Assembly: GCF_900070325.1 (NCBI RefSeq) | Contig: NZ_LN879430.1 | Location: forward strand, 891,001-955,000 | DNA from: Herbinix luporum | Lineage (GTDB): Bacteria; Bacillota; Clostridia; Lachnospirales; Lachnospiraceae | Reading direction: 5' to 3' | DNA: 64,000 nucleotides | Shown here: positions 1 to 64,000 of the stretch, one piece after another | Layout of the letters: the number at the start of each line of letters is the position of its first letter | How positions within the stretch are numbered: the first letter of the stretch is position 1 | The notes under the pieces: model-generated | The model's input: only the letters and a program-made list of their open reading frames with translations | Told to the model about the DNA's origin: nothing | The model's database searches: none | Program-made: the position numbers and the translations under genes

Positions 1-36
1 GTGTATACCATAAGTAGTATCAAAAAAGAAGTTTAA
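1..36 (+). CDS. C-terminal end of an upstream gene (partial, unidentified)
   Basis: The first frame is open from the window edge and ends at a TAA at 34-36, giving an 11-residue tail ending in SSIKKEV. The other two + frames stop sooner. A division gene such as ftsQ/divIB would be expected upstream of ftsZ in this group, but eleven residues cannot identify it. The call rests only on frame openness and position. Confidence 0.3.
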   Translation: MYTISSIKKEV

Positions 37-133
37 CCCATGATAATGTGGTTTTTATTGGTAGATTTATAGTTTATCTAATAGAGAGTATATAGTTCAA
101 ATTTTGAAGAATACGATGAAGGAGGAATTGACC

Positions 134-1354
134 TTGCTTGAAATAAGAACTAATGAGGCGGATCATACTGCGAAAATACTTGTAATTGGGGTAGGAGGAG
201 CAGGGAATAACGCCGTTAATAGAATGATAGAAGAAAATATCAAGGGAGTTGAATTTGTCTGTATTAACACTGACAAACAACACCTGAAAAATTGCAAGGC
301 TCCTGTATGCATTCAAATCGGTGAAAAGCTCACAAAGGGACTTGGTGCCGGTGCTGTGCCGGAGATTGGTCAGAAAGCTGCCGAAGAAAGCAGAGAACAA
401 TTAACTGAACTTGTTAAGGGAGCTGACATGGTATTTGTTACCTGTGGTATGGGAGGAGGAACCGGAACCGGTGCCGCCCCCGTAGTTGCACAGATTGCTA
501 AAGAGATGGAAATCCTTACGGTAGGTATAGTAACTAAGCCTTTCAAATTTGAGGCTAAGACCCGTATGACCAATGCAATAGCCGGTATAGAACGTTTGAA
601 GGAAAATGTAGATACCTTAATCGTTATTCCAAATGATAAACTTTTAGAAATCGTTGATCGTCGGACAACCATGCCCGATGCCCTAAGAAAGGCAGATGAG
701 GTATTACAACAAGGTGTTCAAGGTATAACGGACCTTATAAATGTACCGGGTCTTATTAATCTGGACTTTGCCGATGTTAAGACGGTTATGAAAGATAAGG
801 GAATTGCCCATATAGGAATCGGTACCGGTTCTGGAGATGATAAGTGTATAGAGGCTGTTAAGCAGGCTATTACAAGTCCTCTCTTAGAGACAACCATACA
901 GGGTGCTAGCCATGTTATTATAAATATTTCCGGTGATATCAGTCTTATTGAAGCAAATGATGCCGCCACAATGGTTCAGGAATTAGCAGGTGAATCAGCA
1001 AATATTATTTTTGGTGCTATGTATGATGATTCTAATCCGGATACAGCAGCTATAACTGTTATAGCAACCGGTTTAGATACAAAGTCTGAAGTAGTTAAGA
1101 CACCTGACTTTTTAAGGCGATCCACTTCCACTTCATCATTACATAATGTAATTAAACCGGAGACAAGCATAAATAATAATGGGTATACAAAACCTAGTCC
1201 CAACCCATATGCTCCACCAAAGCAAAGTATTTTTAATACAGATCCTAATCGTAGACCAATCAGCCAGCAGACTAAACCCCTATCCGGTTCAAATTTGGAT
1301 ACCAGTGGTATTAAGATACCTGAATTTTTACAGAAAAATCGTCCTAATAAATAA
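134..1354 (+). CDS. ftsZ: Cell division protein FtsZ
   Basis: Tubulin-like GTPase that polymerises into the cytokinetic Z-ring. The nucleotide-binding start ([15 protein letters not shown], about residues 17-31) and the tubulin signature GGGTGTG (residues 107-113) are intact. The C-terminus ends with the conserved tail peptide IPEFLQKN that binds FtsA/SepF-type anchors, after a variable Pro/Ser/Asn-rich linker of about 60 residues. The start is a TTG at 134, eight bases after a strong AAGGAGG (119-125). This gives [10 protein letters not shown], as in related Lachnospiraceae; ATG 116 overlaps the ribosome site and is unlikely. The product is 406 aa, normal for the family. It is followed by a strong terminator and then the spoIIG genes, as in other spore formers. 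Confidence 0.97.
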
Positions 1355-1397
1355 AAAGATAATTTAATAGAAATTAGATATTATATATAAGATTTAG

Positions 1398-1440
1398 GCT
1401 GTCAGATTATTTGTAAAAGAATAATCTGGCAGCTTTTGTT
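1398..1440 (+). terminator. Rho-independent terminator after ftsZ
   Basis: A 13-bp stem (1398-1410 with 1421-1433, one G-U pair) with a 10-nt A-rich loop is followed by TTTTGTT. It separates ftsZ transcription from spoIIGA. Confidence 0.88.
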
Positions 1441-1512
1441 GTATAGAAAGGGAGAAAAGAAAAGGTAGCTGTAAAAATAAGTAAATGAAAACTTGAAAAA
1501 CCCTTCCATAAA

Positions 1513-1545
1513 ATGACAAATTTTAAAAGCAAAACATTATATAAT
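1513..1545 (+). promoter_or_regulatory. Candidate Spo0A-activated promoter of spoIIGA-sigE
   Basis: A perfect -10 TATAAT lies at 1540-1545. A -35-like ATGACA lies at 1513-1518, separated by 21 bp rather than 17. It overlaps TGACAAA (1514-1520), a match to the Spo0A box TGWCRAA. The spoIIG promoter of B. subtilis has the same over-long spacing with a 0A box at the -35. The assignment is by analogy plus position just upstream of spoIIGA. Confidence 0.55.
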
Positions 1546-1582
1546 CAGAATGTACATAAGAAAGCAGGTGTGGAGGTGAATA

Positions 1583-2491
1583 TTGTATTTAGAGGTTTAT
1601 CCGGATATTGTCTTTATACTTAACTTTTTCATTGATATAATCCTTATTTTTCTACTAAAAAAGGTAAATAAGAAAAAAAGCAACATACCAAGGATGATTT
1701 TAGCAGCCATCTTAGGAGCCACAACAGCTGCAATAGTAAGTATATTTCCATGGATGAATGAAGCTTTCAAGTTTGCAATAATGTATGTAGCTGCTTCTAT
1801 TTTGATGATAGTTATAGCATTTGGTAAGTTAAAGCTTTTAGAACTTGTAAAGCAATGGCTTGTATTTATTATGATTACATATTTTGTCGGTGGATTAATG
1901 AATTCTATTTATTATTATACAAATATTAGGTTAATTCTAATCCATCTAGGCAACGGAAATATCTTCAGCAATATATCAGTAGTTTATATTATTGCTTCAA
2001 TCTCTGCCATAACCGTATTCTCATTAATTATTATTTGGTTTCTAAGACTTTATCATCTTCACAAGCCTTTAATATATGATGTGGAGCTGGTTTTAAAAGA
2101 TCGTAAAGTAAAAACCAAGGGACTTATGGATACGGGAAATTGCTTATATGATCCCATTGGCAGAAAGCCTGTAATGGTTATAGAAAATAACTTAATAGAG
2201 GAACTTTTAACACCGGATATTAAGCATGATATGGAATTAGCTAAGGATTATTTAGAGGGGAAAACAGATGAGATACCTTTAGAACATTATGATAAAGTAT
2301 TTAATTTTAGCTTTATTCCATATAGAAGTGTAGGAAAAACCGGTATGCTTTTAGGAATTAGGTTGGATAAAGTTATGATCTATACAGAAAAGGAAAGTAT
2401 ATGCAATGAAAAAGTTACAGCTGCAATCTGTGATAACCCTCTGACAGATAAGAAAGATTACCAAGTTATTTTACATAAGGAACTATTGTAA
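1583..2491 (+). CDS. spoIIGA: Sporulation sigma-E processing protease SpoIIGA
   Basis: Membrane-embedded aspartic protease that cleaves pro-sigma-E in the mother cell after a signal from the forespore. About five hydrophobic segments occupy residues 8-25 and 37-155. The soluble C-terminal part carries the aspartyl signature D183-T184-G185-N in GLMDTGNCLYDP, matching the family catalytic Asp, and family-type spacing to the end. The TTG start at 1583 is set by GGAGGTGA (1572-1579). It sits directly upstream of its substrate gene sigE (42-bp gap), the conserved spoIIG arrangement. At 302 aa it is of normal length. Confidence 0.95.
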   Translation: MYLEVYPDIVFILNFFIDIILIFLLKKVNKKKSNIPRMILAAILGATTAAIVSIFPWMNEAFKFAIMYVAASILMIVIAFGKLKLLELVKQWLVFIMITYFVGGLMNSIYYYTNIRLILIHLGNGNIFSNISVVYIIASISAITVFSLIIIWFLRLYHLHKPLIYDVELVLKDRKVKTKGLMDTGNCLYDPIGRKPVMVIENNLIEELLTPDIKHDMELAKDYLEGKTDEIPLEHYDKVFNFSFIPYRSVGKTGMLLGIRLDKVMIYTEKESICNEKVTAAICDNPLTDKKDYQVILHKELL

Positions 2492-2533
2492 AAATACTTT
2501 TAGTAAGTAGTGATAATTATTGGGAGGTTGTAT

Positions 2534-3274
2534 ATGCTTTTAAAGTTGTCAATACAAAATAAGTTTCAGTTCCGGATGATTCCAGACATAAGAACTATTA
2601 TTTTTGGGCAAAGAGGTGAAATACATTACATAGGTGGAGCAGAGATACTGCCGCCGCCCTTGGATTCTGTTCGTGAAGCTGAAGTTATTAATGGACTAGG
2701 TACTGAACGGGATGCAGAAATGAAAGCAATACTGGTGGAGCATAATCTGAGATTGGTGGTATACATAGCTAAAAAATTTGATAATACCGGAGTAGGTGTG
2801 GAGGACTTGATTTCTATCGGAACCATAGGCCTTATTAAGGCGATAAATACCTTTAACCCAGAAAAAAATATTAAGCTGGCCACATATGCCTCCCGTTGTA
2901 TAGAGAATGAAATACTTATGTATCTAAGACGTAATAATAAAACTAAACTGGAAGTTTCTATTGATGAGCCTTTAAATGTGGATTGGGACGGAAATGAACT
3001 TTTATTATCAGACATCCTAGGAACAGAAGAAGATGTTATATATCGCAATATAGAGGAGGAAGTTGATCGTAAGCTCCTAAGAAAAGCCTTATCTAAATTA
3101 TCTGAGAGGGAGAGAATAATAGTAGATTTAAGATTTGGCCTAGGTACTGATGACGGTAATGAAAAGACCCAGAAAGAAGTGGCAGACCTTCTTGGAATTT
3201 CCCAATCCTATATATCCAGACTAGAGAAAAAAATCATAAAAAGATTAAAAAAAGAAATGGTTAGATTCGAATAA
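2534..3274 (+). CDS. sigE: RNA polymerase sigma-E precursor (early mother-cell sporulation sigma)
   Basis: Sigma-70 family factor for the early mother-cell programme, made as an inactive precursor. The sequence after about residue 30 ([49 protein letters not shown]) is near-identical in style to known SigE. Region 4 ends in [15 protein letters not shown]. The first 30 or so residues ([20 protein letters not shown] and on) form the basic/hydrophobic pro-peptide removed by SpoIIGA just before HYIGG. ATG 2534 is chosen because GGGAGG at 2522-2527 precedes it; a GTG at 2510 has no ribosome site. The product is 246 aa. Confidence 0.96.
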
Positions 3275-3425
3275 GTTAATGGAAATTATTTCAATGTTAA
3301 ATATCGTATAAAGAGCCTTCAAATAGTGAATCATTATTGTTAGCAAACATCAACATGCAGGTAGTATTTTACTTTCTAAGCCTTCATGGATAAGAATATA
3401 ATGACATAGTTTTCGGAGGTATCGT

Positions 3426-4205
3426 ATGGCTCTTTATAAGGTAGAAATATGTGGCGTAAATACATCGAAGTTGCCATTACTAAAAAACAGTGAAAAAGAG
3501 GAATTATTTCAAAGAATTTTAAAGGGCGACAAGGAGGCGAGGGAGCTCTATATTAGGGGAAATTTACGTCTTGTACTATCCATTATCCAGCGGTTCTCCA
3601 ATAGTAATGAAAATGTGGATGACTTATTTCAGATTGGCTGCATCGGACTGATGAAGGCCATAGATAATTTTGATATTACACAGAATGTTAAATTTTCTAC
3701 CTATGCTGTTCCCATGATAATCGGTGAAATTCGCCGGTACCTTAGAGATAATAATGCTATACGTGTAAGCAGATCATTACGGGATACGGCTTATAAGGCA
3801 ATATACGCCAAGGAAGCCTTAACTAAGAAGAATGATAAGGAACCCACTATCAGCGAGATAGCCCAGGAAATTGGCATTAGCAAAGAAGATATAGTATATG
3901 CCCTTGATGCAATTCAAAGTCCTGTATCTTTGTATGATCCTGTTTATGTTGAGGGAGGAGATGCCCTATATATTATGGACCAGGTCAGTGATAAAAAGAA
4001 CAAAGAGGAAAATTGGATTGAGGCTATATCACTAAAGGAGGCAATGAGCAAACTTCCCCCAAGGGAGTACAATATAATTAAATTACGATTTTTTGAAGGT
4101 AAAACTCAGATGGAGGTAGCAAAAGAAATTAATATTTCTCAAGCACAAGTAAGCCGTTTGGAGAAATCTGCACTGAAAAATATGAGAAATTATTTAACCG
4201 GATAA
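3426..4205 (+). CDS. sigG: RNA polymerase sigma-G (late forespore sporulation sigma)
   Basis: Sigma factor for late forespore genes such as SASPs and germination proteins. The N-terminus KVEICGVNTSKLPLLKN is the hallmark SigG leader. Region 2 (NVDDLFQIGCIGLMKAIDNF) and the region 4.2 helix-turn-helix (ISQAQVSRLEKSALKNM) are intact, and the length of 259 aa is typical. It lies third in the spoIIGA-sigE-sigG cluster, 151 bp after sigE. That gap probably holds a forespore-specific promoter, but I could not match one cleanly. The start follows CGGAGGTATCGT. A hairpin terminator follows. Confidence 0.96.
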   Translation: MALYKVEICGVNTSKLPLLKNSEKEELFQRILKGDKEARELYIRGNLRLVLSIIQRFSNSNENVDDLFQIGCIGLMKAIDNFDITQNVKFSTYAVPMIIGEIRRYLRDNNAIRVSRSLRDTAYKAIYAKEALTKKNDKEPTISEIAQEIGISKEDIVYALDAIQSPVSLYDPVYVEGGDALYIMDQVSDKKNKEENWIEAISLKEAMSKLPPREYNIIKLRFFEGKTQMEVAKEINISQAQVSRLEKSALKNMRNYLTG

Positions 4206-4251
4206 ATAATATTAAAACGATATTAATAACTTATCTATAAAAGATTAAAAG

Positions 4252-4283
4252 AGCCGTTGTATAAATACAGCGGCTTTTATTAT
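4252..4283 (+). terminator. Rho-independent terminator after sigG
   Basis: A 10-bp stem AGCCGTTGTA/TACAGCGGCT (4252-4261 with 4266-4275, one G-U pair) with a TAAA loop is followed by a T-rich tail (TTTTATTAT). Confidence 0.85.
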
Positions 4284-4305
4284 ATTTGAAAAATTTTACC
4301 TGCTC

Positions 4306-4334
4306 TTGGCAATAATAAATAAATCGTGTATTAT
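4306..4334 (+). promoter_or_regulatory. Sigma-A promoter of aconitase gene
   Basis: TTGGCA (4306-4311), a 17-bp spacer and TATTAT (4329-4334) lie about 80 bp upstream of the acnA start and after the sigG terminator. Spacing is ideal and both hexamers are close to consensus. Confidence 0.65.
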
Positions 4335-4411
4335 ATTAATACTTAAGGACGGATATCTAAATAGTAATAAACATAAAGTTAAAGGTTAGAAAGGTCTATG
4401 AGGTGATAGAT

Positions 4412-7147
4412 ATGAAAGCTAAGTTTAAGGAAAGTGCTGTAAAACAACTTAAGATACAGGATGTAACTTATGAGTACTATAATCTGGAATCCTTAGAGAA
4501 ATACGGTTATGATATAAAACATCTGCCATTTTCCATTAAGGTATTACTTGAATCTGTTCTTAGACAATGGGACGGAATTGCTATTAACGATGATCACATT
4601 AAAGATTTGGCCCAATGGACTAAGCATAGGGGAGGAAGGGGAGAAGTACCCTTTAAGCCGGCTAGAGTTATCCTACAGGACTTTACCGGTGTGCCGTCTG
4701 TACTAGATCTTGCTTCCATGAGGGAGGCAATAGCTTCTATGATTGAGGAAGGAAAGACAAGTAAAGATATAGAAGAAATGATAAAAAGAATTAATCCCGA
4801 AGTACCGGTGGATCTTATTATCGATCATTCTGTTCAGGTGGATTATTACGGTATGGAGGAGGCTCTTAGTGAGAATGTAAAGAGGGAATTTGAAAGAAAT
4901 AAAGAAAGATATCAATTCCTTAACTGGGCCCAGAAGGCTTTTAATAATTTTACTGTGGTTCCTCCTTCTACAGGAATTGTCCATCAGGTGAACTTAGAAT
5001 ACTTGGCCAAGGTGGTAATAGATAAGGAAGTAAAGGGCAAGAAAATTTTATATCCCGATACCTTAGTAGGAACCGATTCCCATACCACTATGATTAATGG
5101 TCTGGGAGTCCTTGGATGGGGTGTTGGAGGAATTGAAGCTGAGGCAGGAATGCTGGGACAAGCCTCATATTTTCCTGTACCTGAAGTTATAGGAGTACGT
5201 ATGGTTGGAAAGCTTCCTATGGGGGCTACAGCAACGGATTTGGCTCTTAGAATAACCAAGCTACTTAGAGACAGAGGAGTTGTGGGTAAATTCGTTGAAT
5301 ATTTCGGTGAAGGTCTTAAAACATTAAGTTTGGCTGACAGGGCTACTATAGCCAATATGGCTCCCGAATATGGAGCTACCTGTGGCTTCTTCCCTGTGGA
5401 TGAAGAAACTTTGGACTATCTGCTTCTAACCGGAAGAAGTAAGGAGCATGTTAATATAGTTAAAAATTATCTGAAGGCCAATATGATGTTCTATGAAAAT
5501 GATATGGAAGATCCGGTTTATACAGAAATAATTGAGCTTGATTTATCCACCGTAGAAACTGCCCTATCAGGACCAAAACGACCACAGGATTTAATTCCCC
5601 TGGGTAAAATGAAAGAAGAATTTATAAAAAGTGTTACAGCCCCGTTAGGAAACCATGGCCATGGTTTAACTAAGAAAGAGTTTGAAAAGAAAGTGGAAGT
5701 TAGCTTATCTGATGGCAGAAAGGCTACTATGGAGACAGGGGCAGTTGTAATTGCTTCCATAACATCATGTACCAATACATCTAATCCTTCAGTTATGCTG
5801 GGTGCGGGACTTTTAGCTAAGAAAGCTGTAGAAAAGGGATTAAAGGTTCCTGCCTATGTTAAGACCTCCCTTGCTCCCGGTTCAAAGGTTGTTAGGGAGT
5901 ATTTGGAGGCAGCAGGCCTTTTGCCTTATCTGGCTGCCTTAGGTTTTCATATTGTAGGTTATGGATGTGCTACATGTATAGGTAATTCGGGACCTTTACT
6001 TCCTGAAATTACCCAGGCAATTAGTGATAATGATTTATTGGTGACTTCAGTATTATCCGGTAACAGAAATTTTGAAGGAAGAATTCACTCCCTGGTAAAG
6101 GCAAATTATCTGGCCTCTCCTCCTTTAGTAGTTGCCTATGCCCTTGCGGGAACCACTAATATTGATTTGACATCAGACCCCATAGGTTTAGATAAAGAAG
6201 GCAAGAAGGTATATCTAAAGGATATCTGGCCTTCATCGGAGGAAATTTTAAGGGCTGTTATGGACTATGTACAACCTGAAATGTTTAAAAAGGAATATAG
6301 CTTAGTCTATGAGAATAATGAATTATGGAATGAAATTAAAATTAATGAGGGAAGTTTATACGAATTTGATAAGGAGTCCACTTATATAAGAAAACCCCCA
6401 TTTTTCGAGCAACTTTCTATGGAACCTGAAGATCTAAAACCTTTAAAGGGTCTTAGGGTAATTGCAAGTTTAGGTGATTCGGTGACCACAGATCATATTT
6501 CACCGGCCGGAGCCATCGGAAAAAATACTCCCGCCGGAAGATATCTTATGGACCATGGCATAGAACCTAAAGATTTCAATACTTACGGCTCTAGAAGAGG
6601 AAATCATGAGGTAATGATGCGGGGAACCTTTGCCAATATCCGTATCCGTAACCGTCTTGCCGGGGGAATAGAGGGCGGATATACCACTTATTTACCTACC
6701 GGTGAACTTATGTCAATCTACGAGGCCTGCATGAAATATAAAGAAGATGATACAGGCTTGGTAGTCTTGGCAGGAAAGGATTATGGTATGGGTTCATCCA
6801 GGGACTGGGCAGCAAAAGGTCCCAGTTTACTTGGGGTAAAAGCTGTTATTGCAGAAAGTTTCGAAAGAATCCATAGATCTAATCTGGTTATGATGGGAGT
6901 TTTACCCTTGCAGTTTATGGAGGGGGAATCAGCAGATAGTCTGGGATTTTCCGGTAAAGAAACAATAGATATTATAATCGGTGATAATATAAAACCTGGT
7001 GACTTGGCCGAAGTTGTGGCCAGATCAGATGAGGGCTCCACTATCCGCTTTAAGGCAAAAATCAGATTTGAATCTCTGGTGGATATGGAATATTACCGTC
7101 ATGGTGGAATTCTTCAGATGGTACTGCGTCAAAAGATGGCACAGTAA
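4412..7147 (+). CDS. acnA: Aconitate hydratase AcnA
   Basis: Isomerises citrate to isocitrate through cis-aconitate in the cytoplasm using a [4Fe-4S] cluster; the AcnA/IRP1 branch may also bind mRNA when the cluster is lost. Cluster ligands are visible as Cys453 (SCTNTSNPS) and Cys519/Cys522 ([13 protein letters not shown]). The substrate-binding motif [12 protein letters not shown] is at about residue 221, and the C-terminal swivel domain ends with [10 protein letters not shown]. At 911 aa it is full length. ATG 4412 is preferred over GTG 4403 because GAGGTGAT (4400-4407) is its ribosome site. The gene stands alone with its own promoter; citrate synthase and isocitrate dehydrogenase genes are not in the window. 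Confidence 0.96.
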
Positions 7148-7198
7148 GAAGAATAACCAAGTCGATAATTTAAGTTTTAATATGATGAAGGTGATAAG

Positions 7199-7570
7199 TT
7201 GTTTTTTATATTTGCTATATCAAATGGTGAGAAACAGCTGGATTTTAATCAAACCATGATTTGTTCCCATTGCGGACAATTTGGAAGGTTTAATGCATAT
7301 ATGACCTATATGTATTTCAGTTTGTTTTTTATTCCCTTGATATTTTGGAACAGGAAGTACTATATTAAAAGTACCTGTTGTAATACCGTATATTCCCTGA
7401 ATCCGGATATAGGTAAAAAAATCCGAAGAGGTGAAGAGGTAAGTCTTTCTGAAAATGATATGGAGCCTTTATTTGGCAGTGGACAAGGAGCTAAAAAACA
7501 TTGTGCAGCTTGCGGCTACTTGGCAGAAGCGGACTATGATTACTGTCCTAAGTGTGGCAGCAGACTTTAG
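7199..7570 (+). CDS. Small zinc-ribbon protein
   Basis: Protein of 123 aa with two cysteine clusters. An N-terminal CSHCG pair (about residue 22) is followed by a hydrophobic stretch (MYFSLFFIPLIFWNRKYY) and a CC pair. The C-terminal CAACGYLAEADYDYCPKCGS is a classic double CxxC zinc ribbon. This resembles the zinc_ribbon_15 type of stand-alone proteins; function is unknown. The TTG start at 7199 follows GAAGGTGAT. It lies 51 bp after acnA and 65 bp before the next gene, so it may be co-transcribed with acnA. The central hydrophobic segment could make it membrane-associated. Confidence 0.7.
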   Translation: MFFIFAISNGEKQLDFNQTMICSHCGQFGRFNAYMTYMYFSLFFIPLIFWNRKYYIKSTCCNTVYSLNPDIGKKIRRGEEVSLSENDMEPLFGSGQGAKKHCAACGYLAEADYDYCPKCGSRL

Positions 7571-7635
7571 TTTTTAACATATACGATAAATTCCTGCATA
7601 TTTTATTAATAAGATACTTTTTGAAAGGCTTAGTT

Positions 7636-8298
7636 ATGGAAGAAGTAAGCAGGAGCATATATGGGATAGAGGAGCGTATATACCAAAGAGGCGGTACATA
7701 CGTTTCCTATCCTATTATTGTATCGGGAGGTCTAAGTTATAATAGAGATTTGATAAATAATATAATCCTTGAAGATATCAATAATATTTTGAGAATATAT
7801 TCTGCCGACGCATTTTCAGAATTAAAAGAAAATCCCTATTTACCGGATACATTGAATATTAATTATGATATAAAACGCAACAATGGCCATTTTCTTAGTA
7901 TTTTTTATAGGGCAGATTTTTTTAGCCCCTATGGGGCTCATCCTACCCAATTGGTATATACAACCAATATAGATTTAGTAAATTTAAGACGTATAAAACT
8001 TTCGGATATAGTTCAGGTGGATAATGATTTAGTTGATGATTTTTATTCTTGGGAATTGGTGACTGACCAAAAGTTGGGTAAAGATTACAAGGAAGCAATA
8101 AATGAATATATTATAGGACTTGGCAGAAACATTTTATTGATGGGATTTAAAACTGCCGATATAATAGGATCTGATAATCTGCTTGGAATATTTACTTACC
8201 TGACACCGGATAGAATAGGAATCAGTATATCGGTACCCAATTATCTAGGTGATCATGTGGAATATGAAAAAGTAAAAGATATTAATAATTTGGCATAA
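7636..8298 (+). CDS. DUF4163/DUF3298-like protein
   Basis: Protein of 220 aa, not confidently recognised. The centre (GHFLSIFYRADFFSPYGAHPTQLVYTTNIDL) resembles the DUF4163 plus DUF3298 pair seen in the anti-sigma factor RsiV and the PdaC deacetylase N-terminus, where Y-GGAHP is conserved. Here there is no signal peptide, no membrane helix and no catalytic NodB domain, so it would be a cytoplasmic stand-alone version. ATG 7636 follows GAAAGG; upstream in-frame codons overlap the preceding gene. It ends just before a large palindrome and converges on nrdR. Confidence 0.6.
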   Translation: MEEVSRSIYGIEERIYQRGGTYVSYPIIVSGGLSYNRDLINNIILEDINNILRIYSADAFSELKENPYLPDTLNINYDIKRNNGHFLSIFYRADFFSPYGAHPTQLVYTTNIDLVNLRRIKLSDIVQVDNDLVDDFYSWELVTDQKLGKDYKEAINEYIIGLGRNILLMGFKTADIIGSDNLLGIFTYLTPDRIGISISVPNYLGDHVEYEKVKDINNLA

Positions 8299-8302
8299 AA
8301 AA

Positions 8303-8384
8303 TGACTGCCTAAGGCAATCTTATGCATGTAAGACTGCTTACGGCAGCTTACATTATACATAAGTTTGCTGCCTTAGGCAGTCA
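8303..8384. repeat. 82-bp near-perfect palindrome; probable bidirectional terminator
   Basis: A perfect 15-bp outer stem (8303-8317 with 8370-8384), a mostly paired middle (about 8318-8333 with 8348-8369) and a CTGC/GCAG apex (8335-8338 with 8344-8347) form one long hairpin between converging genes. Reading toward - the hairpin is followed by six U (A-run at 8297-8302), so it should terminate nrdR; the + side tail is poor. Three related units, each near TGCCTAAGGCA, recur at 8307, 8336 and 8370. Confidence 0.75.
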
Positions 8385-8411
8385 AGCATTTATGTCAATA
8401 TGGGGATAATG

Positions 8412-8864
8412 TCAGCTATCTAATATCTTCTTTAATTCGTTCATAAAAGTGTTAACATCTTTGAATTCACGGTAAACAGAAGCAAATCTAACATATGCTA
8501 CCGCATCTAAATCTTTTAACTTATCCATTAGGATTTCTCCTATTATGTGACTTGGAATTTCCTTATCTTCCATATTAAATATCGTGGTTTCCACCTCATC
8601 CACTAGGGCAGTAATCTGATCAACCGATATGGGTCTTTTGTGGCAGGAGCGAAACACTCCGGCTTCAATTTTTGCACGATCATAAGGTTCACGGTTATTA
8701 TCCTTTTTTATAACTACAAGGGGTATAGACTCAACCTTTTCATATGTAGTAAATCTTCTATGGCAGTCGTCACACTGACGCCTTCTGCGAATGGAAGTAT
8801 TATCGTCTGCAGGCCTAGAGTCAATAACTCTAGTATTAACCTTATTGCAAAAAGGGCATTTCAT
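8412..8864 (-). CDS. nrdR: Transcriptional repressor NrdR
   Basis: ATP/dATP-sensing repressor of ribonucleotide reductase genes. The N-terminal zinc ribbon has Cys3, Cys6, Cys31 and Cys34 (MKCPFC and CDDC), followed by RRFTTYEKVE. An ATP-cone domain covers about residues 49-139 (LVVIKKDNNREPYDRAKIEAG onward). At 150 aa it is the standard family length. It is on the - strand with GGAGGATTGTTAAT before its ATG, and is probably terminated by the palindrome at 8303-8384. No ribonucleotide reductase gene is nearby. Confidence 0.97.
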   Translation of the reverse strand: MKCPFCNKVNTRVIDSRPADDNTSIRRRRQCDDCHRRFTTYEKVESIPLVVIKKDNNREPYDRAKIEAGVFRSCHKRPISVDQITALVDEVETTIFNMEDKEIPSHIIGEILMDKLKDLDAVAYVRFASVYREFKDVNTFMNELKKILDS

Positions 8865-9078
8865 ATTAACAATCCTCCGAAGCTATCTTATGTACAATAA
8901 ATTATACAAAAGCACTTTATATACATGATATTGAAATGATTAGTATCATAAACACTATAAATTGATTATATTTAAAATTTGTCAATCGGTCAAGCTAATA
9001 ATTGTAAATAATTGAAATTTATGCAGATTGTTTATAAAAGTACAAGATACCATTGGTCAATTTAAGTAAAATGAAAGA

Positions 9079-9336
9079 TTAGTCACATTTAACAAGGCAT
9101 TTTTCAATATCCACATCCACTAAAATTATATCTGCTCCTATTTGCTTAATATTGCAGCTACTGATTACATATTCATGTTCCCTTCCTAATATACCAAAAA
9201 TTTTACATGGTCCCGGTACTATAATATGGGTGATACATCCGGTGCAAATATCAAATTCTATATCGGAGACATAGCCTAGCCTTTTGCAGTCTCTACAGTT
9301 TATAACTTCTTTTTCTCTTAAATCACACATTCGCAT
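9079..9336 (-). CDS. ymxH: YlmC/YmxH family sporulation protein (PRC-barrel fold)
   Basis: Small protein of 85 aa beginning MRMCDLREKEVINCRDCKRLGYV and containing IVPGPCKIFG and the IGADIILVDV end, the features of the YlmC/YmxH family. The molecular role is poorly defined; members are linked to sporulation by expression and distribution. It is unusually rich in cysteine. The start follows AAGGTGAT on the - strand. It lies 214 bp upstream of nrdR in the same direction, and is divergent from the GH43 gene with which it shares a 130-bp promoter region. Confidence 0.82.
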   Translation of the reverse strand: MRMCDLREKEVINCRDCKRLGYVSDIEFDICTGCITHIIVPGPCKIFGILGREHEYVISSCNIKQIGADIILVDVDIEKCLVKCD

Positions 9337-9380
9337 AAAATCACCTTAATCTATCTTTGATTCATTATATGCTAATGGGT

Positions 9381-9409
9381 TTGCATGTTTATTAAACTGT
9401 AGTTATAAT
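9381..9409 (+). promoter_or_regulatory. Sigma-A promoter of GH43 gene
   Basis: TTGCAT (9381-9386), 17 bp, TATAAT (9404-9409), about 58 bp before the GH43 start. A TATAAT on the other strand (9369-9364) may serve ymxH, so the region is probably a divergent promoter. Confidence 0.65.
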
Positions 9410-9466
9410 ACTATTACTATATTAAATTAAACTAATGAAAAAAATATTTAAAGGAAGGTAAGAAGT

Positions 9467-10903
9467 ATGCAAGCATTTAACCCATATTTACCCAGTTACG
9501 AATATATACCTGACGGAGAACCTTATGTGTTCGGAGACAGATTATATGTTTACGGATCTCATGATGCTTTTAACGGAAAAGAATTTTGTCAAAACGACTA
9601 TGTATGCTGGTCGGCTCCTATTGATGATTTAGGAAATTGGCGCTATGAAGGTGTTATATATAAGAAGATACAGGATCCTCATAATAAAGACGGCTCTAGA
9701 CGTTTGTTTGCCCCGGATGTTCAGTTAGGGATAGATGGCAGGTATTATTTATATTATGCATTAGATAGCCACGGAATAATGTCTGTAGCTGTCTGTGATG
9801 AGCCTGCAGGTAAGTATGAATATTACGGCACTGTTCATTATCCGGACGGGAAAGCAGTAGGTTATGATAAAGGAGATATTTATCAGTTTGATCCCGGAGT
9901 TTTTATAGACGATGACAAAAGGGTATTTCTTTATACGGGATTTGCTCCAAGGGATGGTCAGTTTCCCGATGACAGTTTTGGTTACAGAAGAATAGAAGGA
10001 GCTTATTGTATTGAACTAGAACAGGATATGGTTACTGTTAAAGCCGGTCCAAAGCTTATTCTACCTAAAGCAGGATATGCTAAGGGAACAAGTTTTGAAG
10101 GTCATGAATTTTTTGAAGCCAGTTCCATGAGAAAAATAAATGGAAAGTACTATTTGGTTTATTCCTCCATTAATGCCCATGAATTATGCTATGCAATAAG
10201 TGACAGACCGGACGGTGGATTTACTTTCGGTGGCACAATTGTCAGTAACGGTGATGTTTTTTATAAGGGCAGGGAATTAAAGGATTGTGTAAATTATTTG
10301 GGTAATAATCATGGAGGTCTGGTTCAAATTAAAGATCAGTGGTATGTATTTTATCACAGACAAACTAACCGCCATAGCTATTCCAGACAGGGATGTGCTG
10401 AGAAAATATATATTAATGAGGATGGTCACATACCACAAGTGGAGATTACCAGTTGTGGACTAAATAATGGTCCCTTAGTAGGACAGGGAAGATATGAGTC
10501 TTATATCGCATGTCATCTTACTTCAAAATGGGGAGCCGGATTTTATACCAATAATATGGAGGATTATAAAGATCATCCATATTTTACACAAAGTGGACAA
10601 GACAGAGAAAGTAATCCCGATCAATATATTGCAAATATACAGGATGGGGGGATTGCCGGCTTTAAATATTTTGACTTAAGTAATACAAATAGTATTGCAA
10701 TTGAGGTTAGAGGTGAAGGAGAAGGGGAAGTTATAGTAACCGATGGAATAGAAGGAGAGATATTAACTAAGATCCCTGTAAGGCAAAACAAAGATTATCA
10801 AATATTTAAGAACAGCATATCTAAAGGTGAGAAAAAATCTGCCTTATATTTTAAATATACAGGCAGAGGATATATAGATTTTAAGGCCTTCTATTTGGAG
10901 TAA
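9467..10903 (+). CDS. Glycoside hydrolase family 43 enzyme, probable xylosidase/arabinofuranosidase
   Basis: Five-bladed beta-propeller glycosidase, likely trimming xylan- or arabinan-derived oligosaccharides. GH43 landmarks are a base Asp16 in YIPDGEPYVFGD, the blade motif FAPDVQLGIDGRYYLYYA, a pKa-tuning Asp142 in FDPGVFID and a general acid Glu217 in FFEASSMRKINGKYYLVYS. The last 130 or so residues look like an accessory beta-sandwich (CBM6-like) domain. There is no signal peptide, so it should act on imported oligosaccharides. It has its own promoter and an AAGGAAGG ribosome site, and no transporter or regulator is adjacent. Exact substrate cannot be read from sequence. Confidence 0.88.
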   Translation: MQAFNPYLPSYEYIPDGEPYVFGDRLYVYGSHDAFNGKEFCQNDYVCWSAPIDDLGNWRYEGVIYKKIQDPHNKDGSRRLFAPDVQLGIDGRYYLYYALDSHGIMSVAVCDEPAGKYEYYGTVHYPDGKAVGYDKGDIYQFDPGVFIDDDKRVFLYTGFAPRDGQFPDDSFGYRRIEGAYCIELEQDMVTVKAGPKLILPKAGYAKGTSFEGHEFFEASSMRKINGKYYLVYSSINAHELCYAISDRPDGGFTFGGTIVSNGDVFYKGRELKDCVNYLGNNHGGLVQIKDQWYVFYHRQTNRHSYSRQGCAEKIYINEDGHIPQVEITSCGLNNGPLVGQGRYESYIACHLTSKWGAGFYTNNMEDYKDHPYFTQSGQDRESNPDQYIANIQDGGIAGFKYFDLSNTNSIAIEVRGEGEGEVIVTDGIEGEILTKIPVRQNKDYQIFKNSISKGEKKSALYFKYTGRGYIDFKAFYLE

Positions 10904-10943
10904 GTAAAATTTGTAAAGGGCTAACGACAGAGTTAGAAAAACA

Positions 10944-10972
10944 TTGCAATAAATTACAGAATTTGTTATACT
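10944..10972 (+). promoter_or_regulatory. Sigma-A promoter of comM-dprA
   Basis: TTGCAA (10944-10949), a 17-bp spacer and TATACT (10967-10972), 54 bp upstream of the comM ATG. Confidence 0.72.
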
Positions 10973-10991
10973 GAGGCTAGCAAATGATTCC

Positions 10992-11014
10992 TTCATTGTG
11001 GGAGAGACAATGAA
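10992..11014 (+). promoter_or_regulatory. Hairpin in the comM 5' leader abutting the ribosome site
   Basis: TTCATTGT (10992-10999) pairs perfectly with ACAATGAA (11007-11014) around a 7-nt purine-rich loop. The stem ends exactly where the ribosome site AAAGGAGC (11014-11020) begins. It might affect translation of comM; this is inference only. Confidence 0.4.
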
Positions 11015-11025
11015 AGGAGCTATAT

Positions 11026-12558
11026 ATGTTTAGTAAGGCTTATAGTGCCACAATCCAAGGGATTGATGGTATTATAGTTTCTGTGGAAGCAGATGTAAGT
11101 GATGGGCTTCCCTTATTTGATATGGTTGGATTACTTAACTCGGAAGTTAAGGAAGCTAGAGAACGAGTCAGGATAGCCTTAAAAAATTCAGGCTATATGC
11201 TGCCCGCCAAACGAATTACTGTCAATCTATCACCGGCAGATATAAGAAAAGAAGGAACAGTTTTTGATCTGCCGGTGGCTATTGCAATTCTTGCGGCCTT
11301 TGGCCATGTTCTAGAGGAGAATCTTATTAATACCCTGATTATCGGTGAATTAAGCCTAAACGGTAAAGTAGCTAAAGTAAACGGTGTCCTGCCCCTTGTA
11401 TACTCGGCAATGGAAAGGGGCTTTAAAAGATGTATTGTTCCAAAGGAGAATGCGGGGGAGGGGGCTGTGGTTTCCGGTATAAAGACCTATGGGGTAAGCA
11501 GCTTAAAAGAAGCAGTTACCCTTCTTAATGATTTTAAGAGCAAAGAGCCTGAAACTATAGATATAAAAAATCTTTTTGATAATAGCTACAAAGAAGATGA
11601 TTTGGATTTTTCTGATGTAGCCGGCCAGTTTGCGGTTAAAAGAGCTATAGAAATCGCAGTATCCGGTATGCATAATATTCTAATGATAGGGCCTCCCGGA
11701 ACAGGTAAAACCATGCTGGCTAAAAGAATACCTACCATTATGCCAAAATTGACTTTTGAGGAAAGTATGGAGATATCAAAGATTTACAGCGTGGCCGGGC
11801 TTCTTGACAGACAGGCTCTTATTACCAAGCGCCCCTTTAGGTCTCCCCATCATACCATTACAAGCACCGCCCTTATCGGTGGCGGTGCCATACCTAAGCC
11901 GGGGGAAATCAGTTTAGCCCATTTAGGTGTCCTATTCTTAGATGAGTTGGCAGAGTTTAAGAAAAATACCATTGAAGTTTTACGCCAGCCCCTAGAAGAA
12001 AAAGTTGTTAACATATCAAGGCTTAATGCCTCTTTTTCTTATCCGGCTGGTTTTATGCTGGTCTCATCCATTAACCCTTGCCCCTGTGGATATTTCCCGG
12101 ACCGTAATAAATGTAACTGCTCTCTTAATATGGTTAAGCGCTACCTTGGTAAGATATCTAAGCCTTTATTGGATCGTTTTGATATTTGTATTGAAACTAT
12201 GCAGATTGATTATAAAGAACTTCAGGCTAAGAAAAAAGAAGAAAGCTCTGCCCAAATAAGAAAAAGAATTTATGGTGCCCGTCAGATTCAGATGGAAAGA
12301 TATAAAGGGCAGGATATCTGGTTTAACTCACAGCTGACTCCCAGAAGGATTAAAAAATACTGTATCCTGGATGAGGGGGTAGAAGATTTACTGGAGCAGG
12401 CATTTGTCAAAATGAATTTATCTGCTAGGGCTTATCATCGTATCTTGAAGGTGGCTCGAACTATTGCTGATTTGGATCAAAGTAAAAAGATAAGTAAGAA
12501 GCATATCAGTGAAGCCATTTGTTATCGGAGTTTAGATGCAAAGTATTGGGGTGAGTAA
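11026..12558 (+). CDS. comM: YifB/ComM family Mg-chelatase-like AAA+ ATPase
   Basis: ATPase of the ComM group; in Gram-negative transformable bacteria ComM is a hexameric helicase promoting branch migration during DNA integration. The N-terminal ChlI-like domain (VSVEADVSDGLPLFDMVGL, about residues 17-35) is followed by Walker A GPPGTGKTM (about 225), Walker B LFLDELAEF and a C-terminal Mg-chelatase domain (LSARAYHRILKVARTIADL). At 510 aa it is full length. The start follows AAAGGAGC. It is immediately followed by dprA, supporting a DNA-processing role. Confidence 0.93.
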   Translation: MFSKAYSATIQGIDGIIVSVEADVSDGLPLFDMVGLLNSEVKEARERVRIALKNSGYMLPAKRITVNLSPADIRKEGTVFDLPVAIAILAAFGHVLEENLINTLIIGELSLNGKVAKVNGVLPLVYSAMERGFKRCIVPKENAGEGAVVSGIKTYGVSSLKEAVTLLNDFKSKEPETIDIKNLFDNSYKEDDLDFSDVAGQFAVKRAIEIAVSGMHNILMIGPPGTGKTMLAKRIPTIMPKLTFEESMEISKIYSVAGLLDRQALITKRPFRSPHHTITSTALIGGGAIPKPGEISLAHLGVLFLDELAEFKKNTIEVLRQPLEEKVVNISRLNASFSYPAGFMLVSSINPCPCGYFPDRNKCNCSLNMVKRYLGKISKPLLDRFDICIETMQIDYKELQAKKKEESSAQIRKRIYGARQIQMERYKGQDIWFNSQLTPRRIKKYCILDEGVEDLLEQAFVKMNLSARAYHRILKVARTIADLDQSKKISKKHISEAICYRSLDAKYWGE

Positions 12559-12559
12559 G

Positions 12560-13690
12560 ATGAATACAAAATCAGATCAAGAAATATATAATTATTGGAT
12601 AGGTGGTTTTTTTAATTTTAGTGCAAAAAAAATCTTGGCAATTCTTAATTTATTCGGATCTTCCAAGGAATTATTTTATGCTTCAGATAAAGCAATGGAA
12701 GAAATGTGTAATATATGTAGTAAGAAAGGTGTCCGTATAACTAAAAGGGATATGGAATTGTTAAAATCCCGCCGGGATATAAATTTACTGATGAAAAGTC
12801 TTGAGTATCTTAAAGAACATAGTATAGATTATGTAACCTTGCTTGATAATACTTATCCGGATAAATTAAGGCATATTTATAATCCCCCCTTTTTACTCTA
12901 TCTAAAGGGTAATCCCTTTCCGGTTCATAAGAAAGCTATAGCCATAATAGGGGCAAGAGAGTGTTCGGCATATGGAAAAGAGATAGCAAGAAACTTAGCA
13001 GGGGCCCTAGCTAGGGAGGATATTGTTATAATCAGCGGACTTGCAAGGGGAGTGGACTCTTATGCCCATCAGGGATGTCTTTTAGTTGAAGGAAGTACCT
13101 ATGGAATTTTAGGTTGCGGTATTGACATTTGCTATCCTAAGGAGAATATTAATATTTATATGGATATGCAAAAGAAGGGAGGAGTTATATCGGAATATGG
13201 ACCGGGTATAAAGCCTTTGGCTTATAATTTTCCCATGCGTAATCGTATTATTAGTGCTTTAAGTGATGGAATAGTAATAATTGAAGCCAGAGAAAAAAGC
13301 GGTTCCCTAATAACTGTAGATATGGGCCTTGATCAGGGTAAGAATATCTATGCTGTACCCGGCAGAATTACAGATAAACTAAGCATGGGTTGTAATAATT
13401 TAATTAAGATGGGTGCAAAAGTGGTCACTTCCCCCCAGGATATTTTAGAAGACTTTAGCTACTATTGCTCTAGAGCTAAGTCAGATGAGAAAGATTTGAA
13501 TATAATACTAAATAAAGAAGAAGAAGCTATATATAATCTTCTAAGCCTTAATCCTAGACATATTGATCAGCTGGTGGATTTATCCGGCATTTCTATAGAC
13601 AAACTGATGGAGTATCTACTTTCATTGGAATTAAAAAATTTTGTAGATCAACCCAGGAAAAATTATTACATAAGAAAAGAGGTATGGTAA
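12560..13690 (+). CDS. dprA: DNA processing protein DprA/Smf
   Basis: Single-strand-DNA-binding protein that loads RecA during natural transformation. The extended Rossmann fold is clear: IIGARECSAYGKEIA, then ISGLARGVDSYAH and later FPMRNRIISALSDG with VIIEA. An N-terminal SAM-like region (about residues 1-80) and a C-terminal winged-helix (DprA_WH-like, NPRHIDQLVDLSGI) complete it. ATG 12560 follows GGGGTGAG and begins one base after the comM stop; an upstream ATG at 12536 would overlap comM and lacks a ribosome site. The product is 376 aa. Translation is probably coupled to comM. Confidence 0.94.
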   Translation: MNTKSDQEIYNYWIGGFFNFSAKKILAILNLFGSSKELFYASDKAMEEMCNICSKKGVRITKRDMELLKSRRDINLLMKSLEYLKEHSIDYVTLLDNTYPDKLRHIYNPPFLLYLKGNPFPVHKKAIAIIGARECSAYGKEIARNLAGALAREDIVIISGLARGVDSYAHQGCLLVEGSTYGILGCGIDICYPKENINIYMDMQKKGGVISEYGPGIKPLAYNFPMRNRIISALSDGIVIIEAREKSGSLITVDMGLDQGKNIYAVPGRITDKLSMGCNNLIKMGAKVVTSPQDILEDFSYYCSRAKSDEKDLNIILNKEEEAIYNLLSLNPRHIDQLVDLSGISIDKLMEYLLSLELKNFVDQPRKNYYIRKEVW

Positions 13691-13782
13691 TTTTAGCTGT
13701 CATTATATGCAATAAACAGCATAATATATGGTAAACCCTATAGAATATACACTTTATAAGATAAAATAAAATAATTATTTAC

Positions 13783-13811
13783 TTGAAACGCTCTGAAAAA
13801 TAGTGTATGCT
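13783..13811 (+). promoter_or_regulatory. Upstream topA promoter candidate (P1)
   Basis: TTGAAA (13783-13788), 17 bp, TATGCT (13806-13811). It lies in the 311-bp gap between dprA and topA (13691-14001), which otherwise holds only AT-rich sequence and the second promoter at 13822-13853; no small gene or clear terminator was seen there. Confidence 0.5.
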
Positions 13812-13821
13812 TGTTTAAGCT

Positions 13822-13853
13822 TTGACTCAGAAAGGTAAATTCTGTGGTATAAT
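13822..13853 (+). promoter_or_regulatory. Downstream topA promoter candidate (P2), extended -10
   Basis: TGGTATAAT at 13845-13853 is a perfect extended -10. The best -35 match TTGACT (13822-13827) is 20 bp away, longer than ideal, so activity may rest on the extended -10. The resulting mRNA leader would be about 140 nt. Confidence 0.58.
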
Positions 13854-14001
13854 ATTTACTTATATTTTATTTAAAAAAATATATCAGAAAATAAACATTA
13901 TAATTAAAAATTGTTTCAATATTTAATATTTAATTTTGCATTAACATAAATTAAAGATTATAGATAGAAGGTTATTTACACATAGAAAGAGGAGTTTGAT
14001 T

Positions 14002-16080
14002 ATGCCAAGATATCTTGTGATTGTGGAATCTCCGGCAAAAGCGAAGACCATAAAAAAGTTTTTGGGAAGTAATTATGAAGTAGTTGCATCTAACGGTCAT
14101 GTAAGAGACTTACCTAAAAGCCAGATGGGCATTGATATAGCTAATGATTATGAACCTAAATATATAACCATTCGGGGGAAAGGTGAATTACTGGCTAAAC
14201 TTCGTAAAGAGGTAAAAAAGGCTGATAAAGTATATCTTGCAACTGACCCGGACCGAGAAGGAGAAGCTATTTCATGGCATCTGTCCCATGCTTTAAAGCT
14301 GGATAATAATATTGCAAATAGAATTGTCTTTAATGAGATTACAAAAAATGCTGTAAAAGCTTCTATAAAACAAGCCAGAAAGTTAGATATGAATCTTGTG
14401 GATGCCCAGCAGGCTAGAAGAGTCCTAGACCGTATGGTGGGATATACCATAAGTCCTCTTTTGTGGACTAAAATTAAAAGGGGCTTAAGTGCCGGAAGAG
14501 TTCAATCTGTAGCCTTAAGAATAATATGCGATAGAGAACAAGAGATTAACTCTTTTATTCCGGAGGAATACTGGAATTTGGAGGCTGAGTTTGCCTTAGG
14601 AGGAAAAAAACGTCCCCTTATAGCAAAATATATCGGTAAGGATAAAGTTAAAACTACAATCCGTACAGAAGCAGAAGCTACTAATATAGTAGATGACTTA
14701 CAAGATGCCCAATTTATCATAAAGGAGATAAAAAGGGGAGAACGAATAAGAAAAGCCCCCTTACCATTTACTACCAGCACCTTGCAGCAGGAAGCGGCAA
14801 AGACATTGAACTTTTCTACAAAAAAGACAATGCAGCTGGCTCAGCAATTGTACGAGGGAATCAGTATTAAAGGCCATGGTAGTGTGGGTTTAATTACTTA
14901 TCTGCGTACGGATTCCATTCGTATTAGTGATGAGGCTGATTTGGCAGCTAAGCAATATATAGAAGAAAAATATGGGAAGGAATTTGTGGCTGATAAGGCT
15001 AATAACGGCCGCTCGGGTAAAAAAATACAAGATGCTCATGAAGCAATTCGTCCTACCAATATGGAGTTTGAGCCATCTGAAATTAAAGAATCCCTTACAA
15101 GGGATCAGTTCCGTTTGTATCAGCTTATTTGGAGACGTTTTATTGCCAGTAGAATGCAGCCTGCCAAGTATGAGACAACTTCTATTAAGATAGAAGGAAA
15201 GGGGCATTGGTTTTCTACAGCTGCCTCCAGGCTTTTGTTTGAAGGTTTTTTAAGTGTCTATCAGCAAGAGGATACTGAAGATACCATAAAGGCTTCTTAT
15301 GAGACTCTAAATGAAGGTGATATCCTTAAATTAAAAGAACTTAAGAAAAGCCAGCATTTTACCCAGCCTCCGGCTCATTATACTGAAGCCTCCTTAGTTA
15401 AGACCTTAGAGGAATTGGGAATTGGTAGACCCAGTACTTATTCACCAACCATCAGTACAATTATTGCAAGAAGGTATGTTATAAAAGAAAATAAAAATCT
15501 ATATGTTACTGAACTTGGTGAGGCAGTAAACAATATTATGGTGGAAGCATTTCCTAGCATTGTGGATGTGAATTTCACCGCTAATATGGAATCATTATTA
15601 GATAGTGTAGAGGATGGGACTATAGCTTGGAAAACCATTATAAGGAATTTTTATCCCGATTTAGAAGAGGCAGTAAATAAAGCCAATGAAGAGCTGGATA
15701 AAATTAAGATTGAAGATGAAGTTACAGATGAAATCTGTGACTTATGTGGTAGAAATATGGTCATAAAATATGGACCCCATGGTAAGTTCTTGGCATGTCC
15801 AGGTTTTCCTGACTGTAGGAATACTAAACCTTATCTTGAAAAGATTGGTGTGGAATGTCCTGTTTGTGGCGGAGATGTGGTTATAAGAAAGACTAAAAAG
15901 GGTAGAAGGTATTTTGGCTGCAGCAATCATCCGGAATGTACCTTTATGACCTGGCAGAAGCCTTCAAAGGAAAAATGTCCCAAATGTGAAAGCGTATTGC
16001 TTGAAAAAGGAAATAAATTAGCATGTAGTAATGAAACTTGTGGTTATGTAATAGCTAATAAAAATTCTGATATAGATTAA
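14002..16080 (+). CDS. topA: DNA topoisomerase I (TopA)
   Basis: Type IA enzyme that relaxes negative supercoils. The TOPRIM domain has Glu9 (VIVESPAKAKT) and the acidic triad in TDPDREGEA (Asp82, Asp84, Glu86). The active-site Tyr300 lies in GLITYLRTDS. The C-terminus carries three Cys4 zinc ribbons (CDLCG, CPVCGG and CPKCE, residues about 577-690), fitting the 692-aa length. ATG 14002 is chosen over TTG 13996 because GAGGAG at 13989-13994 is correctly spaced. The dprA-topA order is widely conserved in Firmicutes. Confidence 0.97.
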   Translation: MPRYLVIVESPAKAKTIKKFLGSNYEVVASNGHVRDLPKSQMGIDIANDYEPKYITIRGKGELLAKLRKEVKKADKVYLATDPDREGEAISWHLSHALKLDNNIANRIVFNEITKNAVKASIKQARKLDMNLVDAQQARRVLDRMVGYTISPLLWTKIKRGLSAGRVQSVALRIICDREQEINSFIPEEYWNLEAEFALGGKKRPLIAKYIGKDKVKTTIRTEAEATNIVDDLQDAQFIIKEIKRGERIRKAPLPFTTSTLQQEAAKTLNFSTKKTMQLAQQLYEGISIKGHGSVGLITYLRTDSIRISDEADLAAKQYIEEKYGKEFVADKANNGRSGKKIQDAHEAIRPTNMEFEPSEIKESLTRDQFRLYQLIWRRFIASRMQPAKYETTSIKIEGKGHWFSTAASRLLFEGFLSVYQQEDTEDTIKASYETLNEGDILKLKELKKSQHFTQPPAHYTEASLVKTLEELGIGRPSTYSPTISTIIARRYVIKENKNLYVTELGEAVNNIMVEAFPSIVDVNFTANMESLLDSVEDGTIAWKTIIRNFYPDLEEAVNKANEELDKIKIEDEVTDEICDLCGRNMVIKYGPHGKFLACPGFPDCRNTKPYLEKIGVECPVCGGDVVIRKTKKGRRYFGCSNHPECTFMTWQKPSKEKCPKCESVLLEKGNKLACSNETCGYVIANKNSDID

Positions 16081-16228
16081 TAGAATATATAATTGCCTCA
16101 ATATTCCTAATAATTATGACACAATATTACAAAATTGGATATAAAAATAAAAAATAATGGGTAAATGTGTGTCAAAAACAAGGAAAAAAAAGTTGTTTTT
16201 TAAAATAATATATGATAAAATGAAAAAG

Positions 16229-16261
16229 GTAATACAATTAGAAAAAATCTAATGTATTACC
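16229..16261 (+). promoter_or_regulatory. Hairpin in the codY upstream region
   Basis: GGTAATACAATTAGA (16229-16243) pairs with TCTAATGTATTACC (16248-16261), one bulge. No U-tract follows, so it is not a simple terminator. The 267-bp topA-codY gap otherwise shows AT-rich sequence only. Confidence 0.45.
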
Positions 16262-16347
16262 TAATTTAGTTACTTGTTCTTGTTATTTGCTTCATAACTT
16301 TGTAAGGGTATTGTTTGGATTAGGAAATAAATTGGAGGAACTGATTA

Positions 16348-17118
16348 ATGAGTGTACAATTACTTGACAAGACAAGGAAGATTAATAATCTTCTACATAA
16401 TAATAATTCCCACAAAGTAGTTTTTAATGACATTTGTGTTGTGCTAAGCGATATATTAAATTCTAATGTATTGGTTATCAGTCGAAAAGGCAAGGTTCTT
16501 GGTGTTAATAACAGACCGGATATTGCTGAAATTCAGGAACTGATTAAGGATACGGTTGGCAGGTATATTGATAGCTTATTAAATGAGAGACTTCTTAATA
16601 TTTTGTCAACAAAGGAGAATGTGAATCTGGCTACCTTGGGATTTGAATTTGATGAAGTTAATTCTTATCAAGCCATTATTACCCCCATAGATATAGCCGG
16701 TGAGCGGTTGGGAACCTTATTTATATACAGAATAGGTGAGTCCTACAATATAGATGATATAATTCTTAGTGAATATGGCACTACAGTTGTAGGCCTTGAG
16801 ATGATGCGTTCGGTTAATGAAGAAAATGCGGAAGAAAATCGTAAGATTCAAATTGTAAGATCCGCAATCAGTACTTTATCATTTTCAGAGCTTGAAGCAA
16901 TACAGCATATTTTTAATGAATTAAAAGGAAATGAAGGTATTCTTGTGGCAAGTAGAATTGCCGACCGTGTAGGAATAACCAGATCTGTTATTGTCAATGC
17001 TTTGAGAAAATTTGAAAGTGCGGGAGTTATAGAATCCCGTTCTTCAGGAATGAAAGGAACATATATAAAAGTGTTAAATGATGTAGTATTCGAAGAGTTA
17101 AAAAATTTGCAAAATTAA
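16348..17118 (+). CDS. codY: GTP- and branched-chain-amino-acid-sensing regulator CodY
   Basis: Global repressor that senses isoleucine/valine and GTP and controls nutrient, virulence and motility genes. The N-terminal GAF domain (MSVQLLDKTRKINNLL to about residue 150) carries ligand residues, and the C-terminal winged helix-turn-helix (SRIADRVGITRSVIVNALRKFESAGVI in two parts, about residues 203-230) is intact. At 256 aa it is standard. Its place just before flgB is the same as in B. subtilis, although trmFO, xerC and hslVU, which lie between topA and codY there, are absent. It is followed by its own terminator. Confidence 0.96.
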   Translation: MSVQLLDKTRKINNLLHNNNSHKVVFNDICVVLSDILNSNVLVISRKGKVLGVNNRPDIAEIQELIKDTVGRYIDSLLNERLLNILSTKENVNLATLGFEFDEVNSYQAIITPIDIAGERLGTLFIYRIGESYNIDDIILSEYGTTVVGLEMMRSVNEENAEENRKIQIVRSAISTLSFSELEAIQHIFNELKGNEGILVASRIADRVGITRSVIVNALRKFESAGVIESRSSGMKGTYIKVLNDVVFEELKNLQN

Positions 17119-17131
17119 TATTAATTGCCAG

Positions 17132-17181
17132 CAAAAGGATTTGTGGGGATATCTCATAAGTCCTTTTTGTGGTTTTTTTTG
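17132..17181 (+). terminator. Rho-independent terminator after codY
   Basis: CAAAAGGATTTGTGGGGA pairs with TCATAAGTCCTTTTTG (several G-U pairs), followed by GTGGTTTTTTTT (17169-17180). It isolates codY from the flagellar operon. Confidence 0.85.
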
Positions 17182-17254
17182 GGGATTAATAGTAAAAAAA
17201 GTAGACAGGATAATACAATATGTGGTACTAATCTACTATATTTTTAATTATATC

Positions 17255-17282
17255 TTGTGTTTTTTGCAATATTTAATATAAT
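17255..17282 (+). promoter_or_regulatory. Candidate sigma-A promoter of the fla/che operon
   Basis: TTGTGT (17255-17260), 16 bp, TATAAT (17277-17282), only 20 bp before the flgB ATG, giving a very short leader. No sigma-D type site (TAAA-15-GCCGATAT) and no c-di-GMP riboswitch are present upstream of flgB. Confidence 0.5.
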
Positions 17283-17302
17283 GTTTTTATGGAGGTAATT
17301 AA

Positions 17303-17692
17303 ATGATTGGATCGAATGCTTTTAACTATATTAATGTATTGAATAAGGCTGCCAGTGCCAGCTGGAAGAGGAATGAAGTAATAGCCAATAATATTGCAAA
17401 TGTAGACACTCCGGGATATAAAAGAAAAGATGTACAATTTGAAACTTTTTTAATGAGTGCTCTTACAGGTGATAGTTCTTTAGATAAGCGTGTATCTAAT
17501 ATCCGATTAGATAGTTTAAATCCCCAAGTATATACGGATTATTCCAATCTCAGTTATCGGCTAGACGGTAATAATGTAGATATTGATACAGAATCTGCTA
17601 ATTTGGCAGAAAATCAAATTAGATACTATGCACTGATGGATTCCATGACTCAGGAATTTAATAGATTAAAGATGGTGCTTCAGAATAAATAG
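17303..17692 (+). CDS. flgB: Flagellar proximal rod protein FlgB
   Basis: Proximal rod subunit joining the MS-ring to the distal rod. The rod/hook N-terminal signature NEVIANNIANVDTPGYKRKD is present and the C-terminal helix ends RLKMVLQNK. At 129 aa it matches the family. ATG follows TGGAGGTAAT. It is the first gene of the long flagellar run and is 18 bp from flgC. Confidence 0.96.
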   Translation: MIGSNAFNYINVLNKAASASWKRNEVIANNIANVDTPGYKRKDVQFETFLMSALTGDSSLDKRVSNIRLDSLNPQVYTDYSNLSYRLDGNNVDIDTESANLAENQIRYYALMDSMTQEFNRLKMVLQNK

Positions 17693-17710
17693 TGTATGGG
17701 AGGAGTATAA

Positions 17711-18148
17711 ATGTCTGCTTTTAGCGGGATGAATATTAGCGCCAGCGGGATGAGTGCCCAAAGGTTGCGAATGGATGTTATATCACAAAATATTGCCAAT
17801 GTAAATACTACCAGGGATAAGAACGGAGAAGCATACAGACGTAAGGCAGTGGTGTTTTCTGAAAAGAATACCACCCCCTTTCAAGAGGTGTTTATGAAAA
17901 CAGCAGGGCTTGCCGGTAATGGTGTAAAAGTAACCAAGATTATTGAAGATGATATAAGTGATTTACGTAAGGTTTATGATCCGACTCATCCGGATGCAGA
18001 TGAGGAGGGATATGTATCTTATCCCAATGTTAACATAGTCCAAGAAATGACGGATTTGATTGATGCAACAAGATCCTATGAGGCTAATGTAACAGCCTTT
18101 AATGCCACAAAGAACATGGCTCTAAAGGGATTGGAAGTAGGCAAATAG
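17711..18148 (+). CDS. flgC: Flagellar proximal rod protein FlgC
   Basis: Second proximal rod subunit. The N-terminal [20 protein letters not shown] with ANVNTT and the C-terminal motif [19 protein letters not shown] are diagnostic. At 145 aa it is full length. Start after GGGAGGAGTATAA. It is tightly packed between flgB and fliE. Confidence 0.96.
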
Positions 18149-18165
18149 GAGGATATAGATAGACT

Positions 18166-18477
18166 ATGGATATTACAAGTATAGGTAGTTTAAATGAGCT
18201 TAGTAAGTATGGCATAAAATCAGCCACTACAGCCAAGGAAAATCGAAACGCAGCTTTCGAGACATTGTTTGAAGCGGCAGCGGGTATGATAAAAGAAACT
18301 AATCGTTATACCAATGAAGCGGAGGAAGCAGAGATGGCCTTTGCCCTCGGTCTTATGGATAATACCCATGATTTGCAGATAGCACAGCAGAAAGCTAACT
18401 TGGCATTGCAATACACAATTGCAGTCCGAAATCAGGTTTTAGATGCATATAAAGAAATAATGAATCTGCAATTTTAA
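18166..18477 (+). CDS. fliE: Flagellar hook-basal body adaptor FliE
   Basis: Connects the MS-ring to the rod and is exported early. The C-terminal NLALQYTIAVRNQVLDAYKE is the conserved FliE end. Length is 103 aa. ATG follows AGGAGGATATAGATAGACT. It is followed by a 134-bp gap with a terminator-like hairpin before fliF, the largest gap in the early operon. Confidence 0.95.
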   Translation: MDITSIGSLNELSKYGIKSATTAKENRNAAFETLFEAAAGMIKETNRYTNEAEEAEMAFALGLMDNTHDLQIAQQKANLALQYTIAVRNQVLDAYKEIMNLQF

Positions 18478-18529
18478 TAAATGTGTTTAAGCCGCATTAC
18501 CAAAGATATTGTGACTTAGTACACAAGAA

Positions 18530-18558
18530 AAGCAGACATTCTGCTTGTGCTTTTTTTT
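18530..18558 (+). terminator. Terminator-like hairpin between fliE and fliF
   Basis: AAGCAGA (18530-18536) pairs with TCTGCTT (18540-18546), then GTGC and eight T (18551-18558). An alternative outer pairing CACAAG/CTTGTG (18522-18527 with 18544-18549) overlaps it. It lies within the flagellar run, with no obvious promoter in the 53 bp before fliF, so it probably attenuates rather than ends transcription. Confidence 0.65.
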
Positions 18559-18611
18559 GTGTGTTATAGTCATGTTTATCACTTTTAAAAAAAATCTTAG
18601 GAGTAGGGATA

Positions 18612-20207
18612 ATGGCAGAGAGGCTGAAACAAATACCAAAACAACTATTGGAAATTTGGAACAAATATACAGCAAAACAAAAGACAATTTTAATCAGTGT
18701 GATTAGTGCAATTTTTATAGCGTTTTTAGTATTAGTTTATGTAACTAATAAAGTTGAATACGAAGAATTAACTATTACCGAAACAACTAAAGAGGCTAGT
18801 GAAGTTATAGAATTGTTAAAGTCAGAAGGTATTAAATATAAATTAGGTTCTGACCGCTTAACTGTCTCGGTAGATTTAAAAAGATATTCTGATGCGGTGT
18901 TATTGCTCGCCAGTAATGATATGCCTTCTACAGGTCTATCCCTAGACGAGCTATTAAATAACAGTCTTAGTACGACAAATAGTGATCGTAATCTTAAATT
19001 AAATCTCTATTTACAAAATCAATTAAAAAAATATATAGAGAGCATGGAAGGAGTTCAGGATGCAGAGGTTTATTATATACCGGTGGACGACAGTAATTCC
19101 ATATTAACCACCCAGAGAGAAACCAGTGCCAGTGTACTCCTTAAAGTTGATAAAAATTTTAAGCCAGAGACTGCTGAAACCATTGCGGAAGTAGTGGCTG
19201 CGGTAATTGGAAATAGTACTACGGATAATATAAAGGTTGCAGATCAAAACGGTAACTTACATTTTGGTGGTGCCAAGGACTTATATACTGGAAATGCATC
19301 ATCTAAGGAAGAGTACCGGGAAATGCTTCGTAATACCTTTATTAATAATTTATATATGGGCTTAATCAAACGGGGATTTGATGATGTGGTTATTATGCCC
19401 AATCTATCATTAGATTTTAAGAAGGTTCAGGAATTATACACTGAATATCTGCCGGCAGAAGGCCAAGATCAAGGTGTATACAGTCATAGCTATACCTATA
19501 ATTCGGAAAATGCCGGATCATATGGTGCAGGTGTTCCGGGGACTTCTTCCAATGATGAAACGGATTATATGATAGAGGATTCATCAAACACCTCAGGTAA
19601 TGTAAAAATTGAAGAATTTGATTATTTACCCAATGAAAGGGTAACCAATATCGAATATGAAGTAGGTGCAATTATACCGGAGGAATCTTCCGTAAGTATT
19701 TTGCTTCGTAAGATTGTCACCCGTACCGAAGAGGATTTAGAGTCTGAGGGACTACTAGATGAAATGAGTTTTGATGAATATGTCAGATTAAATAGTGAAG
19801 GAAGAAAACTAGAGCTAGATCCGGATATTGTATCTATGGTATCCATGGCAACAGGTATATCGGAAAATAATATACAGATAACGGCTATCGAACAACCGGT
19901 ATATGTACCAAAGGTGATTGAATACAGAGAATGGACCGATTATCTACAGATTATACTGGCGGTGTTAATAGTAGCCTTATTACTATTTGTAGTAATTAAG
20001 GCTCTGAAACCGGTTGAGGTTACTGAGCTTGAGCCGGAGTTGTCAGTTGAAGAACTTCTGGCTACCACCAAGGAGGCTCAGCCTATTGACGATATTGAAT
20101 TTAATGAGGTTTCTGAGGTACGTAAGGTAATTGAGAAAATTGTTGATGAGAAGCCGGATGCGGTGGCACAACTACTTCGCAACTGGTTAAATGAGGATTG
20201 GGAGTAA
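18612..20207 (+). CDS. fliF: Flagellar MS-ring protein FliF
   Basis: Membrane ring that scaffolds basal-body and export-gate assembly. One membrane helix lies near residues 26-46 (ILISVISAIFIAFLVLVYV) and a second near 440-460 (YLQIILAVLIVALLLFVVI). Between them are the ring-building RBM repeats. The C-terminal cytoplasmic tail (VRKVIEKIVDEKPDAVAQLLRNWLNEDW) is the FliG-binding helix region. Length is 531 aa, as in B. subtilis. Confidence 0.96.
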   Translation: MAERLKQIPKQLLEIWNKYTAKQKTILISVISAIFIAFLVLVYVTNKVEYEELTITETTKEASEVIELLKSEGIKYKLGSDRLTVSVDLKRYSDAVLLLASNDMPSTGLSLDELLNNSLSTTNSDRNLKLNLYLQNQLKKYIESMEGVQDAEVYYIPVDDSNSILTTQRETSASVLLKVDKNFKPETAETIAEVVAAVIGNSTTDNIKVADQNGNLHFGGAKDLYTGNASSKEEYREMLRNTFINNLYMGLIKRGFDDVVIMPNLSLDFKKVQELYTEYLPAEGQDQGVYSHSYTYNSENAGSYGAGVPGTSSNDETDYMIEDSSNTSGNVKIEEFDYLPNERVTNIEYEVGAIIPEESSVSILLRKIVTRTEEDLESEGLLDEMSFDEYVRLNSEGRKLELDPDIVSMVSMATGISENNIQITAIEQPVYVPKVIEYREWTDYLQIILAVLIVALLLFVVIKALKPVEVTELEPELSVEELLATTKEAQPIDDIEFNEVSEVRKVIEKIVDEKPDAVAQLLRNWLNEDWE

Positions 20208-20221
20208 GGAGGAAGTATTTG

Positions 20222-21238
20222 ATGGCAAAGGTTGGCGCAAGTGATATATCAGGAGTTCAAAAAGCAGCTATTTTACTAATCTCCTTAGGACCGGAGCGTT
20301 CGGCCAATATATTTAAACATTTAAAAGAAGAAGAGATAGAAACCTTGACATTAGAAATAGCCAATACCCGCAGTGTTTCACCGACTACTAAGGATTTGGT
20401 ATTAGATGAATTCTATGAAATTTGTCTTGCTCAGCAATATATTGCTGAGGGAGGTATTGCATATGCTAAAGAATTATTAGAAAAGGCCCTAGGGGTGGAT
20501 AAGGCTAAAGAAGTTATAGGAAAACTTACAGCTTCTTTACAGGTACGGCCTTTTGAATTTGTGCGAAAGACAGATGCCACTCAGTTATTAAACTTTATAC
20601 AGGATGAGCATCCACAGACTATAGCACTTATTCTTTCCTATCTGTCTCCCTCACAAGCATCTGCAATCATATCTTCTCTGGCTCCGGACAAACAGGCAGA
20701 TGTGGCCAAGCGTATAGCTATGATGGATAGAACATCACCGGATGTAATTAAAGAAGTGGAAAAAATATTGGAACGGAAGCTGGCTTCCTTAGTGAACCAA
20801 GATTACACCATTGTTGGCGGTGTAGATTCAATCGTAGAAATCTTAAATACGGTTGATAGGGGAACAGAGAAGCATATTATGGAGACTTTGGAAATAGAAG
20901 AGCCCGAGCTTGCTGATGAAATTCGTAAGAAGATGTTTGTATTTGAAGATATCCTAAGCTTAGATGATAAATCCATTCAAAGAGTTCTTAGGGAAGTTGA
21001 TAATAACGAACTTGCTGTTGCTCTTAAAGGTGCTACTGAAGAGGTACAAAATGTTATATTTAATAACCTATCAAAACGTCTTGCGGCAATGATAAAAGAG
21101 GATATGGAATATATGGGTCCTGTCCGCTTAAAGGATGTAGAAGAAGCACAGCAAAGAATTGTTAATGTGGTTAGAAAACTTGAGGATTCTTCCGAGATTA
21201 TCATCTCCAGAGGCGGAGGTGACGAGATAATTGTCTAA
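20222..21238 (+). CDS. fliG: Flagellar motor switch protein FliG
   Basis: Cytoplasmic C-ring protein that meets the MotA stator and generates torque. The middle-domain EHPQ motif (QDEHPQTIALILSYLSP) and the C-terminal torque helix with alternating charges (DILSLDDKSIQRVLREVD) are present. ATG 20222 follows AAGGAGGAAG (20206-20215), giving 338 aa, the usual length; an earlier in-frame GTG-type start inside fliF has no ribosome site. It overlaps fliH by 8 bp. Confidence 0.96.
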   Translation: MAKVGASDISGVQKAAILLISLGPERSANIFKHLKEEEIETLTLEIANTRSVSPTTKDLVLDEFYEICLAQQYIAEGGIAYAKELLEKALGVDKAKEVIGKLTASLQVRPFEFVRKTDATQLLNFIQDEHPQTIALILSYLSPSQASAIISSLAPDKQADVAKRIAMMDRTSPDVIKEVEKILERKLASLVNQDYTIVGGVDSIVEILNTVDRGTEKHIMETLEIEEPELADEIRKKMFVFEDILSLDDKSIQRVLREVDNNELAVALKGATEEVQNVIFNNLSKRLAAMIKEDMEYMGPVRLKDVEEAQQRIVNVVRKLEDSSEIIISRGGGDEIIV

Positions 21239-22004
21239 TGTAATTAAAGCTTACAGTGTTCGTTATGAAACAAACAGTAAGATGACAATAGATTATAGCA
21301 ATAAGGATATTGAGATTTTGGCCAAACGAGAAAGCATGGCTTCACAAACTAAAGATGAACAAGGATTTGAAGTGGGGCTGCAAGCAGTTGTTGTAGATTC
21401 TATTGAAGGGGATAAGCATCTTAAAGAAGAGGCAAGTAAGATAATTGAAAATGCCAAGAAAGAAGCTGCAATTATACTAGAAAAGGCCAATGAGGAAGCA
21501 AGAAGTATTAAAGAAGATAGCTATAAACAATCAGAAAAGCTAGGATATGAAGAAGGAATAAAAAAAGCAAGCCTAGAAATTCAGCATATAAAAGAAGAAT
21601 TAGCTGCAGAAAAAGCCAGGCAGATTCAGGAATATAAAAATATGCTTTCCGGTATAGAGGGACAATTAGCTGAGGTTATAGCTTCTTTAGTGACAAAGCT
21701 TACCGGTATCCTAGTAGAAGATAAGAAGGATATTATTCTTTATCTGCTTGAGCAGGCTCTATTTGATTGCAATAGAAATGAAACTTATACCATACGTGTA
21801 GGTAAGGGGGACTATGATTTATTATTATCAAAAAAGTCTTACCTTGAAGAAAAAACAGGTTGCAATTTACAGATATCACTGGATAGCCAACTGGAGCAGA
21901 AACAGTGTTTGATTGAAACTGAAAGCAAAGTGATTGATTGTAGTTTAGATGTGCAGTTGGATAATTTAGTGAAAGATATAAAAATGCTGTCTAGTTTAAA
22001 TTAA
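21231..22004 (+). CDS. fliH: Flagellar export ATPase regulator FliH
   Basis: Stator-like partner of the FliI ATPase in type III export. It has a long central coiled coil (about residues 60-140, EEASKIIENAKKEAAIILEK and following repeats) and a C-terminal FliH/VPS-type domain (LVTKLTGILVEDKKDIILYLLEQAL). The TTG start at 21231 is set by GGAGGTGA at 21215-21222 inside fliG, so translation is probably coupled. 257 aa. Confidence 0.9.
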   Translation: MSNVIKAYSVRYETNSKMTIDYSNKDIEILAKRESMASQTKDEQGFEVGLQAVVVDSIEGDKHLKEEASKIIENAKKEAAIILEKANEEARSIKEDSYKQSEKLGYEEGIKKASLEIQHIKEELAAEKARQIQEYKNMLSGIEGQLAEVIASLVTKLTGILVEDKKDIILYLLEQALFDCNRNETYTIRVGKGDYDLLLSKKSYLEEKTGCNLQISLDSQLEQKQCLIETESKVIDCSLDVQLDNLVKDIKMLSSLN

Positions 22005-22054
22005 TATTTGAAATTTTTAAATTTAATAAATTAAATTAAAGAAAGCAGGAATAA

Positions 22055-23365
22055 ATGAAAGAAATAAACCTCGATAAATATAGACGATTATCAGATAAAA
22101 ACTATTGTAAAGAATATGGTAAAGTAGTTAAGATGGTCGGCTTAACTATAGAGGCGACAGGACCTACTTCTAATTTGAATGATGTTTGCTATATAACAAG
22201 TAATGTTAGTAGCAAGGATAAAAAACTGGCAGAAGTAGTAGGTTTCCAGGAAAACAGAATACTTCTTATGCCCTATGATGATATGACCGGTATAGGCATA
22301 GGAAGTTTGGTGGAAAACCTGGGAACATCCTTTAAGGTTCCTGTGGGAGAGGAACTTTTAGGCAGGACCCTTGACGGACTGGGCAATCCCATAGACGGTG
22401 CCGATATATCTTGTAGGGAGTTTTATAATGCAGAGGCAGAAGCTCCGGATCCCATGAAGAGAAAACTAATAGATGAAGTGCTTCCCCTAGGTGTAAAGGC
22501 TGTGGATGCCATGATTACCGTAGGAAAAGGCCAAAGAATTGGAATATTTGCAGGTAGCGGTGTAGGTAAGAGTACACTTTTAGGCATGTTTGCCAGAAAC
22601 ACAAAGGCAGATATTAATGTTATTGCCTTAATTGGAGAACGAGGCAGGGAAGTTAGGGAGTTTATTGAAAGGGATTTAGGAGAAGAGGGATTAAAAAGAT
22701 CTGTTGTGGTTGTGGCAACCTCAGATAAACCGGCCTTAATTCGTAAAAAAGCAGCAAAGACAGCAACTGCCATTGCTGAGTATTTCAGAGATCAGGGAAA
22801 GGATGTCCTATTGATGATGGATTCATTAACCCGATTTTGTATGGCTCAAAGAGAGATTGGACTAGCTTCAGGGGAGCCACCTGTATCTAGAGGATATCCA
22901 CCTAGTGTTTACTCAGAAATGCCTAAGTTATTGGAAAGGGCAGGTAATTCCGATAAGGGTTCTATTACAGGGTTATATACTGTATTAGTAGACGGTGATG
23001 ACTTTAATGAACCGATTACTGATACAGCCAGAAGTATCTTAGATGGCCATATTATGTTGTCTAGAAAATTAGGTCATAAAAACCATTATCCTGCCATTGA
23101 TATTTTACAGAGTATTTCCCGTGTTATGAGTCAAATCGTAACCGATGACCATAAAAGATTAGCAGGAAAGTTAAAGAATGTTCTGGCCACTTATCAGGAA
23201 GCTGAAGATTTGATAAATATTGGGGCATATAAAAAGGGTTCCAATCCTGATATAGATTATGCAATCTCTCAAATACAGCAAATTAATGAATTTTTGATGC
23301 AGCCGGTAGATCAAAAGCTGGACTTTAATGAAGAGATTGCCATGTTAAAGGAGATTTTTGAATAA
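22055..23365 (+). CDS. fliI: Flagellum-specific ATPase FliI
   Basis: ATPase energising flagellar type III export, related to the F1 beta subunit. Walker A is AGSGVGKSTLLGM, Walker B is VLLMMDSLTRF, and the GERGREVREFIERDLG segment is typical of FliI/YscN proteins. Length 436 aa. It follows fliH by 50 bp and precedes fliJ by 2 bp. Confidence 0.97.
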   Translation: MKEINLDKYRRLSDKNYCKEYGKVVKMVGLTIEATGPTSNLNDVCYITSNVSSKDKKLAEVVGFQENRILLMPYDDMTGIGIGSLVENLGTSFKVPVGEELLGRTLDGLGNPIDGADISCREFYNAEAEAPDPMKRKLIDEVLPLGVKAVDAMITVGKGQRIGIFAGSGVGKSTLLGMFARNTKADINVIALIGERGREVREFIERDLGEEGLKRSVVVVATSDKPALIRKKAAKTATAIAEYFRDQGKDVLLMMDSLTRFCMAQREIGLASGEPPVSRGYPPSVYSEMPKLLERAGNSDKGSITGLYTVLVDGDDFNEPITDTARSILDGHIMLSRKLGHKNHYPAIDILQSISRVMSQIVTDDHKRLAGKLKNVLATYQEAEDLINIGAYKKGSNPDIDYAISQIQQINEFLMQPVDQKLDFNEEIAMLKEIFE

Positions 23366-23367
23366 AT

Positions 23368-23829
23368 ATGAAAAAATTCCGTTATAGCATGGAAAGTATA
23401 CTTAATATAAAGTTCAAGCTTGAGGATCAGGCAAAGCTGGCATATGCTGAAGCAAGAAATCGCCTAAGCATGGAAGAAGAAAAGCTTCAAAAAATGGAGC
23501 AAAAGAAATTATTCTATGAAGAAGAGCAGCGTAAATTTAGCAACAGTAAGCTTAATCTTATAACAATGAAGCAGCTTTCTGAAGCTATAGAAATTATGAG
23601 CTTTAATATTGAAAACCAGAAAGTAGTTGTAAATGCAGCTGCCAAACGTCTAGAGATTGCCAGAATCCGATTAAATGAAGCCATGATTGAAAGAAAGACC
23701 CATGAAAAGTTAAAAGAAAAGGCATGGCAGGAGTATTTGATGGAATATGAAGCCCAAGAGCAGAAAGAGATAGATGAGCGCAATAGCTTTAATCATAGAA
23801 GTTTTCTGCTATATGAGGAGGATAGATAA
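23368..23829 (+). CDS. fliJ: Flagellar export chaperone FliJ
   Basis: Coiled-coil stalk/escort protein that links FliI to FlhA. All 153 residues are charged alpha-helix (KLEDQAKLAYAEARNRLSMEEEKLQ and similar), with no other domain. Identification rests on this pattern and its fixed place after fliI. Its TAA overlaps the next ATG (TAATG). Confidence 0.88.
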   Translation: MKKFRYSMESILNIKFKLEDQAKLAYAEARNRLSMEEEKLQKMEQKKLFYEEEQRKFSNSKLNLITMKQLSEAIEIMSFNIENQKVVVNAAAKRLEIARIRLNEAMIERKTHEKLKEKAWQEYLMEYEAQEQKEIDERNSFNHRSFLLYEEDR

Positions 23830-24590
23830 TGGCAAAAAAAAATAATGCCGATGGGATGGATAAGGAAGGCGGTAAGATATTAACTGTCTTAATAGCCCTT
23901 CTGATTGCCATCATATGGTTTGCTATATTTGGAATTTTAATTAAATTTGACGTAGGAGGCTTCGGCTCCGGTGTTTTGAGACCAATTATAAAAGATGTTC
24001 CCCTAATTAACAAAATTCTTCCGGACATATCTGAAGAAGAATTAGCTAATGAAAAGGATTATGATTATACTTCCTTAGCAGAGGCAGTGGCTAAAATTAA
24101 AGACTTAGAAGCACAGATTGATAAGATGGAAGAAAGTAAAAAAGAAGATAGTGACAAGATAGATGAATTGACGGCTGAATTGGAGAGGCTTAGGATATTT
24201 GAAAAAAATCAAGAAGAATTTGAAAAAAGACAGCTGGAGTTTGACAAAAAGGTAGTTTTTGCCGAGGGGGCTCCGGATTTAAAGGAGTACAAGCAGTTTT
24301 ATGAAGATATTAATCCTGCCAATGCAGAATTAATCTACAGGCAGGTAGTAGAACAGCTGCAATATTCTGAGGCAATTAAAGAAAAGGCTGAAATTTATAG
24401 AAAGATGGAACCTAAAGCCGCAGCCAAGATTTTGGAAACAATGACTGCCGATATTGAATCCGTGGCAAAGATCTTATTGGCCATGAGGCCAAAGGAAAGT
24501 GCAGATATTCTTGCTGAAATGGATTATGTACTGGCAGCAAAGATTACAAAGAAAATGCTTGATATGGATGAAGAAAGACTGGCACAATAG
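23829..24590 (+). CDS. MotE/YlxF family protein with MgtE-N-like domain
   Basis: Single-pass membrane protein of 253 aa. A transmembrane helix at about residues 18-40 (ILTVLIALLIAIIWFAIFGIL) is followed by a coiled coil (about 85-140) and a C-terminal MgtE-N/FliG-like helical domain (YRKMEPKAAAKILETM and AMRPKESADILAEM). This is the YlxF gene position of B. subtilis; MotE in other bacteria chaperones MotC or stabilises stators. An A9 run at 23834-23842 follows the start codon. It overlaps fliJ by one base. Confidence 0.8.
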   Translation: MAKKNNADGMDKEGGKILTVLIALLIAIIWFAIFGILIKFDVGGFGSGVLRPIIKDVPLINKILPDISEEELANEKDYDYTSLAEAVAKIKDLEAQIDKMEESKKEDSDKIDELTAELERLRIFEKNQEEFEKRQLEFDKKVVFAEGAPDLKEYKQFYEDINPANAELIYRQVVEQLQYSEAIKEKAEIYRKMEPKAAAKILETMTADIESVAKILLAMRPKESADILAEMDYVLAAKITKKMLDMDEERLAQ

Positions 24591-24681
24591 GTCACACCAG
24601 GGAGACAATTACTTGTATCCCTGTTGTAGATAAAAACAAGAATGAACAAATTAGTGTAATAAAAGAAAGGAGGGATAAAAG

Positions 24682-26037
24682 ATGGTGATGCAAAAGCTAG
24701 TGGCACATAACTTTCAGGTAACAGCAGGCTCGGGGGATTTTGCTACTAATGGTATAAAGACAAAAGGAAATGACTTTGATATCTTCCTTGAAAATAGCAT
24801 GCTTAAAGAAGACAAAAAAATCTCTGATAGCAGGGAAACACCTGCCACAAAAGAGACAAACAAGCCCTTGCCTAAAGAAAAGCAGTTATTAGATTCAAAA
24901 GAGGAAAAAATCACAAAAGTACAAACCCACAAGCAGAATAAGCCAAATAAAGATTCTGTAGAAGAGACAGCTTTTGAAGGACAAGTTCTAGCTATGTTTG
25001 AGCAAATTCGCAGTGCAATTATGGAGGCGCTTAATCTAACTTCTGAAGAATTGGATCAGATGATGGAAGATATGGGACTAAATACAATGGACTTATTAGA
25101 TCCTAATACAATCATGGAGTTAGTGCTTAATAAGTACGGTGCTACAGATTCTACAGCAATGCTTTTAAATGAGCAGTTGGCAGATACCTTCAAAAATTTA
25201 TTAATGGCTGTTGATGACATTAAAAAAGATGTTTTTCAGGATATAAGCCATGATGAGATTAAGCTTATGTTAGAAGATAGCACAGACTCTAAGAGTGATG
25301 AAGAAATTTTAATTTCGGACCTTAATACAAATAAGACTTCTGATAGCCAAGCAGATAAAACTGGTGAAAAACAAGAAGATACAAATAAGTCCCAGCTTAA
25401 TAATAATCATAATCAAGATGAGACAAAAGCAGTGGACAAATTAAAGCAAGACCGTAGGATGGCAAATCAATTAGAAGCTGATCAAGAAGTAGCTAGCACA
25501 GATGGATTTGAGGTTTTTCTTGATAATTTAAGTAACAACTATGAAAAGCCTACAGCTTTATTTACCCAAGATACGGCTAGGTTAGTAGACATTAAAGAAA
25601 TTGCACAAGAAATTATAGAAAGTGTACGGGTAATGGCAAAACCCGGACAGACCACTATGGAACTTCAATTATATCCTGAGCATCTAGGTAAGGTTAATAT
25701 AACATTAACTTCAAATAATGAAGGTCTTATGACAGCCCATTTTGTAGTTGAGAACAAGCTGGCTAAGGAAGCTGTTGAAGGACAGATGTTTACACTTAAG
25801 GAAAACCTGGCAGAACAAGGAATTAAGGTTGAAAATATCGAAGTTACCATTGCCGAGTATTCTTTTGATCAGAACAGTCAGTTCGAAAACGACAATAGTA
25901 TGATGCGAAAGAAAAGTAATAATACCAATAAAATCACCTTCGAAGAAGCTGTGGCCATGAATGAAGAAACCCAGGAAGCAGCGGATAATAACTATATTGC
26001 AGGAGTTATGGGTTCAAACATTGATTATACGGCATAG
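24682..26037 (+). CDS. fliK: Flagellar hook-length control protein FliK
   Basis: Exported ruler that ends hook growth by switching FlhB specificity. The C-terminal Flg_hook domain (about residues 313-390) contains the diagnostic MELQLYPEHLGKVNITL. The N-terminal 300 residues are low-complexity, Lys/Asp/Gln/Asn-rich, as expected for the ruler part. ATG 24682 follows AAGGAGGG. 451 aa. Confidence 0.93.
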   Translation: MVMQKLVAHNFQVTAGSGDFATNGIKTKGNDFDIFLENSMLKEDKKISDSRETPATKETNKPLPKEKQLLDSKEEKITKVQTHKQNKPNKDSVEETAFEGQVLAMFEQIRSAIMEALNLTSEELDQMMEDMGLNTMDLLDPNTIMELVLNKYGATDSTAMLLNEQLADTFKNLLMAVDDIKKDVFQDISHDEIKLMLEDSTDSKSDEEILISDLNTNKTSDSQADKTGEKQEDTNKSQLNNNHNQDETKAVDKLKQDRRMANQLEADQEVASTDGFEVFLDNLSNNYEKPTALFTQDTARLVDIKEIAQEIIESVRVMAKPGQTTMELQLYPEHLGKVNITLTSNNEGLMTAHFVVENKLAKEAVEGQMFTLKENLAEQGIKVENIEVTIAEYSFDQNSQFENDNSMMRKKSNNTNKITFEEAVAMNEETQEAADNNYIAGVMGSNIDYTA

Positions 26038-26067
26038 CTTAAACAGCAAAAATCAAGGAGGAAAGCC

Positions 26068-26904
26068 ATGAGTGAATTAATAAAACCGGTTAAGAATGGC
26101 GTGATTGAACAGGCAAATCGGACCAGTACTGAAAGTAAAGCAAAAAATGAACTTGGCAAAGATGCTTTTTTGCAATTGCTTGTTACACAGATGAAGTATC
26201 AAGACCCATTAAACCCCAGTTCAAATACGGAATACATAGCCCAGCTGGCAACATTTTCCCAATTGGAACAGATGCAAAACATCAGTGCTATGACCTCTAC
26301 TTCCCAGGCTCTTAGCCTAGTAGGAAAGAATGTTATAGTAAAGACCAAAAGTGATTCGGGAGCTATAAATTATATCAGCGGTAAAGTGGATTTTGTAAAT
26401 ATGTCAAGCGGTAAGGCTCGTATTTCCATTAACGGTAATCTGTATTCTATCGATGATTTGGACAGTGTTATAGATGAGACTTATATTTTAGAGCAAGGAA
26501 GACCAGGTATAAAACAAAAGGTGGATTTGGAATATGACGCAGAAAAGCCAGAAGATCTTGTTTTTGAAGTATACATGGGTGAAGGTGATTCTGTGGCCAG
26601 TGATTTAGCTGTAATAGTGGATCAAACCTTGCTAGATTCTTCAGTGGTTAGTGTAAAAGACAACAAGGTAATCATCGATAAATCTGTATTTGAAAAGGCG
26701 CCAAACGGCATATACAATGTAAGTGTGATGTTTAATGACGTCCTCTTTACGGTAGTAAAAGATATGGTTACCGTAACAGTCAAAAATTCTACAATTGCAA
26801 AAGAGGATACACCTGAAGAAGCTAAAGAACCTGAAGGAGTAGATGATTTAGAATTTGTGGATAATGACGGTAATGAAGAAGAAGGTGCTATTTATGCAAC
26901 TTAA
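26068..26904 (+). CDS. flgD: Flagellar hook assembly scaffold FlgD
   Basis: Hook cap needed for FlgE polymerisation. The N-terminal FlgD signature GKDAFLQLLVTQMKYQDPLNP with EYIAQLATFSQLEQM is at about residues 30-75. The rest (to 278 aa) holds a beta-rich region and ends in an acidic tail of about 30 residues (EEAKEPEGVDDLEFVDNDGN). It is about twice the length of the B. subtilis protein but ordinary for clostridia. Confidence 0.93.
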   Translation: MSELIKPVKNGVIEQANRTSTESKAKNELGKDAFLQLLVTQMKYQDPLNPSSNTEYIAQLATFSQLEQMQNISAMTSTSQALSLVGKNVIVKTKSDSGAINYISGKVDFVNMSSGKARISINGNLYSIDDLDSVIDETYILEQGRPGIKQKVDLEYDAEKPEDLVFEVYMGEGDSVASDLAVIVDQTLLDSSVVSVKDNKVIIDKSVFEKAPNGIYNVSVMFNDVLFTVVKDMVTVTVKNSTIAKEDTPEEAKEPEGVDDLEFVDNDGNEEEGAIYAT

Positions 26905-26921
26905 AAAAGTGAGTGGTTATT

Positions 26922-27323
26922 ATGAGTAACATTCCAATTAACAAAATACCTTCCAGTCTGCCAGTGGCAAATAGAATAGGCAAAGGTAAAAATACCATCA
27001 CTGGTGGCAGTATACCAAATGCAGGAGTCCCTTTCCATGAGATATTAAAAGAAAAGCAAGCCGACATTAGGGGGGAAGAACTGAAGTTTTCCAAGCATGC
27101 CAATGAACGGCTGACCAGTAGAAATATAGATCTTACGGATGAGCAGTATAGAAGGCTTCAAATAGGAGCTCATAAAGCATCCTTGAAAGGGATAAGAGAA
27201 TCTTTGGTATTGGTAGACGATCTGGCATTTATCGTAAACATTAAAAATAATACAGTAATTACAGCGGTAAATGACGGGGAAGAAAAAATTTTTACTAATA
27301 TTGATGGTGCAGTAATCATTTAA
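26922..27323 (+). CDS. TIGR02530-type flagellar operon protein
   Basis: Small protein of 133 aa. The C-terminal 80 residues (KFSKHANERLTSRNI, ALVLVDDLAFIVNI-like strand and NTVITAVN) match the family of Gram-positive flagellar-operon proteins found only between flgD and flgE. Function is unknown; a hook-assembly role is likely from position. ATG 26922 is chosen; the ribosome site is weak (GAGTGG), suggesting coupling to flgD, whose stop is 17 bp upstream. Confidence 0.82.
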   Translation: MSNIPINKIPSSLPVANRIGKGKNTITGGSIPNAGVPFHEILKEKQADIRGEELKFSKHANERLTSRNIDLTDEQYRRLQIGAHKASLKGIRESLVLVDDLAFIVNIKNNTVITAVNDGEEKIFTNIDGAVII

Positions 27324-27408
27324 AGCCGGACCTTTTGGAGGCTTTCGTATCCATGACTGACAGATTGGATATTTAAGATTACGAAGCATATTTAGGAGGT
27401 CATTTATT

Positions 27409-28869
27409 ATGATGAGAGCATTGTTTTCCGGTGTTTCCGGTTTAAAGGTACACCAGACTAAAATGGATGTAATAGGTAATAATATATCAAATGTAAATAC
27501 AATAGGTTTTAAATCCAGTTCGGTTACATTTTCAGACGTTTTTTATCAGACAATTCAAGGGGCAACCGGGCCTAATGCGGCAACCGGTACTACAGGAAGA
27601 AATGCCATGCAAATTGGTTTAGGAACAAATGTGGCTTCCATTACTACCTCAGTGGGAGTAACCGGTGCCTCACAAAGAACCGATAATCCTTTTGATGTTA
27701 TGATTGAAGGGGACGGATTCTTTATAGTTAACTATGGGGGAACAAATTACTTTACCAAAGCAGGATCCTTTGATGTAGATGCCAGCGGAACCTTATCTAC
27801 ACCTGCCGGTGCCGCTGTTATGGGATGGCAGGTTGACCCTAATGATCCCACTAAAACCGTAGCAGATACAGTCTCTCCTCTACAGATTATGTCTCCTGAA
27901 AACCTCTATGCAAATCCTGAAGCCACTACAGCGGCTTATATAACAGGTAATATAGACAGTAAGGATTCCCAGATTGCATATAATGCTACCGGTAAAATGG
28001 TTAGCTTAAGTTTTTATGATAATATGGGACATAGCTATAAAGCCGATATCAGGGTTAGACAGACTGAAGATGGAGGTACTAATGTATACGGGGTAGATAT
28101 TTTAGATATTAAAGATGAGACAGGTAAATCCATATTCGTTGTAGAAGAAATAGATGAAGACGGTAATATTACTTACGAGGCTTCAGGAATCACCCGTTTT
28201 AATTTTGGTAATGCCCAATATACTGCAGAAGTGAATGAACAAACAGGTGAGGTAACATTAGAAGCCACAGATACCGTGCTACTTACCTTTAACGGTTCTA
28301 CCGGTGCTTTTGTTAGTGTGGGAGATACAGGTGCAGACAGTGCCAGTAATAGTGTTACACTTTCAATTGTTGCAGACGGTGGTGGGGCCAATCCATTTAG
28401 ACCTATAGATGTGGATTTTTCAAAGATTACCATGTTCTCTAATAGCGGTAATTCTTCTTTAGAAGCCTTTAGGGGAAGTTTAGATGGTATCGGCGCAGGA
28501 AAAAAGGTAGGTAATATGACCGGTGTAAGTATTGACGCTTCCGGTAAAATATACGGCAGATATGATAACGGTGACAGCAGGCTTTTAGGACAGATTGCGG
28601 TGGCAACCTTTGCTAATCCGGCAGGTTTAGAAGCAGTGGGCAACAGTATGTTTGCAGCCACCCAAAACTCCGGTGATTTTGATGGAATCGGTCAAGATCC
28701 TGCCCAGGGTGGCGGAAGTCTAACAACCGGTGTATTAGAAATGTCTAACGTAGACCTGTCCCAACAATTTACCGACATGATTACCACCCAAAGAGGTTTC
28801 CAGGCAAACTCAAGAATTATTACTACATCAGACTCCCTTTTGGAAGAGCTTATTAATCTTAAGAGATAA
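27409..28869 (+). CDS. flgE: Flagellar hook protein FlgE
   Basis: Subunit of the extracellular hook. The N-terminal rod/hook signature (MMRALFSGVSGLKVHQTKMD, then IGNNISNVNTIGFKSS) and the C-terminal helix (LSQQFTDMITTQRGFQANSR) flank D1/D2 beta domains rich in Gly/Thr/Asn. At 486 aa it is a mid-size FlgE. Start follows AGGAGGT (27394-27400). A strong terminator-like hairpin follows the stop by 41 bp. Confidence 0.96.
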   Translation: MMRALFSGVSGLKVHQTKMDVIGNNISNVNTIGFKSSSVTFSDVFYQTIQGATGPNAATGTTGRNAMQIGLGTNVASITTSVGVTGASQRTDNPFDVMIEGDGFFIVNYGGTNYFTKAGSFDVDASGTLSTPAGAAVMGWQVDPNDPTKTVADTVSPLQIMSPENLYANPEATTAAYITGNIDSKDSQIAYNATGKMVSLSFYDNMGHSYKADIRVRQTEDGGTNVYGVDILDIKDETGKSIFVVEEIDEDGNITYEASGITRFNFGNAQYTAEVNEQTGEVTLEATDTVLLTFNGSTGAFVSVGDTGADSASNSVTLSIVADGGGANPFRPIDVDFSKITMFSNSGNSSLEAFRGSLDGIGAGKKVGNMTGVSIDASGKIYGRYDNGDSRLLGQIAVATFANPAGLEAVGNSMFAATQNSGDFDGIGQDPAQGGGSLTTGVLEMSNVDLSQQFTDMITTQRGFQANSRIITTSDSLLEELINLKR

Positions 28870-28910
28870 GGTATAAAAATTTAATATATCTATGCCATAA
28901 ATCAATAATG

Positions 28911-28941
28911 ATGGGTGGCAGATTGGCTGCCACCCATTTTT
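28911..28941 (+). terminator. Strong hairpin terminator between flgE and flbD
   Basis: An 11-bp perfect GC-rich stem ATGGGTGGCAG/CTGCCACCCAT (28911-28921 with 28927-28937), 5-nt loop, then TTTTT. It is among the best terminators in the window, yet flbD starts only 23 bp later with no space for a promoter. Confidence 0.88.
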
Positions 28942-28963
28942 AAAAGAGAGGATGGGGTATCCT

Positions 28964-29155
28964 GTGATTGAGGTTACAAGATTAAACGGAAAAAAATTAA
29001 CCGTAAATGCAGAATTGATTGAACGGGTGGAGGAATTACCGGATACAGTAATAACATTTACAACAGGAAATAAAATTATCGTAAAAGAAAGTAGACAAGA
29101 GGTAAAAAATTTAGTAATATTATACAAAAAGGAAGTTTTGTGTAGAGAATTGTAG
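28964..29155 (+). CDS. flbD: FlbD family flagellar protein
   Basis: Protein of 63 aa beginning MIEVTRLNGKKLTVN, the standard FlbD/SwrD start, with TVITFTTGNKIIVKES. In B. subtilis the equivalent SwrD (YlzI) raises motor power. GTG 28964 is preferred over ATG 28952, since the latter overlaps its would-be ribosome site and other family members start at this Val. It lies between flgE and motA, the usual place. Confidence 0.88.
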   Translation: MIEVTRLNGKKLTVNAELIERVEELPDTVITFTTGNKIIVKESRQEVKNLVILYKKEVLCREL

Positions 29156-29234
29156 AACAAAATAGATAATAAATATCTTTATTATAGATATAGCATAGGA
29201 TATTCGTAAATTACAAGGATGGAAGGTGGCAGAT

Positions 29235-30035
29235 TTGGATTTAGCGTCCATTTTAGGATTAGTATTATGTGCAGTAATAGTTATATTCGGTATTCTATGG
29301 GGGCAAGATGGACTGGCGGTTTTAGGTAATTTCTATGATGTTCCATCAATTTTAATTACCTTTGGTGGTGCCTTATGTTGTGTGCTTATTATGGCTCCCG
29401 ATTTGAAGACTTATCTAAGATACCTAAAAAGTTTTACTTTAATTTTAAAGGTACAGCTTTCTAATGAAGAAGAAACCATAAGGGAAATTATATCATTATC
29501 CAATATAGCCAGAAAAGAAGGACTTTTGGCACTGGAGGAAGCGGCCAATGGTATTGATGATGAATTTTTAAAAAAGGGAATTTTATTGATTGTAGACGGT
29601 ACAGATCCCGAGTTGGTAAGAAGTATTTTGGAAACAGAGTTAAATTGTATTGAAGATAGACATGCAGATGTGGTGGGTTTTTGGGATTCTTTAGCTTCTA
29701 TGGGACCTGCTTGGGGTATGATTGGTACCTTGATTGGTCTGATTAATATGCTTAAAGTTATGGATGACCCTAGTTCAATCGGACCTGCTATGGCAGTAGC
29801 CCTTATCACCACTTTCTATGGATCTATTTTAGCTAACTGGATATGTATTCCTATAGCAACAAAACTAAAATCCAAAAATGCCAGTGAAATTATGATAAAA
29901 GAACTAATGGTAGAAGGACTTTTATCTATTCAGGCAGGAGAAAACCCCAGAGTTATTGAAGAAAAATTAAAATCATTCTTATCTCCGTCACGTAGGGAAG
30001 CTTTTAAAGAAGAAGGCGGTGAGGAGATTGGCTAG
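29235..30035 (+). CDS. motA: Flagellar stator protein MotA
   Basis: Ion-channel subunit of the stator. Four membrane helices are visible (about residues 3-23, 33-52, 150-172 and 182-203); the conserved GPAWGMIGTLIGLINML and the cytoplasmic loop with EGLLALEEAANGI are typical. TTG 29235 (MDLASILGL) fits the ribosome site GGAAGGTGG (29221-29229); GTG 29226 lies inside it. 266 aa. It overlaps motB by 8 bp. Confidence 0.93.
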   Translation: MDLASILGLVLCAVIVIFGILWGQDGLAVLGNFYDVPSILITFGGALCCVLIMAPDLKTYLRYLKSFTLILKVQLSNEEETIREIISLSNIARKEGLLALEEAANGIDDEFLKKGILLIVDGTDPELVRSILETELNCIEDRHADVVGFWDSLASMGPAWGMIGTLIGLINMLKVMDDPSSIGPAMAVALITTFYGSILANWICIPIATKLKSKNASEIMIKELMVEGLLSIQAGENPRVIEEKLKSFLSPSRREAFKEEGGEEIG

Positions 30036-30837
30036 AAAAAGAAGGAAGGAAGCTCCCAGCGGGGGTAATGCTCCATGGCTTGCTACCTTTGCGGATTTGA
30101 TGAATCTGCTGTTATGTTTTTTTGTAATGTTATTTGCAATGTCTGACTTAAATGCTGAGAAGTTCCAAAACATAGCCATTTCTATGTCTAATTCCTTCGG
30201 CATATTTGACGGTGGTGGCAGTGCCTTAGATGAAGGACCCTTGATTTCATCCGGTATGTCCCAGCTTAGTAATTTGGGTGAATATTTTACCGGCACCTCA
30301 TCTGAAGAAGTCCAGTATGAAGGAGACTTGACAGAGGCTTATGAGCTTCTTAAGGAAAAAATGCAGGAAGTCTCCGGTGATATGTACAAGACCTTGGAAG
30401 AGTTACAGGGGCAATATAATTTAGGAGACTATGTGGAGCTTAGTATAGATCCGGAATTTAGATATGTCCAATTATCTATGAAAGGGTCTGTGCTTTTTGA
30501 ATCAGGCAAGGCTGATATTTTAGATGAAGCTAAGCCGGTTCTTGGAAAAATCGGAGATATCCTTAAAAATTTTGAAGGCTATATTATAGAAATAATCGGA
30601 CATACAGATAATGTGCCTATGGCTAGTCCGACTTTTAAGGATAATAATTGGCTTTCATCAGCCAGAGCCTTAAATGCCGCAGAATTTTTAATTAAAAATA
30701 ATAAGCTTGATCCCAAGCTGGTTAAATATTCAGGAAGAGGAGAATACGAACCGATTGCTGATAATAATACCGAAGAGGGAAGAGCAAAAAATCGTAGAAT
30801 AGAAATAAGAGTTTATAATGAATACAGTGGAAGATAG
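30028..30837 (+). CDS. motB: Flagellar stator protein MotB
   Basis: Peptidoglycan-anchored stator subunit. The single membrane helix near residues 20-40 contains the channel Asp (FADLMNLLLCFFVMLFAMS). The C-terminal OmpA-like domain (about residues 150-260) has IIGHTDNVPM, LSSARALNAAEFL and GRAKNRRIEIRV. Start TTG 30028 (MARKRRKEAPS) is preferred on ribosome spacing to AAGGCGGTG; GTG 30019 is the alternative. 269 aa. motAB sit inside the fla operon here, unlike B. subtilis. Confidence 0.93.
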   Translation: MARKRRKEAPSGGNAPWLATFADLMNLLLCFFVMLFAMSDLNAEKFQNIAISMSNSFGIFDGGGSALDEGPLISSGMSQLSNLGEYFTGTSSEEVQYEGDLTEAYELLKEKMQEVSGDMYKTLEELQGQYNLGDYVELSIDPEFRYVQLSMKGSVLFESGKADILDEAKPVLGKIGDILKNFEGYIIEIIGHTDNVPMASPTFKDNNWLSSARALNAAEFLIKNNKLDPKLVKYSGRGEYEPIADNNTEEGRAKNRRIEIRVYNEYSGR

Positions 30838-30865
30838 ACTAACCCAAAGAAAAGGGGAGAACTAA

Positions 30866-31378
30866 ATGAAGAAAAATATTTTAACAATTGTAATATTGGC
30901 TATGTGTTTTGTTAATATAGTTCTTTCAGCTATATTAATATTCGTCATGATACCTACTGCTAACAAATCAATAAGGCTGGTTAATAAAGTAGCCCAGATT
31001 ATTGATTTAGAATTGGAATCCCCGGAAACCTCCATGGAAAGTATTGATGTATCAGACATTGAAACATATATTTTTGAGGATAAACTGACATGTAGGCTTG
31101 CAAATAGCGGTGGTAAAGATTATTATGCAGTAATATATCTGACATTATCATTAAATAAAACCCATGATGATTATTCAAAGCTTCAACCATATATATCACA
31201 ATATGAAGGCTATATTAAAGAAATTGTTACCGATGAATTTGCTAAGGTTACTAAGGATGAAGTCATGATTATGAAAGATAAGGTAAGAGACCAAGTTTTA
31301 CTGCGACTTCATGATCTTTTTCAATCAGACTTTATATTAAATATTTCTTTTGGTAATATTGTAACAGGTACTTATTAA
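30866..31378 (+). CDS. fliL: Flagellar basal body-associated protein FliL
   Basis: Single-pass inner membrane protein that forms a ring around stators. It has an N-terminal membrane helix (ILTIVILAMCFVNIVLSAILIF, split about residues 5-27), a short linker and an extracellular SPFH-like domain with VIYLTLSLNK and VRDQVLLRL. 170 aa. ATG follows AAAGGGGAGAACTAA. Confidence 0.9.
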   Translation: MKKNILTIVILAMCFVNIVLSAILIFVMIPTANKSIRLVNKVAQIIDLELESPETSMESIDVSDIETYIFEDKLTCRLANSGGKDYYAVIYLTLSLNKTHDDYSKLQPYISQYEGYIKEIVTDEFAKVTKDEVMIMKDKVRDQVLLRLHDLFQSDFILNISFGNIVTGTY

Positions 31379-31463
31379 TTTCTTGTTAATTAGTTATGAA
31401 GAAAAATGATGATTTTATTAAGAATTTGTGTTATTATGGGTGTAGAAGCTAGGAGGTATGAAC

Positions 31464-32444
31464 ATGGGCGATGTCTTATCCCAAAATGAGATAGATAATC
31501 TGCTGGCTGCATTAAGTAGTGGCGAATTAGATGCAGAAGAGTTTAAGCGAACTAACGAGAAACATATAAAAACATATGATTTTGCAAGACCGTCCAAGTT
31601 TTCGAAAGAACACCTAAGGACACTTAACATAATATTTGAACATTATGGAAGGCTTTTGTCCACTAATCTTCCGGCATATCTTAGGAAGAATGTGCAAGTA
31701 GAGGTTATTAATTCAGAAGCGGTCACATATTCGGAGTTTACTAACGCCCTATCAAATCCGGTATTATTGGGCATAATAGATTTTTCACCCTTAGATGGAA
31801 ATATAATTATTGAAATGTCTAATAATCTTGGTTATGCTATAATTGATAGGATGCTTGGAGGTGGAGGATATCCACTGGAAAAAAATCGGGACTTTTCTGA
31901 GATTGAACTTACCTTAATCGAACGGATATTTAATGTATGTACTAACTTGCTTAGGGAACCTTGGGCCAATGTAATAGGAATTGAACCAAGACTTATTCGA
32001 ATTGAGACTAATTCACAGTTTGCACAGATTATATCTCCAAGTGAGATGATTTCTATAGTGACATTAATGATAAAAATTGGTGGCATTGAAGGGATGATGA
32101 ATATATGTCTCCCCTATGTATGCTTAGAAAAGGTAATTGATAAACTTAATACCAAGTATTGGTATTCGACAATGAAATCAAGCGACAATTCAACCTATAA
32201 AGATCTAATAGAAGTCGCAATATCTAAAGCAAATATTCCGCTAAGAGCTGTATTGGGAAAAAGTACAATATCAGTCAGTGATTTTATGAACATGCAACGG
32301 GGTGATATCATTAAGCTTGATTCTAAAGTAGATGATGAAATAACCGTTTATGTAGGAAACTTAAATAAATTCACTGCACTTCCTGGAGCTTATTCGGGTT
32401 CATATGCGGTTAAAATTTCATCAATTATTCGAGGAGAGGAGTAA
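31464..32444 (+). CDS. fliM: Flagellar motor switch protein FliM
   Basis: C-ring protein that binds CheY-P. The N-terminal CheY-binding peptide VLSQNEIDNLLAAL (residues 4-17) is followed by a CheC-like middle domain (GGGGYPLEKNRDFSEIELTLIE) and a C-terminal SpoA domain (LRAVLGKSTISVSDFMNMQRGD). ATG 31464 is chosen because ATG 31458 overlaps AGGAGGT. 326 aa. Confidence 0.95.
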   Translation: MGDVLSQNEIDNLLAALSSGELDAEEFKRTNEKHIKTYDFARPSKFSKEHLRTLNIIFEHYGRLLSTNLPAYLRKNVQVEVINSEAVTYSEFTNALSNPVLLGIIDFSPLDGNIIIEMSNNLGYAIIDRMLGGGGYPLEKNRDFSEIELTLIERIFNVCTNLLREPWANVIGIEPRLIRIETNSQFAQIISPSEMISIVTLMIKIGGIEGMMNICLPYVCLEKVIDKLNTKYWYSTMKSSDNSTYKDLIEVAISKANIPLRAVLGKSTISVSDFMNMQRGDIIKLDSKVDDEITVYVGNLNKFTALPGAYSGSYAVKISSIIRGEE

Positions 32445-32450
32445 CAGGCT

Positions 32451-33638
32451 ATGGATGGAATGTTATCCCAAGAAGAGATAAATGCCCTACTGAGAGATTT
32501 AGGAGCAGATGGAGCAGATAATCAAGAGAATGTGATTACAGAGCATTTAACAGATGCTGAAAAAGATGCAATAGGTGAAATATCAAATATCAGTATGGGA
32601 ACAGCCGCAACAACTCTTTTTTCCTTAGTAAATCAAAAAGTCGTTATAACCACTCCTGTTGTAGAATATGCCACGTGGGAGGACATCACTAAAAGTTATG
32701 ACAGGCCCTGTGTTTTTATTCAAATTTATTATTCAGATGGTTTAGACGGCAATAATATATTGATATTAAAGGAAAAGGATGTAAAGGTTATTACTGATTT
32801 AATGATGGGTGGTGATGGTACCAATATTGACGGGAAATTATCAGACCTTCACTTAAGTGCTATAAGCGAAGCAATGAACCAGATGATGGGGTCGGCAGCC
32901 ACTTCAATTTCATCAATGTTAAATAAGAGAGTAAATATTTCACCTCCTTCAGCTAACATTGTAGAAATGAATGAAAATATAAATGGTGAAAATATAGCAG
33001 AGTTTCTAAAACAACCTTTTGTTAAAGTATCTTTTAATATGGTGATAGGGGATTTGGTAGATAGCGTTCTAATGCAGTTGTATCCCTTTGAGTTTGCAAG
33101 AAATCTATATAAGGAATTTATCAGTGCCAATTCCATGGAAACAGAAGCTGAACCTATAGAAACAGATACAGAAACTGTAACTGTTCAGAGGGAAGAACCT
33201 AGGGAAGAACCTAATGCAGCAACATCATTTGCCGGCGAAACACCTCAAAACATGCAGACAAATATACCATATATGAATCAAAATCAATCAAATATGAATT
33301 CGAACTCTCCATATATGCGGCAACTGGTTCAAGATATAAACGTACAGCCTGCGCAGTTTGCTCCATTTACACCATTAACACAAAGCAGTGTTACGCCTGA
33401 GAATATAGATTTACTTATGGATGTACCTTTAGAGGTTACAGTAGAACTTGGTAGGACAAGCAAATCTATAAAAGAAATTCTTGACTTTGCACCGGGAACT
33501 ATAATAGAGCTAAATAGAATGGCTGGAGAACCTATAGATGTCCTAGTCAACGGTAAATTCGTTGCAAAGGGTGAAGTTGTAGTAATGGAAGAAGCCTTTG
33601 GCATCAGGGTTACAGAAATCATTAAGCAAAAACAGTAA
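32451..33638 (+). CDS. fliY: Flagellar switch/CheY-P phosphatase FliY
   Basis: C-ring protein replacing FliN in Firmicutes. It has a FliM-like N-terminal peptide (MLSQEEINALLRDL), a CheC-type domain with two intact phosphatase motifs (Glu43/Asn46 in EISN and Glu140/Asn143 in EAMN), a Met/Asn/Gln-rich linker (about residues 235-310) and a C-terminal FliN/SpoA domain (PLEVTVELGRTSKSIKEILDF). 395 aa. It should remove phosphate from CheY at the motor. Confidence 0.95.
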   Translation: MDGMLSQEEINALLRDLGADGADNQENVITEHLTDAEKDAIGEISNISMGTAATTLFSLVNQKVVITTPVVEYATWEDITKSYDRPCVFIQIYYSDGLDGNNILILKEKDVKVITDLMMGGDGTNIDGKLSDLHLSAISEAMNQMMGSAATSISSMLNKRVNISPPSANIVEMNENINGENIAEFLKQPFVKVSFNMVIGDLVDSVLMQLYPFEFARNLYKEFISANSMETEAEPIETDTETVTVQREEPREEPNAATSFAGETPQNMQTNIPYMNQNQSNMNSNSPYMRQLVQDINVQPAQFAPFTPLTQSSVTPENIDLLMDVPLEVTVELGRTSKSIKEILDFAPGTIIELNRMAGEPIDVLVNGKFVAKGEVVVMEEAFGIRVTEIIKQKQ

Positions 33639-33666
33639 AATAATACATTATGATAGGAGATATGAT

Positions 33667-34029
33667 ATGGCGAAAAGTATATTAATCTGTGATGATGCAG
33701 CATTTATGAGAATGATGATTAAAGATATTTTGGTGAAAAATGGTTATAGTATTGCAGGAGAAGCCGAAAACGGTCTTAAGGCTATTGATAAGTATACTGA
33801 AACGAAACCTGATTTAGTTATGATGGACATAACTATGCCTGAAATGGACGGTATACAAGCACTGAAAAAAATAAAGGAACTTGATCCATCCGCTAATGTA
33901 ATTATGTGTTCAGCGATGGGACAGCAGGCAATGGTAATAGAGTCTATTCAATCAGGAGCTAAGGACTTTATTGTAAAGCCATTCCAAGCTGAAAGAGTAC
34001 TTGAGGCGGTTAAGAAGGTTGTAGGTTAA
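33667..34029 (+). CDS. cheY: Chemotaxis response regulator CheY
   Basis: Single receiver domain of 120 aa that carries the signal from CheA to the switch. Acid pocket Asp9/Asp10, phospho-acceptor Asp54 (VMMDITMPEMDG), Ser in IMCSAMGQ and Lys in FIVKPF are all present. ATG 33667 follows TAGGAG; a longer frame reading back into fliY has no ribosome site. It is placed among switch genes, as in B. subtilis. Confidence 0.96.
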   Translation: MAKSILICDDAAFMRMMIKDILVKNGYSIAGEAENGLKAIDKYTETKPDLVMMDITMPEMDGIQALKKIKELDPSANVIMCSAMGQQAMVIESIQSGAKDFIVKPFQAERVLEAVKKVVG

Positions 34030-34034
34030 TTAGA

Positions 34035-34475
34035 ATGCTGATCAAGAAAATGGTCGTCGTATTGCAAAGTACCTCAGATGAAGAAATAATAAATATGATT
34101 AATAATACCACAAGCAAGGCCATGCCCGAGAAACATTCCACCTTGGATAATTTTTTGCAATTGCTTGGCCTATGCTTGTTATTAGTGATTATTTTGCTTG
34201 CTGCTTATTTTACATCCCGCCTTGTTGGAAAATACAAGCTAGGGCAATTAAAAAATAGTAATTTTGAAATTATCGAAGTTTATAGAATTAGCACTAATAA
34301 GATGTTGCAATTAGTTAAGATTGGCAGCAAATATGTAGTTTTAGGTATTTCCAAAGATCAAATCACCTATATTACAGAACTGGAAGAAGATGATGTCTTA
34401 TTCCAGGAAATTAGGGAGATAGACAAGCAAAGTTTCTCTCAAATATTACAAAAATTTAAGGGCAATAAAGAGTAA
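34035..34475 (+). CDS. fliO: Flagellar biosynthesis protein FliO
   Basis: Small single-pass export-gate assembly factor (FliO/FliZ type). Membrane helix at about residues 41-62 (LQLLGLCLLLVIILLAAYF), then the conserved cytoplasmic beta segment NFEIIEVYRISTNKMLQLVKIGSKYVVLGIS. 146 aa. The ribosome site before ATG 34035 is weak, six bases after the cheY stop; ATG 34050 is possible. Confidence 0.85.
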   Translation: MLIKKMVVVLQSTSDEEIINMINNTTSKAMPEKHSTLDNFLQLLGLCLLLVIILLAAYFTSRLVGKYKLGQLKNSNFEIIEVYRISTNKMLQLVKIGSKYVVLGISKDQITYITELEEDDVLFQEIREIDKQSFSQILQKFKGNKE

Positions 34476-34487
34476 AGGTTGGTATCC

Positions 34488-35339
34488 ATGATTGCATCAG
34501 AATTAAAAGGTATTGGGATAAGAATGGCTATTGCTTTGGTTTTATTTGTTAGCGGAGTGGTGTTCTTATCCAATGTAAAAGAGGTATCGGCTGCAAATAT
34601 TGGGGATACCATTACAACTGATGATACAGAAAAAGAGGTTCAAGAAGGTAATAATATAAGCGGCACATTAGGGCCTTTGGAATTTACCCTTAGTACAGAT
34701 GAGGATGAGAAAAGTCTATCATCTACTTTGCAAATTCTTATGGTTTTAACCGTAATTACTTTAGCTCCTTCTATCTTAATTATGGTAACCTCTTTTACAA
34801 GGATTATTATAGTACTACATTTTGTAAGGTCGGCCCTAGGTACTCAGTCGACGCCGCCGAACCAGATTCTTGTTAGTCTGGCATTATTTTTAACATTTTT
34901 CATTATGTCTCCGGTAATAACTAAGGTAAATACACAGGCTATACAGCCCCTATCCCGGGGAGAAATTTCACAGAAAGAAGCCTTTGAAACCGGAGTTGCC
35001 CCTATTAGGACTTTTATGTTGGAACAAACTGATGTTAAGGATTTAAGATTATTTATGGATATTGCAGGAATTGATACGGTTGATACCGTTGAGGAAATAC
35101 CCTTAACTGTCATAATACCCTCCTTTATCATCAGTGAACTTCGTAAAGCATTTATAATAGGTTTTTTAATATATATACCATTTATAGTTATAGATATGGT
35201 AGTAGCATCTACCTTAATGTCCATGGGTATGATGATGCTGCCACCTACAATGATTTCTATGCCCTTTAAAATACTGTTATTTATTATAGCAGATGGCTGG
35301 AATCTAATTATAGGGCAATTGGTTAAGACATTCTATTAG
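34488..35339 (+). CDS. fliP: Flagellar export gate protein FliP
   Basis: Core export-gate pore subunit. It has a cleavable signal sequence (to about VSAA, residue 37), then four membrane helices with the signatures TSFTRIIIVLHFVRSALGTQ, TPPNQILVSLALFLTFF and PFKILLFIIADGWNLIIGQL. ATG 34488 follows AAAGGTTGG. 283 aa. Confidence 0.95.
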   Translation: MIASELKGIGIRMAIALVLFVSGVVFLSNVKEVSAANIGDTITTDDTEKEVQEGNNISGTLGPLEFTLSTDEDEKSLSSTLQILMVLTVITLAPSILIMVTSFTRIIIVLHFVRSALGTQSTPPNQILVSLALFLTFFIMSPVITKVNTQAIQPLSRGEISQKEAFETGVAPIRTFMLEQTDVKDLRLFMDIAGIDTVDTVEEIPLTVIIPSFIISELRKAFIIGFLIYIPFIVIDMVVASTLMSMGMMMLPPTMISMPFKILLFIIADGWNLIIGQLVKTFY

Positions 35340-35366
35340 CAAGCAGACATTGAAGGGAGATTAGCA

Positions 35367-35642
35367 ATGAGTGAAAATATTGTAATAGATATTGCCAGGG
35401 AAGCTATATTTTTAATTATTAAGGTAGCAGCCCCAGTGTTGATAGTCTCCTTAGTGGTAGGTCTGGTTGTAAGTATATTGCAGACAGTGACATCTATTCA
35501 GGAACAAACCCTCACATTTGTACCTAAACTGATTGCAATTCTTCTGGTTACCTTGTTATTTGGTAATTGGATGCTTACATCTATCAAAGAATTTATGCAG
35601 GAACTATTTATGAATTTTAGTTATTATATTAAGGCCATATGA
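35367..35642 (+). CDS. fliQ: Flagellar export gate protein FliQ
   Basis: Two-helix gate subunit of 91 aa with SLVVGLVVSILQTVTSIQEQ and LTFVPKLIAILLVTLLFGNWM, the family hallmark. Start follows GAAGGGAGATTAGCA. Its stop overlaps the fliR start (ATGA). Confidence 0.95.
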   Translation: MSENIVIDIAREAIFLIIKVAAPVLIVSLVVGLVVSILQTVTSIQEQTLTFVPKLIAILLVTLLFGNWMLTSIKEFMQELFMNFSYYIKAI

Positions 35643-36406
35643 CATTCAAATTAGAAAATTTTGAAATATTTTATTTAATACTTGTGAGGATCAGTGGATT
35701 TATCTACACGGCGCCCTTATTTTCATTAAGGAATATTCCATTTAGGGTCAAGGCAGGGCTCTCCATATTTATATCATTTATATTATTTTTTACTTTACCG
35801 GTATCTGCACCAGAGTATAATGGGGTCATTGAATTTGCAATACTAGTTGTTAAAGAAGCAATAGCCGGTGCCCTAATGGGTCTTTTTTCTAATATTGCTT
35901 ACCATATTTTGTCCTTTGCGGGGCAGATTATAGATATGGAAATCGGTTTTTCGATGATAAATCAACTAGATCCCTTAACAAATGTCAGTACTACTATTAC
36001 AGCTAATTTATATGGATATCTGGTTCTGCTTATGATGGTTGCTACTAATCTGCACCATTATATTATTAAGGCGGTTGTAGATTCATATAAAGTAATAGGC
36101 TTAGGCCAGGCTGTATTTCAAGCTGATATGTATCGACTGATGCTGCGTTTTATAATAGACTATTTTATTATAGGAATGAGGATTGTGCTTCCTATATTTG
36201 CAGCTATATTGGTTGTTAATACGGTTTTAGGTATATTGGCAAAGGCAGCACCTCAGATGAATATGTTTGTTATCGGTATGCAACTAAAGGTATTAGTCGG
36301 ACTTTTCGTTTTATACTTAATAATGGCTTTTGTACCCTCGGTTGCAGACTATATATTTAATGAAATGATGGAACTGCTTAGGGCAGTAATTGGTATGATG
36401 CAATGA
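35639..36406 (+). CDS. fliR: Flagellar export gate protein FliR
   Basis: Polytopic gate protein of 255 aa with about six membrane helices; conserved elements include RISGFIYTAPLFSLRNIP and GQIIDMEIGFSMINQLDPLT. Joined by 4-bp ATGA overlaps to both fliQ and flhB, indicating translational coupling of the gate genes. Confidence 0.94.
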   Translation: MTFKLENFEIFYLILVRISGFIYTAPLFSLRNIPFRVKAGLSIFISFILFFTLPVSAPEYNGVIEFAILVVKEAIAGALMGLFSNIAYHILSFAGQIIDMEIGFSMINQLDPLTNVSTTITANLYGYLVLLMMVATNLHHYIIKAVVDSYKVIGLGQAVFQADMYRLMLRFIIDYFIIGMRIVLPIFAAILVVNTVLGILAKAAPQMNMFVIGMQLKVLVGLFVLYLIMAFVPSVADYIFNEMMELLRAVIGMMQ

Positions 36407-37563
36407 TAGGGATGGATTGGGAGGATTCTTTGAAGCAGGATTGGAATAAAGACAAAGAAGGGCAGGGTTACTTGCTTCCTTATCGCCTACAATTTTTTGC
36501 TGAAGGGGCTGATAAGACAGAACAACCCACTGCAAAGAAGCTTAGAGATGCAAGGAAAGAAGGACAAGTAGCAAGAAGTAAGGAACTTACTACTGCCACT
36601 GAATTAGTAGCTTTATTCTTAGCTTTAAAAGTTTTCGTATCTTATATGGGAGAAAAATTTATTGAAAATTTTAAAAGGTCATTTCAGAATATAGAAAAAA
36701 TGTTGGAGGGGGAGTTTACCCCTATGATGGCGGAAGGAATTCTAAGAGATTCTATTATAAGAATAATAGTGATTTGCCTTCCCATATTTGCTATAGCAGT
36801 GACAGTGGCCTTTACAGTAGTTTTATATCAGGTAAAATGGAAAGTTTCAGGCCAAATTATAAAACCAAAATTTAGTAAACTAAATCCGGTTAGTGGTTTT
36901 AAAAAGATTTTTTCAAAGGATAAAGTATTTGATTTGTTTGTGGAAGTTATAAAAATAGTTTTAATTGCTTATACAGCCTATAATACACTGAAATCCGAAT
37001 GGAATACTCTTTTTATTTTATACGATATAAGCCTGTTTCAGGCAGTTGGTCTGATTGGCAAGCTGGTAATTGATCTGGGACTAAAAATCAGTATGATTTT
37101 TTTAATTATAGGTCTCGGAGATTATATGTATCAGAAATTTAAATTTAAAAAAGATATGATGATGACTAAACAAGAAGTTAAGGATGAATTTAAACAGTCT
37201 GAAGGGGATCCCCAGGTTAAAAGAAAAATTCGAAGTAAGATGATGGAGGTATCCCAAAGAAGAATGATGCAACAACTTCCCCAGGCTGATGTTGTTATAA
37301 CAAACCCTACACACTTAGCAGCGGCTATCAAGTATGATAAGGAGACTTCTGAGGCTCCAATTCTTTTAGCTAAAGGTGCCGACTATATAGCTATTAAAAT
37401 TAAAGAAGTTGCTAAGGAACACCAGATTGAGATTGTAGAAAATAAGCCTTTAGCAAGAATGCTGTATTATAATGTAGAGGTAGGTTCAGAAATTCCTCCT
37501 GAGTTGTATCAGATGACAGCAGAAGTCCTTGCTTATGTATATAAGCTTAAAGGTAAAATATAA
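36403..37563 (+). CDS. flhB: Flagellar export switch protein FlhB
   Basis: Controls the change from hook to filament export through self-cleavage. The cleavage site N301-P302-T303-H304 (VVITNPTHLAAAIKYD) is intact. Four membrane helices lie in residues 65-240. A 37-residue N-terminal extension (ending RLQFFAEGADKTEQPT) precedes the canonical start, seen in other clostridia. 386 aa. A 121-bp AT-rich gap with a short weak hairpin separates it from flhA. Confidence 0.95.
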   Translation: MIGMDWEDSLKQDWNKDKEGQGYLLPYRLQFFAEGADKTEQPTAKKLRDARKEGQVARSKELTTATELVALFLALKVFVSYMGEKFIENFKRSFQNIEKMLEGEFTPMMAEGILRDSIIRIIVICLPIFAIAVTVAFTVVLYQVKWKVSGQIIKPKFSKLNPVSGFKKIFSKDKVFDLFVEVIKIVLIAYTAYNTLKSEWNTLFILYDISLFQAVGLIGKLVIDLGLKISMIFLIIGLGDYMYQKFKFKKDMMMTKQEVKDEFKQSEGDPQVKRKIRSKMMEVSQRRMMQQLPQADVVITNPTHLAAAIKYDKETSEAPILLAKGADYIAIKIKEVAKEHQIEIVENKPLARMLYYNVEVGSEIPPELYQMTAEVLAYVYKLKGKI

Positions 37564-37684
37564 ACAAGTTATATAAAATAAATAATTATAATAAATTTAA
37601 ACTTTAATAAAGAAATTACTGCTGAAATAATTTCGGCTTTGATTAATAGACAAATTATTAGCAGAAAGGTATGGGAGACTTGAA

Positions 37685-39718
37685 ATGAAGAAAAATGATA
37701 TAGCTGTAGGACTTTTTATATTAGTAGCGATCATGTTTTTAATCATACCTATGAGTCCCCATTTATTGGACTTCTTTCTGGCCTTAAATATTTCTATATC
37801 ATTGGTTATATTGTTTAATGCCATGTTTACCAAGGAAGTCCTTAATATGTCGGCATTTCCGACTATTCTGCTTTTTACAACGATTTTTCGTATAGCTTTA
37901 AATGTATCCAGTACAAGACTTATATTATCAACCGGTGACCCAGGTAAGGTTGTACGTACCTTTGGTGAATTCGTTGGTGGCGGCGATATGGTTATCGGTA
38001 TTATCATATTTATTGTACTGATAATGATTCAATTTATTGTAATAAATAAAGGATCAGAAAGAGTGGCAGAGGTTACTGCCAGATTCACATTAGATGCTAT
38101 GCCCGGTAAGCAGATGGCTATTGATGCAGACTTAAATGCCGGGGTAATAACTGATGCACAAGCGGTTGAACGAAGACAGAGAATTCAAGATGAAGCTGCA
38201 TTTTTTGGTTCCATGGATGGTGCAACTAAGTATGTTAAAGGTGATGCGGTAGCCGGACTTATAATAACTATTATCAACATAGTAGGCGGTACAGTTACCG
38301 GTATGCTAAATGGCGGTATGTCAGCTTCCCAAGCATTTCAGGAATATATTATACTTACCATCGGTGACGGACTGGTATCTCAAATTCCATCACTTATGAT
38401 TTCCTTGGCCACCGGTATATTGGTTACAAAAGTATCTAAGGAAGCAGATTTTGGTGATTTATTAATAGGGCAGCTATTTTCCATACCCAAGGTCTTATAT
38501 ATTGTAGGTACCAGTATGATAGTACTAGGACTAGTAACTCCCTTGAATGTATTACTATTTTCAGGTTATGGTTTAGCTTTTATCTTATCCGGTAGATCCA
38601 TAGCGGAAAAAATCGAAACAGCAGCTATTGAACAAGAGGTATCCTCAGATGAGGCTGAAGCAGATGAGATACGAAAGCCGGAAAATGTATCTGCACTTTT
38701 GCAGGTTGATCCCATAGAATTGGAATTTGGTTATGGAATAATACCACTGGCAGATGTAAACCAAGGAGGAGATCTCCTTGATCGTGTAGTCCTTATTAGA
38801 AGGCAGATAGCCTTAGAGTTGGGAACAGTGGTACCAATGATTAGGCTTCGTGATAATATTCAGCTTAACCCTAATCAATATATAATAAAAATAAAAGGCA
38901 TACGGGTAAGTGAAGGAGAAATTCTTTTTGACCATTATATGGCCATGAATCCAGGTTACGTTGAAGAGGAGATTACCGGTATACCAACCAGAGAGCCTTC
39001 CTTCAATTTACCGGCCATATGGATAACAGAAAGCCAAAGAGAAAGGGCAGAATCTTTAGGATATACGGTTGTTGATCCCCCATCCATTATTGCAACTCAT
39101 TTAACAGAGGTTATTAGAAGCCATATCCATGAGTTGCTTACAAGGCAGGATGTTCAAAATCTCATAGATAATATACAAGAAGCTCATCAGGTTTTAATAT
39201 CAGAGTTAGTACCTAAACTACTTAGTATTGGTGAAATACAGAAGGTTCTGCAGAATCTTCTTAGGGAGCAAATCTCAATCAGGGATCTTGTCAGTATCCT
39301 TGAAACCTTAGCAGACTATGCCCCCTCCACTAGGGATGTTGATGTACTTACTGAATATGTAAGACAAAATTTAAAGAGAGCTATTTCCAGCAAATATTTC
39401 CCTGAAGGGGAGATGACCAGTGTTGTAACCTTAGATCCTAAGGTGGAACAGGAGATTATGGATTCGGTTAAGCAAACAGAGCAAGGGGCTTACATGACCT
39501 TAGACCCAGAAATAACCAGAGAGATTATTAATTCTGTTCAGACAGAGATTCAAAAACTTGAGGAACTGGGCAAGAATCCAATTATTATAACATCTCCTAT
39601 AGTGCGTATGTATTTTAAGAGATTGACCCAGGATTATTTTAAAGATTTGATAGTAATATCATATAATGAGATAGATTCCAATGTAGAATTACAGTCAGTA
39701 GGGATGGTGACAGTTTAG
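37685..39718 (+). CDS. flhA: Flagellar export gate protein FlhA
   Basis: Largest gate subunit and docking platform for export chaperones. Eight predicted membrane helices in residues 1-310, with the FHIPEP-family cytoplasmic signature RFTLDAMPGKQMAIDADLNA between them, then a four-subdomain cytoplasmic region. 677 aa, same as B. subtilis. It overlaps the GTG start of flhF by one base. Confidence 0.96.
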   Translation: MKKNDIAVGLFILVAIMFLIIPMSPHLLDFFLALNISISLVILFNAMFTKEVLNMSAFPTILLFTTIFRIALNVSSTRLILSTGDPGKVVRTFGEFVGGGDMVIGIIIFIVLIMIQFIVINKGSERVAEVTARFTLDAMPGKQMAIDADLNAGVITDAQAVERRQRIQDEAAFFGSMDGATKYVKGDAVAGLIITIINIVGGTVTGMLNGGMSASQAFQEYIILTIGDGLVSQIPSLMISLATGILVTKVSKEADFGDLLIGQLFSIPKVLYIVGTSMIVLGLVTPLNVLLFSGYGLAFILSGRSIAEKIETAAIEQEVSSDEAEADEIRKPENVSALLQVDPIELEFGYGIIPLADVNQGGDLLDRVVLIRRQIALELGTVVPMIRLRDNIQLNPNQYIIKIKGIRVSEGEILFDHYMAMNPGYVEEEITGIPTREPSFNLPAIWITESQRERAESLGYTVVDPPSIIATHLTEVIRSHIHELLTRQDVQNLIDNIQEAHQVLISELVPKLLSIGEIQKVLQNLLREQISIRDLVSILETLADYAPSTRDVDVLTEYVRQNLKRAISSKYFPEGEMTSVVTLDPKVEQEIMDSVKQTEQGAYMTLDPEITREIINSVQTEIQKLEELGKNPIIITSPIVRMYFKRLTQDYFKDLIVISYNEIDSNVELQSVGMVTV

Positions 39719-40917
39719 TGATTATCAAGAAGTTCCAAGCAAATACCGAGACCGATGCAATTATGCTTGCTAAGGAAGAACTAGGCAAGGATGCAATCGT
39801 TATGAATATAAAAACCATATCACCTAAAGGGATTTACCGCTTGTTTAGGAAACCTCTTGTAGAAATTACAGCTGCCATTGATGATACTAGCACATATAAA
39901 AATGATAAGACAGCTCAGGTAAAAAAACAAAAATTTCCTGATATTATATATGATGCTTCACAGATAGAAACTGTCACTAAACAAAGTGATTTACAGACTA
40001 GTAAAATGTATGGTACAAGAGAAACTTCAGCCATAGAGGAAAAACTTAATAATCTTCAAAGTCTTTTAGAAAAACAAATGCTTGAAAATGAAGAAAATAA
40101 TAAAGAAGATAATAGTCCTCTAAACAAAAATCTGACTTGCATACAACTAATTTATAATCAGCTAGTTCGTAATGAGGTGGACGAAAAGTATGCTAATCAG
40201 ATTATCAGTGAAATAGAAGGTACCCTTAAAAGGGATGCCTCCATGGATAATATATTATCCAGTATATATCAAAAAATTGTCCTTAAACTAGGACAGCCTA
40301 AAACTATTAATATTGAGCAAGATAGGCCAAAATTTATATTTTTTATAGGTCCTACGGGAGTTGGTAAGACAACTACCATAGCTAAGATAGCCTCTAAGTT
40401 TAAGATTGAAAAAAAGGCAAAGGTTGCCTTTATTACAGCAGATACATATCGTATTGCTGCTGTTGAACAACTTAGAACTTATGCTAATATCCTTGGAATT
40501 CCTCTAAAAGTTGTATATAATGTAGATGAGCTTGAAAATTCAAAAGAAGAATTTGCCGATTATGATATTATATTTGTTGATACAGCAGGTCGTTCCCACA
40601 AGAATGAGAATCAGAGACAAGATATAGAAAGGCTAGTTGATACAATTGCTGAAAATGAAAGAGAAATTTATCTGGTTCTTAGTGCCACTACAAAATATAG
40701 GGATCTGGTAAGTATTACAGAGGCATATAGTGAAATAGCTAATTACAACTTAATTTTTACAAAATTAGATGAAACTAATTGTGTAGGTAATATATTTAAT
40801 ATAAAAATGTTGACTAATGCACCCCTATCATATGCTACTTTCGGGCAGGATGTCCCGGATGATATTGACCAGATAGATCCGCAAAGTATAGCAAAGCAGT
40901 TGCTAAGGGGGCAATAA
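39718..40917 (+). CDS. flhF: Flagellar placement GTPase FlhF
   Basis: SRP-family GTPase that sets site and number of flagella. N-terminal basic region with KKFQANTETDAIMLAKEELG, then NG domain: G1 FFIGPTGVGKTTTIAK, DTYRIAAVEQL and DTAGRSHKNENQ. 399 aa with a poorly conserved middle. GTG start at 39718 overlaps the flhA stop. Partner FlhG is next. Confidence 0.94.
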   Translation: MIIKKFQANTETDAIMLAKEELGKDAIVMNIKTISPKGIYRLFRKPLVEITAAIDDTSTYKNDKTAQVKKQKFPDIIYDASQIETVTKQSDLQTSKMYGTRETSAIEEKLNNLQSLLEKQMLENEENNKEDNSPLNKNLTCIQLIYNQLVRNEVDEKYANQIISEIEGTLKRDASMDNILSSIYQKIVLKLGQPKTINIEQDRPKFIFFIGPTGVGKTTTIAKIASKFKIEKKAKVAFITADTYRIAAVEQLRTYANILGIPLKVVYNVDELENSKEEFADYDIIFVDTAGRSHKNENQRQDIERLVDTIAENEREIYLVLSATTKYRDLVSITEAYSEIANYNLIFTKLDETNCVGNIFNIKMLTNAPLSYATFGQDVPDDIDQIDPQSIAKQLLRGQ

Positions 40918-40918
40918 G

Positions 40919-41800
40919 ATGGACCAGGCAGAAAAACTAAGGAAATTGGTTAAGGAGCAAAATTCTCCCAAACCTACATCAAGAGTTATTACAGTTACAA
41001 GTGGCAAAGGTGGAGTAGGAAAGTCAAGTATTTCTGTAAATTTAGCATTAGCTTTAAGCCGTTTGGGAAAAAAAGTCCTTATATTGGACGCTGATTTTGG
41101 ATTGGCTAATATAGAGGTTATGTTAGGGATTCGTCCTAAATATAATTTGGCTGATTTGATGTTTAAAGGTAAAAATCTTCCAGATATTATAACCAATGGA
41201 CCTGAGAATATAGGCTTTATTTCCGGCGGTTCCGGAATACAGGAGCTTACCAATTTAACCAAAGATCAGATTATCTATCTTATAAATAAATTAGTGGAAC
41301 TGGATCAAACAGTAGATATTATTATTATAGATACAGGGGCAGGGATTACAGATTCTGTATTACAATTTGCAACCGCCAGTTCAGAAATTCTATTAGTGAC
41401 TACACCGGAGCCTACTTCCATAACAGATGCTTACGCATTACTAAAGACTCTGAATAAAAAAGCAATTTTTTCTGTTGAAGATACTGCTATTCGGTTGATT
41501 GCAAATCGTGTAACACTAGATGAAAAAGCAGACGATATATACGAAAAACTAAAAACGGTTGCATCCAAATTTTTAAATCTTAATCTAGACTACCTAGGCT
41601 ATATACCTTTAGATAATACTGTATCAAAAGCAGTAATTAGACAACAACCTGTTATTAGTGTATATCCAAACTCTAGTTTTGCAAAACAGATTAATAGTTT
41701 TGCTATGAAACTATGTGATACAGATATGGAAATCAATCAAAGAAAGAAGGGTATTACTCAGGTGTTTTTAAAGCTGTTAAGATCTAGAATCCAAAAGTAA
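40919..41800 (+). CDS. flhG: MinD-like ATPase FlhG (YlxH)
   Basis: Regulates FlhF and flagellar number. N-terminal activating peptide (DQAEKLRKLVKEQN) is followed by a deviant Walker A (SGKGGVGKSSISVNLALAL) and DADFGLANIEVMLG. 293 aa. ATG lies one base after the flhF stop. Confidence 0.94.
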   Translation: MDQAEKLRKLVKEQNSPKPTSRVITVTSGKGGVGKSSISVNLALALSRLGKKVLILDADFGLANIEVMLGIRPKYNLADLMFKGKNLPDIITNGPENIGFISGGSGIQELTNLTKDQIIYLINKLVELDQTVDIIIIDTGAGITDSVLQFATASSEILLVTTPEPTSITDAYALLKTLNKKAIFSVEDTAIRLIANRVTLDEKADDIYEKLKTVASKFLNLNLDYLGYIPLDNTVSKAVIRQQPVISVYPNSSFAKQINSFAMKLCDTDMEINQRKKGITQVFLKLLRSRIQK

Positions 41801-41813
41801 TAGGGGTGAATAG

Positions 41814-42575
41814 ATGCTTAGTGAGATTGTACAAGTTGGAGATAAAATTGAAATAAAACAATTGGATCATAATGGAGAATTAATTAATAATTTAAAAGTG
41901 TATGTGAGCCAGTTAGTAGATTATATAGATGATGAGAAAATAAGCATAGCAGCTCCTATAAAGAATGGAAGGATAATACTTTTAGAAAAGGGGTCAAATT
42001 ATAGACTTTATTTTTACACCGCTAAAGGTCTGTATCAAACAACTTGTACTTTGATACAGACATATCGGGAAAATAATATGATAATATCTTTAGTAAAGCT
42101 AAACTCTGATTTGGAAAAAATACAAAGAAGGCAGTATTACCGCCTTGAATGTATTCATGATATTGATTATAGGCTTATAAGTGAAGAAGAAATAAGACTT
42201 GAAGAAAAACTTAGTCAAGGAAATTATGCCAGTGAGGATGAAAAAATAGATATAAAAAATAGATTGAATAAGTTAAATAATGAGTGGGTTCATGGTATCA
42301 TAACTGATATTAGTGGGGGAGGTTGCAGGTTTAATTCTGAACAAGAGTTAAAAGCAGGGGACAGAGTTAGGATAAGATTTAATTATATATTAATGGGCCA
42401 GTTAAAAGAACTAGATATTATTTCACATATAATTGCCTCACAAAAAATAATGGGGCAAATTAGGACATATGAGCATAGGGCTGAATTTTATACAATAAGT
42501 AATAAAGAGAGGGAGGATTTAATAAAATACATATTTGAACAAGAACGAAAACGTATGAGATTCGATAAGAAATAA
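41814..42575 (+). CDS. PilZ-domain c-di-GMP-binding flagellar brake protein (YcgR-like)
   Basis: 253 aa with an N-terminal YcgR-type beta domain (VGDKIEIKQLDHNGELI) and a C-terminal PilZ domain. Both c-di-GMP motifs are present: RRQYYR (RxxxR) and DISGGG (D/NxSxxG). An unusual insertion of about 50 charged residues separates them. It likely slows the motor when c-di-GMP is high, as B. subtilis YpfA/MotI does. Location between flhG and cheB ties it to motility. Start follows AGGGGTGA. Confidence 0.87.
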   Translation: MLSEIVQVGDKIEIKQLDHNGELINNLKVYVSQLVDYIDDEKISIAAPIKNGRIILLEKGSNYRLYFYTAKGLYQTTCTLIQTYRENNMIISLVKLNSDLEKIQRRQYYRLECIHDIDYRLISEEEIRLEEKLSQGNYASEDEKIDIKNRLNKLNNEWVHGIITDISGGGCRFNSEQELKAGDRVRIRFNYILMGQLKELDIISHIIASQKIMGQIRTYEHRAEFYTISNKEREDLIKYIFEQERKRMRFDKK

Positions 42576-42613
42576 AAATATTTTTTCTAATTCTATTACA
42601 GAAAGGTCACGGT

Positions 42614-43690
42614 ATGAAGGAAAAGAATATTTTAATAATAGATGACTCTGCACTCATGAGAAGGGTGCTATCTGATATAATTAAATCAGATAAAAGATTT
42701 AAAGTTTTAGGAGCAGCAATTAACGGCCTTGATGGTTTAAATATGCTTCAAGAAAATGTGGATAAAGTAGATGCAGTTCTTTTAGACATTAATATGCCGC
42801 TGATGAATGGTATAGAAATGCTGACAGAAATGAAAAAACAAAATATTGAAACAAGAGTAATTGTAGTAAGTGCTATTACAACCAAGGATGCAAAGGAAAC
42901 CATACTTGCTCTTGAGTTGGGAGCCTTTGATTTTATTACAAAGCCTGAAAGCTTGGAGACACTTAAAAGTGATGAGTTTTCTATGCAGCTTCTTGATTGT
43001 CTTGCTGTGGCTACAGAGTTTATGCCGGCTCAAATACTAAGTCAAACAACATCTGAAAAGGAAGAGCCGCCCTTAAAACATACTTCAAAGCCAGTAACTA
43101 AAGTCGGTGTTAAAAAGTTAGTAACTATTGCATGTTCTACTGGCGGACCTAAAGCACTTCATACTATCCTTCCTAAGATTCCTAAGCAATTGGATGCAGG
43201 AGTCCTTATTGTTCAACATATGCCAGAGGGGTTTACTAAATCCTTGGCGGAAAGACTAAATTCCCTATGCCAGATTCCTGTAAAAGAAGCAGAGGATAAT
43301 GAAGTAATACAGAAGGGATGGGTATATATAGCCAAAGGAGGCAGACAGCTGAGGGTTGTTAAGGATAAAGAAGGAAATCATCGGATTAGTCTGTCACTGG
43401 AAGCACCTAGAAAAGGACTGTTGCCCTGTGCAGATGTGATGTTTGAATCCCTAGTAAATACTGATTATGATGAAATCACCTGTGTTGTACTTACCGGTAT
43501 GGGGAGTGATGGTTCCGATGGAATTACAACACTAAGTAACAAAAAAAGAATTCATGTGATAGCTCAGGACAGTAAAACAAGTGTTGTATATGGAATGCCA
43601 AAGATGATAAAGAAAACAGGGCTTGTAAATGAAGTTGTACCGCTTCAAGAGGTTTCAGATGCTATCATAAAGAATGTGGGGGTGTACTAA
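42614..43690 (+). CDS. cheB: Chemoreceptor methylesterase/glutamine deamidase CheB
   Basis: Receiver plus methylesterase for adaptation. Receiver pocket Asp10/Asp11 and phospho-acceptor Asp58 (AVLLDINMPLMNG); catalytic triad Ser175 (ACSTGGPKAL), His202 (VQHMPEGF) and Asp299 (GMGSDG). 358 aa. It is one base from cheA. The opposing methyltransferase cheR is not in the window. Confidence 0.96.
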   Translation: MKEKNILIIDDSALMRRVLSDIIKSDKRFKVLGAAINGLDGLNMLQENVDKVDAVLLDINMPLMNGIEMLTEMKKQNIETRVIVVSAITTKDAKETILALELGAFDFITKPESLETLKSDEFSMQLLDCLAVATEFMPAQILSQTTSEKEEPPLKHTSKPVTKVGVKKLVTIACSTGGPKALHTILPKIPKQLDAGVLIVQHMPEGFTKSLAERLNSLCQIPVKEAEDNEVIQKGWVYIAKGGRQLRVVKDKEGNHRISLSLEAPRKGLLPCADVMFESLVNTDYDEITCVVLTGMGSDGSDGITTLSNKKRIHVIAQDSKTSVVYGMPKMIKKTGLVNEVVPLQEVSDAIIKNVGVY

Positions 43691-43691
43691 T

Positions 43692-45818
43692 ATGGACGTA
43701 AGTCAATATCTTGAGATTTTCATCGAAGAAACAAAGGAACACTTGCAAAGTCTAAATGAACATATCTTGATTTTGGAAAAAGAGCCTGAAAATGAAGAAA
43801 CCATCAATGAAATATTCCGTGCAGCCCATTCCTTAAAAGGAATGTCAGGAACCATGGGTTACAAAAAGATGCAGCGGTTAACCCATGATATGGAAAATGT
43901 ATTTTCAGAAATCCGAAATGGCAAGATGAAAGCGACATCAGAATTAGTTGATATTTTATTTAAAGGAATAGATGTATTAGAAGCTTATCTAGAAAATGTT
44001 CAAACAGACGGTACTGAAGGGGATTTAGAGTGCGATGATTTAATCAAAGCCTTGAACCAGATTTTAGTAAGCGGTACAAGCAAAGCCGATACATCATCCG
44101 AACAATCATCCAAACAATCATCCGAACAGAAAAAGAAAAAGGACGAAACAAAGGTTGCAGCTACGGAAGTATCGACAAAATCCTCAGTCGGTGAAAAACA
44201 TAAATACAAATCAGTAAAGTTAGAAGATCATGAGAAAAAGGCAATTGCAAAAGCCACCTCTCTAAATTTAAACGTAATAGGTATGACTATATACATACAG
44301 GAATACTGTGTTCTTAAGGGTGCCAGAGCCTTTATGGTAAATAGAACCATAGAGGAATATGGAGAGATAATAAAATTAAATCCTAGTGCCGAGGATTTAG
44401 AAGATGAAAAGTATGATTTTGATTACTCGGCTTTTGTGATTACCAAGAGGACTCCCGAAGAAATGATTAAATTCATAATGGGTGTTTCTGAGGTTAAAGA
44501 AGTAGTTGCCGGTTATATAAAATTAGAAGAAGCTGAGTTAAAATCTTATCTTGATATTCTAAAACAAGAAGAGCTAAATATATCTTTACCTAAACTAGCT
44601 AAGGAGCAAAAAGGATTGCAGACCGGCAGCCCTGTAAGGCAGAAAAAGCCTGCTAAGCCCATTGCTAATCGTTCAGTACGTGTGGATATTGAAAAATTAG
44701 ATGTTTTAATGAATCTGGCAAGTGAGCTGATTATTGTTAAAAACAGTTTGGTATCCTCTAGCAGTGATTTACAACATCAATTAGATCTTGCATTTTATGA
44801 TAACATTGAATATCTTGAGAGGATTTCCACAAATCTTCACGAATCTGTAATGAAGGTTAGAATGGTTCCTATTGAAAGTGTAGTAAACCGCTTCCCAAGA
44901 ATGGTTCGTGATTTATCCAAAAAATTGGACAAGCAGATGGAACTTTATATGGACGGGGAAGATACTGAACTAGACCGTACAGTTATAGATGAAATTGGCG
45001 ATCCCCTTATGCATTTGATTCGTAATGCCGCTGACCATGGCCTAGAGAGAAGTGAGGAAAGGGAAAAGCTGGGTAAAAACCCTGTGGGATCTATATTCTT
45101 AGACGCTTATCAAGCGGGCAATAATGTTATTATTGAAGTAAGAGATGACGGACGGGGAATTGATGTAGATAAAATTAAAGAAAAAGCAATTGCTAGGGGT
45201 GTTGTTTCTGAAGAACAAGCAGCTAAAATGTCAGATAAGGAAATTATAGATATCTTGTTTATGCCTAGCTTCTCTACTTCTAAAGAGGTTACTGACATCT
45301 CCGGAAGAGGCGTAGGTCTTGATGTGGTTAAAACTAAAATCGAAGCTCTTGGTGGCGATATAGAGGCAAGAACAAAGTTAGGAGAAGGTTCAAACTTTAT
45401 TATTAGACTTCCGCTTACTTTGGCAATTATGCAAGCTTTGATGGTAAAATTATCATCGGAAAAATATGCGTTACCTCTTGGAAATATACAGACTGTGGAA
45501 AATGTAGATAGAACAGATATAAAGACAGTTTCCGGAAAAGAAGTTCTATATCTTAGAGGTGATGTAATACCTATTATCCGTCTGGCTGATGTTTTAGATT
45601 GCAAAAAGAGTGAAGAAGAAGAAGACCAGGTTCTTGTAGTAGTAGTTAAAAAGGGCGAGAAACTGGCAGGTATGGTTGTTGACGAGCTTATAGGACAACA
45701 GGAAATTGTTATAAAATCTATAGGTGAGTATATTAATAATCATAAAGTTATCAGCGGTGCAACCATACTCGGTAACGGTGAAGTAGCATTAATACTGGAT
45801 GTTAATCCGTTAATATAG
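43692..45818 (+). CDS. cheA: Chemotaxis histidine kinase CheA
   Basis: Kinase phosphorylating CheY and CheB. P1 HPt His46 (RAAHSLKGMSGTMGY), a Ser/Lys-rich linker, a P2 CheY-binding domain (about 185-290), P3 dimer helices (IEKLDVLMNLASELII), P4 ATPase (DPLMHLIRNAADHGLE, VRDDGRGID, GRGVGLDVVK) and P5 CheW-like domain at the C-terminus. ATG 43692 follows GGGGGTGT. 708 aa. Confidence 0.96.
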   Translation: MDVSQYLEIFIEETKEHLQSLNEHILILEKEPENEETINEIFRAAHSLKGMSGTMGYKKMQRLTHDMENVFSEIRNGKMKATSELVDILFKGIDVLEAYLENVQTDGTEGDLECDDLIKALNQILVSGTSKADTSSEQSSKQSSEQKKKKDETKVAATEVSTKSSVGEKHKYKSVKLEDHEKKAIAKATSLNLNVIGMTIYIQEYCVLKGARAFMVNRTIEEYGEIIKLNPSAEDLEDEKYDFDYSAFVITKRTPEEMIKFIMGVSEVKEVVAGYIKLEEAELKSYLDILKQEELNISLPKLAKEQKGLQTGSPVRQKKPAKPIANRSVRVDIEKLDVLMNLASELIIVKNSLVSSSSDLQHQLDLAFYDNIEYLERISTNLHESVMKVRMVPIESVVNRFPRMVRDLSKKLDKQMELYMDGEDTELDRTVIDEIGDPLMHLIRNAADHGLERSEEREKLGKNPVGSIFLDAYQAGNNVIIEVRDDGRGIDVDKIKEKAIARGVVSEEQAAKMSDKEIIDILFMPSFSTSKEVTDISGRGVGLDVVKTKIEALGGDIEARTKLGEGSNFIIRLPLTLAIMQALMVKLSSEKYALPLGNIQTVENVDRTDIKTVSGKEVLYLRGDVIPIIRLADVLDCKKSEEEEDQVLVVVVKKGEKLAGMVVDELIGQQEIVIKSIGEYINNHKVISGATILGNGEVALILDVNPLI

Positions 45819-45849
45819 CTTTTAAGCTTTGAAATTGGAGGTCGTAAAT

Positions 45850-46293
45850 ATGGGAGATGTTAGTTCAAAGCAATATATTGATGTCAGACTGGGAAGTAAT
45901 TTATATGGTATAGATATAAAATATATTGATAATATTATTGTAATGCATAATATTACCAGGGTGCCTAAATCACAGCCATATTTTCTTGGTGTAATTAACT
46001 TAAGGGGAGAGATAATTCCCATTATGAGCTTAAGAAGAAAACTGGGGCTAGAAGATGATGAATTTACTGAAAGTACTAGAATTATGATTATTAAGCCCGA
46101 GCCTTCTGCAGCCCCTGTAGGACTTATTGTTGATGAGGTAAATGAGGTTATAACTCTTGAAGAAGAGAATATAGAAAAGTTTAATTATACTGACGAGACT
46201 AAGGCCGATTATAGTGAAGGCATAGGTAAACATGGGGATGATTTAATAAATATATTAAATATACTTGAATTAATTTATGAAAAGAATGAATAA
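45850..46293 (+). CDS. cheW: Chemotaxis coupling protein CheW
   Basis: Scaffold joining receptors to CheA. SH3-like folds with YGIDIKYIDNIIV, FLGVINLRGEIIPIMSLRRK and GLIVDEVNEVITL. ATG 45850 is chosen because GGAGGTCG at 45837-45843 precedes it; TTG 45829 lies upstream of that site. 147 aa. Confidence 0.95.
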   Translation: MGDVSSKQYIDVRLGSNLYGIDIKYIDNIIVMHNITRVPKSQPYFLGVINLRGEIIPIMSLRRKLGLEDDEFTESTRIMIIKPEPSAAPVGLIVDEVNEVITLEEENIEKFNYTDETKADYSEGIGKHGDDLINILNILELIYEKNE

Positions 46294-46316
46294 AGAATAA
46301 TAGGGGAGGTGCAGTA

Positions 46317-46946
46317 GTGTCAGATATTGATTTAAATAAAATGAATAATATGCAGTATGATGTGCTACGAGAAATTGGTAATATAGGTGCCGGAAATGCA
46401 ACTACAGCACTTTCCCAAATGATTAACTCCAGGATTGAGATGAAGGTACCTAAAGTAGAAATATTAGAGTTTAGTGAAATAGCTGAAATTGTCGGTGGAC
46501 CAGAAAAAATTGTTGTGGGTATCTTATTTACCCTTGGTGGAGATATAGATGGAATGATGATTTTCATGACGGATAAACCGGCTTCCATGCACATGGTTAA
46601 TATTCTTCTTGGAAATCAGAAGCAAACTAAAATTGCTGATGACTATGAATTTAATGAGATGGAGTTGTCAGCCCTTAGTGAAATCGGTAATATAATAGCC
46701 GGTGCTTATTTGTCATCTTTATCTACCCTAACTAATTTAAAGATACTCCCCAGCATACCTTATTTGGCAATTGATATGGCAGGTGCCATACTTAGTGTAC
46801 CGGCCATTGAGTTTGGAAAAATCGGGGACAAGGGCCTTTTGATTGAAACTGAATTTGGTGATAAGGATAAGGCGGTAAACGGTTATTTTATCCTTATCCC
46901 ATCATTGGATTCATATGCAGCCATACTAAAATCTTTGGAGTTATAG
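46317..46946 (+). CDS. cheC: CheY-P phosphatase CheC
   Basis: Phosphatase acting on CheY-P and a partner of CheD. Both active motifs are intact: Glu19/Asn22 (DVLREIGNIGAGNAT) and Glu122/Asn125 (SALSEIGNIIAGAY). 209 aa. GTG start at 46317 after GGGGAGGTG. Confidence 0.95.
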   Translation: MSDIDLNKMNNMQYDVLREIGNIGAGNATTALSQMINSRIEMKVPKVEILEFSEIAEIVGGPEKIVVGILFTLGGDIDGMMIFMTDKPASMHMVNILLGNQKQTKIADDYEFNEMELSALSEIGNIIAGAYLSSLSTLTNLKILPSIPYLAIDMAGAILSVPAIEFGKIGDKGLLIETEFGDKDKAVNGYFILIPSLDSYAAILKSLEL

Positions 46947-46954
46947 GAGAATAC

Positions 46955-47443
46955 ATGAACAACAATATGATAAAAGTAGGCATGGCTGATGCCAATGTAT
47001 GTGTTCCACCGAATACAATTACGACTCTAGGACTGGGTTCCTGTGTAGGTATTGTTTTATATGATCCGGTTAAGAAAATTGCAGGATTGGCACACATCAT
47101 GCTACCAGATAGTACAAAAATAATGAATAATTCTAATAAATATAAATTTGCTGATACAGCTATAGATGCCCTTATTATAGAAATGGAAAAAATAGGTGCA
47201 GACAAAAGAAGTTTAATTGCAAAAATCGCTGGAGGAGCACAGATGTTCAGCTTTGGTAACAATGTAGACATGATGCGAATAGGCGATAGAAATGTAGAAG
47301 CTACGAGAGACAGACTGTATAAATTGGGGATTCCAATTCTTGCAGAGGATACAGGTTCCAATTATGGTAGAACTATAGAATTTAATCCCAAAACAGGTTT
47401 ACTACACATCAAATCTGTTGGCATGAAGGAAAAAATCATTTAA
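46955..47443 (+). CDS. cheD: Chemoreceptor glutamine deamidase CheD
   Basis: Deamidates receptor glutamines and stimulates CheC. Catalytic Cys30 and His47 with Thr24 (TTLGLGSCVGIVLYD, AGLAHIMLP). 162 aa. It follows cheC by 8 bp, the functional pair. Confidence 0.95.
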   Translation: MNNNMIKVGMADANVCVPPNTITTLGLGSCVGIVLYDPVKKIAGLAHIMLPDSTKIMNNSNKYKFADTAIDALIIEMEKIGADKRSLIAKIAGGAQMFSFGNNVDMMRIGDRNVEATRDRLYKLGIPILAEDTGSNYGRTIEFNPKTGLLHIKSVGMKEKII

Positions 47444-47477
47444 AAATCCCCATAGAAAACTGATGGAAGGTGAAAGG

Positions 47478-47771
47478 ATGCGTGACAGGTTAATACCGCC
47501 TCTAGTTACACTGACAGCGGGTGCAATAACCTGCATAGTTGATATATACCATAAGGCTGAACTAATACCAAGCTTAAAGCGGCTATTATTAGTCCTTATT
47601 ATTTTTTATATTATTGGCCTTATTGCAAAGGCTATTATAGTAAAGACTTTGCAGCAAAAATCAAAAAACGATGACCAAGTAAATGATGATATAATGGCCG
47701 ATGATAATCATAATAATGATAATCATAATAATGATAATTATAATGATGATAATTATATAAAGAATGAATGA
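47478..47771 (+). CDS. Small membrane protein with Asn/Asp/His repeat tail
   Basis: 97 aa, not recognised. Two hydrophobic helices (about residues 5-22 and 35-58, LLLVLIIFYIIGLIAKAIIV) are followed by a tail of DNHNN/DNYND units encoded by a 15-bp tandem repeat. ATG 47478 follows GGAAGGTGA. It sits between cheD and sigD, a slot with no gene in B. subtilis. The His/Asp/Asn-rich tail could bind metal, but this is speculation. Confidence 0.6.
   Translation: MRDRLIPPLVTLTAGAITCIVDIYHKAELIPSLKRLLLVLIIFYIIGLIAKAIIVKTLQQKSKNDDQVNDDIMADDNHNNDNHNNDNYNDDNYIKNE
47703..47756 (+). repeat. 15-bp tandem repeat inside the cheD-sigD small gene
   Basis: Two identical units GATAATCATAATAAT (47703-47717, 47718-47732), a diverged third (47733-47747) and a partial fourth. 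Because the unit is 15 bp, copy-number change would keep the reading frame and add or remove five residues. Confidence 0.85.
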
Positions 47772-47869
47772 TAATAAAGAAGGCAAAGTAAAAGAATAGG
47801 AATGGCTAATAAAGAGAAAATTAAACTTAGGATATATAGCTTAAGATTTCCGGTTAATTAGGAGGCAGT

Positions 47870-48637
47870 ATGGATACTGATAACAAGCAGAAACTTTGGG
47901 AGGAATATTCCAAGAACAAGACTTTTGAACTTCGAGAAAGAATAATTATTGAATATGCTGGATTGGTTAAGCTTGTTGCAGGTCGCCTTAGTATGTATTT
48001 TGGATATAATGTGGAGTATGAAGATTTAGTCAGCTATGGCATTTTTGGTTTAATCGATGCCATTGATAAGTTTGATTATAGTAAAGGTTATAAATTTGAG
48101 ACTTATGCATCCTTAAGAATTCGTGGGGCAATTTTAGACCAGATACGTAAGTTGGATTGGATTCCCAGAAGCATACGTCAAAAAAAGCGAAAACTAGATA
48201 AAGCATATCAAACTCTTGAGGCAAGATATGGCAGAAATATTAGTGATGAAGATTTAGCAAAGGAGCTGGATATTTCTCTAAAAGAATTAGAAGACTGGCA
48301 AAATCAAACTAAGATTACAAATCTTATATCCTTAGAAGAATTTTTAGATCAAGGTAGTGAAGCTAAAACTGAACAGTATTTTGCCAATACCTTTGAACAA
48401 CCGGAAAGAATAGTGGAACAACAAGAGCTTAAGGAAATACTTGCCAAAACATTAGATGCATTAACTGAAAAGGAAAAAAAGGTTATAGTGCTTTACTATT
48501 ATGAGGACTTGACCTTGAAGGAAATAAGTAAGATCATGGGAGTTTCTGAATCTAGGGTATCACAATTGCATACAAAAGCATTGCAAAAAATGAAAGTAAA
48601 ATTAGGAGTGAATATGGATGTCCTTACTAGCTATTAA
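47870..48637 (+). CDS. sigD: Flagellar/motility sigma factor SigD (FliA)
   Basis: Sigma-28 directing late flagellar, chemotaxis and autolysin genes. Region 2 (EYEDLVSYGIFGLIDAIDKFD, split), region 3 (DWIPRSIRQKKRKLDKAYQ) and region 4.2 (GVSESRVSQLHTKALQKM) match FliA/WhiG-type factors. 255 aa. ATG follows TAGGAGGCAG. It is near the end of the fla/che run, as in B. subtilis. The anti-sigma FlgM is not in the window. Confidence 0.96.
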   Translation: MDTDNKQKLWEEYSKNKTFELRERIIIEYAGLVKLVAGRLSMYFGYNVEYEDLVSYGIFGLIDAIDKFDYSKGYKFETYASLRIRGAILDQIRKLDWIPRSIRQKKRKLDKAYQTLEARYGRNISDEDLAKELDISLKELEDWQNQTKITNLISLEEFLDQGSEAKTEQYFANTFEQPERIVEQQELKEILAKTLDALTEKEKKVIVLYYYEDLTLKEISKIMGVSESRVSQLHTKALQKMKVKLGVNMDVLTSY

Positions 48638-48682
48638 AAAGTTTGGACCTCATATTCACAAATTATTATTAAGGAATATTAT

Positions 48683-48708
48683 ATCACGGATTATAGTCTA
48701 TCTGTGAT
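48683..48708 (+). terminator. Weak hairpin between sigD and fapA
   Basis: ATCACGGAT (48683-48691) pairs with ATCTGTGAT (48700-48708), one G-U pair, then TATATATAAGG. The tail is poor in U, so termination would be inefficient at best. Confidence 0.35.
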
Positions 48709-48737
48709 TATATATAAGGCTCTGAAGGGAGGCAATA

Positions 48738-50342
48738 ATGAGGGCTAAAAATGCTTATTTCCAATTGACAACAAAAGAAGATGGAACATATTTGAAACTT
48801 TATAGTTCTGAACCTGGTGGACAGGAAATAAATTACGATGAATTGAGGAACTATTTAATAGATAAAAAAATATACGAGTTTGATAAAAAAGCTTTAGGAA
48901 AGGCTCTTGTAAACTTAAAAAATGAGACTGAAGTAAAGCTGACATCAGCCATGCTTCCTCCTCAGGATGAGGCAATGAAAGTTATAATTGATAAGGGAGG
49001 AATGTATGCAGGATGTAGGTTTTATCCTCCCAGTAATAATGGAAAGCTTCTAACAAAAGATGATATTATATCCAACTTGTCCAGTTATGGAGTTAAATAT
49101 GGAATTGATGAGACCAACATTGTAAAATTCCTAAATGATCGCAGATACTGCACCGATTATATTATTGCTAAAGCCACCCCTCCTATACAAGGCCGTGACG
49201 CTGTTGTTAAATATCACTTTAATACGGATTTTACCTTGAAACCTAAGACAAATGAAGATGGTTCAGTTGACTTTCATCAACTAGATATTATTAGTCATTG
49301 TAAAAAAGGAGATATTCTTGCCAGCTTAACACCTGCAGATTATGGAAAACCCGGAATGGATGTATATGGAAAAGTCTTGCCACCTAATAAGGTTAATAAT
49401 AAGGTACTTAAGTATGGTAATAAGGTTAAAATATCTGAGGACGGCCTAACCCTATACTCAGAGGTTGACGGTCATGTTACTTTAATAGATGGTAGGGTTT
49501 TTGTATCTGATACCTTTGAAATACCTAAAAATGTTGATACATCCACCGGCGATATAGATTATGACGGTAATGTAATTATAAAAGGTAATGTTATTACAGG
49601 ATTTACTGTTAAAGCCAAAGGTGATATTGAAGTTTATGGCGTAGTAGAAGGGGCCTATATTGAGGCAGGGGGCCATGTTATCTTAAGACGGGGCATGCAG
49701 GGAATGAATAAAGGTATTTTAAAAGCCCAAGGTAATATTATAACAAAGTTTATTGAAAATGCTGAGGTAATAGCCGGAGGTTATATAAATACTAACTCCA
49801 TCTTACATAGTAAAGTATCGGCAAAAGGAGATATTATCGTATCCGGAAGAAGGGGATTTGTAACCGGCGGTATGATCCGGTCTGGAACTTTAATATCTGT
49901 AAAAACAGCCGGTTCTCATATGGGGACAAATACAATACTGGAGGTTGGAGTTGATCCTAAAGTTTTGGATGAATTTAGGGAACTGGATAAAAAAATAGCT
50001 ACTATTGAATCGGAGAAGGAAAAGGTTGCCAAGGCTGTTGAAACTATACGAAAAAGAATACAATCCGGTGCGGACATTAATTATGATAGATTAGACAAGC
50101 TCAAAAAATTAACTCAGACCAGCCTTATATTAAATGCTCAGCTTAAGGAAGTAAAATCCAAATATGATATTCTTAAGTTAGAGATAGAGGCTAATGAGCA
50201 GGGAATGATTAGTATTTCCGACACTGTATATCCCGGAACCAAAATAGTAATATCAAATACTATATATCACGTTAAAGAAAAAATTCATAATAGTAAGTTT
50301 ATCCGTGATAGAGCAGATATAAAAGTAATACCATTATATTAA
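48738..50342 (+). CDS. fapA: FapA family protein (DUF342, flagellar assembly protein A)
   Basis: 534 aa. An N-terminal region (to about residue 150) leads into the FapA beta-barrel/beta-helix core with repeated ITGFTVKAKGDIEVYGVVEG and AGGYINTNSILHSKV type rungs. A coiled coil (about 415-480, ESEKEKVAKAVETI) and a C-terminal strand domain follow. Family members affect flagellation and are often beside sigD, but the mechanism is unknown. ATG follows AAGGGAGGCAATA. Confidence 0.85.
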   Translation: MRAKNAYFQLTTKEDGTYLKLYSSEPGGQEINYDELRNYLIDKKIYEFDKKALGKALVNLKNETEVKLTSAMLPPQDEAMKVIIDKGGMYAGCRFYPPSNNGKLLTKDDIISNLSSYGVKYGIDETNIVKFLNDRRYCTDYIIAKATPPIQGRDAVVKYHFNTDFTLKPKTNEDGSVDFHQLDIISHCKKGDILASLTPADYGKPGMDVYGKVLPPNKVNNKVLKYGNKVKISEDGLTLYSEVDGHVTLIDGRVFVSDTFEIPKNVDTSTGDIDYDGNVIIKGNVITGFTVKAKGDIEVYGVVEGAYIEAGGHVILRRGMQGMNKGILKAQGNIITKFIENAEVIAGGYINTNSILHSKVSAKGDIIVSGRRGFVTGGMIRSGTLISVKTAGSHMGTNTILEVGVDPKVLDEFRELDKKIATIESEKEKVAKAVETIRKRIQSGADINYDRLDKLKKLTQTSLILNAQLKEVKSKYDILKLEIEANEQGMISISDTVYPGTKIVISNTIYHVKEKIHNSKFIRDRADIKVIPLY

Positions 50343-50408
50343 TATTTAGGCATAATAATTTGACATCCCCGGTAATTCATAATAAATTCTTTTAAAGGGG
50401 GAATGAAA

Positions 50409-50717
50409 ATGCCAATAAGGCCTATTGATATTGTCAGATCTCATGAGGCTTCCCAGTATAAGCAAGTTCAAAATCAGAAAGTATTGCATGAACAGGTGCA
50501 GATAGAAAAAAACTTTCAAAATATGATACAAGAAAAGGCCTCAAAGCCTGTGGAAACTACTAAAAGTGATAATAAAGAATTTAGGTATGATGCTAAAGAA
50601 GAAAGTAGGAATAAATATAAAGGTTCAGACAATAAAAGAAATAAAAGCCGGGATACTAACAAAAGTAAGGAGACTATTAATAAAGCAAAACCCGGAGGTA
50701 TTGATATACTAATCTGA
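50409..50717 (+). CDS. Small hydrophilic protein of unknown function
   Basis: 102 aa with no membrane helix or known domain. The N-terminus MPIRPIDIVRSHEASQ is followed by a helical Gln/Lys-rich part and a disordered Lys/Asn/Asp tail ending GGIDILI. ATG 50409 fits AAAGGGGGA (50394-50402); ATG 50403 touches it. It lies between fapA and the swrB-like gene and is probably co-transcribed. Confidence 0.65.
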   Translation: MPIRPIDIVRSHEASQYKQVQNQKVLHEQVQIEKNFQNMIQEKASKPVETTKSDNKEFRYDAKEESRNKYKGSDNKRNKSRDTNKSKETINKAKPGGIDILI

Positions 50718-50764
50718 GTAATTTACCTATTATAAAAATAACTTGAATGTGAATGGAGTAAGTT

Positions 50765-51361
50765 ATGGATCTATTAGAAATCGTAATGTTACTTATAGGA
50801 ATACTTATGATTATTTTAAGTTGCACCTTAATTAAAGAACCAGAAAAAAAAGGGGAAACAGGTTCCTATGAGATAAATACCAAGGATAATATATTTAGTC
50901 AGAAAGAATTCGACCAGATCAAACAGCATCATACCGATAAATTATCCTTAATAAGCGAAGAGATTATTGAAAAGACTGAAGATTATCTAAATAAGCTGTC
51001 TAATGAAAAGATTATGGCAGTCAGTGAATATTCAGATCAGATTCTTGATAAAATTAATCGAAATCATGAAGAAGTAATATTTCTTTATAATATGCTTAAT
51101 AATAAGGAAAAAGAGATGAAGGAAACAGCAATAAGGGAAACAGTCAGCAGCAAAAAAAGCGATGTAGAAGAAAAAAAAGTTCCTGTAAAGGCAAAGAAAA
51201 AGCAGGTATCACAAGGTGAAGATAGCCGGCCTGTTTCTCTTAATAACACAGAGATTTTAGAGCTTTATTCTAAAGGCAAATCCATCATGGATATTTCTAG
51301 GCAGCTGGGAGTAGGTCAAGGAGAGGTTAAGCTTATAATTGACCTGTTTAAAGATAAATAA
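50765..51361 (+). CDS. SwrB-like membrane coiled-coil protein (DUF6115)
   Basis: 198 aa: N-terminal membrane helix (residues 4-23, LEIVMLLIGILMIILSC), a coiled coil (about 45-125), a Lys-rich linker and a C-terminal helix-turn-helix-like motif (EILELYSKGKSIMDISRQLG, then VGQGEVKLIIDLF). Topology, C-terminal motif and position between sigD and rpsB are those of B. subtilis SwrB, which activates flagellar export. Sequence identity is low, so homology is inferred. Confidence 0.72.
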   Translation: MDLLEIVMLLIGILMIILSCTLIKEPEKKGETGSYEINTKDNIFSQKEFDQIKQHHTDKLSLISEEIIEKTEDYLNKLSNEKIMAVSEYSDQILDKINRNHEEVIFLYNMLNNKEKEMKETAIRETVSSKKSDVEEKKVPVKAKKKQVSQGEDSRPVSLNNTEILELYSKGKSIMDISRQLGVGQGEVKLIIDLFKDK

Positions 51362-51401
51362 TAAAAAGCCTGTGGCATTGAAGAAGGACGTGGATATCAA
51401 A

Positions 51402-51965
51402 ATGAAGCTTAAGTATTATTTAAGAGGTATTGGTGTCGGGATTCTTATAACTACAATTGTTTTTTCATTTAGTAATAAATTTAATAAGAAAGATAAAATC
51501 ACCCAAGAGGAAAACATTACAAATGAAAATCAAAATGAGAATCAAAAAGATAATTTAGAAGAACTTATAGAAAAATCCTTAAATTCCTCGGATAAGGATA
51601 ATTCAGATATAGATACTGCCCACAAAGGAGAAAACTTAAATAATTCCAATCAGACAAAACAAGAGGAAGCAAATCAGAGTCCCGCAGATGATGATATGCA
51701 GATGTCTAATGAAGAACATGATACTAATCTTCAACAGGAAGAAGGGGAAACTGATAAAGAGATAGATTATATAACATTTTCAATTGAAAGTGGAATGTCC
51801 TCCCGTGAGGTTGCTAAGCTTCTTTATCAGAACGGTTTAATCGAGGATGTAAAGGATTTCAATGATTATATTATAGAAAATGGTAAGGCAGAAGTTATCC
51901 GTATTGGTACTTATACTTTGCCAAAAAATGCTGATTATAAGTTAATACTAGATACAATAACATAA
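51402..51965 (+). CDS. Short YceG/MltG-like protein lacking the transglycosylase domain
   Basis: 187 aa. N-terminal membrane helix (RGIGVGILITTIVFSF), a disordered Asn/Asp/Glu-rich stretch (about 25-130), then a C-terminal LysM-like fold seen at the start of MltG proteins (FSIESGMSSREVAKLLYQNG, LIEDVKDFNDYI, RIGTYTLPKNADY). MltG itself continues for about 200 more residues with a catalytic Glu; those are absent. ATG 51402 is chosen from the membrane helix position; the ribosome site is weak. Confidence 0.65.
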   Translation: MKLKYYLRGIGVGILITTIVFSFSNKFNKKDKITQEENITNENQNENQKDNLEELIEKSLNSSDKDNSDIDTAHKGENLNNSNQTKQEEANQSPADDDMQMSNEEHDTNLQQEEGETDKEIDYITFSIESGMSSREVAKLLYQNGLIEDVKDFNDYIIENGKAEVIRIGTYTLPKNADYKLILDTIT

Positions 51966-51972
51966 AATATCC

Positions 51973-52001
51973 TTTACATAATTAATTTATTATGGTATAA
52001 T
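51973..52001 (+). promoter_or_regulatory. Strong sigma-A promoter of rpsB-tsf
   Basis: TTTACA (51973-51978), 17 bp, and an extended -10 TGGTATAAT (51993-52001). It gives a leader of about 100 nt before rpsB. Confidence 0.85.
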
Positions 52002-52029
52002 CACAACGTTAAAATAACACGTATACTGA

Positions 52030-52065
52030 TTTCATGGTTGGTGCCGGATACCGGTCTACATGAAA
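52030..52065 (+). promoter_or_regulatory. Structured 5' leader of rpsB, possible S2 autoregulatory element
   Basis: TTTCATG/CATGAAA (52030-52036 with 52059-52065) encloses CCGG-ATA-CCGG (52044-52047 with 52051-52054), with asymmetric internal loops. No U-tract follows. Ribosomal-protein leaders often bind their own product; whether S2 does so here is inference. Confidence 0.45.
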
Positions 52066-52106
52066 AATGATGTGTACGGATGATATTAACCAAATGGAGG
52101 TAAATT

Positions 52107-52886
52107 ATGAGTATTATTTCAATGAAGCAATTATTAGAAGCTGGTGTACATTTTGGACATCAGACAAGAAGATGGAATCCTAAAATGGCGGAGTACATCT
52201 ACACAGAGAGAAACGGAATCTACATCATTGACTTACAAAAGTCAGTTGTTAAAGTAGATGAGGCTTATGCAGCTATTAAACAGATTGTAGCAGATGGCGG
52301 AACAATTCTCTTTGTAGGTACAAAGAAGCAGGCACAGGATGCTATTAAAGCAGAAGCAGAGCGCTGCGGTATGTACTATGTAAATGAAAGATGGTTAGGT
52401 GGTATGTTAACCAACTTTAAGACCATCAAGAGTAGAATTGACAGATTAAGAGAAATTGAAAAAATGGCTGAAGACGGTACATTTGATATCCTTCCTAAGA
52501 AGGAAGTTATTCAGATAAAGAAAGAATGGGAAAAGCTTGAGAAGAACCTTGGCGGTATCAAGAACATGAAGAAACTTCCCGATGCTATATTCGTAGTAGA
52601 TCCTAAGAAGGAAAGAATCTGTGTTCAGGAAGCACATACCCTTGGAATTCCTCTAATCGGTATCGCAGATACTAACTGTGATCCTGAAGAGCTTGATTAT
52701 GTAATCCCTGGTAATGACGATGCAATTCGTGCAGTTAAGTTAATAGTTTCTAAGATGGCTGATGCTGTTATTGAAGCTAATCAGGGAGTACAACTAACAG
52801 ATACAACTGAAGAAGCTGAAGAAGCATCTGCTGAATTAGAAGCTAATAAGGATGCTGAAGAAGTAGTAGAAGCAGTTACAGAATAA
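52107..52886 (+). CDS. rpsB: 30S ribosomal protein S2
   Basis: Small-subunit protein. [22 protein letters not shown] and the C-terminal [20 protein letters not shown] are universal S2 motifs. 259 aa with an acidic Glu/Ala tail. Start follows TGGAGGTAAATT. First gene of the rpsB-tsf operon. Confidence 0.98.
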
Positions 52887-52893
52887 TGTGTGG

Positions 52894-52960
52894 ATGGGTC
52901 TGTTGCAGATGTAGGCTTACCTTTTGGTTAGTATCAGACATAACAACAGTCCCATTTTTT
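52894..52960 (+). terminator. Attenuator between rpsB and tsf
   Basis: ATGGGTCTGTTG (52894-52905) pairs with CAACAGTCCCAT (52944-52955), one mismatch, loop of 38 nt, then TTTTT. tsf begins 28 bp later without an obvious promoter, so it probably reduces rather than ends transcription. Confidence 0.65.
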
Positions 52961-52987
52961 AAAATATAATCATTTTGGAGGTAAATA

Positions 52988-53920
52988 ATGAATATAACAG
53001 CTAGTATGGTAAAAGAGTTAAGAGAAATGACCGGTGCAGGTATGATGGATTGTAAAAAAGCACTATCAGAGACTGGCGGCGATATGGACAAAGCTGTTGA
53101 GTTTTTAAGAGAAAAGGGTCTTGCTGCTGCAGAGAAGAAGGCAGGAAGAATTGCTGCAGAAGGTGTTATTGATACAAATGTTAGCGAGGACGGAAAAGTT
53201 GCTTCTATCGTAGAAGTAAACAGTGAAACAGACTTTGTAGCTAAGAACGATAAGTTTAAAGAATATGTTGCGGCTGTTGCTGCTCAGGCAGCTAAGACAA
53301 ATGCTTCAAATATTGATGAATTTCTTGAAGAAAAGTGGGAATTAGATCCTACTAAGACTGTTAAGGAAGAGCTTTCTTCTATGATAGCTATTATCGGTGA
53401 GAATATGAATATCAGAAGATTCGAAAAGCTTGTTTCTGAGAACGGATTTATAACTTCCTATATTCATGGGGGCGGCAGAATTGGTATATTAGTAGAGCTA
53501 GAATCTGATGTGGTAAATGAGGAAGTTAAAGAAGCTGGTAAAAACATAGCTATGCAGATTGCAGCTATGTCACCTAAATATATTAGCAGAAATGATGTTG
53601 CAGAAGATTTTATTGCCCATGAGAAAGAAATTATAAAGGCTCAAATAAAGAATGATCCTGCTAATGCAAGCAAGCCTGAGAATATTATTGAGAAGATGAT
53701 TGAAGGCAGACTTAATAAAGAACTAAAGGAAATCTGCTTACTAGACCAGGTATATGTTAAAGATGGAGATATGAACGTTGCTAAGTATCTTGAGTCTGTA
53801 TCTAAGCAAGTAGGTACCACAATCACCGTAAAACATTTTGTACGTTTTGAAACAGGTGAAGGCCTTGAGAAGAAAACAGAAGATTTCGCTGCTGAAGTAG
53901 CTAAACAGATGGGACTGTAG
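52988..53920 (+). CDS. tsf: Translation elongation factor Ts
   Basis: Nucleotide exchange factor for EF-Tu. The N-terminal UBA-like part (MVKELREMTGAGMMDCKKAL) and the signature SETDFVAKNDKF are intact. 310 aa, with the long dimerisation domain typical of Firmicutes. Start follows TGGAGGTAAATA. Confidence 0.98.
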   Translation: MNITASMVKELREMTGAGMMDCKKALSETGGDMDKAVEFLREKGLAAAEKKAGRIAAEGVIDTNVSEDGKVASIVEVNSETDFVAKNDKFKEYVAAVAAQAAKTNASNIDEFLEEKWELDPTKTVKEELSSMIAIIGENMNIRRFEKLVSENGFITSYIHGGGRIGILVELESDVVNEEVKEAGKNIAMQIAAMSPKYISRNDVAEDFIAHEKEIIKAQIKNDPANASKPENIIEKMIEGRLNKELKEICLLDQVYVKDGDMNVAKYLESVSKQVGTTITVKHFVRFETGEGLEKKTEDFAAEVAKQMGL

Positions 53921-53995
53921 ATATCAGATACCGTATATATTGACAATATAATATAAGCATATAATGTACTGAAGAGATTATCCTTAAGGATATAG

Positions 53996-54034
53996 ACCGG
54001 GGTCTTGGCAATGTGTGCCTAACCCCGGTTTTTT
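53996..54034 (+). terminator. Rho-independent terminator after tsf
   Basis: ACCGGGGT (53996-54003) pairs with ACCCCGGT (54022-54029), with an inner GGC/GCC step, followed by six T. Confidence 0.9.
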
Positions 54035-54058
54035 CAACACGGAGGGAGAGAGGATAAA

Positions 54059-55306
54059 TTGGTTACATCAGAGCAAAAAAAGGTCTATAAGAGTATACTA
54101 AAAGAAAAAAAAGCTATTCTAAACAGCGCCACTAGAAAAAGTAAGCTGACCTATTTTGTAACTTTGTTATCCGGGGCTGTTCTAGGCATATCCCTAGTAA
54201 TAATCGGATTTATCCTAGAGGAAAATAAAATTATAAGGCATGGTTATTTTAAATATTATACTTTGTTGGGGTTTGCACTATTATACCTTTTCTTTTTTCT
54301 ACATATTATCATACATGAGGCAGGACATTTGGTTTTTGGTTTAATAAGCGGATATCGTTTTCTATCTTTTCGTATATTCTCTATAATATTTGTAAAGGTA
54401 GACGGCCATATTGTAAGAAAAAGATATTCTTTAAGAGGAACAGCAGGACAATGCCTTATGTATCCCCCTAAAAGAGAGTATGACGGAAGCTTTCCATTTA
54501 TACTTTATAATTTAGGGGGCAGTATAGCAAACCTAATATTTTCAGTGGTCTTTATAATTCCGATAATTATCACAGACAATGCAATAGCCCGTACCATATA
54601 TATTGCTTTTTCCATGGCAGGCATCTTAACAGCTGCTACCAATTTACTTCCGATGAATCTTGGGGTTCAAAATGATGGCATGAATCTGAGGCGTCTTTTA
54701 AAAGATAAATATTCACAGGAATGTTTTTATCTTCAACTAAAGATTAATGCAGATCTAAGTGATGGTAAATCAATAACAGATTATAGTTTGGATACCTTTA
54801 GTATACCTGAAGAAGCGGATGAAAAAGATTTGATTGTGGCAAGTAATTATTTTTATTCATATTATTGGCTTTTAGCCAAGCAATATTATGAGTCAGCATA
54901 TAGATATCTATTAGATATGTCAGAAAGATTATCAAGGTTTCCTGTGGCTGCAGTAAATATGATATATGCTGAGCAGTTGTTTTTTGCGGTTCTGAAACGT
55001 AAGCCGGTTGAGGAGATTGCTGCTCTTTATAGCATGGTAAGGTTTCTGTTTGCTGGAGGAAAAGACAATGTTGCCATTAGAAGGATTCATTATATTTATG
55101 AAGCCTTATTAAGCGAGGATGAAAAGCAAGATATAATGACATTAATCGGTAGGAAAGGATTAATGAGATGGAAGCAAACCGATAGGGAGAAGCTATACGG
55201 AGACTTTGTGGAAACAGTAAGAAATCATCCGGTTTTGGGAGAAGCAGAAATGCACATGTCCATTGTTAATTATTGTATGGAAAACTATATAAAGAAAAGT
55301 TATTAA
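54059..55306 (+). CDS. M50-like membrane metalloprotease with helical C-terminal domain
   Basis: 415 aa. About six membrane helices in residues 30-205 carry a zinc site His86-Glu87-x-x-His90 (IIIHEAGHLVFG) and a second motif NLLPMNLGVQNDGMNL (residues 195-210) that resembles the NxxP...LDG third-ligand motif of site-2 proteases, with Asp206. The remaining 200 residues are soluble and helical (repeats such as ASNYFYSYYWLLAKQYYESAYRYLL read like TPR units). Substrate is unknown. TTG 54059 follows GAGAGG. Base use is like its neighbours. Confidence 0.75.
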   Translation: MVTSEQKKVYKSILKEKKAILNSATRKSKLTYFVTLLSGAVLGISLVIIGFILEENKIIRHGYFKYYTLLGFALLYLFFFLHIIIHEAGHLVFGLISGYRFLSFRIFSIIFVKVDGHIVRKRYSLRGTAGQCLMYPPKREYDGSFPFILYNLGGSIANLIFSVVFIIPIIITDNAIARTIYIAFSMAGILTAATNLLPMNLGVQNDGMNLRRLLKDKYSQECFYLQLKINADLSDGKSITDYSLDTFSIPEEADEKDLIVASNYFYSYYWLLAKQYYESAYRYLLDMSERLSRFPVAAVNMIYAEQLFFAVLKRKPVEEIAALYSMVRFLFAGGKDNVAIRRIHYIYEALLSEDEKQDIMTLIGRKGLMRWKQTDREKLYGDFVETVRNHPVLGEAEMHMSIVNYCMENYIKKSY

Positions 55307-55315
55307 TAAAATATG

Positions 55316-55354
55316 CCTCAATAGATAATTGCTATCTATTGAGGTAATTTTATT
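55316..55354 (+). terminator. Terminator after the M50-like gene
   Basis: A perfect 12-bp stem CCTCAATAGATA/TATCTATTGAGG (55316-55327 with 55333-55344), 5-nt loop, then TAATTTTAT. Confidence 0.78.
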
Positions 55355-55405
55355 GATTATTTTATTGAAAGATTTTGATTAAAGGTGTATTTTCCAATCA
55401 GTTTA

Positions 55406-55414
55406 TGCTACAAT
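55406..55414 (+). promoter_or_regulatory. Extended -10 promoter candidate for the deacetylase gene
   Basis: TGCTACAAT at 55406-55414, with no good -35 at 17 bp; 35 bp before the gene and after the upstream terminator. Confidence 0.4.
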
Positions 55415-55448
55415 AAAGAGAAGAAAAATAGTCGGTGAGGGTGAAAAA

Positions 55449-56774
55449 ATGCAGGAAAACATGGATAAATCAACGTATAGGATAAATATAATACCTGAGG
55501 ATATTAAGGAAAGAAAGAGAAAGACTGCATTGATTGTGATATTATTGTTACTTACCCTAATACCCACCATATTATGTATTATATTAGGAATACGTTTAGG
55601 CAAATTGAATAATCAGGTTGAGAAACTAGTATATAATAATAAATATAAATTTGAGCAATATGCAAATGCTTCAGGCACTACTAATAGTAATAGCGAACTT
55701 TTAAATTTTGTAAAAAAGATTCTTGGTAAAGATAGTAATATTGCCTACGTAGATGAATTTGACATAGGAAGGATTCCTAATCATTCTGAAATATCTGATA
55801 AAGATAATGTATCTTCAGATCAAGAAGGTAAGACGGAGAAGGATAATACATATAAGGACAGCGATAAAGAGCCTGATAATAAGAATAATATAAATAAAGA
55901 TAAGGATAATAAAAGCTCTGACAGCAAAAAAAGCAATAATGAAGATGCCGATACTAAGGATGCAAAGAAGGATAAGTCTGATATCAAAGAGAAGGATTCT
56001 GATAAGGATATAACACAAAAGCCCCCTGAAAAAACTGATAATAAAGATCAGAAAAAGGAAGAGTCCAATAAAGATAATAAGGATAAAAAGGATAAAGAAG
56101 ACATTTCCAAAGAGGAAAAAGAATCGGAAGCTAATTTTAAAAATAAAAAGGTATACTTAACTTTTGATGACGGTCCAACTTATAACACAGATAAAATTCT
56201 TGATATCTTAGCTGAATATAATGTTAAGGCTACTTTTTTTGTTATCGGTAGTACTGATGAAGTGGATAAGGAGAGATATAGAAGGATTGTAAATGAAGGA
56301 CACACCCTTGGTATGCATTCTTATTCCCACGATTATAATAAGATATATAATTCTTTAGAAGATTTTGATAAAGACTTTACAAAACTAATGAAATTGTTAT
56401 ATGATACTACTGGATATACACCCACTATATACCGCTTCCCCGGAGGCAGCTTAAACCATGTCAGTAAAAGTGATATGAAAATATTTATTAAATACTTGAT
56501 TGAAAAAGAAATGAACTATTATGACTGGAATGTAGTAAATGGGGATGCAGAAGGTGTAGATTATACAGAGGAAGAAATGATTGATAAAGTATTAGAAGGA
56601 GTGGCAAGTAAAAAGACTTCCATTGTACTTATGCATGATGGCCATGGTAAAGAAAAGACTGTAGCTTCTTTGCCAAAGCTATTGGAGGCACTTATATCCA
56701 GAGGAGCCGAGATTTTACCTATGGATGAAAATGTTCCGCTTATTCAACAGATCAAGGTTAGCAGCGTAGATTAA
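55449..56774 (+). CDS. Membrane-anchored polysaccharide deacetylase (NodB domain)
   Basis: 441 aa. A cytoplasmic tail, one membrane helix (residues 26-48), a disordered Lys/Asp/Asn/Glu linker (about 112-230) and a C-terminal NodB domain. Catalytic elements: TFDDGP (Asp240, Asp241), metal histidines His290 and His294 (HSYSH), RFPGGS (Arg329) and LMHDG (His396). It should remove acetyl groups from peptidoglycan or another surface polymer outside the membrane. ATG after GGTGAGGGTGAA. Bactofilin follows 22 bp downstream, suggesting one operon. Confidence 0.92.
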   Translation: MQENMDKSTYRINIIPEDIKERKRKTALIVILLLLTLIPTILCIILGIRLGKLNNQVEKLVYNNKYKFEQYANASGTTNSNSELLNFVKKILGKDSNIAYVDEFDIGRIPNHSEISDKDNVSSDQEGKTEKDNTYKDSDKEPDNKNNINKDKDNKSSDSKKSNNEDADTKDAKKDKSDIKEKDSDKDITQKPPEKTDNKDQKKEESNKDNKDKKDKEDISKEEKESEANFKNKKVYLTFDDGPTYNTDKILDILAEYNVKATFFVIGSTDEVDKERYRRIVNEGHTLGMHSYSHDYNKIYNSLEDFDKDFTKLMKLLYDTTGYTPTIYRFPGGSLNHVSKSDMKIFIKYLIEKEMNYYDWNVVNGDAEGVDYTEEEMIDKVLEGVASKKTSIVLMHDGHGKEKTVASLPKLLEALISRGAEILPMDENVPLIQQIKVSSVD

Positions 56775-56796
56775 TACATAAGGAGGTTTTGAACTG

Positions 56797-57564
56797 ATGG
56801 CTTCTTTCAAGAATTTCAAGGAGGATTTTACGAAAGCAGTTAATCAACTAATTCCGGAAGATAACGATGAAAGTACTGCTAAAGATTATATGGTAGATAC
56901 CTTGGATGATAAAAAGAAGTATAATATGGTACAGGATACAGTTCAAGTTAAAGATAGCGGGACAAAAGAGGGTACCGGTTATGATGGTGTAGAAGAAAAA
57001 TCAGAAGGATTTATGGAGGGCAATGAAGTAGATATGGAAGAAAACGTGGATCTAGAATTATTAGATGCTTTAAATGCCAATACTTCTGAAGAAAATGTAA
57101 GTGCAGCCTCTGTAGGTGATGAAAGTGAGACAACTATAATTTGCAAAGGCACTACTATCAACGGTGATATATCAACCGATGGTTCTCTAGAAATTATGGG
57201 TAGTATTACCGGTGATGTGGAATGTCAAGGAAGATTATCAATTAGCGGTAAGGTTATAGGTAATTGTACTGCTAATGAAGTTTATCTAAGTACAGAACGG
57301 CTAGAAGGCAGTGTTAAGAGTGAAAGTAGCATAAAGGTTGGATTAGGTACTGTTGTTGTAGGTGATATTGTAGGTACATCTGCTGTAATTGAAGGGGCAG
57401 TCAAAGGTGAGATTGACATTAAGGGTCCTATAATTATTGACTCCACTGCAGTTATAAAAGGAAATATCAAAGCAAAATCAATACAGATTAATAACGGTGC
57501 AGTAATCGAAGGATTCTGTTCACTTAGCAACTCTGATATTGAAATAGATAATGTTTTTGAATAA
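56797..57564 (+). CDS. Bactofilin (polymer-forming cytoskeletal protein)
   Basis: 255 aa. An acidic, probably disordered N-terminus (about 1-105) precedes a bactofilin beta-helix (TIICKGTTINGDISTDGSLE, IMGSITGDVECQGRLSISG and further rungs to about 250). Bactofilins form stable filaments that localise wall enzymes. It follows the deacetylase by 22 bp. Ribosome site AAGGAGG (56780-56786) is 10 bp from ATG. Confidence 0.9.
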   Translation: MASFKNFKEDFTKAVNQLIPEDNDESTAKDYMVDTLDDKKKYNMVQDTVQVKDSGTKEGTGYDGVEEKSEGFMEGNEVDMEENVDLELLDALNANTSEENVSAASVGDESETTIICKGTTINGDISTDGSLEIMGSITGDVECQGRLSISGKVIGNCTANEVYLSTERLEGSVKSESSIKVGLGTVVVGDIVGTSAVIEGAVKGEIDIKGPIIIDSTAVIKGNIKAKSIQINNGAVIEGFCSLSNSDIEIDNVFE

Positions 57565-57658
57565 CTTGCTAATTCCGGTTTATTGTGATAGATTAATATC
57601 GGTATAGTTAAAGCTAATAATATCTTAAAAAGACGTTTGATATGGAGGCATACTTTTT

Positions 57659-58363
57659 ATGAAAAAATTTAACCGGGTTTTATTAAAGCTTTCAGGTGAG
57701 GCATTAGCCGGAGAAAGAAAAACTGGCTTTGATGAAGATACTTGTATCAGAGTCGCTAAACAGGTTAAGACACTGGTGGATGAAGGTATTGAAGTAAGCA
57801 TAGTAATTGGCGGGGGTAATTTCTGGAGAGGAAGAAGCAGTGAGACTATCGACAGAACCAAGGCAGATCAGATTGGTATGCTTGCCACTGTTATGAATTG
57901 CATCTATGTATCTGAGATTTTCCGCTATGTAGGAATGAATACAAAGATTTTTACACCCTTTTCTTGTGGTAGCATGACGGAGCTATTTTCTAAGGATGAG
58001 GCTCTTGCGTGCATGAGAAACAAAGGGGTAGCCTTCTTAGCCGGAGGGACAGGGCATCCCTATTTTTCTACGGATACTGCAACTGTACTTCGGGCAATTG
58101 AACTAGATTGTGACATTATCTTAATGGCAAAAGAAATTGACGGAGTCTATGACAGTGATCCCAAATTAAATCCGGAAGCGAAAAAGTATGATGTAATTTC
58201 AACACAAGAGTTACTGGATAAAAAACTGGGTGTCATTGATCTTACGGCTGCTGTTCTTAGCATTGATAATAAGATGCCCATGCTCTTATTTGGGCTTTCC
58301 GAAGAAGATAGTATTATTAAGGCAGCCCAGGGAAATTCAAATGGTACAATAGTTACTGTTTAA
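57659..58363 (+). CDS. pyrH: Uridylate kinase PyrH
   Basis: UMP kinase of the amino-acid kinase fold, feeding UDP for RNA and UDP-sugars. RVLLKLSGEALAGE at the start, VIGGGNFWRGR, and the DTATVLRAIELDCDIILMAK substrate region are typical. 234 aa. Start follows TGGAGGCATAC. pyrH-frr order is conserved. Confidence 0.97.
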   Translation: MKKFNRVLLKLSGEALAGERKTGFDEDTCIRVAKQVKTLVDEGIEVSIVIGGGNFWRGRSSETIDRTKADQIGMLATVMNCIYVSEIFRYVGMNTKIFTPFSCGSMTELFSKDEALACMRNKGVAFLAGGTGHPYFSTDTATVLRAIELDCDIILMAKEIDGVYDSDPKLNPEAKKYDVISTQELLDKKLGVIDLTAAVLSIDNKMPMLLFGLSEEDSIIKAAQGNSNGTIVTV

Positions 58364-58428
58364 AACAACTTGCATATAAGATAAAATAATATAGGGGATA
58401 CAATATACGAATTAGGAGGGATCATATA

Positions 58429-58983
58429 ATGGATAAAAGACTTGAGCAATATAATACTAAAATGAAAAAGACAATAGAAAACTTGAAAGAAGAGTATATG
58501 ACAATCCGTGCAGGAAGGGCTAATCCTCGCCTTTTAGATAAGCTAAGAGTGGATTATTATGGACAGCCTTCACCCTTGCAGGCGGTTGCCAATATCTCTG
58601 TTCCGGAAGCTAGAGTAATCCAGATTCAACCTTGGGAGTCTAAAATGATTAAGGAGATTGAAAAGGTAATTTTAGCATCAGATTTGGGAGTTACTCCTTC
58701 CAATGACGGTCAAGTAATTCGACTGGTATTTCCTGAACTGACAGAGGAAAGAAGAAAAGAACTTGTTAAGGATGTTAAGAAAAGGGCTGAAAATGCAAAG
58801 ATAGCTATCAGAAATATCCGTAGGGATGCCAATGATTCTTTCAAAAAAATGAATAAGGCCAGTGAGATTTCAGAAGATGAATGGAAGTCACTGGAGGATG
58901 AATGTCAAAAGTTGACTGATTCCTTTATTGATGAAATTGATAAAATATTGGATGAAAAAACAAAAGAAGTTCTTACTGTATAA
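58429..58983 (+). CDS. frr: Ribosome recycling factor
   Basis: Splits post-termination ribosomes with EF-G. Long helices and MTIRAGRANPRLLDKLRVDY, plus LVKDVKKRAENAKIAIRNIR, are diagnostic. 184 aa. Start follows AGGAGGGATC. A hairpin follows. Confidence 0.98.
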   Translation: MDKRLEQYNTKMKKTIENLKEEYMTIRAGRANPRLLDKLRVDYYGQPSPLQAVANISVPEARVIQIQPWESKMIKEIEKVILASDLGVTPSNDGQVIRLVFPELTEERRKELVKDVKKRAENAKIAIRNIRRDANDSFKKMNKASEISEDEWKSLEDECQKLTDSFIDEIDKILDEKTKEVLTV

Positions 58984-59018
58984 AATTGCAGCAGTTTATG
59001 TAATAGCATGATGTAACT

Positions 59019-59064
59019 AGGGTGTCCACAAAAGTATAATATATAACCCTTTTGGGACACCCTT
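59019..59064 (+). terminator. Hairpin terminator after frr
   Basis: AGGGTGTCC-A-CAAAAG (59019 onward) pairs with CTTTTGGGACACCCT (59049-59063), one bulged A, then TTATTC. The U-tract is poor, so read-through into uppS is possible. Confidence 0.6.
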
Positions 59065-59092
59065 ATTCAATGGTTATAAAGTAGGTGTATGT

Positions 59093-59809
59093 ATGAGTGA
59101 AAATAATCTAAATATTCCAAATCATGTTGCCATAATCCTTGATGGCAACGGAAGATGGGCTAAGAAAAGATTTATGCCTAGAAATTATGGGCATTCTCAA
59201 GGAAGTAAGGTAGTAGAAAAAATCTGTGAGGATGCTTATAAAATAGGAATAAAATATCTGACAGTTTATGCGTTTTCTACCGAGAATTGGAAGAGACCTA
59301 AAGAGGAAGTAGATGCTTTGATGAAGCTTCTAAAAAGTTACTTAGAAACCAGTATTAAAACCAGTAAGAAGAATAATATGCGAGTTAGGATTATTGGTGA
59401 TATTACAGTTCTTTCTAAGGAGTTTCAAGAAAAAATAAAGGAACTTGAAGAGGCTTCCAAGATGAATACCGGCCTGAATTTTCAGGTTGCAATAAATTAT
59501 GGAAGCAGAGATGAGATAATTCGTGCTGTTAAGACCCTATCAAAGGATGTAAAAGAGAATAGGTTGGCACTTGATGATATAAATGAAGACTTGTTTTCTC
59601 AGTATTTAGATACCAAAGGGATTCCCGAACCGGATCTTTTAATAAGAACCAGCGGTGAACAGAGGCTGTCTAATTTCTTATTATGGCAGATGGCTTATAC
59701 TGAGTTTTATTTTACTGATGTTCTTTGGCCTGATTTTAATAAGGAAGAATTATTAAAAGCTATCCAGTATTATTCACAAAGAAATCGAAAATTTGGTGGT
59801 ATATCATAA
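59093..59809 (+). CDS. uppS: Undecaprenyl diphosphate synthase UppS
   Basis: Cis-prenyltransferase making the lipid carrier for peptidoglycan. Asp17 in AIILDGNGRWAKKR, YAFSTENWKRP and the RTSGEQRLSNFLLWQ end are universal. 238 aa. Confidence 0.97.
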   Translation: MSENNLNIPNHVAIILDGNGRWAKKRFMPRNYGHSQGSKVVEKICEDAYKIGIKYLTVYAFSTENWKRPKEEVDALMKLLKSYLETSIKTSKKNNMRVRIIGDITVLSKEFQEKIKELEEASKMNTGLNFQVAINYGSRDEIIRAVKTLSKDVKENRLALDDINEDLFSQYLDTKGIPEPDLLIRTSGEQRLSNFLLWQMAYTEFYFTDVLWPDFNKEELLKAIQYYSQRNRKFGGIS

Positions 59810-59881
59810 AATACTATTTTAAACAAATGAAAAGAATATACAATATACGTGGGTTAAAATAATCCATATTGGAGGTAGACT

Positions 59882-60679
59882 ATGTTCATGACAAGATTAA
59901 TTAGTAGTATTATCCTTATGGCCATTACCATAACGGTTGTAGTACTAGGAAATGACCTGCTGTTTACTACGATTCTTGCTATTTCCTTAATAGGCATGAC
60001 AGAATTGTATAAAATCATGAAGATCGAAAAGGCTTTACTTGGGATAATAGGATATTTGGCTGCAATCCTTTATTATGGTCTGATATATTTTAAACTTCAG
60101 GAATATATGATGGTATTGATCATAGGCTTCCTCCTGTTACTTATGATATCCTATGTAATAACTTATCCCAGCTATAGAATTGAACAGGTAGTTATTGCTT
60201 TCTTTGGCTTATTTTATGTCAGTGTCATGTTGTCCTATATATATCAAGTTCGTATTATGGAGGACGGTGCCATTTTAGTCTGGCTAATTTTTATAGGAGC
60301 TTGGGGATCTGATACCTGTGCTTACTGTGTAGGTATGCTTATTGGAAAACATAAGATAGTGCCGAGACTTAGTCCAAAAAAATCCTTAGAAGGCTCAATA
60401 GGTGGAGTAGTAGGTGCAGCCTTAATAGGATATATATATGCATTGGCTTTAGGAAGTAAAGTTACCGGTATCGATAATCCCCGCCTATTATTTGCCATTA
60501 TAGGTGCGGCCTCTAGTGTTATATCACAAATCGGGGATTGGGCAGCCTCTGCTATAAAAAGAAATTATAATATTAAGGATTATGGTAATTTGATTCCCGG
60601 TCATGGTGGTATCTTAGACCGATTTGACAGTATGATATTTACAGCCCCTATTGTTTATTACTTAGCTGAATTTTTTTAG
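59882..60679 (+). CDS. cdsA: Phosphatidate cytidylyltransferase CdsA
   Basis: Makes CDP-diacylglycerol for phospholipid synthesis. About eight membrane helices and the C-terminal signature (SQIGDWAASAIKRNYNIKDYG, then PGHGGILDRFDS). 265 aa. ATG 59882 after GGAGGTAG; ATG 59888 is possible. Confidence 0.96.
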   Translation: MFMTRLISSIILMAITITVVVLGNDLLFTTILAISLIGMTELYKIMKIEKALLGIIGYLAAILYYGLIYFKLQEYMMVLIIGFLLLLMISYVITYPSYRIEQVVIAFFGLFYVSVMLSYIYQVRIMEDGAILVWLIFIGAWGSDTCAYCVGMLIGKHKIVPRLSPKKSLEGSIGGVVGAALIGYIYALALGSKVTGIDNPRLLFAIIGAASSVISQIGDWAASAIKRNYNIKDYGNLIPGHGGILDRFDSMIFTAPIVYYLAEFF

Positions 60680-60793
60680 AATCCTATAGAATTATTTATA
60701 AATTAAACTGATTATAAAAATAATCACAAAATGAACATAATTACATGATAAAATCACATGGTATTTATATGTGTAAATTACATGGAGGCAATA

Positions 60794-61954
60794 ATGAAGA
60801 AGATAGCAATACTTGGTTCTACAGGCTCCATAGGCATTCAGACCTTGGAGGTTGCAAGAGAACATAAGGATGAAATAAAGGTAGTCTCCCTTGTGGCTCA
60901 TTCCAATATAGACTTACTGGAGCAGCAGATAAGGGAATTTATGCCTGAACTTGTATGTGTATATGATGAAAACAAGGCAAAGCAGCTTAGAGAAAACATT
61001 AAAGATTTACAGGTTCCTGTTGAAACCGGGATGGATGGGATTATTGCCTGTGCCAGCTTAAGTTCTGCCGATACGGTTGTGGCTGCATTAGTTGGCATGA
61101 TTGGTATATTGCCCACTATAGAAGCAATAAAAGCCGGTAAGAACATAGCCTTGGCTAACAAGGAAACCTTGGTTACAGCAGGGCATCTTATTATGCCCTT
61201 GTGCAAGGAGAAAGGTGTTAAACTACTGCCTGTAGATAGTGAACATTCAGCTATTTTTCAGGCTCTTAATGGTGAAAGCAAAAAAAACATCCATAAAATT
61301 ATACTGACAGCCTCCGGCGGACCCTTTCGTGGACTGAATATTTCATCTTTAAAAAATATTACTCCCCAGGACGCCTTAAAACATCCTAATTGGAGTATGG
61401 GTAATAAGATTACAATAGATTCTGCCACCTTGATTAATAAAGCCTTAGAGGTTATGGAAGCGGCCTGGCTTTTTGGAGTGCCTATTTCTCAAGTGCAGGT
61501 TCTTGTTCATCCCCAGAGTATTATCCACTCAATGGTGGAATACTTAGATGGCAGTGTTATAGCTCAGATGGGCTTACCTGACATGAGGCTTCCTATCCAA
61601 TATGCCCTTTTTTATCCCGACAGAAAGGAAATGAAGTTGGGAGAAAGGTTGGATTTGACTAAGATAAATCAGCTTACTTTTGAAGAAGCTGATATGGAGA
61701 CATTTTACGGACTAAAATTAGGACTTGAGGCAGGAAAACTGGGAGGAAGTATGCCTACGGTATTTAATGCAGCTAATGAATGGGCAGTGGCTAGATTTTT
61801 GGAAGGTAAGATTGGGTTTTTGGATATTCCCAAACTTATTTCTAAAGCTATGGAGAATCATATTATAATTACATCTCCTTCCTTAAATGAAATTCTTAAC
61901 ACAGAACAAGAGACATATGATTTTATAGAAGGAATTGTAGATACCGTTAGGTAA
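60794..61954 (+). CDS. dxr: 1-deoxy-D-xylulose 5-phosphate reductoisomerase Dxr
   Basis: Second step of the MEP isoprenoid pathway. NADPH-binding ILGSTGSIGIQTL starts the protein; active-site PVDSEHSAIFQAL and the metal region (GLPDMRLPIQYAL) are intact. ATG 60794 follows TGGAGGCA and gives 386 aa; an earlier ATG at 60758 lacks a ribosome site. ispG of the same pathway lies two genes on. Confidence 0.97.
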   Translation: MKKIAILGSTGSIGIQTLEVAREHKDEIKVVSLVAHSNIDLLEQQIREFMPELVCVYDENKAKQLRENIKDLQVPVETGMDGIIACASLSSADTVVAALVGMIGILPTIEAIKAGKNIALANKETLVTAGHLIMPLCKEKGVKLLPVDSEHSAIFQALNGESKKNIHKIILTASGGPFRGLNISSLKNITPQDALKHPNWSMGNKITIDSATLINKALEVMEAAWLFGVPISQVQVLVHPQSIIHSMVEYLDGSVIAQMGLPDMRLPIQYALFYPDRKEMKLGERLDLTKINQLTFEEADMETFYGLKLGLEAGKLGGSMPTVFNAANEWAVARFLEGKIGFLDIPKLISKAMENHIIITSPSLNEILNTEQETYDFIEGIVDTVR

Positions 61955-61986
61955 TTTATTTATCTAATTGAGAAAGGATTATGCTT

Positions 61987-63282
61987 ATGAATATATTAAT
62001 AGCAATTCTAATTTTGGGATTAATTATTTTTATCCATGAACTGGGACATTTTCTTCTTGCTAAGAAAAACGGTATAACAGTAACGGAGTTTTCCTTAGGC
62101 ATGGGCCCAAGATTAGCCAGTTTTGAAAAAAACGGAACAAGATACTCCCTAAAACTTTTACCTATCGGCGGATCTTGCATGATGTTAGGTGAGGATGAAG
62201 ATCTTAATGAGGAAGGGGCTTTCCATACTAAGGGAGTATGGGCCAGATTTTCTGTAATATTTGCCGGTGCTTTTTTTAATTTTATCCTTGCAATTGTTCT
62301 GGCTTTAGTAGTAATCGGAGCGGTGGGAGTTGATAAGCCTGAAGTGTTACAGGTTAAGGAAGATTCTCCCGTATATGAAGCTGGGATAAGAGAAGGAGAT
62401 ATGATAAAGAAGATTAACGGTAAGAGAATACATTTTGGAAAAGAAATCGATTTGTACTTATTCTTTAATCCTATTAGCAAAGAAGCAATTGATATTACTT
62501 ATGAAAGAGATAATAAGGATTATAAAACAACTGTATATCCTAAGTTACGACCGCCTTTTTATAAATTAGGAATTGAATATAGCGGTGAAACTGAAAATGC
62601 TGTACTGCTTGGGCTTGAACTGGGCTTTCCTGTTTATGAAGCAGGCTTAGTACCTGGGGATATTATTACCGGAATTAATGGAACTGCTATTGAAACCGGC
62701 AAAGATATGGTAGAGTATTTTCAGGCAAATCCTATAACCGATGCCCCCCTAGATATTACCTATCTTCATGGAAACGAAGAAAAGACTGCTAAAATAACCC
62801 CAAAACTTGTGGAAGACAGTTATGAACTGGGGCTACATTATAATTTGTATAGGGAAAAGGTATCACCTTTTGAGGTGGTAAAAAATAGTTTCTTTGAACT
62901 GAAATATAGTATTGATTATGTTATAAGCAGTCTTAAATATATGGTATCCGGTAAGGCCAGTATAAATGAAATCAGCGGCCCTGTGGGCATAGTCTCAATG
63001 GTAGATAATATAGTGGATCAGACTTCCGATGAAGGTGCCGGTATAGTCTTTCTTAGTCTTGCAAACTTTGCAATTTTACTAAGTGCTAACTTAGGTGTTG
63101 TTAATCTGCTGCCTTTACCTGCACTGGATGGTGGAAGATTAGTCTTTCTTATTATTGAAGCTATCAGAAAAAAACCTATTCCTAAAGAAAAAGAAGCCAT
63201 GGTGCACTTTATAGGATTAACACTTCTTATGCTGCTGATGATTGTAGTAGTATTTAATGATTTCCGTAGAATTTTCGGATAA
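61987..63282 (+). CDS. rseP: Site-2 protease RseP (RasP)
   Basis: Intramembrane zinc protease cutting anti-sigma factors and signal-peptide remnants. HExxH at His17-Glu18-His21 (FIHELGHFLLAKKNG) and LPALDGG near the C-terminus form the active site. Two PDZ-type domains lie between (PVYEAGIREGDMIKKING and PVYEAGLVPGDIITGING). ATG 61987 is favoured by spacing to AAAGGA; ATG 61981 is too close. 431 aa. Confidence 0.96.
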   Translation: MNILIAILILGLIIFIHELGHFLLAKKNGITVTEFSLGMGPRLASFEKNGTRYSLKLLPIGGSCMMLGEDEDLNEEGAFHTKGVWARFSVIFAGAFFNFILAIVLALVVIGAVGVDKPEVLQVKEDSPVYEAGIREGDMIKKINGKRIHFGKEIDLYLFFNPISKEAIDITYERDNKDYKTTVYPKLRPPFYKLGIEYSGETENAVLLGLELGFPVYEAGLVPGDIITGINGTAIETGKDMVEYFQANPITDAPLDITYLHGNEEKTAKITPKLVEDSYELGLHYNLYREKVSPFEVVKNSFFELKYSIDYVISSLKYMVSGKASINEISGPVGIVSMVDNIVDQTSDEGAGIVFLSLANFAILLSANLGVVNLLPLPALDGGRLVFLIIEAIRKKPIPKEKEAMVHFIGLTLLMLLMIVVVFNDFRRIFG

Positions 63283-63361
63283 GAAAATATGAATGAAGAA
63301 TTATAATTTGCGATTAATTATATTAATTTAGCCGCATAAGAATTTAGAGAGGCTGTGAAAT

Positions 63362-64000
63362 ATGTTTAGAGATAATACCAAGGTGATTAAGATTGGTAAT
63401 AGGGTAATAGGAGGAGGAAATCCTATCCTAATCCAGTCTATGACAAATACAAAAACAGAAGATGTAAAAGCCACTGTAGATCAAATACAAAGGCTTACCA
63501 AGGTAGGCTGTGATATTATTCGCTGTGCGGTACCTAATATGGAAGCAGCTAAGGCATTAAAAGACATTAAGAAGCATATTAGTATACCCCTGGTGGCTGA
63601 TATTCATTTTGATTACAGGCTGGCCATTGCCGCCATGGAAAACGGAGCGGATAAAATCCGTATCAACCCAGGCAATATAGGTGATGATGAAAAGCTAGGG
63701 GCTGTAGTTAAGGTGGCAAAAGAAAGAAAGATACCTATCCGGGTAGGGGTAAACAGCGGCTCTCTTGAAAAAGATATATTGGCAAAGCATGGCCGGGTAA
63801 ATGCAGAGGGACTGGTAGAAAGTGCCCTAAATAATGTTAAGAGAATAGAGGATATGGGCTATGATAATCTTGTTATCAGCATTAAATCCTCCGATGTAAT
63901 TATGTGCATTAAGGCCCATGAGCTTATTGCCAAAGAAGCTAACTACCCCCTGCATGTGGGTATTACTGAAGCCGGTACTGTTAATGCCGGTAATATAAAA
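63362..64000 (+). CDS. ispG: 4-hydroxy-3-methylbut-2-enyl diphosphate synthase IspG (partial, 3' end missing)
   Basis: The frame from ATG 63362 (after GAGAGGCTGTGAA) is open to the window edge, giving 213 residues. IQSMTNTKTEDVKATVDQI, GCDIIRCAVPNMEAA and ADKIRINPGNIG are the TIM-barrel signatures of IspG/GcpE. The [4Fe-4S] C-terminal domain lies beyond the window. It completes a local MEP pathway pair with dxr. Confidence 0.95.
   Translation, partial: MFRDNTKVIKIGNRVIGGGNPILIQSMTNTKTEDVKATVDQIQRLTKVGCDIIRCAVPNMEAAKALKDIKKHISIPLVADIHFDYRLAIAAMENGADKIRINPGNIGDDEKLGAVVKVAKERKIPIRVGVNSGSLEKDILAKHGRVNAEGLVESALNNVKRIEDMGYDNLVISIKSSDVIMCIKAHELIAKEANYPLHVGITEAGTVNAGNIK

Follow-up and report, generated by a model that had tools for sequence, protein, structure and literature searches.

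A conserved hairpin behind the flagellar hook gene flgE of Herbinix luporum, a candidate 3′-end element of the flgE mRNA

Layout of the flgE–flbD junction

The window, by which we mean the whole 64,000-nt (64-kb) stretch of Herbinix luporum DNA analysed here, carries a flagellar gene cluster in which the hook gene flgE is separated from flbD by a spacer of 94 nt (Table 1). The top NCBIfam match of flgE is a FlgE model, at a score under that model's cut-off, and TIGR03506 is matched above its cut-off. Inside the spacer the arms ATGGGTGGCAG and CTGCCACCCAT form a perfect 11-bp stem with seven G-C pairs and a 5-nt loop, which is followed by TTTT and then by AAAAGA, and the GTG start of flbD is reached 22 nt past the end of the U-run. 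The nearest named relative, as judged by FlbD, is Herbinix hemicellulosilytica.

Table 1. Positions of the genes and RNA features around the junction, in window coordinates
Feature	Position	Strand	Remark
flgD-like gene	26068-26904	+	upstream part of the flagellar gene cluster
TIGR02530-family gene	26913-27323	+	between the flgD-like gene and flgE
flgE, flagellar hook protein, 486 aa	27409-28869	+	NCBIfam profile matches
Spacer from flgE stop to hairpin	28870-28910	+	holds GCCATAAATCA, related to the GCCATATATCAG element that part of the genus conserves
Conserved hairpin, 5′ arm	28911-28921	+	perfect stem; compensatory changes in relatives
Hairpin loop ATTGG	28922-28926	+	5 nt
Conserved hairpin, 3′ arm	28927-28937	+	perfect stem; compensatory changes in relatives
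Short U-run TTTT	28938-28941	+	unconserved within the genus; weak as a termination signal at best
flbD leader, 22 nt, with ribosome-binding region	28942-28963	+	sequence and fold prediction
flbD (swrD-like), 63 aa, GTG start	28964-29155	+	PF06289, E 6e-27
motA/motP-like gene	starts 29226	+	downstream of flbD
motB-like gene	starts 30019	+	downstream of flbD
fliL-like gene	starts 30866	+	downstream of flbD
fliM	starts 31458	+	downstream of flbD
Sigma factor gene	47870-48637	+	cluster extends this far

The hairpin of the window is confirmed as genuine. The fold of positions 28900-28975 has a z of −3.8, which none of 200 shuffles equalled, and when the 64 kb were scanned for perfect stems of at least 9 bp with loops of 3–10 nt, the other perfect stems had at most four G-C pairs. 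Moreover, a stem of at least 11 bp with seven G-C pairs appeared in none of 20 Markov-simulated windows. The original prediction, drawn from the letters of the window, had described an 11-bp GC-rich stem with a U-tract; the stem is as described, but the U-tract amounts to a short TTTT. A dispersed repeat or mobile hairpin was rejected because an exact pattern search of the 2.6-Mb, one-contig genome returned the hairpin as a single copy and a 131-bp stretch also matched once. A known RNA family was likewise rejected, since the window has no Rfam 15 match at the gathering threshold; a permissive Rfam search of 28800-29100 gave five sub-gathering matches, the best with an E of 0.18. A small hairpin is predicted at about 28949-28963, where it overlaps the ribosome-binding region of flbD, and a 15-bp tandem repeat, ATGATAATCATAATA, lies in about five copies at 47701-47777, at the end of an ORF at 47463-47771.

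Conservation of the hairpin and its place behind flgE

The order-level set consisted of 152 loci, which are best search matches and hence clumped by kinship. L110 and L121, with no flgE match, and L152, with no flbD match, were taken out, and the remaining 149 loci gave 120 distinct flgE–flbD spacers, the window's included, of which 117 were tested and three longer than 480 nt were left out. A hairpin of −15 kcal/mol or better was present in 100 of the 117 spacers (window included), z was −3 or lower in 95 of the 117 with 12 shuffles each, and the other 17 spacers had no strong hairpin. At the genus level, 29 of 32 loci carried a strong hairpin, those without one being L012, L031 and L095/L115. 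The same recognisable hairpin, GGGTGGCAG...CTGCCACCC or close to it, was seen in 24 of the 32, and in five loci (L010, L011, L016, L023 and L026) a strong hairpin of other sequence took its place. Within the genus the central G-C pairs are nearly invariant and compensatory changes are found in the lower stem. Covariation was scored in an alignment of the 24 genus hairpins that are alike in sequence and in one of 16 rows that were picked for carrying an upstream element described below; for the 16 rows the score was reached by 0 of 500 shuffles and both-side changes in 5 of 14 pairs by 9 of 500, and for the 24 rows the score was reached by 3 of 500 and the number of both-side-changed pairs by 54 of 500, with the proviso that kinship among rows can beat such shuffles even without structure. 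Beyond the genus the hairpin sequence is often wholly different, for example GGGGAACTGTGTTTCATAGTTCCCC in one group and the arms GGGAACCGG...CCGGTTCCC in another. The spacers of L062 and L093, which are Lachnospiraceae MAGs, measure 1213 and 1139 nt, and are repeat-rich and closely alike.

For the phylum, 77 loci were taken from 189 genomes with flbD, namely 30 best matches and 47 picked by hand, mostly one per family; six loci without an flgE match and one with a 4-nt gap were excluded, which left 68 distinct spacers. A search with the family also gave a match in Thermotoga maritima. A hairpin of −15 or better occurred in 56 of the 68, z was −2 or lower in 52, and 49 folded better than all 40 of their shuffles. 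Because the first caller had missed the hairpin of L162, whose large loop was seen by eye, the count was repeated with longer loops allowed, and a strong hairpin was then found in 59 of the 68. By this recount 45 of the 53 sampled families have at least one member with the hairpin and 8 have none, the locus with the 4-nt gap being scored as a hairpin-less family; the GC-rich spacers of L193, L211, L214 and L217, though scored as strong, fold no better than their own shuffles. Most of the sampled lineages of the phylum thus retain a strong stem-loop shortly behind the flgE stop codon even as its sequence is replaced, and this conservation of place and shape is unusually deep. Absence of the hairpin from relatives, which the original prediction had named as a refuting outcome, is contradicted, and the hairpin persists even where the U-run is missing.

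We counted hairpins gene by gene in the 100 nt after each stop codon, using only loci in which the gene was found and the full 100 nt were available. In the same operons a strong hairpin followed flgE in 70 of 79 loci and the TIGR02530 gene in 6 of 75, and the counts were 0 of 78 for flbD, 1 of 77 for motA, 0 of 76 for motB, 0 of 34 for fliL and 0 of 10 for flgD; among phylum loci with duplicates kept, the hairpin stood after flgE in 25 of 26 and after flbD in 3 of 26. Where the spacer measured 150 nt or more, the hairpin was closer to the flgE stop than to flbD in 27 of 30 cases (medians 51.5 and 142.5 nt, respectively). Spacer length correlated with the distance to flbD at a rho of 0.87 at the order level and 0.84 in the phylum, and with the distance to the flgE stop at 0.69 and 0.45; the stop distance also rises with spacer length, so the hairpin is not firmly bound to flgE. 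The hairpin core starts 10–21 nt (phylum) or 22–52 nt (order level) after the flgE stop, these being quartiles. In one genome with two tandem flgE copies (L238/L239, G450, contig 6), a U-less hairpin stands behind the first copy, where the next gene is the second flgE and not flbD. Therefore, the gene-by-gene counts, the hairpin distances and the first tandem copy together indicate that the hairpin goes with the 3′ end of flgE, but the second tandem copy, which adjoins flbD and has no hairpin, speaks against this.

Tails, promoters and competing readings

The tails of the hairpins were classified by U rules adopted from PMC8219983, in which a terminator has a U-run of at least 4 and at least 7 U in the 10 nt after the stem, and a stabiliser has a U-run of at most 3 and at most 5 U in 10 nt. 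Of the 100 strong order-level hairpins, 95 could be scored and five had no scorable GC core; counted from the GC core, which includes more U than counting from the full stem as in PMC8219983, 67 of the 95 tails were stabiliser-like, 22 intermediate and 6 terminator-like, and the 54 phylum tails divided into 45, 8 and 1. Thus, with tails mostly lacking a terminator-grade U-run, most flgE–flbD hairpins are unlikely to stop transcription alone. The window hairpin has the GC-rich stem and short loop of an intrinsic terminator, and its tail is intermediate: after the GC core, ATTTTTAAAA holds 5 U in a run of 5, paired U included, and after the 11-bp stem TTTTAAAAGA holds 4 U, so that the tail falls short of the terminator rule for U, and its U-run of 4–5 also exceeds what the stabiliser rule allows. 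Among the 24 aligned hairpins of the genus, 6 have a U-run of at least 4, and in the nearest relative, L004, the hairpin has no U-run at all. The original prediction had called the hairpin a strong terminator, a description that does not suit a U-run of only TTTT before AAAA that is not conserved in the genus; strong termination by the window hairpin is unlikely, and it might stop transcription in part.

Order-level tails nevertheless contain more U than the spacers they lie in (4.05 vs 2.86 per 10 nt, p = 6e-9), as do phylum tails (2.93 vs 2.35 per 10 nt, p = 0.03), and the excess peaks in the first three positions. There is a similar excess of A upstream (4.07 vs 3.14), which suggests that A-U extension of the stem contributes to the U excess, but the A and U excesses do not match position by position. 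Some order-level hairpins are likely to be partial terminators. At the order level, U content did not correlate with the length of the spacer. We also looked at 20 extra flgE loci, picked for an absent flbD or from families where it was missing, and within 110 nt a hairpin at −15 or lower was present in 13 of the 20. Ten of the 20 loci had no flbD within 280 nt of flgE, and by eye five of these (L231, L232, L234, L235 and L248) showed a hairpin with a run of at least 5 U, a contrast that is small and was noticed post hoc; L233 had four U, the hairpins of L236 and L238 lacked a U-run, and in L230 and L249 the caller gave no strong hairpin.

In a first competing reading, partial intrinsic termination, some polymerases would stop in the U-run and the rest would enter flbD, the ratio of flgE to the downstream genes being set by transcription and not by decay. 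The 11-bp GC-rich stem with its 4–5 U argues for it, together with the terminator-grade and intermediate tails at the order level and the U-runs of the flbD-less loci, and in R. cellulolyticum two tails of only three U still gave 9.4 and 32.8% termination (PMC9045158). The U-run, however, is unconserved in the genus and missing from the nearest relative, and although partial termination, which the original prediction had offered as an option, is possible for the intermediate tail of the window, most tails of relatives are stabiliser-like; we consider this reading rather unlikely, if the most serious of the competitors. A regulated attenuator, in which an upstream GCCATATATCA element would pair with the 5′ arm in competition with the hairpin, and flgE translation or a factor would control read-through, is very improbable. 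In the 16 genus rows selected for the element, pairing of the element with the 5′ arm is formed in 93.7% of cells, a value reached by 12 of 500 shuffles, and 9 of these 16 rows allow an upstream stem to be drawn; the covariation score, however, was reached by 125 of 500 shuffles for the pairing of element and 5′ arm and by 444 of 500 for the upstream stem, the element is seen in only part of the genus, and no Rfam match reached the gathering threshold. The antitermination option of the original prediction found no good support in these counts. As to the element itself, CTGATGTATG...GCCATATATCAG stands just before the hairpin in L018, L021, L022, L024, L025, L027, L030, L032 and L060, the window keeps only its second half in 28870-28910, and its GCCA, which could pair with the 5′ arm of the hairpin, is invariant in all 16 selected aligned rows.

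An operon boundary, with the hairpin ending one transcript and a promoter starting the flbD transcript, is equally hard to credit for the window. No sigma-A-like site (10 of 12, a TG counted as one) and no sigma-D-like site (TAAA, then at least 6 of 8 of GCCGATAT) was found on the + strand from flgE to flbD, and only 22 nt separate the U-run from flbD. The original prediction, which had seen no room for a promoter downstream of the hairpin, holds for this genome at these thresholds. Among the matches listed in a looser scan there was one 9/12 site at 28881-28909, which was rejected as a promoter because that grade is common by chance (91 sites vs 76 expected in 20 kb, both strands). In favour of a boundary, 17 of the 95 order-level loci have an extended −10 between hairpin and flbD, against 2.8 expected when single bases are shuffled. 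These are mostly relatives with longer spacers, one of them a genus member (L023), and in those lineages the operon may be split at this point; none of the 17, however, is among the 24 aligned genus hairpins. In L063, L065, L066, L074, L076, L077 and L078 a GGGGAACTGTGTTTCATAGTTCCCC-type hairpin directly abuts a TGnTATAAT-like extended −10, so that in these seven loci a hairpin and a likely promoter adjoin between flgE and flbD. Finally, the hairpin could be a translational insulator or a block to Rho in the untranslated spacer, and the short distance of the core from the flgE stop would suit this, but why the hairpin should then be the rule only after flgE among seven genes is left unexplained, and we give this reading hardly any credence.

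Proposed role and comparison with known systems

The hook protein is a high-copy product, and a hook holds about a hundred or more copies of FlgE. Among the three options of the original prediction, stabilisation of the flgE mRNA appears to fit best, and we think it probable that the hairpin serves as a 3′-end stabiliser or processing element of the flgE mRNA and not as a terminator of the operon, a function that we infer. The logic of a stabiliser would fit, because the hook needs many FlgE and the downstream products are presumably needed in smaller amounts. The long flagellar transcript would be made through the hairpin, and in the window the run of 4–5 U may contribute slight premature termination. 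An endoribonuclease, for which RNase Y has been suggested in the best-studied clostridial case, would then cut near or just downstream of the stem-loop, and the stem-loop would block 3′-to-5′ exonucleases at the flgE 3′ end, so that the upstream, flgE-bearing RNA would outlive the flbD-motAB-fliLM part. Hook protein would thereby be made in excess over the downstream products, and no separate promoter would be required.

In a wider and more tentative form, for which we would put the chances somewhat below even, a position-specific RNA element of old standing, free of fixed sequence and mostly without a U-run, would sit at the 3′ end of flgE in most families of the phylum that have flagella and would set the dose of hook protein. 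If this dose-setting is true, one long transcript can serve the hook, made in many copies, as well as the motor, switch and export genes, whose products are needed in few copies, unequal protein amounts from a single flagellar operon are explained without extra promoters, and the junction becomes a simple, testable example of phylum-wide selection that acts at a single place on nothing but the shape of an RNA. For hairpins inside operons in general, the U-run should be checked in relatives before a terminator is called. The best literature matches on the junction or on selective RNA processing and stabilisation (SRPS), mainly titles and abstract openings, described no hairpin at the 3′ end of flgE in Bacillota.

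With an intrinsic (Rho-independent) terminator the flgE hairpin shares the GC-rich stem and the short loop; it differs in having only a short U-run in the window and a short one or none in most relatives, and in that flbD begins 22 nt further without a recognisable promoter. It also resembles the internal terminators of ABC-importer operons in cellulolytic clostridia, which are likewise hairpins within operons with a reduced U content and which set the ratios of the flanking genes (PMC9045158). Those terminators, unlike most flgE hairpins, need a U-rich tail: as reported there for R. cellulolyticum, termination efficiency tracks poly(U) length, and a stem-loop stripped of its U tail failed to terminate transcription.

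The flgE hairpin seems most like the stem-loops of SRPS. A stable 3′ stem-loop stands close before co-directional genes of the operon, co-transcription being assumed from gene order. In the cip-cel operon of Ruminiclostridium (Clostridium) cellulolyticum, SRPS stem-loops are described as stable structures at gene 3′ ends in a long operon for a multi-subunit machine (PMC4423207, PMC10311766), which is also the situation of flgE. Of 33 stem-loops that lie close to processing sites within operons of that clostridium, 28 have no U-run, and 3′-end stem-loops accompany higher levels of their own gene (PMC4423207); correspondingly, most flgE–flbD hairpins lack a U-run and the upstream gene would be expected in excess. 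These stem-loops are presented both as cleavage signals and as protectors of ends, with RNase Y as the suggested nuclease (PMC10311766). Moreover, the SRPS operons computed for C. cellulolyticum (SLOFE, PMC8219983) include one flagellar biosynthesis operon, 1018; the passage on this operon gives no gene name, and the main text makes no mention of flgE. The cip-cel stem-loops were compared among seven Clostridium species, and the flgE hairpin recurs at one and the same junction across a phylum.
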